Below are positions 1 through 38,941 of a stretch of 38,941 nt of DNA, piece by piece. This stretch comes from Planctomycetota bacterium (GTDB taxonomy: Bacteria > Planctomycetota > Planctomycetia > Gemmatales > Gemmataceae). The DNA lies in the NCBI GenBank assembly GCA_016191165.1, contig JACPPF010000021.1, positions 1 to 38,941 on the forward strand, in the 5' to 3' direction. A model generated the notes under the pieces. It had not been told where the DNA came from. It made no database searches and was given only the letters and a program-made list of their open reading frames with translations. A program made the translations under genes and the position numbers. How positions within the stretch are numbered: position 1 is the first letter of the stretch; each line of letters starts with the position of its first letter.

Positions 1-95
1 AGGCTTTCCAGCCTGACCCGTTTGCCGCTGCCGTAGGTCAGGCTTTCCAGCCTGACCCATCTGCCACGCCCGTCAGGCTGGAAAGCCTGACCTAC
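1..95. repeat. Three copies of a GTCAGGC palindromic repeat inside coding sequence
   Basis: The core GTCAGGCTTTCCAGCCTGAC is seen complete at 37-56, truncated by the window edge at 1-17, and in the opposite orientation at 72-91. The arms GTCAGGCT and AGCCTGAC pair as a short hairpin. All copies are translated, giving AFQPDP twice and then RLESLT, within the linker of the ThDP enzyme. Confidence 0.85.
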
Positions 96-1313
96 CGGAG
101 AGAGGAGGAAGCGGCCAGGCTCCTGGCGAACGCCGTCAGGCCGATCCTCCTCGCCGGCGGCGGCGCCGTCTGGGCCAACGCAGGCGGCGAGCTGCGCCAG
201 CTCGCCGAGCTTTTGAACTGCCCGGTCGTCACAACGCAACAGGGCAAGGGCATCCTCGACGAACGCCATCCGCTTTCGCTCGGCCATGCGCGCTCGCTGA
301 AGGGCAGGGCGGCCTTGCCTCACGCCGACGTGATGCTCGCCGTTGGCTGCCGATTCACCGAGGTGATGACTGGCTTTCGCAAGATGGAGGTGCCGAGGCG
401 ATTGATCCAGATCGACATCAATCCCGGCGAGATCGGCATGAACTATCCGGTCGAAATAGGTATTGTCGCTGATGCGAAGGAAGCCCTATCCCGGATTCTG
501 GCCGAGATGCCGGCGAAGACGTCGAGCGACTGGAGTGACATCCTTCCAGGCGCACGGGCGGCGCAACGGCCGAATTCAGAATGGCTGATCGACACGTTGC
601 GTGCGGAGTTGCCGGACGATGCCGTCGTTTTCACCGACGCCAGCGAGATGGCGTATCGCATGCACACGGACTTTCCCGCGTATTTGCCGCGAACGTTTTT
701 CTATCCGTCGAACTACATCGCTCTGGGATGGGGTTTCCCGGCGGCAATCGGCGCCGCCATTGCTTTCTCCCCTCTCCCCTCCGTGGGAAAGGGGCAGGGG
801 ATGAGGGGGCACGCCATCTCCCCTCTCGCCTGCGTGGAAGAGGGGTCGGCGGTGAGGGGGCACGTTATCTCCCCTCTCCCCTCCGTGGGAGAGGGGTTGG
901 GGGTGAGGGGGGCTTCGCCCGCCGCGGAATCGACCCTCACCCCCTACCCCTCTCCCGGAGGGAGAGGGGAGAATGCCCGCGTCGTCGTCAGCTTCAGCGG
1001 CGATGGCGGTTTCCTGATGACCTGCCAGGAACTCGCGACCGCGGCCCGCTACCATTTGCGCGTCATCATCATCGTCCACAATGACAACGCCTACGGCGCC
1101 ATCAAGCACTTGCAGCGCATCAAATTTGAAGAACGCTATCGTGACACCGATTTGAACAATCCCGACTTTCTGACGCTGGCCAGCGCGTTCCAGATCCCCG
1201 CTCGCCGCGCCGGCGATGCGGACTCGTTCGCACAGGCCTTGCGCGCGGCGCTCGCGCAGGATGGACCGTTTCTGATCGAAGTCCCGGATGCGTGGCGATA
1301 TCTTCGGCATTGA
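3..1313 (+). CDS. Thiamine-diphosphate enzyme, acetolactate synthase-like large subunit (5' partial)
   Basis: The frame is open to the left window edge, so the N-terminal pyrimidine-binding domain lies outside. What remains is the central domain (AGGGA near 155, then a conserved TTQQGKG segment) and the C-terminal ThDP-binding domain. The cofactor motif is visible as GDGG near position 1000, followed about 27 residues later by NDNAYG. Family members decarboxylate 2-keto acids such as pyruvate; the exact substrate cannot be read here. The C-terminus is EVPDAWRYLRH. Two features are odd. The linker at 1-95 is made of a palindromic repeat, and about 70 extra residues of GC-rich repeat (767-972) sit between the GFPAAIGAAIA helix and the strand leading into GDGG, where relatives have only a short loop. 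The frame is intact, so it may still be expressed, but whether the enzyme folds is uncertain. No other ORF competes: the long antisense frame here is a shadow. Confidence 0.85.
   Translation, partial: AFQPDPFAAAVGQAFQPDPSATPVRLESLTYRREEEAARLLANAVRPILLAGGGAVWANAGGELRQLAELLNCPVVTTQQGKGILDERHPLSLGHARSLKGRAALPHADVMLAVGCRFTEVMTGFRKMEVPRRLIQIDINPGEIGMNYPVEIGIVADAKEALSRILAEMPAKTSSDWSDILPGARAAQRPNSEWLIDTLRAELPDDAVVFTDASEMAYRMHTDFPAYLPRTFFYPSNYIALGWGFPAAIGAAIAFSPLPSVGKGQGMRGHAISPLACVEEGSAVRGHVISPLPSVGEGLGVRGASPAAESTLTPYPSPGGRGENARVVVSFSGDGGFLMTCQELATAARYHLRVIIIVHNDNAYGAIKHLQRIKFEERYRDTDLNNPDFLTLASAFQIPARRAGDADSFAQALRAALAQDGPFLIEVPDAWRYLRH
767..972. repeat. 51-bp tandem repeat (3 units) plus one inverted copy, in frame
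   Basis: Units begin at 767, 818 and 869 with an exact 51-bp period, each starting CTCCCCTCTC and ending near GTGAGGGGG. They translate as 17-residue units beginning SPLPSVG, SPLACVE and SPLPSVG. A fourth, inverted copy at about 934-972 begins CCCTCACCCCC. The same family appears singly at 1873-1915, 5942-5982 and 38361-38400. Confidence 0.85.
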
Positions 1314-1436
1314 AAGCGGAATCCGCATGCCAACGATTCGAACAACGTTGGTTCCTGATTGCATTCAGCCCCGGTTTTTGCGATAAATAGTAGAGACCGA
1401 ACTATCCCGCCATCCCGCTTTCTGCGAGCCAATGCC

Positions 1437-3932
1437 ATGATGCGAATTGTTTCCATTGTTCTCGCGCTGACCATTTCCGCGACGTCGGCCATTGCGCAGC
1501 CCAAGGACGGCTCGTTCGAGAAATCGGTCCTTCCGATCTTCCGCGCCAGGTGTCTCAACTGCCACGGCGAAAAGCGCCAGCGGGCCGGGCTCGACTTGCG
1601 CACGAAAACGACCACGCTCAAAGGCGGTGAAAGCGGCGCCTCGCTCAAGCCGGGAACGCTCAAGGGCAGCATCCTGTGGGAAAAAATCCGCACCGACGAG
1701 ATGCCCGAAGGCAAGGTCAAGCTGACCGCCGCCGAGAAGGATGTGATCAAGCGCTGGATCGAAGCGGGAGCGCCGGGCGATGACAAGGCCGTCGTGCCGA
1801 CTGGGCCTGATGTGACAATTACCGACGAGGATCGCAAGTTCTGGGCTTTTCAAACGCCGGTGCGGCCTTCGGTCCCCCCGCGCGCTCCGGGAGAGGGGCC
1901 GGGGGTGAGGGCGGGGCGATTCGCCAATCCGATTGATGCGTTCATCGCCGCATCGCTTCAGGCGAAAGGACTAGCCTTGTCGCCCGAGGCCGAACCGCTG
2001 GTGTTGTTGCGGCGCGTCACCTTCGACCTGACGGGGCTGCCTCCGACGCTGAAAGAGATCGACGATTTTCTGAAGGACGCCAGCACGAATCCGCCGGGGG
2101 CTTACGAGAAGGCGGTGGATCGTTTGCTGGCGTCGCCGCGTTATGGCGAACGCTGGGGCCGTCACTGGCTCGATCTCGCCGGCTATGCCGACAGTGAGGG
2201 CATCCTCGACGCCGACTACGTGCGCTCGGCAGCCTGGCGCTACCGCGATTATGTGATTCGCGCCTTCAACAGCGACAAGCCGTATGATCGCTTTTTACAA
2301 GAGCAAATCGCGGGCGATGAGCTGGTCGATTACTGGAAGGTTTATCAGACCGAAAAGACGATGCCGCCGCAGGTGGTCGAGGCGTTGATCGCGACCGGTT
2401 ACCTGCGTTGCGCGTCGGACACCAGCCGTCCGGATTTCGTCAACATCAAGAACGCGCCGGGTTACTACTTTCAGACGCTGGACGACACGCTCAAGATCGT
2501 CACGTCGACGACGATGGGTTTGACTCTGCAATGCGCCAGGTGCCATTCGCACAAATATGACCCGATCCCGCAGACCGATTATTATCGCATGCAGGCGATC
2601 TTCATGTCGGGCTATCGGCCCTACAAGTGGATTCCGCAGGTGCAGCGCAAATTGAGCGAAGCGACGGCGTTTCAGGAGAAAGACGCAACGGAACAAAACG
2701 CGAAGCTCAACGCGGCCATCGCCGATTTGAAGAAACAACAGGCGGCGTTGAAGAAGGATGGAAAGGATCCCGGCGTCAAGGCAACCCAAAAACGACTCAC
2801 CGATGAAATCAAAACCCTCGAAGGCAAGAAACGCACCTTCGCCGAGATCCGTGCCTTTTACGATTTGCCCGGGGAGGCGAAGACGCATTTATTGAAACGC
2901 GGCGAGTATCTGCATCCCGGTCCGGAGGTCACGCCGAACGTGCTGCGCGTGCTGGCGAATCACAAGTCGTTCGTGTTGCCCCCGCGCGCCAAGGATGCGA
3001 GGACCAGCGGCCGACGCCTGGCGTTTGCGAAATGGTTGACGAGCGAGGAACATCCGCTCACCGCGCGCGTGTTGGTCAATCGCCTCTGGCTGCACCATTT
3101 CGGCGTCGGCCTGGTGTCCACGCCGGACAACTTTGGCAAGACCGGTTCGCCGCCGTCGCACCCGGCGTTGCTCGATTGGCTGGCGTGCGAGTTCATGTCT
3201 CCAACCAGCCCCGAGCGCAAGCTCGGGGATAGCCCCGCACGCGCGCGTGGGGCTGGTAAATGGAGCATCAAGTACATGCAGCGTCTGATCGTCACCAGTG
3301 CTGCGTATAAACAGCTATCGGCATATCAAGCGAAACTCCATGCGAGCGCTAAACGAATTGACCCGGACAACCGCCTCCTCTGGCGGCAACGCCTGCGCCG
3401 CCTCGAAGGGGAGGCGATGCGCGACGCGGTCCTGGCGGTCAGCGGCACGCTCAACACGCAGATGTTCGGCCCGCCGGTCCCCATGATCCGCACCGGCGAG
3501 GGTGAGGTCAACACGCCCGCCAACCCGGAGGGCGATCGCCGTTCGATTTACCTGCAAGTGCGCCGTTCGCAACCGCTCACGTTCCTCCAACTGTTCGATC
3601 AACCGGTGATCGAGACGAATTGCACGCGGCGTGAAACCTCGACGGTCGCCAGCCAGGCTTTGACGCTGCTCAACAGCGATTTCATGACAAGGCAGGCAGA
3701 AGCATTCGCCGGGCGCGTCTTGAAAGAGGAGCCAAATGACCCGGCCCGCCATGCTGTTCGTTTGGCATTCGCGCGGTTGCCGACCGCGGCGGAAACGCGG
3801 CTATTCGCGCGGTTCCTCGAACAGCAAGCGAACCAGCACGCCAAGCTGCCACCGATGGAGGCGCGCCGCCGCGCGGTCGTCGACCTATGCCATATGTTGC
3901 TGAGCGCGAATGAGTTTGCGTATGTGGATTGA
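1437..3932 (+). CDS. Planctomycete cytochrome-type protein, PSCyt1-DUF1549-DUF1553 (PSD1)
   Basis: Chosen start: ATG at 1437 (a second ATG follows at 1440), giving a signal peptide (MMRIVSIVLALTISA) and 831 residues. A TTG upstream at 1359 would add 26 unlikely residues. The order is a PSCyt1 heme-binding motif CLNCHG at 1551-1568, the DUF1549 region (LLRRVTFDLTGLPPT, then YGERWGRHWLDLA), a second CARCHSHKYDP motif near 2535, a lysine-rich coiled coil at about 2680-2840, and DUF1553 (LTARVLVNRLWLHHFG near 3060). Such proteins are exported and abundant in planctomycetes; a role in polysaccharide or sulfated-sugar use is suspected but unproven. The usual partner is a DUF1501 protein, here displaced to 5849. 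Two repeat elements sit in frame at 1873-1915 and 3204-3257, in linkers between conserved blocks. Confidence 0.9.
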   Translation: MMRIVSIVLALTISATSAIAQPKDGSFEKSVLPIFRARCLNCHGEKRQRAGLDLRTKTTTLKGGESGASLKPGTLKGSILWEKIRTDEMPEGKVKLTAAEKDVIKRWIEAGAPGDDKAVVPTGPDVTITDEDRKFWAFQTPVRPSVPPRAPGEGPGVRAGRFANPIDAFIAASLQAKGLALSPEAEPLVLLRRVTFDLTGLPPTLKEIDDFLKDASTNPPGAYEKAVDRLLASPRYGERWGRHWLDLAGYADSEGILDADYVRSAAWRYRDYVIRAFNSDKPYDRFLQEQIAGDELVDYWKVYQTEKTMPPQVVEALIATGYLRCASDTSRPDFVNIKNAPGYYFQTLDDTLKIVTSTTMGLTLQCARCHSHKYDPIPQTDYYRMQAIFMSGYRPYKWIPQVQRKLSEATAFQEKDATEQNAKLNAAIADLKKQQAALKKDGKDPGVKATQKRLTDEIKTLEGKKRTFAEIRAFYDLPGEAKTHLLKRGEYLHPGPEVTPNVLRVLANHKSFVLPPRAKDARTSGRRLAFAKWLTSEEHPLTARVLVNRLWLHHFGVGLVSTPDNFGKTGSPPSHPALLDWLACEFMSPTSPERKLGDSPARARGAGKWSIKYMQRLIVTSAAYKQLSAYQAKLHASAKRIDPDNRLLWRQRLRRLEGEAMRDAVLAVSGTLNTQMFGPPVPMIRTGEGEVNTPANPEGDRRSIYLQVRRSQPLTFLQLFDQPVIETNCTRRETSTVASQALTLLNSDFMTRQAEAFAGRVLKEEPNDPARHAVRLAFARLPTAAETRLFARFLEQQANQHAKLPPMEARRRAVVDLCHMLLSANEFAYVD
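1873..1915. repeat. Single GAGAGGGG-type repeat copy in the DUF1549/1553 gene
   Basis: The run from CCCCCCGCGCGCTCCGGGAG to GGGGGTGAGGGC matches the family at 767-972. It is translated in frame (APGEGPGVRAG) just before the first DUF1549 block. Confidence 0.75.
3204..3257. repeat. ACCAGCCC-type hairpin repeat in the DUF1553 domain
   Basis: A 54-bp element bounded by ACCAGCCCCGAGC and GTGGGGCTGGT, holding two nested hairpins (CCCCGAGC/GCTCGGGG, then AGCCCC/GGGGCT). It adds 18 residues between LLDWLACEFM and the KWSIKYMQR block. Related elements lie at 26413-26478 and 35115-35174. Confidence 0.75.
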
Positions 3933-3933
3933 C

Positions 3934-4794
3934 ATGGAAACCGACTCGTTTTTCTATCGCCTGTTCAACGATTTGCCGCAAGCCTTCTTCGAATTGATCG
4001 GCGAGCCGGCGGAGCGAGCGAAGTCCTACCGCTTCGACTCCGTCGAGTTGAAGAAGACCTATCGAATCGATGGACTGTTCCTGCCGAGCAAACGAACGCT
4101 GCCGATTTACTTTGTCGAGGTCCAGTTCCAGCGACGAGCGAGTTTCTACGCCAACCTTTTCGCCAAAGTGTTCACGTACCTGAACGAAAACGACCCGATG
4201 CATGAATGGGTCGCCGTCGCGATTTTTCCGACCCGTAACGAGGAGCCGGTTCACCTTGCACCCTACGAAGATTTGCTTGCGTCCAGGCGTGTGAAGCGGG
4301 TTTATCTGGAAAATGTCACGACGGCGAAAGATTCGCCGGTTGGGCTGGAGGTGTTGCAATTACTTTTCGCATCGGAGGTGGAGGCACAGCACCTCGCGCC
4401 GCGCGTTGTACGCAAGGCGAAAGCTGAATTGGCCGATAGCGATTTACAAGCCAAGGTGGTAGAATTAGTGGAAAGAGTCCTGATGACCCGCTTCACGGGG
4501 CTAGACGTGGAGGAGATACGTATGAAATTCAAGTTGCACGACATCCGCAAAAGCAAGGCGTGGCAACAGCTACGCGATGAAGGGCTCAAGGAAGGTCGCG
4601 AAGAAGGCCGCGAGAAAGGCCGTGAGGAAGGCCGCGAGGAAGGCCGTGAGGAAGGCGATGCGCGGCGGCTGAAAAAGACGGTTGAGACGCTGCTGGGAAA
4701 AGGCAAGACCCTTGGGGAGATAGCGGACCTGCTCGATATTCCCGTCAAGGAGCTGCGCCAGGTTGCACGAAACGGTACGCACCGAAAAACGTGA
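3934..4794 (+). CDS. DUF2887 / Rpn-family putative transposase-nuclease-like protein
   Basis: Starts at ATG 3934 (METDSFFYRLF), the usual N-terminus of DUF2887 proteins; in-frame ATGs at 3910 and 3922 would overlap the DUF1553 gene. 286 residues. The N-terminal block (YRLFNDLP, then YRIDGLFLP and YFVEVQFQ) resembles the PD-(D/E)XK-like core, with the acidic D in RIDGLF and the E-x-Q of VEVQ as likely catalytic positions. The C-terminal part holds a highly charged EGREEGRE repeat and a predicted helix-turn-helix-like end (TLGEIADLLDIPVKEL). Rpn relatives promote RecA-independent recombination and some act in defence; this is family knowledge, not shown here. It begins one base after the DUF1553 stop and is followed 8 bases later by an antitoxin gene, so it looks co-transcribed. 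Confidence 0.85.
   Translation: METDSFFYRLFNDLPQAFFELIGEPAERAKSYRFDSVELKKTYRIDGLFLPSKRTLPIYFVEVQFQRRASFYANLFAKVFTYLNENDPMHEWVAVAIFPTRNEEPVHLAPYEDLLASRRVKRVYLENVTTAKDSPVGLEVLQLLFASEVEAQHLAPRVVRKAKAELADSDLQAKVVELVERVLMTRFTGLDVEEIRMKFKLHDIRKSKAWQQLRDEGLKEGREEGREKGREEGREEGREEGDARRLKKTVETLLGKGKTLGEIADLLDIPVKELRQVARNGTHRKT
4591..4656 (+). repeat. 12-bp tandem repeat coding for (EGRE)n
   Basis: About five units of the form GAAGGCCGYGAG encode alternating EGRE/KGRE in the DUF2887 protein. Such tracts vary in copy number between Rpn-family members. Slippage here would change length in steps of four residues and keep the frame. Confidence 0.8.
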
Positions 4795-4802
4795 GGGTTG
4801 CC

Positions 4803-5030
4803 ATGAGCCAAATCGAAGCGATCTATCGGAACGGCGTGTTCGAGCCGCTCGAACCGGTGGACTTGAAAGACGAGCAGCGCGTGCGATTGAGCATTGAAGT
4901 CGCGGACAAGGGCGCGATTGAGGCGTGGTTCAAATGCGCTGCCGCACTTCGCGAAGAAATCCTCGAACGTCGAAGGGGAGAGCCAGTCCCGGACAGTACG
5001 CTTGGTATCGCTGAGGATCGCATGCGATGA
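4803..5030 (+). CDS. AF2212-like (DUF104) antitoxin
   Basis: A 75-residue protein beginning MSQIEAIYRNGVFEPLEPV, the typical opening of the small AF2212-like/DUF104 antitoxin family, followed by a basic-acidic strand (DEQRVRLSIEV). The start at 4803 is preferred to GTG/ATG codons just upstream because it gives the family N-terminus; a weak GAGG lies 9 bases before it. Its stop codon overlaps the PIN toxin start as ATGA at 5027-5030, the usual translational coupling of antitoxin and toxin. Its expected role is to bind and neutralise the toxin and repress the operon. Confidence 0.85.
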   Translation: MSQIEAIYRNGVFEPLEPVDLKDEQRVRLSIEVADKGAIEAWFKCAAALREEILERRRGEPVPDSTLGIAEDRMR

Positions 5031-5455
5031 ATGATGTCGTCGTTGACAGCAGTGTCGTCGTTAAGTGGATTCTGCCTGAGTCGGACTCCGCGGACGCGGT
5101 GCGAGTCAAAGACGAAGTCATGGCTGCGAACGGAAAGTTGATCGTACTCGACTTGGTATGGCCGGAGGTTTCCAATGCAATCTGGAAAAGCCACCGCCAA
5201 CGGAAAATTACCCTTGCGAACGCGCAGCAGGCTCTTGCCGTTCTCAAGGGTCTGCCGTTTCAGGCCAAACCGGCAGCATCAGCGCTGGAAAAAGCATTCG
5301 ACATCGCCGTCAAGTATGACCGTGCCGTGTACGATGCGTTGTTCGTCGCCCTCGCACAGGATTTGGGCGTCCGGGGCGTGACGGCCGACGAACCGCTGTA
5401 CAACACGACGCACGCGGATTTTCCGCAGATCGTGTTGCTGCGGGATTGGTCGTGA
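5027..5455 (+). CDS. vapC: VapC-type PIN-domain toxin (ribonuclease)
   Basis: 142 residues, a standard PIN-domain size. The four acidic metal-binding positions are visible: D7 in VVVDSSVVVKW, E47 in WPEVSNAIWK, D103 in VYDALFVALA and D121 in TADEPL. All are present, so the enzyme is expected to be an active Mg-dependent RNase, often cutting tRNA or rRNA in this family; the target cannot be predicted. It is coupled to the antitoxin by a 4-base overlap. The pair sits between the DUF2887 gene and a small unknown gene, within an otherwise conserved DUF1553/DUF1501 arrangement. Confidence 0.92.
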   Translation: MNDVVVDSSVVVKWILPESDSADAVRVKDEVMAANGKLIVLDLVWPEVSNAIWKSHRQRKITLANAQQALAVLKGLPFQAKPAASALEKAFDIAVKYDRAVYDALFVALAQDLGVRGVTADEPLYNTTHADFPQIVLLRDWS

Positions 5456-5553
5456 TTACCGACGCTAGCCACATGGCGCCAAGGAAAAGGTGTGGCGAGG
5501 CCGGATTAAATCCAATGCAAAAAACTCGCTTAACCACGCTGGAGACCGTATTG

Positions 5554-5856
5554 ATGTCGGCCGAGAAACGCCCTGTCGATGAATGGTTATTCCTGCCGAA
5601 GGGGACCGTATGGACGTCGAAAACAGCGTGTGCAGTTTTGAAGGTCGTTCCAAACGCTGACGACGACGATGTTCCCGAATTTGTTAAGGATCATGAGCTA
5701 CAATATGCCATGCATATTTCGCAGGTTCAGGACATTGTGATAAATGCACGCCTCCAGCGAAAAGACTCGACGCCGGATATGCTGGTGCAGGCTTTTTTGT
5801 TTTACTATGACCGAGATGCGTTCATAGACTTTGATGCGGAGTTGCACCATGAATAG
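5554..5856 (+). CDS. Small unknown protein, DUF7716-like
   Basis: The start at ATG 5554 is favoured because GGAG stands about 9 bases upstream; ATG 5515 is an alternative that would add 13 residues. The product is about 100 residues, acidic and soluble. It opens VDEWLFLPKGTVWTSKT, has an acidic run (ADDDDVPEF) and a helix-rich end (QVQDIVINARLQRK, then AFLFYYDRDAFIDF). This pattern recalls a small uncharacterised bacterial family I remember as DUF7716, but I cannot confirm it. It overlaps the DUF1501 start by 8 bases, so translation of the two is probably coupled. Codon use is less GC-rich than in the flanking genes, which fits acquisition together with the toxin-antitoxin pair. Confidence 0.65.
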   Translation: MSAEKRPVDEWLFLPKGTVWTSKTACAVLKVVPNADDDDVPEFVKDHELQYAMHISQVQDIVINARLQRKDSTPDMLVQAFLFYYDRDAFIDFDAELHHE

Positions 5857-7255
5857 GCAGTTATCTCGCCGCGAACTTCTCTCCACCCTCGGCGGCGGCT
5901 TCGGCGGCCTCGCGCTGGCGTCGCTGCTGGAAGGGCAAACGCCCTCACCCCCAACCCCTCTCCCGGGGGGAGAGGGGAGGAATGCTCGCCCGCCGCACTT
6001 TGAGCCGAAGGCGCGGGCGGTCATTCAGCTTTTCATGCACGGCGGCCCGAGCCAGGTCGATTTGCTTGATCCCAAGCCGATGCTCGAGCGCTACGACGGG
6101 CAGGCGCCGCCGGCCGAGGTCGCGGATGACGAACGGCTCACGGGCAATCTGCTCAAGTCGCCGTTTCGCTTTCATCGGCACGGGCAGTCGGGCCTCGAAT
6201 TTTCCGAGGTTCTGCCTCACATCGGCCGACACGCGGACAAGATCGCCGTGGTGCGCTCGATGTTTACCGAGCATCGCAACCACGAACAGGCGTGTTGGAT
6301 GATGCATACCGGCATGATCGTCGCGGGCAGGCCGGCGATCGGGGCGTGGGTCGCCTATGGCCTCGGGACTGAGAATCAAAATCTTCCCGCCTACGTGGTT
6401 TTACCGGACCCACGCGGGCTGCCGGTCGATGGCATCCGCAACTGGTCGAGCGGATGGATGCCGCCCGTCTACCAGGGCATGCAGTTTCGCTCACAAGGCA
6501 TGCCCGTGCTGAACCTACGGCCGCGCACGCCCAGGCCTACAGGGGTCGAAACGAACCGAATGAAATTGCTGGCGGAGTTGAACGGCCAACATCGCGCCGC
6601 CCGGCCCGACGAGCTGGAACTGGACGCTCGAATCGCGAATTTCGAAATGGCCGCTCGTATGCAGCTTTCCGCCGGCGACGCTCTCGACATCAACCAGGAA
6701 ACCCCCGCGACCCATCGGCTCTACGGTCTGGACAATCCAACGACGCGAGCCTATGGCACTCGCTGCCTGATGGCGCGGCGTCTGGTCGAACGCGGCGTCC
6801 GCTTCGTGCAACTCTTCCTGGCCGGTCAGCCGTGGGACACCCACAGCAACAACGCCGCCGGTACTCGTGGTGTTTGTCAGCAAACCGATCTGCCGGTCGC
6901 GGGGCTGTTGACTGACCTGGCCCAGCGCGGCCTTCTCGATTCCACGCTCCTCTTTTGGGGCGGCGAGTTTGGCCGGACGCCCGGAGCGCAAGGGCGCGAC
7001 GGTCGCGATCATCACCCCTACGGCTTCAGTGTTTGGTTGGCCGGCGGCGGCATCCAGGGCGGGCAACATCACGGCGCCACCGACGACTTCGGCTACCACG
7101 CCCGGGTCGATCGCACCAGTGTCGCCGACCTGCACGCCACCATGCTGCATCAGCTTGGGCTCGACTACACGAGGCTTTCCTATCACCGACATGGAAGGGA
7201 TGAGCGGTTGACCGATGTGGCGCAGCCGCGGTTGCTGCGGAGATTGATCGGCTAA
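5849..7255 (+). CDS. DUF1501 (sulfatase-like) exported protein
   Basis: Start at ATG 5849 (MNRQLSRRELLSTLGGG), a twin-arginine-like signal; upstream in-frame starts would intrude into the preceding gene. 468 residues. Conserved blocks include VIQLFMHGGPSQVDLLDP, FSEVLPHIG, VVRSMFTEHRNHE, LFWGGEFGRTP and GRDHHPYGFSVW, which belong to the alkaline-phosphatase-like DUF1501 fold with metal-binding Asp/His residues. The substrate is unknown. DUF1501 proteins usually follow a DUF1553 protein directly; here that partner ends at 3932 and 1.9 kb of other genes intervene. Repeat DNA at 5942-5982 is translated as PTPLPGGEGRNA between the signal sequence and the domain, a place where extra residues should be tolerated. 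Confidence 0.9.
   Translation: MNRQLSRRELLSTLGGGFGGLALASLLEGQTPSPPTPLPGGEGRNARPPHFEPKARAVIQLFMHGGPSQVDLLDPKPMLERYDGQAPPAEVADDERLTGNLLKSPFRFHRHGQSGLEFSEVLPHIGRHADKIAVVRSMFTEHRNHEQACWMMHTGMIVAGRPAIGAWVAYGLGTENQNLPAYVVLPDPRGLPVDGIRNWSSGWMPPVYQGMQFRSQGMPVLNLRPRTPRPTGVETNRMKLLAELNGQHRAARPDELELDARIANFEMAARMQLSAGDALDINQETPATHRLYGLDNPTTRAYGTRCLMARRLVERGVRFVQLFLAGQPWDTHSNNAAGTRGVCQQTDLPVAGLLTDLAQRGLLDSTLLFWGGEFGRTPGAQGRDGRDHHPYGFSVWLAGGGIQGGQHHGATDDFGYHARVDRTSVADLHATMLHQLGLDYTRLSYHRHGRDERLTDVAQPRLLRRLIG
5942..5982. repeat. GAGAGGGG-type repeat in the DUF1501 gene
   Basis: An inverted copy of the family at 767-972, starting CCCTCACCCCCAACCCC and ending GGGAGAGGGGAGG. It lies in frame directly after the signal sequence. 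Confidence 0.8.
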
Positions 7256-7257
7256 CA

Positions 7258-8043
7258 TCATTGCGACCGGGCCGCCGAATGCACCCGCAACCGCTCCTCC
7301 GCCCACGCATTCAACTCCGGCGGCAGCACCACCTTGGGCGGTTTAGTGTAATCGACGGACAGGTCATACCCGCAAAGGTCATACACGTTCGTGAAAGCAA
7401 GCTGCAATTCCAGGAGCACGTCGGCATCGGGAGGCAGTAGCGGAACGGGAATGGTCGGTAAGGACGCCTGAAGCGGAATGGGCCAAACTTCCGTCTTGGG
7501 GCGTTGGCCCGCTCGGCTCAGGAAAACGAAGTAGGCCGCCGGCGGCAAGCGCTGGCGCATCGGAACCCGTTTGCCCTGACGTAGCAAGTCGATCTCAATC
7601 AAATGAACAGTGCTGGCCAGGATTCTTCTGCGCTTTTGTAAATAATCCCGTCGTCCCTCGCCACGTTTGTTGGTCGGCGACAGGAATTCAATTGCGGTCA
7701 CCAGTTTGCGGTTCTGCGTGTCACGAATCTCGACCCAGGAATGTGGGACCGGAGCAGGCATCACCGTGGTCAGCGTCAGAGGAGCGACGAGCGTCGTTGA
7801 TGCCGTCGTGAACGCAGGTCCGCCTTCCACATCGACTACGCTCGCGTCGGGGTAAAGATCGGTTGCTTCGATCGCAATATCATCCGGCTCGTCCATGACA
7901 AACCGTTGCTGCGTCAACGGCACATAGCGTGGCCTCAGTTTGGGGACCAGTTGGCGCGTAACCTCTGCCGCGAGTTGGGCGTGGACCGTAGTCCACAACC
8001 CTCCCTCGAGGTAGGGGTCCATTCCTGGGAAGGGTGATGGCAT
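7258..8043 (-). CDS. DUF4058 family protein
   Basis: The start at 8043 gives MPSPFPGMDPYLEGG, the standard N-terminus of DUF4058; an ATG four codons upstream (8055) is equally possible and no clear ribosome site decides. 261 residues. The core reads VTAIEFLSPTNKRG, then VHLIEIDLLRQG, an arrangement like the E-x-K/Q strands of PD-(D/E)XK or Uma2-type folds; catalytic activity is unproven. The family is common in cyanobacteria and planctomycetes in many copies per genome, with no known function. It converges on the DUF1501 gene with only two bases between stop codons, so the two genes must share a termination region. Confidence 0.85.
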   Translation of the reverse strand: MPSPFPGMDPYLEGGLWTTVHAQLAAEVTRQLVPKLRPRYVPLTQQRFVMDEPDDIAIEATDLYPDASVVDVEGGPAFTTASTTLVAPLTLTTVMPAPVPHSWVEIRDTQNRKLVTAIEFLSPTNKRGEGRRDYLQKRRRILASTVHLIEIDLLRQGKRVPMRQRLPPAAYFVFLSRAGQRPKTEVWPIPLQASLPTIPVPLLPPDADVLLELQLAFTNVYDLCGYDLSVDYTKPPKVVLPPELNAWAEERLRVHSAARSQ

Positions 8044-8137
8044 GGGATGAATCATCAAGGGCGAAAAATCAGACCCTCAAGGTAGGGTATAGCGCCGCGA
8101 CTAATGACACCAGCGGGTCTGCCGACCTCGTTTGCGA

Positions 8138-8410
8138 TCATTGGGTGAATTTCACGTCAAGTACATTGGATCGAATCTGGCCTGACCAGAGCATCGCATC
8201 GGGTTCCATATGGAAACGCGGCATCGGTATGTTCGCTTCGATCGACAATTGATACGTTCCCGCGCCAGTCGGCCGTTCCACATAGGCCCAAAGGTTGATG
8301 GTTTCGTCCAAGGTCTGCCCCGGCTCAAGGAGTACCGTACGGCAACGGAGGCGGATAGCGACGCAGATGGAGCGTACCAAAACCGAATTGGAAGTACAAA
8401 CCTTAAACAC
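8138..8410 (-). pseudogene. C-terminal fragment of a beta-sandwich protein
   Basis: The last 65 residues look protein-like: LEPGQTLDETINLWAYVERP, GTYQLSIEANIPM and SNVLDVKFTQ before the stop resemble the final strands of an Ig-like extracytoplasmic domain. The first 20 residues do not, and the frame runs upstream directly into the 33-nt palindrome at 8421-8453. I read it as the 3' remnant of a longer gene whose 5' part was lost. It could instead be chance coding in a GC-rich region. Confidence 0.4.
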
Positions 8411-8420
8411 GCAAAAAGAA

Positions 8421-8453
8421 AGCCCAGGGGTTCGCCGCGCTCACCCCTGGGCT
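8421..8453. repeat. 33-nt palindromic repeat, copy 1
   Basis: The arms AGCCCAGGGG and CCCCTGGGCT flank a constant centre TTCGCCGCGCTCA. This copy lies between the fragment at 8138-8410 and the stop of the BON gene (8474). On the minus strand it follows that gene and could act as a terminator-like hairpin. Confidence 0.8.
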
Positions 8454-8473
8454 TCGGGACTCTCTCGCCAATC

Positions 8474-9211
8474 TCACCAGTACCGCAGCCGCCACCAGTC
8501 GTGGCCTGTCGGGTTACGATGATACCACCAGTGACCGTCTTCCCACGTCAGGCTCACCGACCGCCAGCCCAGCGGCACGCGCGGGAACGGGTACATCGGA
8601 CCGATGAAGGGCCATTGCTCATACGGATACGCCTGCGGATAGGCGACACGCGAGTAGTTGTTGTAAGGCGCATACGTTGGCCAGGCGTACGGCGGCATCG
8701 GCGGCGGCTGCATGCCCGGGTTCGGGCCCATCGGCGCCTGAAAAATCGGCGCCGGCTCCTGCAGTTGGCCGTCGATCCGCTCCGGCGGTTTGCCGTCCTT
8801 CCCCTCCACGCCCGGCTGCGGCGGAAACGTACCCGGCAACGGCTGAATCACCTGGGCAGCCAGGAGGTTCGCATCGGGCCGAACCTTCAGCCAGTCGCGT
8901 ACCATGCCGACCCCCGGCGTCTTGCGCACGAGCTTGGCGACGACCTCGCGCTGGCTTTCGTTCGCCAGCTCGCCGACGAGATCGACGACGCCGTCCTGAA
9001 CGGAGACATTGATGCGATAACCGGTGAGCTGCCCGCTTTCCCGCAGCGTGCGGGCAATCGTCTGAGCCAGCGTCGGCGGTTGATAGGGCAACGTGCCAGG
9101 CAACTGGGCCGGCCCTGGCGAACCTGGATAATAGGGACCTTGCCCCTGGCTCGGCAAACTCCAACTCAGCCACAGGCCCAACGCCATCAAAAAGCAAACG
9201 CGCGCGCTCAC
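8474..9211 (-). CDS. BON-domain secreted protein with Pro/Tyr-rich tail
   Basis: ATG at 9211 is preceded by a strong GGAGGAGG ribosome site. 245 residues. A signal peptide (MSARVCFLMALGLWLSWSLP) is followed by a BON domain at about residues 48-112 (ARTLRESGQLTGYRINVSV, DGVVDLVGELANE, TPGVGMVRDWLKV). The rest is a proline-, tyrosine- and tryptophan-rich tail ending HDWWRLRYW. BON domains usually bind membranes or other envelope components. The aromatic tail is typical of planctomycete exported proteins of unknown role. A 436-residue plus-strand frame over the same DNA is a shadow. Confidence 0.85.
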   Translation of the reverse strand: MSARVCFLMALGLWLSWSLPSQGQGPYYPGSPGPAQLPGTLPYQPPTLAQTIARTLRESGQLTGYRINVSVQDGVVDLVGELANESQREVVAKLVRKTPGVGMVRDWLKVRPDANLLAAQVIQPLPGTFPPQPGVEGKDGKPPERIDGQLQEPAPIFQAPMGPNPGMQPPPMPPYAWPTYAPYNNYSRVAYPQAYPYEQWPFIGPMYPFPRVPLGWRSVSLTWEDGHWWYHRNPTGHDWWRLRYW

Positions 9212-9531
9212 GGCAACCTCCTCCTTCGGGTTGGCAGTTCTCCGTATTACCCATCAGCCGTTCGCCGCCCTAAAAACCAGCCCACGCGGGAAAAAGCACA
9301 CGCCCCGCACGCCGCAGGCGCGGCGCCCTCGTCACAAGACGTACCGTCCAGGTTTTTCGCAACGTCGGCCCCGCAGGAATCCTCGGCGCAATCGTCAACG
9401 TCGTGGATCGCGCGGTGGATTTTGGCCAGGCTACAGAAAAGGCCGCAAGTTTGCCCCCCGCGGCGCCGATTGCTGGGCGTGACATTGACGCTATTTCCCG
9501 GCCGCCCTATACTTCAATAGTCTTGGCACGC
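9212..9531. other. Intergenic region upstream of tRNA-Arg
   Basis: About 320 bases with no convincing gene. It must hold the promoter of the BON gene (leftward) and of the tRNA (rightward). A motif CTAAAAACCAGCCCACGCGG at 9271-9290 resembles CTAAACACCAACCCACGGG at 20273-20291, upstream of another gene; the meaning is unknown. Confidence 0.5.
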
Positions 9532-9605
<74 letters not shown>

Positions 9606-9713
9606 GTCTATGCCGATTGCCAAATCCCAGGTCAACGACGACTGGCTGAAGAGGACGCACTTCTCTGATTCTGCCGCTTTGGCGTTCGTCTCGGCAAACC
9701 CAGGAGGCCCGTC

Positions 9714-11198
9714 GTGACTACGCCGTGGAATCTCAAGTTTGGAGCTGCAAACCTCACCGTCGGCGTGCCGGGCGATGCGAGCGAAATCCCGCCAGAAGCG
9801 CCGTTTCGCCTCCTTGTTACCGGCAATTTTTCCGGTGATCGCAAAGACCGGGTTCCGCTTGGCCAGCGTAAGCGCCTGCTCATCGATCGCGATAACTTCG
9901 ACGAGGTTTTGGCAAAGTTGGCCCCGAGCGTCATGCTCCCTGGTACTGCCGGCGGATCCGATGTGCCAATTGCGATTAACTCGCTGGAGGATTTTGAGCC
10001 GGACCGTCTTTTTGAAACCTTGCCCGTATTCGATGAATTGCGCCTCCTGCAATCCCAGCTGGATCAACCTTCCTCGTTTGAACAGGCCGCGGCCCGGATT
10101 CGCGCCTGGGGCAAGCTGCCAGCAACGGCGCAGGAGGCTGCTCCAAAGCCGGCCATGTCCGGTGGGGAACTCCTTTCCCAAATGCTCGGCGAGGACCCCG
10201 GTCAGGCAACCGAACCCGCGGAGTCGAGCGAATGGCAGCGCTTCCTGCGACGAATCGTGCAGCCGCAACTTGTCGAGAAGGCCGATCCGCGCAAGGCGGA
10301 TTTCGAAAAGGTCGTTGAAGAGGCAATCAGCGCCCAGATGCGCGCCATCTTGCATCATCCCAAATTTCAGGCGCTGGAGGCGGCCTGGCGAAGCCTCTTC
10401 CTGCTGGTCCGGCAACTGCCGACCGATGAAACGCTACAAATCTTCATCTGGGATGTCCGCCTGAATGAATGGCAGGCCGACCTCGTGCAGGCCGACCCGC
10501 ATGATAGCGTGCTCGTGCGTGAAATCACTCAGAGCGGCGCTGAAAAACCCTGGGGTGCCGTCGTCAGCCTGGAGACGTTTGGCAAGGGCATCGATGACTT
10601 GCAAGTGCTGGGTTCCATGTTGCTGGTCGTTTCGCGTGGGCGTACGCCCGTGCTGGCGGCGGCGTCACCCAGACTGGTCGGCTGCCCGTCGCTGGCGAGC
10701 GATCCTGATCCGCGCGAGTGGAAGGCCGATCCGAATTTGAAAGCGGCCTGGCAGATGATCCGCTCGTTGGCCCCAGCCAAATATCTTGGCCTGGTGATGC
10801 CACGTTTTCTCCTGCGCCTGCCTTATGGTAAGAATGCGACCGAGACCGAGGCGTTCGCCTTCGAGGAAATGCCGACGCCGGAACATGAGCACTACCTCTG
10901 GGGCTCCGGTGCGGTCTTGTGTGCGCTGATGTTGGCCGAGGGCTTCGTCGCGGCGGGCTGGGACATTGGCCTGGCGGACATTCGCCAGCTCAATGGCTTG
11001 CCGTTGCACGTTTATGCCGAGGACGGATCGACCACGAGCAAGCCGTGCGCCGAGGTGCACCTGCGCGAGACCGCCCTCGAAGTGTTGATCGAGCAGGGAT
11101 TGATGACGCTCATGTCCCTGCGCGATCGCGACGGCGTGCGTCTCGCCCGCTGGCAATCCGCAGCCCAATCGCAGGAGCAACTGGCGGGACTTTGGTGA
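9714..11198 (+). CDS. Fused TssB-TssC contractile sheath protein (T6SS-like), orphan
   Basis: GTG start at 9714 preceded by AGGAGG. 494 residues. The first 100 residues match the small sheath subunit TssB/VipA: FRLLVTGNFSGDR, the basic LGQRKR, then LIDRDNFDEVLAKLAP, a TssB hallmark. After a variable linker (about 115-195) comes a TssC/VipB-like region: AQMRAILHHPKFQALEAAWR, LFLLVRQLPTDE, then PWGAVVSLETFG, a segment ending MPRFLLRLPYG, WGSGAVLCALML and a C-terminal VLIEQGLMTLMSLRDRDGV. In most T6SS these are two proteins forming the contractile tube; here they are one chain. No tube (Hcp), spike, baseplate, membrane-complex or ClpV gene is visible, so the apparatus is either elsewhere in the genome or absent. 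A repurposed sheath is possible. Confidence 0.85.
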   Translation: MTTPWNLKFGAANLTVGVPGDASEIPPEAPFRLLVTGNFSGDRKDRVPLGQRKRLLIDRDNFDEVLAKLAPSVMLPGTAGGSDVPIAINSLEDFEPDRLFETLPVFDELRLLQSQLDQPSSFEQAAARIRAWGKLPATAQEAAPKPAMSGGELLSQMLGEDPGQATEPAESSEWQRFLRRIVQPQLVEKADPRKADFEKVVEEAISAQMRAILHHPKFQALEAAWRSLFLLVRQLPTDETLQIFIWDVRLNEWQADLVQADPHDSVLVREITQSGAEKPWGAVVSLETFGKGIDDLQVLGSMLLVVSRGRTPVLAAASPRLVGCPSLASDPDPREWKADPNLKAAWQMIRSLAPAKYLGLVMPRFLLRLPYGKNATETEAFAFEEMPTPEHEHYLWGSGAVLCALMLAEGFVAAGWDIGLADIRQLNGLPLHVYAEDGSTTSKPCAEVHLRETALEVLIEQGLMTLMSLRDRDGVRLARWQSAAQSQEQLAGLW

Positions 11199-11572
11199 GC
11201 GAGCGCCGGCGGTGGGGAACTCTCCAGCGGAGTAAGTGAAAAGTCGTAAGCGCGTCGCAAATCCTTGCAGCCAGGTTGTTTGCCGCGATTTTTTCGAGGA
11301 CTTCTCACGGAACGGGGGGTATGGGCTACCCCAGATACCCAACTGCCGGGGGGTCCCTGCAAACCACGGGAAACCGTGGAATTTCCGCGGTTTTTCGCCC
11401 CGCGACGAGCAGATACCCACGTTCCGGGGGGGGGTGTAGGGGGCGCCTTTTCACAACCGACATTGCAATGCCACTCCAAGCCCGCAGCCGAAAGGCTGCG
11501 GGTTTTGCGACGAACAGCCCTGAACGGGCAAATCCCGTTTCAGACGTTCAAATCCGAGAGAGGAGTTGAAGG
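11199..11572. other. Intergenic region with direct repeat and terminator
   Basis: About 370 bases without a convincing gene. Two similar segments beginning AGATACCCA (near 11333 and 11410) each run into a G-rich tract, and an inverted relative GGAACGGGGGGTATGGG lies near 11310. A clear terminator follows at 11481-11506. Confidence 0.55.
11481..11506 (+). terminator. Rho-independent terminator
   Basis: The 9-bp stem CCCGCAGCC/GGCTGCGGG with loop GAAA is followed by TTTT. It could end transcription from the sheath gene, though it lies about 280 bases after that stop. Confidence 0.7.
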
Positions 11573-12274
11573 ATGAAAGCACCGAGGTTTTTTTTCGGGT
11601 TCGTTATCCTTGTTTGGGCGACCGGCATTGGGATGGGAATGTCAGGCCAGAAAAAGAAAAAGCCGGCAAAAGCGCCGATTCCGATTTACGTCACGCCCTA
11701 CTACGACTCCGAAGGCATCAAGATCGACGTCGGCAAGTTCAGTCAGACGCTGGCAAAGGCGGATTCCAAGTCGATCCTGGGCGTCATCGCGGAAATGCAG
11801 AAACAAAGGGAAAAACTCCGCGCTGAAGTTGCGTATGTCGCTGCAATTCGGTTGTATGATCTCGGCCATAAGGACGAAGCCGTTTATTGGTTTTATACCG
11901 CCCAATACCGGGCCGGTGTATTTCGGTCAATTCTCGACAGGCAAAAAATGGGCGGCATCGGGGCACCAGCTTTTGAACTCCGGCAAGCGTACGCCGCGTT
12001 CAATCAGCTGGCAGGCGAATATATCAACGGATACGCCTTCGGCGAGCTAGACAAGCTTGAGAAGACGTTGGCCAAAGTTCGCGAGGAAGGCAAGGCCATT
12101 CCAAAGTACACCGTACTTTACCCCCGAGTGAAGTTCATCGATTCAAAAACGTGGCAAGAAACCAACGCCAAATACGCTGACGGGAACATCACGGGAATGA
12201 TCCAATATATCCGGAAAAATGCAGCGTTGATCAAGGAACTACGAAAGAAGAACGGCTTGGATGGAAAGTACTGA
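11573..12274 (+). CDS. Secreted hypothetical protein with TPR-like segment
   Basis: ATG at 11573 with AGGAG 7 bases upstream. 233 residues. An N-terminal signal or anchor segment (FFFGFVILVWATGIGMGM) is followed by a lysine-rich stretch. A helix pair (AAIRLYDLGHKDEAVYWFY) resembles a tetratricopeptide unit. The C-terminus is basic (LIKELRKKNGLDGKY). I do not recognise a named family. The gene is visibly less GC-rich than its neighbours, which suggests later arrival or relaxed selection. Confidence 0.75.
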   Translation: MKAPRFFFGFVILVWATGIGMGMSGQKKKKPAKAPIPIYVTPYYDSEGIKIDVGKFSQTLAKADSKSILGVIAEMQKQREKLRAEVAYVAAIRLYDLGHKDEAVYWFYTAQYRAGVFRSILDRQKMGGIGAPAFELRQAYAAFNQLAGEYINGYAFGELDKLEKTLAKVREEGKAIPKYTVLYPRVKFIDSKTWQETNAKYADGNITGMIQYIRKNAALIKELRKKNGLDGKY

Positions 12275-12295
12275 ATCTTGGGGCGGAACAAACGG

Positions 12296-12367
12296 GGGTC
12301 GGGGGTCATTGATTTTACGAAAACTGGTCAAACGCAAAAATCGTTGAATAATTATTGACCCCGACCC
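12296..12367. repeat. Inverted repeat GGGTCGGGGGTCA / TGACCCCGACCC
   Basis: Arms at 12296-12308 and 12356-12367 pair with a one-base bulge and enclose an AT-rich loop. The right arm is followed by CTTTTTCTTCC. It lies just after the stop at 12274 and could serve as its terminator, or be a mobile palindromic element. Confidence 0.6.
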
Positions 12368-12469
12368 TTTTTCTTCCTTTTTCGACGATGTCGATCACCG
12401 GCGTGAGGCAAAATCTGACTTCGCACGCCAGTGGCGGCGGCGACCCCTCCACTCACGACGTAACTTCCA

Positions 12470-12943
12470 TCAACGTGTATACTCGGCGAACTTTTTGAGG
12501 GAAAGATCGTATTCCCTTAGCCACCGTTTAATGATTTTCTGATTTGTACCGTCGAGAATGCTAATCGCCGAGGTAACGATACCGCTTCCATCGCTTCCGA
12601 GTACAGCAGGACAAAGGACCCATTTCTTGTTCCACTCGTTGCTGGACTCAAACGAGATGTCTTGGTTGTTTAACGTTTTGAAGCCTGCGCTTTGAACAAA
12701 CAGAAATGTTCCACGGTTTCGAAGAATAGCCTTGTAACCACTCGAAAAAGTCATCCAATACTCGACGGTTGACTTGCCTTTTACTTCAACGGATTTCTTT
12801 TCGTATTTAACTTTGGATTCCGTTAAGAGTTTGAAAAGGGTCTTTTCCGAGAGGCGGCTAAAGAGCAATTCGTTCTGCTCCTGAGCGTGTCCGGCTCGTG
12901 GAATTCCCGCGAGGATTAACAACACGAAAAAACACCGATGCAT
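12470..12943 (-). CDS. Exported YbjN-like domain protein
   Basis: Start at ATG 12943 with GGAGG upstream and a signal peptide (MHRCFFVLLILAGIPRAGHA); upstream in-frame starts give non-coding-looking residues. 157 residues. The segment ISFESSNEWNKKWVLCPAVL, followed by ILDG and a helical end (WLREYDLSLKKFAEY), follows the YbjN/CesT-like pattern, in which a conserved N-x-WN is followed by a strand and a C-terminal helix. The function of exported YbjN proteins is unknown. GC content is low compared with the flanking DUF1501 gene. Confidence 0.6.
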   Translation of the reverse strand: MHRCFFVLLILAGIPRAGHAQEQNELLFSRLSEKTLFKLLTESKVKYEKKSVEVKGKSTVEYWMTFSSGYKAILRNRGTFLFVQSAGFKTLNNQDISFESSNEWNKKWVLCPAVLGSDGSGIVTSAISILDGTNQKIIKRWLREYDLSLKKFAEYTR

Positions 12944-13077
12944 GTTGACCTCCAAGGTTGGCGTCGAGCCGTTGCGTGCTTGGCCAGCATGACATTGTGA
13001 AATAGCTTCGTTGCCGCAAGAACAAACGATCCACAAGGATGTTTTCGACCAATCGTTTGCGCGCAAACGCCCCACAA

Positions 13078-14475
13078 TCAAATCAACCCGTCAATCGGCT
13101 CCCAGCCCGTCATGGTCTGCGAAATCTCGCGCGGCAAACCCGGGATCAGGCGGACTTCGCCCATGTCGAAGAGTTGGTTCATGATGGTGGCGACCAGGTT
13201 CTGGTTGCGGATCGGCGTCGTCGCGGGTTCGCCGCCGTTTCTGGTGGATCGGCCGATCACGCGGCCCATGTTCAGGCCGCCGCCGGAGACGAGCAGCGGG
13301 GCGAGGTTGCCCCAGTGGTCGCGGCCGCCCTGGCGGTTGATGCGTGGCGTGCGGCCCATTTCGCCACAGACGACGAGCAGGATCTTGTCGGTCAGGCTGC
13401 GGACTTCGAGGTCTTCGATGAAGGCAGACAGGGCCCAGTCGAGCGGTACGCCCATGTAGCCCATGCCCTCGCCGACCGGGGCGTTGTTGACGTCGGCGTG
13501 CATGTCCCAGACGAAGTTCGTCGTGACGGTGACGAAGCCGCAGCCGCGCTCGCACAGGCGGCGCGCCAAAAGGAGGAGCTTGCCGAGGCTCTTGGCATTG
13601 TCAACGTAGTTGTTGTAGTTGTTCCAGCGGCGGTCGATGTTCTCGGGGCGAACCAGCGAGGCGGTGTCGTAGGCGGCGAGGACGCGGCGATCTTCGCGGG
13701 ACAGGTCGAACGCCTCGGAGACGCCGCCGAGCACGGTGGAGATCGCCTGTTCACGGACGCGGTCGATGCCTTCCACGGTCGCACGCTCGGCTTGTTCCCA
13801 CTGCACGCGGTCCAGCTGGTTGAGCAACGCCCGGCGGTCGTGCAGTCGGCTGATCGGGAGCGAGAGCCGCATGTCGTTGCGCAAAGCGCTGCCGTTGGAC
13901 GGATCGAACGGAGCGTAACCGGATCCTAACATGCCCGTGGACGCGAAGCGTCCGAAACTGTTCGTGCCGGCTTGCGTCGATGGGTCCACCGCGCGCGGCA
14001 AGAGCAGGGCGTTGGTGGGGATGCCGGTCCGCGGATGACTGGTGCCGGCGATGCGCGCGTAGATGGAGCCGAGGTTGGCGCCGAACGTATCGCGGCCAAC
14101 GACGGGCTTGATGTCGTGATTGCCGTCGCCGGTGGTGAAGGAGCGGACGACGCTGACCTTGTCGGCCAGCGCGGCGAGTTTGGGGAAGGTGCCGCCAAAG
14201 GTCACGCCGGGGATGCGGGTTTGCAATTCGCCGGTGGCGCTGCGGTTCTCGGCCGGGGCGGACATCTTGGGATCGAACGTCTCGATCTGGCTGGGGCCCC
14301 CGTGCAGGAAGACCCAGATCACGGAACGATCCTTGAGGATCGACCGGCGCGATTCGGCGGCCGTGGCTTTTGCCTGGAGCAGATTGGCAAGCGATAACCC
14401 GCCCAGCGCGAGGCTGCCGACTTTGAGAAACGAACGGCGATTCATCCGATCATCGCGATCGAAAATGGTCAGCAT
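13078..14475 (-). CDS. DUF1501 exported protein (second copy)
   Basis: Start at ATG 14475 behind AAGGGGGG; an upstream in-frame start at 14517 lacks this. 465 residues. A twin-arginine-like signal (MNRRSFLKVGSLALGGLSLA) is followed by DUF1501 blocks VIWVFLHGGPSQIETFDP, VVRSFTTGDGNHDI, LLVVCGEMGRTPRI and GRDHWGNLAPLL. The metal-binding D/H pattern is complete. It is not adjacent to a DUF1553 gene in this window, so its partner, if any, is not visible. It is transcribed towards the YbjN-like gene and away from the PhoPQ-related gene upstream on the same strand. Confidence 0.9.
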   Translation of the reverse strand: MLTIFDRDDRMNRRSFLKVGSLALGGLSLANLLQAKATAAESRRSILKDRSVIWVFLHGGPSQIETFDPKMSAPAENRSATGELQTRIPGVTFGGTFPKLAALADKVSVVRSFTTGDGNHDIKPVVGRDTFGANLGSIYARIAGTSHPRTGIPTNALLLPRAVDPSTQAGTNSFGRFASTGMLGSGYAPFDPSNGSALRNDMRLSLPISRLHDRRALLNQLDRVQWEQAERATVEGIDRVREQAISTVLGGVSEAFDLSREDRRVLAAYDTASLVRPENIDRRWNNYNNYVDNAKSLGKLLLLARRLCERGCGFVTVTTNFVWDMHADVNNAPVGEGMGYMGVPLDWALSAFIEDLEVRSLTDKILLVVCGEMGRTPRINRQGGRDHWGNLAPLLVSGGGLNMGRVIGRSTRNGGEPATTPIRNQNLVATIMNQLFDMGEVRLIPGLPREISQTMTGWEPIDGLI

Positions 14476-14573
14476 CGAGATTCCCCCCTTAAGATGCCTG
14501 AAAACGGTAGGTTGCAAGTGGTTATATCACAAGTAGATCGGTGGTGGAAGCAGAAAGTCTTTATTTTTGCTTG

Positions 14574-14606
14574 ATCCCAGGGGTTCGCTCCGCTCACCCC
14601 TGGGCT
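14574..14606. repeat. 33-nt palindromic repeat, copy 2
   Basis: Arms ATCCCAGGGG and CCCCTGGGCT with centre TTCGCTCCGCTCA. It lies 8 bases after the stop of the PhoPQ-related gene on the minus strand. Confidence 0.8.
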
Positions 14607-14614
14607 TCGCGCTT

Positions 14615-15934
14615 TCATTTTTTTTGCAGCACGCGCACCTGAGTGCTCAGGTAGTAGGTCATGCCGTCGATCTGGTACTCCATTTCGCCATAGACAGCGC
14701 GGAAGCCGTCGGCGGGGGGTTCGATCGTGCCGAGGACCGACTTGCCGTTCACAACCGCCTGATGTTTTTTCCACACGCTCTTGCGGAAGTCGCGTTTGGC
14801 CGCGTCGGCAACCCAGAGGCGAGCCGTCTTGGGCGGCACGTCGGATTCGACGCGCAGCCGAGCTGTTCCCTTGAAATCATCGTGTTTCCACGTCAAATTC
14901 GGCATCTTGTGGCCATGAATTTGAATGCGTGCGAATGCGCCCAGCGTGTTGGCGATGCGCGTCGGGTCGATTTTGTTCTCCATGAGATTGTGCCCGGCAT
15001 TGGGCACGATCTCGACCCAGCGCGGGCATTTCAGGTCGTCCCAGTAAAGGTTGAGCGCGTCCACCGTCCAGTAGGGGTCGTTTGCGCCGTTGACGATCAG
15101 CGTCGGCACCTTGATCTTGTCGCGATACACCCACGGATCGACCATGCTCCACAGCTTCAACGCCCGTTTGGTTTTTGGCATCGGTACGAGGCCGCGCTTG
15201 ACGTAATCGTCAATCATCTCGCTGAATCGGCCATACGACTTGAGCTGGTGGGGCAGCTGGGCCTGCATGTTGAGCGTGTCGATGACGAGCGGCGCGATCG
15301 CCTTGACGCGCGGGTCGGCGGCCGCGGTGAGCCAGGTGGTCCAGCCGCGTTTCGAGCCGCCGGTGACGAGGAAGAAACGTACGACGAAATTCCATTCGCG
15401 CATCGCAAAAGCTTGCAGGGCATCCATCGCTTTGACGAGGCTCTTGACCATCGGGAAGAGCAGGGGCCAACTTTCGTCGCCATTCTTCAGGTAGCGGACA
15501 AAGGTCTCGGCGATGAGGGCGTCCTCGCGCATGCCGTCGAAGAGGGGCTGATTGGGAATGCCGAACAGGAATGCCACCGGCGCCTTGGCCTTGCGGGCCA
15601 TCTCCATGCCGATGGTGGCGCTGAGCGCGCCGGGTTTGCCCCCCTGATTCCAGAGGACCATGGTCGCGGTCGGCTTGACCGCTTTGGGCACATAGACCTG
15701 AATTTGGTGCTCCCACTTGATCTTCTGCCAGGTCTGGGAGACCAGGTGTAAGTCGTAAATGACGCCGTCGTCGGTCTTGGTCGTTTTCCTGAGTTCCCAC
15801 TCGAACGATGGATCGGCCTTCTTGACGTAGTCGAACAGGTCGGCGCGTGCGGCGCCAGGCACCACGGCAAATGTTAGGACCATGGCAACGTGGAACCTGG
15901 CGAACGGGGAAAATTGCTGGAGCAAGCCTGTCAT
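14615..15934 (-). CDS. PhoPQ-activated pathogenicity-related (PqaA-type) alpha/beta hydrolase
   Basis: 439 residues from ATG 15934, with a GGGAG-like site upstream. A signal sequence ends near AARA. The catalytic triad of the alpha/beta hydrolase fold is readable: Ser194 in TGGSKRGWTTW, Asp286 in NGANDPYW and His315 in PNAGHN. This arrangement and the LFDYVKKADPSFEW opening belong to the PhoPQ-related family, named after Salmonella PqaA. Here it is probably an exported hydrolase of unknown substrate; a role in virulence should not be assumed in a planctomycete. A palindromic repeat follows the stop. Confidence 0.88.
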   Translation of the reverse strand: MTGLLQQFSPFARFHVAMVLTFAVVPGAARADLFDYVKKADPSFEWELRKTTKTDDGVIYDLHLVSQTWQKIKWEHQIQVYVPKAVKPTATMVLWNQGGKPGALSATIGMEMARKAKAPVAFLFGIPNQPLFDGMREDALIAETFVRYLKNGDESWPLLFPMVKSLVKAMDALQAFAMREWNFVVRFFLVTGGSKRGWTTWLTAAADPRVKAIAPLVIDTLNMQAQLPHQLKSYGRFSEMIDDYVKRGLVPMPKTKRALKLWSMVDPWVYRDKIKVPTLIVNGANDPYWTVDALNLYWDDLKCPRWVEIVPNAGHNLMENKIDPTRIANTLGAFARIQIHGHKMPNLTWKHDDFKGTARLRVESDVPPKTARLWVADAAKRDFRKSVWKKHQAVVNGKSVLGTIEPPADGFRAVYGEMEYQIDGMTYYLSTQVRVLQKK

Positions 15935-16094
15935 CGGAAATCTCCCGGTTAATCTGTTACCCGATAAAGATTTGCGGGTTCATTCTACCAAATGATGCCG
16001 AACGGCGTTACCAAAAAATCGCACGGGCGAGCGTCCCGGCAAAAGGAAATGTTGGAGCGTTTGTGAGACGCCGCGCGTTTAATACAATGGCCTG

Positions 16095-16766
16095 ATGATC
16101 GTTTGCCTATTCGACATCGATGGAACGCTCCTCGCCAGCGGCGGGGCGGGCAAGGCGGCACTGGAGTCGGCGTTCACCGAGGTTTTTGGCATCGCGCTTA
16201 GAGCGGAGATTCCCTATTCCGGACGCACCGATCGCGCCATCGGGCGTGACCTGATGCAATCCCATGACGTCGAACCCAGCCCCGAAAACTGGCAGAAGCT
16301 CCTGGTCGCCTACCTCGCACGTTTGCCCGACAGCCTCAACAACCACCACGGCCGGGTGCTGCCTGGAATCGGCACGCTCCTGCAAACGCTGCGCGAACGC
16401 AACGACGTGGCCCTGGGCCTGTTGACGGGCAACGTTCAGGCAGGGGCCAAGGTCAAGCTCGGGCATTACGGGTTGTTCGAGCATTTCGCGTTCGGCGGCT
16501 TTGGCGATCGGCATTTCGATCGCGACGACGTGGCGCGTGAGGCGCTGGGCGCCATCCATACCCATGTCGGCACACACGTCAAGCCGGACCGAGTCTGGGT
16601 GATCGGCGATACGCCGCTGGATGTGAAGTGCGCTCGCGCCATCGGCGCCCGCGTCGTCGCGGTCGCCACCGGGGTGCATACTCGCGAAGAGTTGCACAAC
16701 GCCCGGCCTGACCTGACGATGGCCGATTTCTCCGATCCGTCGTCCTTCCTTGGAATCCTGTCCTGA
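16095..16766 (+). CDS. HAD-superfamily phosphatase (phosphoglycolate phosphatase-like)
   Basis: 223 residues. Motif I is FDIDGTLL with nucleophile D7 and acid D9. A helical cap follows; motif II is LLTGN near 1/2 of the chain and motif IV is VIGDTPLDVKCA. The cap size and sequence fit subfamily I (Gph/PGPase-like), which removes phosphate from small metabolites; the substrate is unassigned. It is divergent from the PqaA-type gene, with 160 bases of shared upstream DNA. The BrkB gene begins 28 bases after its stop and is probably co-transcribed. Confidence 0.88.
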   Translation: MIVCLFDIDGTLLASGGAGKAALESAFTEVFGIALRAEIPYSGRTDRAIGRDLMQSHDVEPSPENWQKLLVAYLARLPDSLNNHHGRVLPGIGTLLQTLRERNDVALGLLTGNVQAGAKVKLGHYGLFEHFAFGGFGDRHFDRDDVAREALGAIHTHVGTHVKPDRVWVIGDTPLDVKCARAIGARVVAVATGVHTREELHNARPDLTMADFSDPSSFLGILS

Positions 16767-16794
16767 ACCCACTGGATTGGCGAGCCGGGAGCGA

Positions 16795-17682
16795 ATGCGA
16801 ACGGAGGACACGATCAAGGTCATGTTTCCGATGACCAGCATCTGGATCGTCCACCGCGCCTTCTCGAAGTGGGCCGAGAATGGCGGCGCGCGACTTGGCG
16901 CCGCCCTGTCCTATTACGCGTTGTTCTCGATCGCCCCGCTCGCCTTGGTCGCGATTCACCTGTCCGGCGCCGTGTTCGGCGAGGACGCCGCGCGTGGCGA
17001 AGTTCGCAAACAGCTCAACACCATGATGGGCGAGGAAGTCGCGGAAGAGGTAGAGAACCTCGTCAAGACGGCTGCGGAACCGCGCGACACCTTCTGGACC
17101 CCGACGATCAGCCTGCTGTTTCTGTTCGTGGCTGCCCTGGGCGCGTTCTTGCATGTGCGCGGCGCGCTGTGCACGATCTGGAAGCTTGAACCGCCGGCAG
17201 GCAACACCTGGCTGGGCATGATCTGGGACTACCTGCTATCCCTGATCATGGTCTTCATCACCGCGACCATGCTGCTCGTCTCGCTGGCGGTCGGCGTGGT
17301 GGTGCCCATCCTGCACCGCGTCGCCGTGGACTACGTCTCGCCGGACGAAGTCTACTGGAGCTGGCTCGAAATCGCCGGGTCGTTTCTCTTCCTGAGTTTG
17401 CTCTTCGCCAGCTCCTATCGCACGCTTTCCGGCGGGCGAATCTCCTGGGGCTACGTCGTTTACGGTTCGATCATCGCGGCCGTGCTGTTCACGATCGGCA
17501 AGACGCTGCTGGGCTACTACATCGCCTACTCCGGCGTGGCGACGATGTACGGCGCCGCGGGTTCGGTGGTGGTATTCCTGGTGTGGGTGTATTATTCGTC
17601 GCAGATTCTGTTCTTCGGCGCGGAGTTGATCCAGGCGCGGCGCACCCGCCACGAATGGTTGTACAACGAAGCCCAGGGGTGA
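16795..17682 (+). CDS. BrkB/YihY family inner-membrane protein
   Basis: The start at ATG 16795 has GGGAG close upstream; an earlier TTG at 16750 would overlap the HAD gene. 295 residues. Six hydrophobic segments are visible, and the signature ARLGAALSYYALFSIAPLAL in the first is typical of YihY/BrkB (the former 'RNase BN') proteins. The end of the gene is unusual: the last codons (AQG) and the TGA stop lie inside the 33-nt palindrome at 17670-17702, so the repeat determines the C-terminus. Members are thought to be transporters or envelope proteins; the function is unresolved. Confidence 0.88.
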   Translation: MRTEDTIKVMFPMTSIWIVHRAFSKWAENGGARLGAALSYYALFSIAPLALVAIHLSGAVFGEDAARGEVRKQLNTMMGEEVAEEVENLVKTAAEPRDTFWTPTISLLFLFVAALGAFLHVRGALCTIWKLEPPAGNTWLGMIWDYLLSLIMVFITATMLLVSLAVGVVVPILHRVAVDYVSPDEVYWSWLEIAGSFLFLSLLFASSYRTLSGGRISWGYVVYGSIIAAVLFTIGKTLLGYYIAYSGVATMYGAAGSVVVFLVWVYYSSQILFFGAELIQARRTRHEWLYNEAQG

Positions 17683-17746
17683 GCGCAGCGAACCCCTGGG
17701 ATCGATATGAATTATCCCAGGGGTTCGCTGCGCTCACCCCTGGGCT
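17670..17746. repeat. Mirrored pair of 33-nt palindromes (copies 3 and 4)
   Basis: Copy 3 at 17670-17702 and copy 4 at 17714-17746 are exact reverse complements, separated by 11 bases (CGATATGAATT). Each is also a hairpin in itself. The array lies between the convergent BrkB and PQQ-type genes and could end transcription from both sides or form a cruciform. Confidence 0.9.
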
Positions 17747-17755
17747 TCCCCTGAT

Positions 17756-19087
17756 TTATTTCTTGCCGATGCAATACAGGTGATTCAAGGTACGGATGAA
17801 TAACTGCCCGTGCGACACCGCGGGGGAGGAGTAGCAGGGCTCGCCAAGCGGATTGCGGCTCACGACGGCGAAGGCGCCATTCGCCTTGAGGACGTAGCTG
17901 ATGCCGTCGTCGTCGGTCATGTAGATATGTCCGTCAGCAAGAACAGGCGAGCCGCTGTGATGACGGCCCAGTTGTTCGATGAAGACGCGCTTACCAGTCT
18001 TCGATTCGAAGCACGACAGCCAGCCGAGATCAGAGATGACGTAGAAATAGCCATTAACAAAGAGTGGGCAGGGCACGTAGGCCGCCTTCTTGGCAATGGT
18101 TTTCTTTTCATGCCAGTGAATATGCGTCTTGGTGATGTCGCCCGTGCCGTTGGGCCGAATGGTCAGATTGTGATACTCGGGAAACCCGGTGGTCAGGAAG
18201 AACAGGCCATCGCCATAGACGAGCGAGGCGACGTACTGCTCGGTGGGCCCCTTGATGATCCAGATGGGTGAGCCGTCGTCGGGGTTGTAGCTGGTGACGG
18301 TCTGGCTGCCCGAGAGGACCATCTGCGTCTTGCCGCCGGCTTCCACGATCAAGGGCACGCAGTAGGAACGAAAGCGATTGGGGCGATTGATGCGCCACTT
18401 TTCTTCGCCGGTCAGCTTGTCGAGGGCGAAGACATAGGCCTCGGCGTCCTGATCGGCGTTGAAGATCACCAGGTCCTTGTGCAGGACCGGCGAACTGCAA
18501 AAACCATGACGCGAGTAAAATCGGCCCGGAATCTTCTCCCAGACCTTCTTGCCAGCAAAATCATAGGCCGACACGACAATCTCGGGGATCAGGTCTTTCG
18601 GCAGCGGGCTCTTTTCGCGCGGTTTTGAGGGAGGAGCGTCGTTGTCGGTCTTTTTTCTCAAGCGGAGAAAACTTGTAAACACGAGTTTGCCGTCGGTCGC
18701 CGGCGTGGAGCTGGCGAAGCTGTTGAGCCGATTCTTGAATTCCAGCGGTGATTCCGCGACATCGCGCTGCCAGAGGATCTTGCCGTCGCGCCGATCCAGG
18801 CACAGGAGGACGCGTTTTTGTTCCTTGAGCAGGCAGGTGGTGAGGAAGACGCTGTCGCCATGAATGATCGGCGAGGAATGCCCGATGCCGGGGATCGGCG
18901 TGCCCCAGGCGATGTTGTCCATCTTGATCTCGCCCGTCTTGCCGTCCTTGGCGACGCTCCATTTGATCGGCAGGTTTTTTTCGAGTGAGCTGCCATCAAG
19001 TCGCGGGCCTCGCCAGGCGGGCCAATCCTCGGCAAAAGCGTTGGCGGAAACCAGGGCGAGAACGACAAGAGTTACGATCCATTTCAT
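17756..19087 (-). CDS. Exported PQQ-like beta-propeller protein
   Basis: Start at ATG 19087 (MKWIVTLVVLALVSANAFA signal), with GGAG upstream. 443 residues. Repeated propeller blades are readable: DWPAWRGPRLDGSS, VLLCLDRRDGKILWQRDV, AYVFALDKLTGEEKWRI, VTSYNPDDGSPIWI and LSCFESKTGKRVFIEQLG. Each carries the G-x-x-x-W pattern of PQQ/WD-like blades. No residues for PQQ binding as in alcohol dehydrogenases are obvious, so it is more likely a structural or binding propeller of the kind planctomycetes have in large numbers. The cell location is periplasmic or external. Confidence 0.88.
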   Translation of the reverse strand: MKWIVTLVVLALVSANAFAEDWPAWRGPRLDGSSLEKNLPIKWSVAKDGKTGEIKMDNIAWGTPIPGIGHSSPIIHGDSVFLTTCLLKEQKRVLLCLDRRDGKILWQRDVAESPLEFKNRLNSFASSTPATDGKLVFTSFLRLRKKTDNDAPPSKPREKSPLPKDLIPEIVVSAYDFAGKKVWEKIPGRFYSRHGFCSSPVLHKDLVIFNADQDAEAYVFALDKLTGEEKWRINRPNRFRSYCVPLIVEAGGKTQMVLSGSQTVTSYNPDDGSPIWIIKGPTEQYVASLVYGDGLFFLTTGFPEYHNLTIRPNGTGDITKTHIHWHEKKTIAKKAAYVPCPLFVNGYFYVISDLGWLSCFESKTGKRVFIEQLGRHHSGSPVLADGHIYMTDDDGISYVLKANGAFAVVSRNPLGEPCYSSPAVSHGQLFIRTLNHLYCIGKK

Positions 19088-19196
19088 GCGAGAGGTCTCC
19101 AAGGCGGGTTGGTGATCGGCAGGTTGGTCATCTTACCTGGAACGTGGCCAAATCGCCAGTACGAAAGTCCGTGAAACATCCGGCTGGCGGTTCGCG

Positions 19197-20231
19197 CTAT
19201 AACCAGCGCTTCCAGTAAAAGAACGCCAGCGACCCGAAGCCACTGAACAGCATCAGCAGCACGGCAAAAAAGAACCCGCCTTCCTGGTCCACATCCGGGA
19301 TTAGCTGTTTGAAGTTCATGCCGTAGATGCCGGCGATCAGGGTCATCGGCAGGACGACGGTGGAGATCATCGTCAGGACCTTCATGATCTGGTTGAGGTG
19401 ATTGGATTGCGCGGAAAGGTAGGTCTGCATGAGATCCGACGTCATTTCGCGTGCGCCCTCGATGAGGGCGGTGAAGCGCACGAGATGATCGTAAACGTTG
19501 CGGTAGTAGACCGTCTCGCGTTCGTCCACGAGGACGAATTCGCCGCGCGCCAAGCGGACGAGCACTTCGCGTTCAGCGATCAGGGTTTTGCGCAGAAGAA
19601 TGATCTCGCGCTTGATGTGCAACAGGCGGATATAGAGTTTTTGCTTTGGATGATGAACGATGATGGCTTCCAGGCCGTCCAGCGTATCCTCGATGTAATC
19701 GATCACGGGGACGAATTCATCGACGGTGCTGTCGAGGATCAGGTGAAAAAGGTAGTCCGGGCCGCGCTCGATTTGGGGCTCGTGCCGCAGCAGGTGCGCG
19801 CGGAGAGCCTCGACGCATTTCAACGGCGCGTAATGATGCGTGATGAGCAGGTTGCGCGTGAGCACGGCGCTCAGCTGGGTTAACGGCGCGACATGATCCC
19901 CGGCGTCAGTCGGTTTGCCCACGTGATGCAGGAACCGCTCGGTCAGGGGATTCACGATGACGAAGAGGTGATCGGGAAACTCCTCGACCTTGGGAAAATG
20001 CGGCGTCTCGTCCGGTTCCCGGCGCAAGCGCGTGATGTCCTCCAGGGAAAGGCTGTGAATGGCAAAGAACTTCTGAAAAACCAGGTTCTCTTCGTCCCCG
20101 CTCGGATCGGCCAGATCGATCCAGACGGTGTTGTGTTCATCGTGCAACTCGTCGGGATGGCGAAGCAGGTCGGCAGCGTCGATCTGCCGCAAGGATCTTG
20201 TCGCGGCGTTCCACAGGCAAATGGTAATCAT
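19197..20231 (-). CDS. corA: CorA-type magnesium/divalent metal transporter
   Basis: 344 residues. A long soluble N-terminal domain, rich in charged helices, is followed by two C-terminal membrane helices. The signature GMN is at about residues 304-306 (AGIYGMNFKQL), between the helices, and the chain ends FFYWKRWL. This is the standard pentameric CorA layout, with the gate formed by the long stalk helix (LNQIMKVLTMISTVVLP). Start: ATG 20231 with GGGAA upstream. It diverges from the small membrane protein at 20308. Confidence 0.92.
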   Translation of the reverse strand: MITICLWNAATRSLRQIDAADLLRHPDELHDEHNTVWIDLADPSGDEENLVFQKFFAIHSLSLEDITRLRREPDETPHFPKVEEFPDHLFVIVNPLTERFLHHVGKPTDAGDHVAPLTQLSAVLTRNLLITHHYAPLKCVEALRAHLLRHEPQIERGPDYLFHLILDSTVDEFVPVIDYIEDTLDGLEAIIVHHPKQKLYIRLLHIKREIILLRKTLIAEREVLVRLARGEFVLVDERETVYYRNVYDHLVRFTALIEGAREMTSDLMQTYLSAQSNHLNQIMKVLTMISTVVLPMTLIAGIYGMNFKQLIPDVDQEGGFFFAVLLMLFSGFGSLAFFYWKRWL

Positions 20232-20307
20232 AGAATTCCCAAAACGCCAGCCACCCAGTGCCGTCCGTCCCGCCTAAACACCAACCCACGGGATTCGCGC
20301 AACCTTG

Positions 20308-20784
20308 ATGAATCCACCTTACTACTGGCTCTGGATGCTCGGCATCGGCGCCGCCGGGCTGGGATTGTTTTATTTGTTTTGGCGGACACGAAAGCAAGAT
20401 ACCGCCTGGCCGGTCACCCGGAGCATGGCGATTTTCGAGAAACGACGGCCCTCGTTACAGGCGGCGTTTTTTCAGGCGGCGTCCCAGTCCGGCAAGCCGC
20501 GCGGCCTGCGCTGGACGGATTGCCAGTGGAGCGATGCCATCGAATGGGTACGTGACCGCCGGACCGGGCAGCTGCTGGCACTGGTGGGGGTTGCCATCTC
20601 CTTCGCGGCGATCGAAGGCGGCGACATGGAGGGGGTCGAGGCCGTCAGCAACCTGCGCAACGCGTCGGCCGTTTTTTTCTTCCACGACGGCGACTGGCAC
20701 ACGGCCGGACACGTCATCTTCAATCTGAACCCGGACGAGGCGGTTGAGCACTTCAAGGGCGGGTATGAGCGGGTTTCATTCTAG
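20308..20784 (+). CDS. Hypothetical membrane-anchored protein
   Basis: 158 residues from ATG 20308; a TTG one codon earlier is an alternative. One N-terminal membrane helix (YWLWMLGIGAAGLGLFYLFW), then a soluble domain with LRWTDCQWSDAIEWVRDR and AISFAAIEGGDMEGVEAV, ending in ERVSF. I recognise no named family. The pattern is typical of planctomycete proteins with a single anchor. Its stop codon overlaps that of the convergent gene at 20781-20784. Confidence 0.7.
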   Translation: MNPPYYWLWMLGIGAAGLGLFYLFWRTRKQDTAWPVTRSMAIFEKRRPSLQAAFFQAASQSGKPRGLRWTDCQWSDAIEWVRDRRTGQLLALVGVAISFAAIEGGDMEGVEAVSNLRNASAVFFFHDGDWHTAGHVIFNLNPDEAVEHFKGGYERVSF

Positions 20785-21068
20785 CGGTGTTTACCGCGAT
20801 TTTTGCGGCGTTTCTTGTCGTCATCGCCGCGCACCGATCCGATGAGCGAATCGACGATGACGCCGACGATGAGACCGACGAAAATGCCTGCGCAGGTCGC
20901 GGAGAAAATCAGGCAGGCAACGAGGCGCAGGTTGGGGAGCCTGCCAAGATCGCCGAAGAAATAGACGCCGGCGCCGCAGCCGAGGATTCCGCCGATTGCC
21001 ATGAAGGTGGCGATGAGCGGCGATTTTTTGAAGATGTCGAGCCAGAAGTGGTCGTCATCGCGAGGCAT
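20781..21068 (-). CDS. Small two-helix membrane protein
   Basis: Start at ATG 21068 (MPRDDDHFWLDIFKKSP); an upstream start at 21107 is encoded by repeat DNA and is less likely. 95 residues. Two hydrophobic helices (FMAIGGILGCGAGVYFFG, then a glycine- and valine-rich segment) and a basic tail (DDDKKRRKNRGKHR). No family recognised. It converges with the gene at 20308 with overlapping stop codons, and a 33-nt palindrome lies just upstream. Confidence 0.65.
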   Translation of the reverse strand: MPRDDDHFWLDIFKKSPLIATFMAIGGILGCGAGVYFFGDLGRLPNLRLVACLIFSATCAGIFVGLIVGVIVDSLIGSVRGDDDKKRRKNRGKHR

Positions 21069-21083
21069 TTTTGTTGAGGTGTG

Positions 21084-21116
21084 ATCCCGCAGGTTCGCTG
21101 CGCTCACCTGCGGGCT
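21084..21116. repeat. 33-nt palindromic repeat, copy 5 (covarying stem)
   Basis: Arms ATCCCGCAGG and CCTGCGGGCT with the centre TTCGCTGCGCTCA. Compared with the other copies, both arms changed together (AGGGG/CCCCT to GCAGG/CCTGC) while the centre stayed the same, so pairing is preserved. Confidence 0.8.
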
Positions 21117-21125
21117 TCCAGGAAA

Positions 21126-21827
21126 TCACTCCGCAGGCGAATGGCCGACGAGCGTCAAGCCGATGCCCATGAGTTTGCCGGTCGCCTTGCCCTTGACCAT
21201 CAGGTTGAGGCCGGAGTTGAGCACCCAGTGTTGCTTGGGCCGGGCGGCGAGGTCGGGAGTCCTGGCGGGCTTGTAGTTGGGCCAAAGCATGAAGACGCCG
21301 GGATGGGCCAGTTCGAGGCTATCGCCGCTGCGGTCGGCCAAGGCCTTGGTTTCCAGGAGGAACGGCTTGGTATCCGCCTTGGCGCTGATGATGAGAGCGA
21401 AATCCTGAAACTCGGACACATCCGCGGTGTGCTTGCCATCCGTCGGTTGGTACGCCAGGCGCATGGTATAGACGCCTGGTTTAATGCGTTGTTTGCGGTA
21501 ATCGGTCCACTTGGCGTGGAACTGGATGGCGCCGAGGATTTCCGTTTGCTTGACTTCGCGAAACGTCACGCCTGACTTGATCTGCGCCGCGGTTGCCTCC
21601 GCAGGGATGTCCTTGCGGAACCAGACATCGCATATCGGCTTCCCGGCTGGATCGAGTAGTTGCACCGAGGCATTGACCAGCAACTTGGCGATCGGCTCGG
21701 CAATCTCCTTCGGCACGGGTGTCGTCGTCGTCTTGATGGAGAATTTCTTGCCTTCCTGCGACGAAACGGCCGAGAAAAGGAGGACGCCGCAAAAAACCGG
21801 CGCGAGCCAGCGCAGAGTGCGGATCAT
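21126..21827 (-). CDS. Secreted hypothetical protein
   Basis: 233 residues from ATG 21827. A signal peptide (MIRTLRWLAPVFCGVLLFS) is followed by a domain rich in strands, including ASVQLLDPAGKPICDVWFRK and KPGVYTMRLAYQPTDGKHT. The latter looks like a carbohydrate-binding or Ig-like beta-sandwich, but I cannot name a family. It ends GLTLVGHSPAE. It lies between DUF1326 and the small membrane protein, all on the minus strand, with hairpins on both sides, so it is probably a single transcription unit. Confidence 0.75.
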   Translation of the reverse strand: MIRTLRWLAPVFCGVLLFSAVSSQEGKKFSIKTTTTPVPKEIAEPIAKLLVNASVQLLDPAGKPICDVWFRKDIPAEATAAQIKSGVTFREVKQTEILGAIQFHAKWTDYRKQRIKPGVYTMRLAYQPTDGKHTADVSEFQDFALIISAKADTKPFLLETKALADRSGDSLELAHPGVFMLWPNYKPARTPDLAARPKQHWVLNSGLNLMVKGKATGKLMGIGLTLVGHSPAE

Positions 21828-21850
21828 GGTGAGACTCCAAAAAAATCGCC

Positions 21851-21891
21851 TGCGTTTAGCGCTCGCCTGGCGTCCGCGAGCGCTAAACGCA
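21851..21891. repeat. Perfect 15-bp hairpin between two minus-strand genes
   Basis: Arms TGCGTTTAGCGCTCG (21851-21865) and CGAGCGCTAAACGCA (21877-21891) pair perfectly around an 11-base loop. It follows the stop of the DUF1326 gene on the minus strand and precedes the start at 21827. It could act as a terminator, though no T run follows on either side. Confidence 0.8.
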
Positions 21892-21913
21892 TGGTAAATA
21901 GGTGGTGAGGGAA

Positions 21914-22603
21914 TTACTTGACGAGAAACGTCCCGACGTAACCCGCGCGCCGATCGCTGTCACTCCAGGTTTCGCCCAGGCCCTTGCCGCGGAAGGCGTG
22001 TTCGAGCACGCCGGCGGGTATGGCCTTCAGGTTGCGCGCCAACGGCGGATAGAACGCGTATTCGTTGCCGCAAACTTTGTCGTGCTCGACGCTGAGACAT
22101 CGAGTCTTGAGCTTGGCGACCGTGGCATCGACCTCGGCGCAGGCGTTTTTCTGGCAGGGGCAGATGTCGATCTTGATCGGTTGGGCGTCGATTTTTACCA
22201 CGTTGGCCAGCAGCTGACCACCTTGCTGTTGCGCGAAACGCACCAGGGCGGCACGCTGGGTCAAATTGGCCCGGCTATCGACGAGAATGACGGCCTTCGC
22301 CGGGGCGCGTTGCTCCAGGCCCAGCGTGTTCGCGGCCGACACGACGGCGACGACACAGAGCCCATCCAGCGACACCTCGCCGGCTTCCCCCTTGTCGATG
22401 CGCCAGGCCATGACGCCCTGTTTGCCGCCCAGGTTGAAATCGGCATTGGCGAAGCACGGCCCGGTCCATACGTCGCAAGTCCGTGCTTCCACGTACATGC
22501 CCCGGGCTTGAATGTCGGCGACCTTGTTCGACGCCGTGATGGTTGTCGCGGGAATGAGACCCAATCCGTAAGCGGCGATGCCGCACAGAATCCAACGTCG
22601 CAT
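21914..22603 (-). CDS. DUF1326 exported protein
   Basis: Start at ATG 22603 with GGGAGG upstream; an in-frame upstream start at 22687 is rejected. 229 residues. A signal sequence (MRRWILCGIAAYGLGLIPA) precedes the DUF1326 pattern EARTCDVWTGPCFANADF, NLGGKQGVMAWRIDKG and LCVVAVV, with conserved cysteines (C-x-C in DICPCQ). Function unknown; the family is often found near copper or cytochrome-related genes, but no such context is visible here. It diverges from the USP gene. Confidence 0.85.
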   Translation of the reverse strand: MRRWILCGIAAYGLGLIPATTITASNKVADIQARGMYVEARTCDVWTGPCFANADFNLGGKQGVMAWRIDKGEAGEVSLDGLCVVAVVSAANTLGLEQRAPAKAVILVDSRANLTQRAALVRFAQQQGGQLLANVVKIDAQPIKIDICPCQKNACAEVDATVAKLKTRCLSVEHDKVCGNEYAFYPPLARNLKAIPAGVLEHAFRGKGLGETWSDSDRRAGYVGTFLVK

Positions 22604-22891
22604 GAGAAACCTCCCAGGGTGGTGTACATAGGCGGGATTTCTGTTATTGTTGACAGTAGGAGAGGCCGCGTCAAGGGCGAATTCCATACGATGCCGGTCG
22701 AGGCGAGTCGAATCCGACGTTTGTTGGCATTGTGTTTGCTATTGATTGGCGGTGGAGCACCCCCTGGCGAGCCGAGCCGCCTAAGCGGCCGGTTCACGTG
22801 TCAGCGCATCACCGGGTTGCCCATGCGACTCGGCTCGTCACCAGCGCGGCGAATTATTCTGTGCGTAGCACAAACCCGAAAGGAGGATCCC

Positions 22892-23824
22892 GTGATCCGT
22901 TCCATTCTCGTGCCTCTTGACGGATCGACGTTCGGCGAACATGCCCTGCCCCTGGCGATGAGCATGGCTCGGCGGCTCGAGGCGTCGTTGAACTTGATTC
23001 ACGTTCACACGCTTTTGGAGGCGACCTATGCCGAGTTGCAGGTCTTTGACAACACCCTGGATCAGGAACTTCGCTCGAAGGAGCGCGCCTACTTGCAGGC
23101 GGTGCAAAAGAAGGTGCAGGATCGCCTGTCGGTCCCGGTGACGATCCGTAATGTCGATGGCGATATTGCCACGGTGATCCGCGAACAGGCGGAGAGCCAG
23201 CGCGCCGACTGGGTGGTGATGACGACGCATGCCCGCGGGCCGTTCGGCCGATTCTGGCTCGGCAGCGTCGCCGACGAGCTGGTCCGCAGCTTGCCCATGT
23301 CGCTGATCCTGGTTCACCCTGAAGCCCACGCCCCGGACCTGACGGTGGAACCCGTTCCAAAACACTTGCTGATTCCCCTGGATGGAACCCCGCTGGCCGA
23401 GCAGATTCTTGAACCGGCGGTGACGTTTGGCCGCGCGATGCAGGCCGATTACACACTTCTCCGCGCGCTCACGCCCGTATACCCGGCCATGGTGCCCGCG
23501 GAACCCGCGATCTTCGGCAGCGTGGCGGGCGACATCATGGAGAGGGTCGAACGCGCCCACGCCGAGCTGAAAAAAGAGGCCGACACCTACCTGAACAAAA
23601 CCGCGGACCGCCTGCGCGGCGAGCAACTCAACGTCCAAACCCGCATCGTGTTCGAGGATCAACCGGGCGTCGCGATTCTCGACGCCGCAAGAGCGCCCAT
23701 CGACATGATTGCCATCGAAACGCATGGCCGAGGCGGGCTGTCGCGCCTGCTGCTAGGCAGCGTCGCGGACAAGGTGATCCGCGGGTCGAAGCTGCCCGTT
23801 TTGGTTCACAAGCCCACTTTGTAG
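22892..23824 (+). CDS. Double universal stress protein (UspA-UspA)
   Basis: GTG at 22892 with AAAGGAGG upstream; the open frame extends 990 bases further 5' but that part overlaps DUF1326 antisense and is not coding-like. 310 residues. Two UspA domains in tandem: the first begins IRSILVPLDGSTFGEHALPL and ends near GSVADELVRSLPMSLILVH; the second begins HLLIPLDGTPLAEQILEP and ends GRGGLSRLLLGSVADKVIRG. The G-2X-G-9X-G(S/T) ATP-binding pattern is present in both, so nucleotide binding is plausible. It probably acts in stress survival. A hairpin follows its stop. Confidence 0.92.
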   Translation: MIRSILVPLDGSTFGEHALPLAMSMARRLEASLNLIHVHTLLEATYAELQVFDNTLDQELRSKERAYLQAVQKKVQDRLSVPVTIRNVDGDIATVIREQAESQRADWVVMTTHARGPFGRFWLGSVADELVRSLPMSLILVHPEAHAPDLTVEPVPKHLLIPLDGTPLAEQILEPAVTFGRAMQADYTLLRALTPVYPAMVPAEPAIFGSVAGDIMERVERAHAELKKEADTYLNKTADRLRGEQLNVQTRIVFEDQPGVAILDAARAPIDMIAIETHGRGGLSRLLLGSVADKVIRGSKLPVLVHKPTL

Positions 23825-23834
23825 GTCCTTGCCC

Positions 23835-23882
23835 CTTGCGGCCTGGCGTTCGCAAGTCGCCGCGCGAACGCCAGACCGCAAG
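23835..23882 (+). terminator. Hairpin after the USP gene
   Basis: The 19-bp arms at 23835-23853 and 23864-23882 differ at one position and are followed by CGGTCTTTT. This is a good terminator for the USP gene and also resembles the GCGTTC-type palindromes at 33230-33266. Confidence 0.75.
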
Positions 23883-24028
23883 CGGTCTTTTACCGCACAT
23901 CCTGCCGCGAAATCGCACATCCCGTCTGGGTTAGGGAAAAAAACCACTGGAGAACTGCCCGTCGGCTGTGTATTTTGATATCGTGCCCTGAGCATAACAA
24001 CCCCCGCGATTCAACCACGGAAAAGAAA

Positions 24029-25765
24029 ATGCCCTACATTGGCATCGACTTCGGCACCAGCAATTCGGTCACTGCGAACTTTCAATACGGCCAGGCCGAC
24101 GTGTTGCCCAACAGCGAGGGCCAAAAGTGGACCCCCTCGGTTGTCACCATGCGCCGGGACGGCAGCCTCGCGTTTGGGCAGGAAGCGAAGGAAAACTTCG
24201 AGGAAGAAAGGTCCATCCGCTCGATCAAGCGCATCCTCGGTTCCGGGGAAAGAGTGCCATTCGTTGGCCAAAGTCTGCGCACCGAGCAGGTCGCGACAAT
24301 GCTCTTCAGCAAGCTGAAGCAGGACGCCCAGAAGGCCATCAACGAAAACTTCACCAAGGCCGTGGTCACGATCCCCGCCAATTCCAAGGGGCTGGCACGC
24401 CACGCGACCAAACTTTGCGCCGGGGCCGCGGGCTTGCAAGTGCTGACGCTGATCAACGAGCCGACGTCGGCCGCCATTTGCTACGGATTGAACGCGCAAC
24501 AGGATCAGACCGTCCTCGTCTACGACTTCGGCGGCGGCACGCTGGACGTGACCATCCTGCGCATTCATCACGGCATCTTTGAAGAAATCTCCTCCAAGGG
24601 CGTGGGCAAACTCGGCGGGGACGACCTCGACGCCGCCCTCGGCAACCTCATTGCCCGCCGCTTCATGGAGAAGACCGGTTACGACATCCTGACCTCGCCC
24701 TACAAGACGCAGTTCATGCTTGCGGTCGAGAAAGCCAAGATCGAGCTCTCCAGCGCCACCACCGCCATTGCGCGAAAGGCCGAGTTGGTCCCGGATCGCC
24801 ACCTGAGCCTTGAAGAGGAGATCGATCGCCAGTCCTTTGAAAAGGAAATCATGCCGCTGGTCGTCAAATCGGGGCAGGCCATCGACGAGGCGCTTTCTTT
24901 GCGGGGCATGAAGCCAAAGGACATCGATCGAATCCTGCTCGTGGGAGGCACCAGCAAGATCCCGCTCATTGGCCGATTCGTTTCCGAAAAACTCGGCGGC
25001 AAGGAGCCCGAGCCGTTCGACAAGGTCGATCCCATGAGCTGTGTCGCGCAAGGGGCAGCCATCGTTTCCGCCATCTTGCAAGGCGCGCCGGGTCTGGACA
25101 ATCACGCCTATTCGGTCAAGCTCGAACATTCCTTGTGCGCCAACCCGATCAACGAAAAACGCCAGGTCTATCTCGATCCGATCATCAAACGCGGCGTCGA
25201 TATCCCGTGCTCATTCACCAAGACCTATCACCCCGTCGCCGATCCGGCGGAGCGCGTCATCATCAGCGTCTTCGAGGGAGACGTTTACGACGACGTGCCC
25301 AATCCCGAAAACGTCAAGCTGGCTGAAATCCCCTGGGAGTTTCAACCGCCGCGCCAGCAGCGCGACGGCGCCATCGAGGTCACCTACGAGTACGGCGACG
25401 ATGGGATCCTGACCGTGCAGATTCACGACATCTATACCGGCCAAAAGAAACGCTTCGCCATTCAGCAATCCGGCGCCGATCAACTTGATGCTGGGCAGAT
25501 CATGAAGATGAAACGCATCAACGAAGACCTCATGAAGCGCAGCGAGACGCTGGAGAGTTCCGCGGAGTATCGCGACGCGGTCGAAATCCTCAAGAAGACC
25601 GAGCAGGATGTCATTCCCAAGCTGGAGAACCCGACCGACAAACGCGAGCTGGAGGACCTGTGCAAGCTCGTCCGCGAGGCGATGGCGTCCGGCGATCGCA
25701 AACGCATGGAGGACGCCAGCTCCGCTCTGAACGATCGGCTGTTGAACTACGCGTATTTGCTTTGA
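24029..25765 (+). CDS. Hsp70 (DnaK-like) ATPase
   Basis: ATG 24029 (MPYIGIDFGTSNS). 578 residues. The actin-like ATPase is complete: phosphate-1 IGIDFGTSNSV, connect-1 LINEPTSAAICYGL, phosphate-2 VLVYDFGGGTLDVT and adenosine LVGGTSKIPLI. The substrate part is shorter than in DnaK (about 638 residues) and divergent, with the linker lacking a clear VLLLD motif and a helical end without an EEVD-like tail. It is likely a specialised chaperone rather than the housekeeping DnaK. It has no adjacent DnaJ or GrpE, but is followed 67 bases later by a zinc-ribbon membrane protein that may recruit or anchor it. Confidence 0.88.
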   Translation: MPYIGIDFGTSNSVTANFQYGQADVLPNSEGQKWTPSVVTMRRDGSLAFGQEAKENFEEERSIRSIKRILGSGERVPFVGQSLRTEQVATMLFSKLKQDAQKAINENFTKAVVTIPANSKGLARHATKLCAGAAGLQVLTLINEPTSAAICYGLNAQQDQTVLVYDFGGGTLDVTILRIHHGIFEEISSKGVGKLGGDDLDAALGNLIARRFMEKTGYDILTSPYKTQFMLAVEKAKIELSSATTAIARKAELVPDRHLSLEEEIDRQSFEKEIMPLVVKSGQAIDEALSLRGMKPKDIDRILLVGGTSKIPLIGRFVSEKLGGKEPEPFDKVDPMSCVAQGAAIVSAILQGAPGLDNHAYSVKLEHSLCANPINEKRQVYLDPIIKRGVDIPCSFTKTYHPVADPAERVIISVFEGDVYDDVPNPENVKLAEIPWEFQPPRQQRDGAIEVTYEYGDDGILTVQIHDIYTGQKKRFAIQQSGADQLDAGQIMKMKRINEDLMKRSETLESSAEYRDAVEILKKTEQDVIPKLENPTDKRELEDLCKLVREAMASGDRKRMEDASSALNDRLLNYAYLL

Positions 25766-25832
25766 TTCGTTTAGCGCCCGCGCCACGCCGCGCAAACGCC
25801 GAACGAAATCGGGCGCGATCGGGAGTGCGTCC

Positions 25833-26312
25833 ATGCCAAGCTGCCCCCAATGCACGAAACCGCTGCGTGAAATCACACGGCGCTGTCCGAGTTGCCAGGC
25901 CGATCTCGATTTGTTGGTGGACTACGTAAGCCATCTGCAAGGGGGGCTGGAACGCGCGGAGACCCTGGTCAAGGCCGGGGACCTCGGCCAGGCGATCTGG
26001 GCCTATCTGGAAGTGCTGGAAGTCGATCCGGACAATCCGCAAGCGCGCAAGCAGATCAGCCAGGTGGTGACGGCGGTTCGGCAGTTCGACACGGTGATGC
26101 CGGGCCGGCGCTGGGCCAACAACCTCCCGCCGCTCTTGCCTCCCGGCCCGCGCCCGTGGTGGCACTGGGCAATCTTCGGCTCCGCCGTCCTGGCCGCCCT
26201 GGCGCTCGGCTTCTTCATCGCCAAGGCGCCCGATATCGAATGGCCCACCCTACCGGCCAACGTCCCCGAAATCAAGCCGGCCAACAACCACCAGCTCGGC
26301 CCGCGCCAGTAG
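25833..26312 (+). CDS. Zinc-ribbon, TPR-like, membrane-anchored protein
   Basis: 159 residues. C4-x2-C7 and C18-x2-C21 form a zinc ribbon at the N-terminus. Residues about 35-70 (LERAETLVKAGDLGQAIWAY) read like one tetratricopeptide unit, then a proline-rich linker (LPPLLPPGPRPWW) and a membrane helix (WAIFGSAVLAALALGFFIA). The C-terminal tail (EIKPANNHQLGPRQ) is short. No named family. Its position after the Hsp70 gene suggests they work together, but this is inference from order alone. Confidence 0.7.
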   Translation: MPSCPQCTKPLREITRRCPSCQADLDLLVDYVSHLQGGLERAETLVKAGDLGQAIWAYLEVLEVDPDNPQARKQISQVVTAVRQFDTVMPGRRWANNLPPLLPPGPRPWWHWAIFGSAVLAALALGFFIAKAPDIEWPTLPANVPEIKPANNHQLGPRQ

Positions 26313-26412
26313 CAAAAAAGGGCGTCAGGCCGAAAGGGGGTCGCGACTCCCTTTGATAAGTAATTAATCTTATCCTGCGTGCGGCTAGGCGAGCGGCAGG
26401 AAAAAAACTCCC

Positions 26413-26478
26413 ACCAGCCCGGAGCGCAAGCGACGGGTCCAGCGGACATCTGCCCCGTCGCTTGCGCTCCGGGCTGGT
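26413..26478. repeat. ACCAGCCC hairpin repeat, 25-bp perfect arms
   Basis: Arms at 26413-26437 and 26454-26478 are exact reverse complements (ACCAGCCCGGAGCGCAAGCG and so on) around a 16-base loop. The same family occurs inside genes at 3204-3257 and 35115-35174, with a decayed copy near 38313-38346. Confidence 0.85.
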
Positions 26479-26528
26479 AAGTTAATATCGACCGCTCGCC
26501 CTATAAGGAATCACTTCCCAGCTATCCG

Positions 26529-26560
26529 TAGGGTGGGCCGAGCGAAGCGAGGCCCACCAT
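26529..26560. repeat. GGTGGGCC / GGCCCACC palindrome
   Basis: The arms GTGGGCC and GGCCCAC flank GAGCGAAGCGA, and GTAG precedes it. This kind of palindrome is common in bacterial intergenic DNA; only one copy is seen in the window. Confidence 0.65.
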
Positions 26561-26639
26561 GATGTTTACTGGACGTGCCGGGCCTCGGTGCGTTCGACCT
26601 CCCCATGTCATTCTTTTCACGTAGCCTGGGTGGGTAGCC

Positions 26640-29581
26640 CTACGCCATCGTGAAATCGTCGAACGTCGTGTTCTGCGAGCCGCGAATGCCGGCACCGCCG
26701 CTCAGGTAGGTATTCGCGAACGTGTTATCGGTGACATCGACCGCCAACGCGTCATCGAAGAACAGCTTGAGCGAATTTCCGACGACTTCGAAGCGCAACT
26801 TGCCGACGTTGGAGCCGACCGGAGCAGCGGTGCCAATGCGCGTTTTGACATTGTTCACGACCTTGTAGATCGACACGCTGTAAGCGCCGTTAATGCCGTC
26901 CAGGGCGGCATAATAGTAATTGTTGGCGTCCTTGACACGGGCGACGAGGCCGGCGTCCGAAATGCCGCTGTTGAACACCAACACCTGCGCTTCGAGAATC
27001 ACATTCCCCCGCGAGATTCCGTCCACCACGGCGACATTCGGACCGGAGGTCACCGCCTGGGCCTTGGTGATCGAGTTGATGGAGAAGTCGCCCTTCAGGC
27101 TCGCCCACTTCGGTCCCATGGTGCTCGAGGCGCCCCGGTTGAAGCCGTCGAAGAACAAGGCCGGCGACAGTGCCTCGACGTTAAAGCGGTCGAACGTCGC
27201 CCGGGACGTGCCGCGGACGCCGACGAGGCCGGGCGCCGTCCGGAATCTCTCGGTTGCACGAATCGTGATCGTGTCGTCGATGACGAGCTTGGCCGAGTCG
27301 CCGACCACTTCGAATCGCAAAAGGTGGCTTCCGGAAGCGACTGGAGCGGCAGCCAGCAGTTTGCCGCCGTAGTAGATGCGTGCCTGGAAAAAGCCATTCG
27401 TGCCCACGATCGCACCATAGAAATACTCGGTGTTGCTGACAAAGCGCGCCACGACGCCGGCGCTTCCGCCGAAGGGGAAGGCTTTCACATGCGCCTGCAC
27501 GCGGACGTTGCTCACGTCTGCCCACGAATGGAGGCCGAGATTGATTTTCGCCCCCTTGGCGATGACCTGGTTGTTGAGCACCGCCAGGTCGCCTGAGACC
27601 TCGCGCCACTGGCTGCCCAGCGATGTCGTCCTGACATTGCGGTCGAAGCTATCGCCGAAGGGCAACTCCGGGTCGAGCTGGCTGATGAAGAAGTTGTCAA
27701 AGCTGACGAACTCGGTGCCAGCGACGCCGGCCAGGCCCGCGCCCCTGAGAGTAGGACTGAAGTCCATGGCCGACACGGTCAGCACATCGTTGACGAAGAG
27801 CTTGAGCAGGCCGCCGAGGACCTCGAAGCGAAGCACGCCTTCGCCGAACTCGAGCATGACGGGCTTGGAGCCGAGAACCGTGGCGACGCCGCCGACCATC
27901 CTCTTGAGTTCGGCGACGTAGACGCCACTGACGGTCGCCTCGGAGCGGTACACGGCCGCGACGTAGGCGTTTTTTACGTCCTTGGCACGCGCAAACACGG
28001 CGGCCACCGACGTGTCGGTAGTGAGCGCGGCGAACTCAGTCGTCACGCGGACATCGGCCAGCGAAATGTTGTTGACGGCGGCCGCGGATATGTCCTTATA
28101 TCCGCCCACGGTTATGCCGGGGCCGATGACGGCCATGGAGGTGTCGGCAATCGCCAGGTCGCCCGCCACCTCGGTCCAGTCACCGCCAAGGAAAGTGCCG
28201 TCACCGGCCTGGAAGTCGTCGTAGAACGCGGTGGCTTTCCAAAGCTCGCGGCCGTTGAAGCCGTCGTCGGCGCTGAAGTAGAGGATGCCGTTGACGTTGG
28301 TTAGTTCTTGCGGGTTCGAGCCGCCTGCGGGGTTGATGGCGTGGACCAGGACCGGGCCGGCATCGGTGCCGTCGCTCTTCCACAGTTCGACGCCGAAACC
28401 GTCTTCCGCGGTGAAGAACAGCGTGCCATTGACGTTAGTGAGGTTAGCTGGGAACGAGCCGTCGGTGGGGTTGATGTCTTTGACGCGAACTGTTCCGGCA
28501 GCGGTGCCTTCGCTTTTCCATAATTCTCTGTCGCCGCTGCCGTCGTCTGCGCTGAAAAACAAGGTACCATTAACATTGATCAACCCGAGCACGTCTTCGT
28601 AGGTGCCGTTAACGATCGCGGTTCCGGCGTCCGTGCCGTCGGATTTTCATAGCGCCCCCTCATCTCCCTGTCGGAAAAACAACGTGCCGTTAACGTTGGT
28701 CAACAAATCAGGAGGAGAGGAGCCGACGTCGGTGATTGCCTTGACGAGGGCGGTTCCGGCGTCGGTGCCGTCGGTTTTCCACAACTCGGTGCCGTTGGTG
28801 CCATCGTCGGCGGTGAAAAACAGCGTGCCATTCACGTTGGTGAAGTCGAACGGGAACGACCCGTCGGCGGGGTTGATGTCCTTGACGCGACCTGTTCCGG
28901 CGGGAGTGCCGTCGCTCTTCCACAGTTCTCGGTCGCCGCTACCGTCGTCGGCGCTGAAAAACAGTGTGCCATTCACATTGATCAGGGCGAGCACACTTCA
29001 TAGACGCCGCTAATGATCACGGTACCGGCGGCGGTGCCGTCTGATTTCCACAGCGCGCCTTCATCTCCCTGGCGGAAAAACAACGTGCCGTTGACGTTGG
29101 TCAATAGATCGGGGGGATTGGAGCCAATGTCGGTGATCGCCTTGACGAGGACGGTGCCAGCTGCGGTGCCGTCCGATTTCCACAACTCTCTGCCATTGCT
29201 ACCGTCATCAGCCGTGAAGTACAGCGTGCCGTTGACATTGGTCAAATCTTGCGGGAAAGAACTTCCCGCGGTGTTGATGTCCTTGACGAGGACGGTGCCG
29301 GCGGCGGTGCCATCGCTCTTCCAAAGCTGGGTGCCATTGCTGCCGTCGTCCGCGGCGAAAAACAGTGTGCCGTTGACGTTGGCGAATTCACCCAAAAACG
29401 ACTCGCCTCCACCGGACATGATGTCCTTGACCATCGACACGCCGGTCGGTGCCACGCGGTCTTCGAGTTGTTCGATCGCGAGCCGGGCCAAGCGCCGGGT
29501 CGGTGTGCGTCGAATTGGCGTCCGTCGGTCGTTGCCGAAAAGAACATGGCGCAGCAATGCCTTCAGTCGTGGAAAGTCCAT
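26640..29581 (-). pseudogene. ELWxxDGT-repeat exported protein, broken by a frameshift and a stop
   Basis: The intact start at 29581 opens MDFPRLKALLRHVLF and then EQLEDRVAPTG, the planctomycete extracellular signature. About nine 47-residue repeats follow (LWKSDGTAAGTVLVKDIN and NVNGTLFFTADDG), then three tandem laminin/DUF1080-like domains with GDW and DDF motifs up to 26640. Two lesions are clear when repeats are compared. Near 28995-29000 one base is missing (GAAGTGTGCTC where a sister has GAAGACGTGCTC), and at 28647-28649 a conserved Trp codon reads TGA. The rest is well preserved, so the damage is recent, or one of the two is a sequence error. An undamaged product would be about 980 residues, exported and probably cell-surface bound. 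Confidence 0.85.
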
Positions 29582-29688
29582 GGCGGTTCTCCCTGGGGGG
29601 GGACGAAAAAAAGGTAGTTAGTGGAGTTAAAAGGAGGTCCATTGGCTGGGAGTAAAAATTGTAACCGTGCATTACCAAATGGCAACAA

Positions 29689-30396
29689 TCAAAACCAACG
29701 CGAACGATTTTTCGATTTTTCCAAGGGCAGAAAAAGGACCGGGAGGCGATAGCGAATCAAACGCAGTTGCATGGACGCCGGCAAGTCCGCGCCGTTTTGG
29801 CGAACTCTTTTCGGCTTCCAACTCACCAAATGGTCCTTGAGCCCCAACGAGCGCAACCGTCGCAACGAAATGCCTTTCTTCAAGCGAACGCCGAAGTAAG
29901 CACCACGCGCGTGAATGCGCGCCAACGAACCATAACTCCAAAAACCGGGATCAATCAGGACCAAATCATTGCCGCGCACGTGCGGCAACAAACGCAACGC
30001 CAACGTGGTTTCTCCTTGAGCGACCGGGGCAACTTCGTAAGCGCACGGCAGCCGCACCAGTGGGAACTGCAGCATGACCATGCGGGCTTGCGTCTTTTGC
30101 TTGCCATGGCCGTTACCGCTCCTGCCATAATGATCGCGTAAGCGCTGCCAGTTTTCCAGATGGATGGTGGTTCCATTCATCGCCAGGAGGCGGAAGCCGC
30201 GCCAACACGCTTGTTCGGGATGAGCCGCCTCGAAGCGTTCCACCAGCACGTCAAGCAAAGCGAACCAATAACTCAACGGCATGCGTTTTCGCGCTTTGAC
30301 GTACGCTTCTTCACTGACGACCGGGCCAGTCCTCCTGATTTGACTTGTTGTCGCAAAACAAATCAATTCAGAGAGGGCTCTTTTTTCAATCCAAGG
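29689..30396 (-). pseudogene. IS4-type transposase remnant
   Basis: The frame from the stop at 30397-30399 reads IEKRALSELICFATTSQIR and then YVKARKRMPLSYWFALL, typical of the IS4 family. Acidic residues lie in LLAMNGTTIHL and LVLIDPGFWSYGS, but the first Asp is Asn here. Both ends are cut: the N-terminal third is missing, and after RYRLPV the sequence leaves the family pattern. No terminal inverted repeats are visible. It lies between the broken ELWxxDGT gene and the protease gene and may mark the event that degraded this area. Confidence 0.75.
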
Positions 30397-30470
30397 TTAG
30401 TGCCATTGGGACAAGCCCGGCGGCTCGTTTCATGCTTGGGTACTTTGGAATCGATCGTTTGGACCCAGGC

Positions 30471-32915
30471 CTAATTCAACACAATCTGCACGGTTCGCGT
30501 CACCCTGGCGGCGCCGTCGCTCACGGTCACGTCGATGTAGAAGACGCCGGTCAGCGTCGCCGGGCGCTGAATCGTCAACTGGTTACCCGAATAGGTAAAT
30601 GTGAGCGCGGGTGTCGTCGCGGGTTTCGCGTCCCAGAGCAGCAACGGCTCCACGTAATACTTCGCATCGAGCGCCGCCACCCGATTGGCAGCCGTCAGGG
30701 TCTGCTGGATCGATTGCGTCCAGCGATAAATCTCGCCGTTCGGCAACAGCACGTACCAAAGGTTGTTGTTGCCCACCAGCCATTTCTCGTTGTAGCCCCA
30801 CAGATTTGTGTAATACGACCCGCCATATGGCTGGAAGCCGTATTGCTGCTTGAGCTGATAGGCCTGCGCATCTGGCGTCTGGGCGACGGCCTGGATCGAA
30901 AGCGCGTCGCCGTCGGCGTCACTTGCGGGAAGGGTCAACGTCACCCGGGTCTGTCCTTTCGCCAGCGTTTGCCCGGGAATTGCGCCAAGGCTTGGGGCCG
31001 AGTTGGTGACGGTGACCACAAACGTTTTCGTGTCGCTGGCCTTGCCGTCGCTGGCGCTGATCTGCACGGTGAACGTTCCAACCAGGGCGCGATCCGGGCT
31101 GATGGTGAGTTGATTTCCGTTCAAGCCCAGCGTCACCGCGGGTGACTTGCCATCAACGGGCAGCACCTGGGCGGCATAGGTGATCGCATCCTTGTCGGCG
31201 TCGGTCGCGGACAGATTGAGCGTGGTGCTCCCTTTCGCATGGGACATCGTCTGGTTGGCGATCGCCATTAAAACGGGCGGAGTATTCGCGTTCGTCACCG
31301 TCACGTTGAAGACGCCCTTGACGGCATAGTGGCCGTCGCTTGCGGTCACCTCGACCTGATAGGTTCCCAGCCAATACGCGGGAGAGCGGATCGAAAGCTG
31401 GTTGCCGATGAGCGAAAACACCGCGGGCGGCATGCCGGCGTAGGGGGCGTTCCACAGTTTGCTCGGGTCGGCATGATAAGACGGGTCGAGCGTGGCGATC
31501 AAGTTCGCGGGCCTCAGCATGTCGGCCAGCGACCCGGTCCAGCGCCGCACCTCGCCAGTGGGCATGATGCAATACCAGATGCTCCCGTTGCCGAGGATCC
31601 ACTTCTCGTTCGCCCCGGCTGAGTTTTGATAGTATCCGCCCAGATAGCGGAAGCCGAATTGCTGGTCGAGCTGGTAGGCCTGAGCAGTCAGGTAGATCTG
31701 CTTATAGGTGAAAGTAATTGGTTCGCCGTCGGCATCGGTGGCGGCGAGCGGGACGAGGATGGTCTGCCCGACCTGCAGGGTCCAGCTGGCGATGGGCGCG
31801 AGGACCGGTTTCGCGTTGGGTTGCCCGATCGCGCCAAGGGCTTTGTTGAGGTCGAGTCGCTTGAACGTGAGGCCGGTGTTGACGACGTTGTCGTTTTCGT
31901 CATCGCCGTCCTTGACGGTGACGCCGCTGGATTTCATCACCTTGAGCAGATTGTCCTGCGTGGCAAGCGCGGCCTTGCCGGTTTGATCGTAGGCCTGATG
32001 CAGGAGGACAGCCGAGCCCGTGACCACGGCGGTGGCCATCGACGTGCCGCCCATCGACTTGTACCCGCCGCCCAGCCAGGTGCTGGTGATCCAGGCGCCG
32101 GGCGCCATAAGGTCGAGGGCCGGGCCGCGTTGGCCGAGACTGGCGATGCGATCGACCGCGGTGGTGTAGTCCTTCGCGCCGGTCGAAAACGTGGCCGGGC
32201 CGAAATCGCCCGCCCAGGTCGCGCCGACGGAGACGACATTCGGACTGATTGAAGGATAGCCGACGCCCGGCTGGCTGTTGTAGGTGTAGAAAAAGTTTCC
32301 CGCCGCAGCCGCGGTGAACACGCCCAGGCTCTTCAGCGTGCTGAAGTCACTTTCAAGAAGGCTGTACGGGTTGCTCGTGTAGTTGCCGCTGCCGAGCGAT
32401 AGGTTGACGCCAACGATGTTGTATTGTGCCTGATTGGCGATGACCCACTGTAGCGCGTTATCGACGGCGGCCCAGCTGCCGTTCATTTTGCTGTCGAGGA
32501 CCTTGAGCGCGATGAATTGCACATTGGGAGCGACGCCGGGCGAGTTGCCGTTGCCGCTGCCGATGATGCCCGCCAGATGCGTGCCGTGGCCGTTGTCGTC
32601 CATCGGGTCGGCGTCGTTGTTGACGAAGTCGTACCCGGCGACAACGCGATACCCCGCGCCGAACCCGCCGCCGAGGTCGGGGTGGTTGTAGTCGATGCCG
32701 GTGTCAAGGATGGCGACCGAATAGCCCTGCCCGGAGTAGGGAAAAACATTCGATGCAGCGTCCAGCCCGATGACCGAGCGCCAGTCCGCCGCTGGGGCCA
32801 GGCGATCCTCGAGCATTTCGACTGCGAGCCGCGGCCGCGGCGGCTTGCTCGAGTAATGGGTTGTCTTCCTGCCGGCGCGGAACCAGGCCCGCAGCGCGCG
32901 AAATCCGATTTCCAT
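30471..32915 (-). CDS. Subtilisin-like (S8) exported protease with cadherin-like domains and two nested modules
   Basis: Start at ATG 32915 (MEIGFRALRAWFRAGRKT); an earlier start at 32987 is less likely. 814 residues. The LEDRLAP signature (residues 35-41) marks export. The catalytic triad is present: D71 in VAILDTGIDY, H110 in NGHGTHLAG and S292 in GGTSMATAVV, with N207 as the oxyanion residue. After the protease come three cadherin-like beta-sandwich domains (ADTDG/DADGD, then GNQLTI, then VTVSDG). The first and third each contain a roughly 80-residue insert (411-490 and 683-762) opening AYQLDQQFGF or AYQLKQQYGF, with NEKW, WYVLLPNGE and RWT. The second has none. The natural end is TVQIVLN. 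It probably digests or processes surface proteins. Confidence 0.9.
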   Translation of the reverse strand: MEIGFRALRAWFRAGRKTTHYSSKPPRPRLAVEMLEDRLAPAADWRSVIGLDAASNVFPYSGQGYSVAILDTGIDYNHPDLGGGFGAGYRVVAGYDFVNNDADPMDDNGHGTHLAGIIGSGNGNSPGVAPNVQFIALKVLDSKMNGSWAAVDNALQWVIANQAQYNIVGVNLSLGSGNYTSNPYSLLESDFSTLKSLGVFTAAAAGNFFYTYNSQPGVGYPSISPNVVSVGATWAGDFGPATFSTGAKDYTTAVDRIASLGQRGPALDLMAPGAWITSTWLGGGYKSMGGTSMATAVVTGSAVLLHQAYDQTGKAALATQDNLLKVMKSSGVTVKDGDDENDNVVNTGLTFKRLDLNKALGAIGQPNAKPVLAPIASWTLQVGQTILVPLAATDADGEPITFTYKQIYLTAQAYQLDQQFGFRYLGGYYQNSAGANEKWILGNGSIWYCIMPTGEVRRWTGSLADMLRPANLIATLDPSYHADPSKLWNAPYAGMPPAVFSLIGNQLSIRSPAYWLGTYQVEVTASDGHYAVKGVFNVTVTNANTPPVLMAIANQTMSHAKGSTTLNLSATDADKDAITYAAQVLPVDGKSPAVTLGLNGNQLTISPDRALVGTFTVQISASDGKASDTKTFVVTVTNSAPSLGAIPGQTLAKGQTRVTLTLPASDADGDALSIQAVAQTPDAQAYQLKQQYGFQPYGGSYYTNLWGYNEKWLVGNNNLWYVLLPNGEIYRWTQSIQQTLTAANRVAALDAKYYVEPLLLWDAKPATTPALTFTYSGNQLTIQRPATLTGVFYIDVTVSDGAARVTRTVQIVLN

Positions 32916-33282
32916 ATCGGCTACTCGTGAAGTTTGGCGGGGGAACCGTTTTGCGGTCGTTGGAGCGGCCGCCGCGAATCCATCCACCGGTCCGAGACAT
33001 TACACGCAGGCGCGATCCATGCGCCCCGAAGCCCTGGAATGGGCTTCTCGCCAAACTTACCCGATGGTTTTGGCGCGTGCGGCCGGCGCGCCCAGGAATC
33101 GCGCGGATTTCCGCCGCGGGCGTTCAGAAGAAAGGAATCGCATTCAATGCAGCAAAGTTGCGGTGAGTGCAACGTGGGAAGGTGAGTCCGAATGTGCCGA
33201 TTGTTCTGATTAATGAATTCGCCGCGGGCGGCGTAGCGTTCGCATAGCGCTCGTGAACGCCACGCCCCAAGCGGCAAACCGC
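32916..33282. other. Intergenic region between protease and STAS gene
   Basis: About 370 bases without a convincing gene. It must include the protease promoter (minus strand). A GCGTTC palindrome (33230-33266) lies close to the STAS stop. Short frames here do not resemble proteins. Confidence 0.6.
33230..33266. repeat. GGCGTAGCGTTC / GAACGCCACGCC hairpin
   Basis: Arms at 33230-33241 and 33255-33266 pair with one mismatch around a 13-base loop. It sits 17 bases downstream of the STAS stop on the minus strand and may end that transcript. Confidence 0.65.
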
Positions 33283-33639
33283 CTAGCTGAGCGTTTCCGA
33301 TGAATCGGGCACGCGGATATCGAGGACCTCGGTCAGGCGGGCAACACGAAATGCCTCGAGGACCATCGGATGGAGCCGGAGCAGGATCAGCCGCCCGCCA
33401 TGCTCGCGCAGCTGGGTGTTCAGGGCGAGCAGCTTGCCCATGACGACGCTGGAAAGCTGCCGAATCTCGGAAAAATCGAGGTAGAGATTGGGCCGGCCGC
33501 TTTCAAGAACGACCTCAAGAAGATCATCGACGAGGACCGCTGCGGTCTCCGGGTCCAGATCCCGGTTGGTCAGCGTGATGCGCGTGCCGTCGGGCGTGTC
33601 GAGAACTTCCCAGGAATGCGAACAGAAGTGGAACGACAT
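33283..33639 (-). CDS. STAS-domain protein (anti-sigma factor antagonist-like)
   Basis: 118 residues from ATG 33639 with AAGGAG upstream. The STAS fold is visible: NLYLDFSEIRQLSSVVMGKLL is the central strand-helix motif, followed by HGGRLILLRLHPMVLEAF and LTEVLDIRV. In SpoIIAA-type proteins the phosphorylated Ser is in DSSG. Here it reads LSSV (S63/S64), so a serine is present but the Asp and Gly are not, and phosphorylation regulation may differ. No kinase or phosphatase partner is adjacent. Confidence 0.85.
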   Translation of the reverse strand: MSFHFCSHSWEVLDTPDGTRITLTNRDLDPETAAVLVDDLLEVVLESGRPNLYLDFSEIRQLSSVVMGKLLALNTQLREHGGRLILLRLHPMVLEAFRVARLTEVLDIRVPDSSETLS

Positions 33640-33888
33640 GAAATACTCCTTGTTGAGGGCAAACGTCGAAACCGAGATAGAAATGAGGAGCGAACAATCG
33701 GTTGTGACAATTCCAGGGCAGCGTGTCGCCCAGGCCGTCCAGAAGCGTTAGTGAGATTGATGGTATCGTAGCCAGTAGGGGGATGCAAGGAAAATTTTCC
33801 GATTGATAAGAAAGAAAGGAAGTGGGGGCAGAAGGCCCGCCAGCCTGGTAGCACAGAGCCCTGGCCGGATTGAATGCCCCGATTGGCT

Positions 33889-35739
33889 TTAGACCTCCTG
33901 GGCCATCACCTCCAGCTGCACCAGGCTGCGGTTTTGTTCCTTCTCAAGATACTCGCGCCCCTTCTTGACGTTGATGTGGTCCCAGGGCAACACTTCGTCC
34001 AGGGGGCGGTAACGTTGCGAGTAAAAGTCGGTATCGATGCCCAGGTCGGCGAACGTCTGCCACCAGAGTTCGGGCTGGAAGCACTCGCTCCACCCGTCGA
34101 GCCGGCAGCCGCGCCGCCAGGCCTCTTCCAGAGCGACGGCCACACGCCGATCGCCGCGCGTCAGCACGCCTTCCAAAAGGCTCAACTCGACATCGTGCTG
34201 TTTGATCCTGACGCTCTTGAGCCGACATTTGCGTTTGAGATACTGTCCGACCCATTTGAAGTATTCCCGCGACTGCATGCCGTTCCACTGATACGGCGTA
34301 TGCGGCTTCGGGATGAAGTTCGACACCGACGCCGTCACCTCCACGAATCGGCCGCGGACTTCCTTGCCGATGCGGGAGATGGTCTCGGCTTGCTCGATGA
34401 TGCCGTCGAGATCGACTTCGCGCTCTCCGGGCAGCCCGCACAGGAAGTAGAGTTTGACGCGCTGCCAGCCGGCCTTGAACGCCTCGCGGCAACCTTCGTA
34501 GAGGTCGTCGTTCTTGATCGGCTTGCGAATCTGTTCGCGCATGTCGTCGCGCGCCACTTCCGGCGCCAGCGTCAGCCCGGACTTGCGCACGCCCTTCATG
34601 AGCTTCGGCAATGATTTCAGCTGATGATTGACGCGCAGACTGGGCAACGAGATGCTCACGCCCAGGGGCATGAAAACCTCGTGCATCCGCTGCACCAGTT
34701 CCTCGAAATAGGGATAATCGCTGGTCGAAAGACTGAGTAAGCTGATTTCCCGATGCCCCGTGTTGCGGTAGCTGGCGAGCGCCGCCTGCACGATCGTCTC
34801 GACCGAACGCACCCGCAAGGGCCGCTTGATGACCGTCGATTGACAGAATCGGCATTGCCAGGGACACCCGCGCATAATCTCCAGCGCGATGCGATCGTGC
34901 GGCGTCTCCACGAACGGCACCACCGGCTTCGTCGGCAGCGGGATCGCGTCGAAGTCTTGCTCGATCGTGCAAGCCCGAATCTCGCGTGGCACATCCGCGC
35001 GCGTCCGGTTGATTGCCGCGATCGTGCCGTCGGCGTGATATTCCGGCTCGTAAAACTGCGGAGCGTATGCCCAGGTAGTCTGGCCCACGAGGTTGGCGAG
35101 CATCTCCTGCCTCGACCAGCCCGGAGCGCCAGCGGCGGGGCAACGAGACCCCGTCGCTGGCGCTCCGGGCTGGTTTTGATGCTTCAACGCCATCCACTTC
35201 TCCATCACCCACGGCAAGCTCTCCTCGCCATCGCCGATGATGAAGAGATCGACAAAGGGCGCCAGCAACTCCGGGTTCTGCGCTCCCGGCCCGCCCGCGA
35301 TGACGAGCGGATGCTCCAGAGTGCGATCCTTCGCGTGCAACGGGATGCCGCCCAGGTCGAGCATCGTCAACACGTTCGTGTAGCACACCTCATATTGCAG
35401 GCTGAAGCCAACGACATCGAACTGCGACAACGGCGTGAACGTCTCGAGACTATATAGCGGCAGGTTTGCCTGCCGTAGTTCGCGTTCAAAGTCGATCCAC
35501 GGCGTAAACGCGCGCTCGCACGCCCAGCGCGGGTCGTTGTTCATGATGGTGTACAGCACCTGCAAGCCGTGATGCGACATGCCAAGCGTGTAGGCGTCCG
35601 GAAACGCCAGGCACAGCTTGCCGCGCACCGTGGCGTGATCCTTGACAATGCTGTTCAATTCGCCGCCGAGGTATTGCGCCGGCGTTTGCACGCGCGGAAG
35701 GATGCGCATGACGGCGTCTTTGAGTGGGGTGTTTCGCAT
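33889..35739 (-). CDS. TIGR03960-type B12-binding/radical SAM protein
   Basis: 616 residues from ATG 35739. The N-terminal domain has the B12-binding-like pattern (FDVVGFSLQYE, LVIAGGPGAQNPE, LFIIGDGEES). The radical SAM cluster motif is C292-x3-C296-x2-C299 (RGCPWQCRFCQS). Downstream are the barrel segments LRVNHQLKSL and LTLAPEVARDD, and VKLYFLCGLPGE. This arrangement follows the TIGR03960 family, of unknown reaction. Residues about 190-209 are encoded by the 60-base hairpin repeat at 35115-35174, between the two domains and in a region where family members have a shorter linker. The reading frame stays open through it. Confidence 0.88.
   Translation of the reverse strand: MRNTPLKDAVMRILPRVQTPAQYLGGELNSIVKDHATVRGKLCLAFPDAYTLGMSHHGLQVLYTIMNNDPRWACERAFTPWIDFERELRQANLPLYSLETFTPLSQFDVVGFSLQYEVCYTNVLTMLDLGGIPLHAKDRTLEHPLVIAGGPGAQNPELLAPFVDLFIIGDGEESLPWVMEKWMALKHQNQPGAPATGSRCPAAGAPGWSRQEMLANLVGQTTWAYAPQFYEPEYHADGTIAAINRTRADVPREIRACTIEQDFDAIPLPTKPVVPFVETPHDRIALEIMRGCPWQCRFCQSTVIKRPLRVRSVETIVQAALASYRNTGHREISLLSLSTSDYPYFEELVQRMHEVFMPLGVSISLPSLRVNHQLKSLPKLMKGVRKSGLTLAPEVARDDMREQIRKPIKNDDLYEGCREAFKAGWQRVKLYFLCGLPGEREVDLDGIIEQAETISRIGKEVRGRFVEVTASVSNFIPKPHTPYQWNGMQSREYFKWVGQYLKRKCRLKSVRIKQHDVELSLLEGVLTRGDRRVAVALEEAWRRGCRLDGWSECFQPELWWQTFADLGIDTDFYSQRYRPLDEVLPWDHINVKKGREYLEKEQNRSLVQLEVMAQEV
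35115..35174. repeat. 60-bp ACCAGCCC hairpin repeat in the radical SAM gene
   Basis: Arms at 35115-35140 and 35149-35174 (26 bases, one mismatch) enclose an 8-base loop. The length is a multiple of three, so it adds exactly 20 residues and does not disturb the frame. Same family as 3204-3257 and 26413-26478. Confidence 0.85.
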
Positions 35740-35781
35740 GGAGATATGGTACGTGGAAAAGAGGAGTGAAGGAAGGCGATT

Positions 35782-35899
35782 TTAATACAACTCATCATCA
35801 CGCTCGCCGCCGTGCGCAGGGTTGCCGATCAGCGTTCGGCTGCGCGGGTCGATGACCAAACCAACGTGCTCCAACCGGGCGCGGTTTTTGGTGGGCCAG
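35782..35899 (-). other. Coding-like tail downstream of the hydrolase stop, shifted frame
   Basis: In another frame, the DNA directly after the hydrolase stop reads NWPTKNRARLEHVGLVIDP and then GNPAHGGERDDELY. This looks like a plausible C-terminal segment, so the hydrolase may once have continued through a frameshift near 35900-35940. It could equally be chance coding in GC-rich DNA. Confidence 0.3.
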
Positions 35900-36685
35900 T
35901 TACCTCGGAGCGCAAACCGGGTTTCCGTTGCCGAGCAATGGCAACACGTAGGCGCGCAGAAATTTCGGCTCCAGGTTGCCGAAGTGGCCCCCGTTGTGTC
36001 CAGTCCAGGTGACGCTTGCATTCCACGGATGTTGCCGTAACCGCGAATACAAGGCCGCATCGGTCGGGTTGGTTACGATCGTTTTGAAACCAACGCGCCC
36101 GGCGGCCACGCGGCAGGCGCCGTCCGTCGTGCCGACAACTCGCATGCCCAGGCCGAGCACCCAGCGGTCCCGTTCACTATGGAACAGGTCGATGCCTTCC
36201 CGCGACACGGTCAGTGCCTGTCGCAAATCGAGGCCGGTGCAGACCGATGGAGACAGCAGAACGATGCGCTCAATACTGCTGGGCGGCAGCGATTTCACGG
36301 CATTCAGAACCACAGCGCCCCCGGCACTCTGGCCAACCAGGTAAATCCGGCGATTCGGAAATGCCTGGCGATGGGCCAAGACCGCGTCAGCAAGCCGGCG
36401 GCCTTGCGCTGCATGATTGTCTTCGTCCACCTGATCGGCGACAAAGCGCCGGTAGCCACGCGACCACGCAAAGGTCTCAATTTTCAGCGGCGCCGCTGTC
36501 TGGGCAACCACCGCGGCCAGATTCTGCGATGCCGTTCGGGAGTCGCCCGCGCCGTTGGCAACGAAAACTACCCCGGAAATTGGGGCGGCCGGCGGGGACG
36601 CGACCCGATAGGGGCCACGTCCTTGTCGTGCCGTGGCACATCCCGTTAGCAAGAGCACGAAGCAAACGAACAGGGGCGCACGCAT
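35900..36685 (-). CDS. Lipoprotein-like alpha/beta hydrolase
   Basis: Start at ATG 36685 (MRAPLFVCFVLLLTGCA), with a lipobox at C16, so membrane anchoring by lipid is likely; longer upstream starts are rejected. 261 residues. The nucleophile elbow is YLVGQSAGGAVV with S120. Late His candidates lie in WTGHNGGHFGN. The catalytic Asp may be the one in DLFHSERDRW. The chain ends LGNGNPVCAPR, but downstream DNA looks coding-like in another frame. The substrate is unknown. Confidence 0.8.
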   Translation of the reverse strand: MRAPLFVCFVLLLTGCATARQGRGPYRVASPPAAPISGVVFVANGAGDSRTASQNLAAVVAQTAAPLKIETFAWSRGYRRFVADQVDEDNHAAQGRRLADAVLAHRQAFPNRRIYLVGQSAGGAVVLNAVKSLPPSSIERIVLLSPSVCTGLDLRQALTVSREGIDLFHSERDRWVLGLGMRVVGTTDGACRVAAGRVGFKTIVTNPTDAALYSRLRQHPWNASVTWTGHNGGHFGNLEPKFLRAYVLPLLGNGNPVCAPR

Positions 36686-37018
36686 GGAGTCACCTGAAAT
36701 TCGCCAAATCAGCGATGCAGGTCGCATCGTGGAGTATCTTACCGTTACGCCCAAGGAATCGAAAATGCCCAAAAAGCGGAATGGGCCAAGCACGCGCTCC
36801 ATTCCGCCGTCACCACCCGCCAAATCGACATCCTCGGCACATCCGGTCCAGCCTTGCGCCGACTTCAGCCACGCTCGTTTCGAGCTTGCAATCAATAGAA
36901 TTCTGGCGGACAATAAAGATGTGAATTGTCCAACCTCGGTTCGCCAGGAACAGCGACAAAGTGCCCATTCGATAAAGTGCGATTAGTCAAGCTCACAGCC
37001 AAAAAGGGACCCGCAGCC
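36686..37018. other. Divergent intergenic region between hydrolase and TatD gene
   Basis: About 330 bases. It must hold promoters in both directions. It becomes AT-richer towards 36885-37000, the TatD side. No gene is visible and no clear -35/-10 pair could be settled by eye. Confidence 0.5.
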
Positions 37019-37876
37019 ATGTCCACCTACATCGACCCCCACATCCACATGATCTCCCGCGTCACCGACGACTACCATCGCATGGCCCTCTCCGGCTGTG
37101 CGGCCATCTCCGAGCCCGCGTTCTGGGCTGGGTTCGATCGCGGCTCCGTCGATGGCTTCCGCGATTACTTCCGCCATCTCACCGAGGTCGAACCCAGGCG
37201 CGCCGCCCAGTTCGGCATCCGCCATTACTCCTGGCTCTGCATCAATGCCAAGGAGGCCGAGAATGTCGAACTCTCGCGCGGCGTCATTCAGATGATCCCG
37301 GAATTTCTCGACAAGCCCAACGTGCTCGGCATCGGCGAGATCGGGCTGAACAAGAACACGAGGAACGAGGCGATCATCTTCCAGGAGCACGTCGATCTGG
37401 CGATGAAGACCAACGAGTTGATCCTGATTCACACGCCGCACCTGGAGGACAAGTACAAGGGCACGCGCATGATCATCGACATGCTCAAGAACGACAAACG
37501 CGTCGATCCGCAGCGCGTGCTGATCGATCATGTCGAGGAACACACCGTGAGACACGCGCTCGACAACGGCTTCTGGTGCGCCATGACACTTTACCCGACC
37601 ACCAAATGCACGCCGCAACGGGCGTGCGACATCATCGAGATGGTCGGCGCCGACCGCATCATGGCCAACTCCGCCGGCGACTGGGGCAAGTCCGATCCAC
37701 TCGCGGTGCCGGAGCTAATCCTCGAAATGCGCCGCCGCGGCCATGCCGAGAGCGTCATTCGCAAGCTGGTGTACGAGAACCCGCTGGCGTTCTGGCGGCA
37801 ATCGGCACGCTGGCTGGAGTGGCCCGTGGAGGAAGTGGCGGTGAAGTCGAAGAAAAAGGAGAAGGCGCGGGTGTGA
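37019..37876 (+). CDS. TatD-family hydrolase, EboB-like
   Basis: Start at ATG 37019 (MSTYIDPHIHMISR); a longer frame from 36926 is less likely. 285 residues. Metal ligands of the TatD/amidohydrolase barrel are visible: H8 and H10 in DPHIH, E in IGEIGLN, H in LIHTPH, H in LIDHVEEH, and D in NSAGDWG. The opening (TDDYHRMALSGCAAISEPAF), the AQFGIRHY block and the ending PLAFWRQSARWLEW resemble the hydrolase of the ebo (EboB) cluster, which moves edited precursors to the periplasm in cyanobacteria. No other ebo gene is in the window, so it may be isolated or the rest may lie elsewhere. The C-terminal tail is lysine-rich. Confidence 0.8.
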   Translation: MSTYIDPHIHMISRVTDDYHRMALSGCAAISEPAFWAGFDRGSVDGFRDYFRHLTEVEPRRAAQFGIRHYSWLCINAKEAENVELSRGVIQMIPEFLDKPNVLGIGEIGLNKNTRNEAIIFQEHVDLAMKTNELILIHTPHLEDKYKGTRMIIDMLKNDKRVDPQRVLIDHVEEHTVRHALDNGFWCAMTLYPTTKCTPQRACDIIEMVGADRIMANSAGDWGKSDPLAVPELILEMRRRGHAESVIRKLVYENPLAFWRQSARWLEWPVEEVAVKSKKKEKARV

Positions 37877-38598
37877 TCCTATTCGTTTAGCATCGGGCCG
37901 CTGGACCAGCAAGTTGGGTGAGGCGGAGGACATCGAACACGAGTTGCGAGCGCTGGAACGCGAACGCTCGGCTAAGCTGCCGGGCCCGCCCCGGACGACG
38001 CGGACCCCGAAGGCTCGGAATCGCGGCCCCGGTAAGATTCACCCGTTTGTGCGGCCTGTTTTCGTTGGACAGATTGCCGTTTACGGAGACCCGCGAAGAA
38101 CACGCGGATGTCGTAATTACAATCCGCGGCCAGCTTCTCGCGGGCGCGATGAACTTCCGCGACAATTGGGACTTCCCACAAAACGCTATTCTCCCATAAG
38201 TTCTTCCGGCGTGCAAGGGCTGGCATCCGTTGTTTCAACTTTTCACACACTAACCTTATTCTCCGCGATATCTGAGCATTTGCCAAAGGGGGGTGCGGAA
38301 TGTGAGGCAAGCGACGGGCACCCCATTCGTCGCTTGCGCGTCCGGCTAACGGAGATCGAACTCGCCGCGCCCTCTGGGAGAGGGGCTGGGGGGTGAGGGC
38401 CGGAACGCCGTAGCACGAACCATCCCGGCGCCGAACATCGTGGACTTCGCAGCGTTTGGAAAGCACCGCAGACAATGCCGATTACGACAGGGAAAAACTC
38501 ACCCGGACGTCGCCGTGGAAAGACCGTCACTCATCCCGGAGGGGCCTGATAACGGTTCGGCGTGCTTCGCCCCATTTTCCATGTAGCCTCTTGCGAGG
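37877..38598. other. Degenerate region, no convincing gene
   Basis: About 720 bases with only short, mutually conflicting open frames. It contains TTCGTTTAGC (37881), a decayed ACCAGCCC-type copy near 38311-38346 and a GAGAGGGG-type repeat at 38361-38400. It looks like decayed coding DNA plus repeats. Confidence 0.5.
38361..38400. repeat. GAGAGGGG-type repeat copy, intergenic
   Basis: CGCGCCCTCTGGGAGAGGGG is followed by CTGGGGGGTGAGGGC, matching the family at 767-972. This is the only copy of the family outside a gene in this window. Confidence 0.7.
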
Positions 38599-38604
38599 CT
38601 ACAT
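38581..38604. repeat. ATGTAGCCTC / GAGGCTACAT hairpin
   Basis: A perfect 10-bp stem with loop TTGC. It includes the stop codon of the minus-strand frame at 38599, so the hairpin sets the end of that frame. Confidence 0.75.
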
Positions 38605-38847
38605 TCTGGCCACCCAGCGCACAACGGTGACCAAACCGATTACACTCAGCGCCGCCACCAGCAACCCAAACAGTGGAAGCAGCCACTCCGCCCACGTGGC
38701 TGGACGGGAAGCGACTGCAGGCGGATCGTCAGCGAGGAATACGTGTAGCAGCCCGTCGACCGCTGCGGTGTTCTCCGACACGGTCCCGTTGTCGTGAACT
38801 ACAACGTTAAGGATTTTATCCTGCGTGCTCCGCCTGCAAAGACTCAC
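38599..38847 (-). CDS. Small membrane protein or 3' gene fragment
   Basis: 82 codons from a GTG at 38847. A hydrophobic C-terminal helix (WLLPLFGLLVAALSVIGLVT) ends in RWVARM, and the stretch before it (NGTVSENTAAVDGLLHVFLA) reads as protein. However, the first 12 residues are encoded by the inverted repeat at 38812-38889, no upstream ribosome site is clear and no internal start exists. It may be the 3' end of a gene cut by insertion of that repeat, or a small anchor protein. Confidence 0.45.
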   Translation of the reverse strand: MSLCRRSTQDKILNVVVHDNGTVSENTAAVDGLLHVFLADDPPAVASRPATWAEWLLPLFGLLVAALSVIGLVTVVRWVARM

Positions 38848-38889
38848 TCACGTGCTTTCGCGTCGTGGCGGAGCACGCAGGATAAAATC
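38812..38889. repeat. Perfect 23-bp inverted repeat with 32-base loop
   Basis: The left arm 38812-38834 (GATTTTATCCTGCGTGCTCC and CGC) and right arm 38867-38889 are exact reverse complements. TTATCCTGCGTGC also occurs near 26371. It overlaps the 5' end of the frame at 38599-38847. Confidence 0.9.
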
Positions 38890-38941
38890 TAGTTGAACTG
38901 AACCGCGGATGCCACAGCCGGTTGCTATGGAGCTGCAATGC

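Follow-up and report, generated by a model that had tools for sequence, protein, structure and literature searches.

What becomes of an enzyme when an array of repeats is lodged, in frame, just ahead of its cofactor motif? This question is raised by a 38,941-nucleotide stretch of DNA (hereafter "the window"), which is one whole contig (G000:C132) of the 183-contig, 7.2-Mb draft genome of a Gemmataceae species. ORF 3-1313 encodes a ThDP-dependent enzyme whose 5' end is missing because the window is a complete contig that is broken inside another repeat. The N-terminal TPP-binding domain, present in congeners, would lie beyond the contig start. What remains is of the AHAS/POX type, with the TPP_enzyme_M (2.4e-39) and TPP_enzyme_C (2e-33) Pfam domains, the GDG...N motif, and a fold that matches pyruvate oxidase and AHAS (1.5e-22 in Foldseek). 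Residues 1-29 of the protein are modelled as disordered by AlphaFold2 (AF2). The palindromic repeat in which the contig breaks (GTCAGGCTTTCCAGCCTGAC, window 37-92) has about 96 copies in 1.46 Mb, and its peptides here are GQAFQPD / VRLESLTY. Other repeats of the window include a 12-bp tandem repeat (4573-4656, 7 copies) that encodes an EGRE-rich stretch of a DUF2887/Rpn-type protein, and a 401-bp repeat (28467-29371, 2.3 copies) in minus-strand ORFs.

The initial annotation of this DNA described a 51-bp tandem repeat followed by an inverted copy, adding about 70 residues just before GDGG with the frame preserved. We confirm both points: three 51-bp units span 766-918, and an inverted one lies at 934-972 (Table 1). 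Tandem Repeats Finder (TRF) reports an array at 766-911 with a period of 51, 2.9 copies, and 84% matches. The units are spaced exactly 51 bp (17 codons) apart and are 78-80% identical in pairs, differing at 10-11 of their 51 positions. There is no stop across the array, and the reading frame is the same on either flank. In L032, the closest of the relatives that lack the array (82% identity), six residues occupy the insert position; measured against it, the window protein has about 69 extra residues. SPLPSVGEGLGVR is an example of the peptide from across this insert.

Table 1. Coordinates of the ThDP enzyme gene, the repeat units, and related elements in the window.
Feature	Position	Strand	Remarks
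ThDP-dependent enzyme ORF (acetolactate synthase / pyruvate oxidase type)	3..1313	+	Pfam, Foldseek
Second palindromic family GTCAGGCTNNNNAGCCTGAC	37..92	+	In frame, inter-domain linker of the ThDP ORF
TM unit 1 (51 bp)	766..816	+	Peptide FSPLPSVGKGQGMRGHA
TM unit 2 (51 bp)	817..867	+	Peptide ISPLACVEEGSAVRGHV
TM unit 3; perfect motif core 887-909	868..918	+	Peptide ISPLPSVGEGLGVRGAS
Inverted TM copy; perfect core 934-956	934..972	-	Coding-strand peptide TLTPYPSPGGRGE
Inserted loop, residues 256-327, modelled disordered (pLDDT ~27)	768..983	+	AF2, homologue alignment
Beta strand 328-333, then GDGG cofactor motif (residues 333-336)	984..1010	+	Alignment, AF2
TM copy in PSCyt1/PSCyt2/PSD1 ORF 1437-3932	1876..1911	+	In frame, linker ...PVRPSVPPRAPGEGPGVRAGRFANPIDAF...
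Third palindromic family CCCGAGCGCAAGCTCGGG	3210..3227	+	In frame, PSD1 loop after LLDWLACEF
Intergenic TM copy	5942..5964	-	Between called ORFs 5638-5853 and 6035-7252

Judged by its sequence, the repeat in the ThDP gene is a TM/PIT intrastrand-triplex motif, dispersed and not specific to any gene. The architecture of TM/PIT is CCCTCTCCC-loop-GGGAGAGGG-NN-GGGGTGAGGG, and the array unit is laid out as CTCCCCTCTCCC - loop - GGGAGAGGGG - NN - GGGGGTGAGGG. It conforms to the pattern CCCTC(T/G)CCC, short loop, GGGAGAGGG, 2-3 nt, GGGGTGAGGG, and the cores of unit 3 and of the inverted copy have no mismatch to the motif. TM cores are 35-38 bp long, and the core GGGAGAGGGGNNGGGGGTGAGGG is found 6 times in the window versus 0.00 expected from 100 dinucleotide shuffles. 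The TM motif is known from more than 260 bacterial genomes; for Escherichia coli, the TM_ECO sequences listed are CCCTCTCCCTGTGGGAGAGGGCCGGGGTGAGGGC and 22 relatives, and E. coli TM oligonucleotides form a triplex in vitro, as seen by CD and NMR (Holder et al. 2015, PMC4666352). At the window copies the triplex is putative, being carried over from these oligonucleotides. A minisatellite private to the ThDP gene was also considered and is ruled out by the genome-wide dispersal of the unit.

The exact three-arm pattern occurs 78 times in this genome (G000) and its reversed control not once, so the copies are well above chance. A looser pattern allowing 3 mismatches yields 187 copies versus 106 in its reversed control, as the motif resembles its own reverse, and the exact pattern was chosen for this reason. 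Of 297 genomes from the class, 69 have at least one exact copy. The genus itself divides into four TM-rich species (48-78 copies) and three TM-poor ones (0, 1, and 5); G046, from the same class, has 138. The TM copies sampled in G046 (L244-L273), all of them outside ORFs, are often serial, about 200 bp apart, and near-identical to each other. In G026, which belongs to another genus of the same family, several exact copies stand at the ends of contigs such as C30, C52, C72, and C103, so TM probably breaks the assemblies of TM-rich genomes.

The array is absent from all the homologues examined by alignment, and is therefore not a segment that every member of the enzyme family carries. Homologues without it have the short loop ALPDRVVVSFSGDGG in its place, and more distant ones a short turn, ALPDR, ahead of VVVSFSGDGG. 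In G001 and G006 there is a longer loop at this position with an unrelated palindrome (GCTTGCGGCTTAGCG...CGCTAAGCCGCAAGC in G006), and in the G002 homologue (L035) a TM hairpin occupies the same loop with the frame shifted. Where the first two domains are linked, G002 and G006 hold in-frame TM copies and the window holds the GTCAGGCTNNNNAGCCTGAC palindrome. Because of these inserts, the same two loops of the ThDP gene are seen to be filled by three palindrome families across species.

In the AF2 model of the window protein, helix 244-255 is followed by the disordered residues and by strand 328-333, which ends at GDGG. In a relative without the array, the same helix and strand are joined by a short loop. 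This order of helix, loop, and strand places the insert at the start of a strand whose other end bears the cofactor motif, and the known fold would keep it away from the cofactor. The initial annotation speaks of a "core catalytic region" and rightly puts the array just before GDGG; the point of insertion is at the start of the strand and not in the active site.

Outside the insert, comparing the window with the three closest congeners gives a dN/dS of 0.10-0.11; among those congeners it is 0.10-0.12. Downstream of the insert it is no higher (0.10-0.12). The window alters 7 of 192 residues that are otherwise invariant, and three relatives alter 2, 8, and 14. By these measures, purifying selection acts on the remainder of the gene, and the enzyme with its insert is probably active. 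The units themselves behave differently: between them pN is 0.19-0.27 versus a pS of 0.08-0.21 (51 sites only), and since they differ mostly at nonsynonymous sites, the insert peptide would be free of protein-level constraint. The two outcomes originally proposed, a tolerated surface loop and a gene that is "non-functional though open", do not fare equally well. The first is backed by the low dN/dS, by the few invariant residues changed, and by the modelled disorder of the loop; the second is not backed by the same data, although a very recent loss is possible.

Such a loss would make the ThDP gene a recent, still-open pseudogene, inactivated by the array with its decay as yet invisible. We consider this unlikely. 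The insert is only 6 residues away from GDGG in the linear sequence, the 5' part of the gene is unseen beyond the broken contig end, and in G002 the TM hairpin breaks the frame in the same loop. L035 may be a pseudogene, an assembly error, or a true frameshift, and with its frame broken, it is possible that some species can do without the gene. A dN/dS of about 0.10 averages in the time before insertion, with dS near saturation, and for this reason a recent loss of function is compatible with it. However, this value is found on both sides of the insert, and the number of altered conserved residues is within the range of the relatives. The units have diverged by about 20% with the ORF still open, even if the copies may have differed at entry. 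Moreover, this genome has many TMs in frame, some of them in essential genes.

This last point comes from a survey of 1.46 Mb of G000, in which ORFs were called with a codon model (a crude caller) and sites were sampled around TMs. A cluster was counted as in frame when the coding signal had the same frame on both of its flanks, and one method was used for all species. By this measure, 51 of 109 TM clusters are strictly in frame inside ORFs. The genes concerned include gatA, purH, tyrS, and prmC. GatA with its TM scores 597 bits with TIGR00132 versus a cut-off of 481, and PurH, TyrS, and PrmC with theirs all exceed their NCBIfam cut-offs. TM-empty sites are found in congeners for purH and tyrS, and the gatA insert, common to G000 and G002, is absent from G003, G005, and G006; around the insertion junctions these genomes are only about 80% identical. 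The genus mate G006 has 15 of 29 clusters in frame in genes. This is so for only one of 18 in G026, and for none of 29 in G046 (Fisher p = 5e-6 versus G006). Two other palindromes of G000 are seldom in frame (4/40 and 5/33). TM is never read in its TGA-containing frame, and usage of the remaining five is uneven (18, 4, 13, 6, and 2; p = 3e-4).

In the window itself, the suggestion that the same DNA family is used in frame elsewhere is borne out by the copy at about 1876-1911, inside the cytochrome-type ORF. The same ORF has a PSD1-domain loop after LLDWLA (window 3168-3270) with the palindrome CCCGAGCGCAAGCTCGGG in frame, and other PSD1-like proteins have a TM in that loop (L082 and L133 in G000, L277 and L300 in G006). 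In the open-access literature that we searched, TM is nowhere reported inside genes, nor are in-frame palindromes reported from planctomycetes. The single array of the ThDP gene exemplifies a broader behavior of TM in one planctomycete genus, one that seems to be unreported.

These surveys also bear on the idea that the insert is functional, i.e., a selected linker or a regulatory element acting through protein interaction or through DNA or mRNA triplex control of expression. The uneven use of frames and the repeated targeting of the same loops would fit with this. Set against them are the divergence of the units without protein constraint, the lack of the array in congeners, and the different, unrelated palindromes occupying the same loops, which make a selected function distinctly improbable. 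Finally, an assembly artefact joining repeats from elsewhere into the ThDP gene would be in keeping with a 183-contig draft, with a contig that starts in a repeat, and with the exact TM copies at contig ends in the related draft G026, but it can be given very little credence, since no two units are the same (10-11 differences over 51 positions), the frame is intact on both sides, in-frame clusters number 51 in G000 and 15 in the independently assembled G006, and the gatA insert is present in both G000 and G002.

The explanation that we favor, with a probability of roughly 0.85, is that a TM array sits in a disordered loop of an enzyme that is still selected, that the insert is drifting, and that TM acts like a protein-coding selfish palindrome. 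The best reading of the data is one of palindromes, selfish or neutral, that permissive loops tolerate, and as the same element is found in dozens of genes of the genus, TM behaves here like a selfish one. A scenario can be proposed. The array, with three direct TMs and one inverted, would have entered the ThDP surface loop in an ancestral lineage of the present Gemmataceae species. In the most likely course of events, TM copies spread by some route and are retained within genes where they fall in a loop and leave the frame intact, and their insertion would be neutral or selfish. Replication slippage at the triplex or hairpin may subsequently multiply the units in place. Two things let the array persist: it keeps the frame (51 bp make 17 codons, and the frame used is free of stops), and the protein can accommodate the Pro/Ser/Gly-rich peptide as a disordered loop where the strand toward GDGG begins. 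A more tentative reading, which we rate as somewhat less likely than not, is that a genus-specific process inserts TM into genes, making it a mobile palindrome that codes for protein, and that its copies are retained in frame within loops of essential enzymes. A search for a mobilizing enzyme found Y1 transposases (PF01797) in all seven congeners, 3-11 in each, in numbers unrelated to those of TM. The search thus identified no mobilizing enzyme, and the REP/RAYT system is rejected, since TM-rich and TM-poor congeners both have Y1 transposases.

TMs have been described as intergenic and as agents of genome instability, and how they spread is unexplained. Here, about half of them are in frame, versus almost none in TM-rich relatives, which offers a natural comparison for the movement of TM and its limits, as well as many testable cases of enzymes tolerating a new disordered loop. 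The elements of this genus share the architecture of those of Holder et al. (2015, PMC4666352): the consensus is nearly the same, copies are numerous and occur as direct and inverted pairs, and the spread among genomes is patchy. They differ in being arranged, at this locus, as a three-unit tandem array, and in their location: in E. coli TM is reported to be intergenic without exception (PMC4666352), whereas about half of the clusters here are in frame in genes, and location is not part of the definition of the motif. REP elements, mobilized by RAYT/Y1, are likewise short, dispersed palindromic repeats. However, they are mainly extragenic, and no tie is seen here between the number of Y1 transposases and that of TMs. 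The closest parallel in behavior is provided by the Rickettsia palindromic elements (RPEs): close to half of their insertions fall in ORFs, and a guanylate kinase that carries one has kept its activity (Ogata et al. 2000, as reviewed in PMC10969869 and PMC2229807). Both are dispersed palindromes found in frame in conserved, unrelated genes and tolerated in the protein, and for purH, tyrS, gatA, and the ThDP enzyme the in-frame insertions are matched by empty sites. RPEs, found in an alphaproteobacterium, belong to families whose members measure about 105-150 bp and bear terminal inverted repeats, whereas TM is a triplex motif of about 35-38 bp, presumably unrelated in sequence, in Planctomycetota; by length, host, and description it falls outside the RPE families. 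By analogy, then, TM works like an RPE without being filed among them. Should a genus-specific process indeed have made TM a mobile palindrome of coding sequence, this genus would be a second, unrelated lineage that harbors RPE-like "selfish DNA in proteins", its agent being DNA triplexes.
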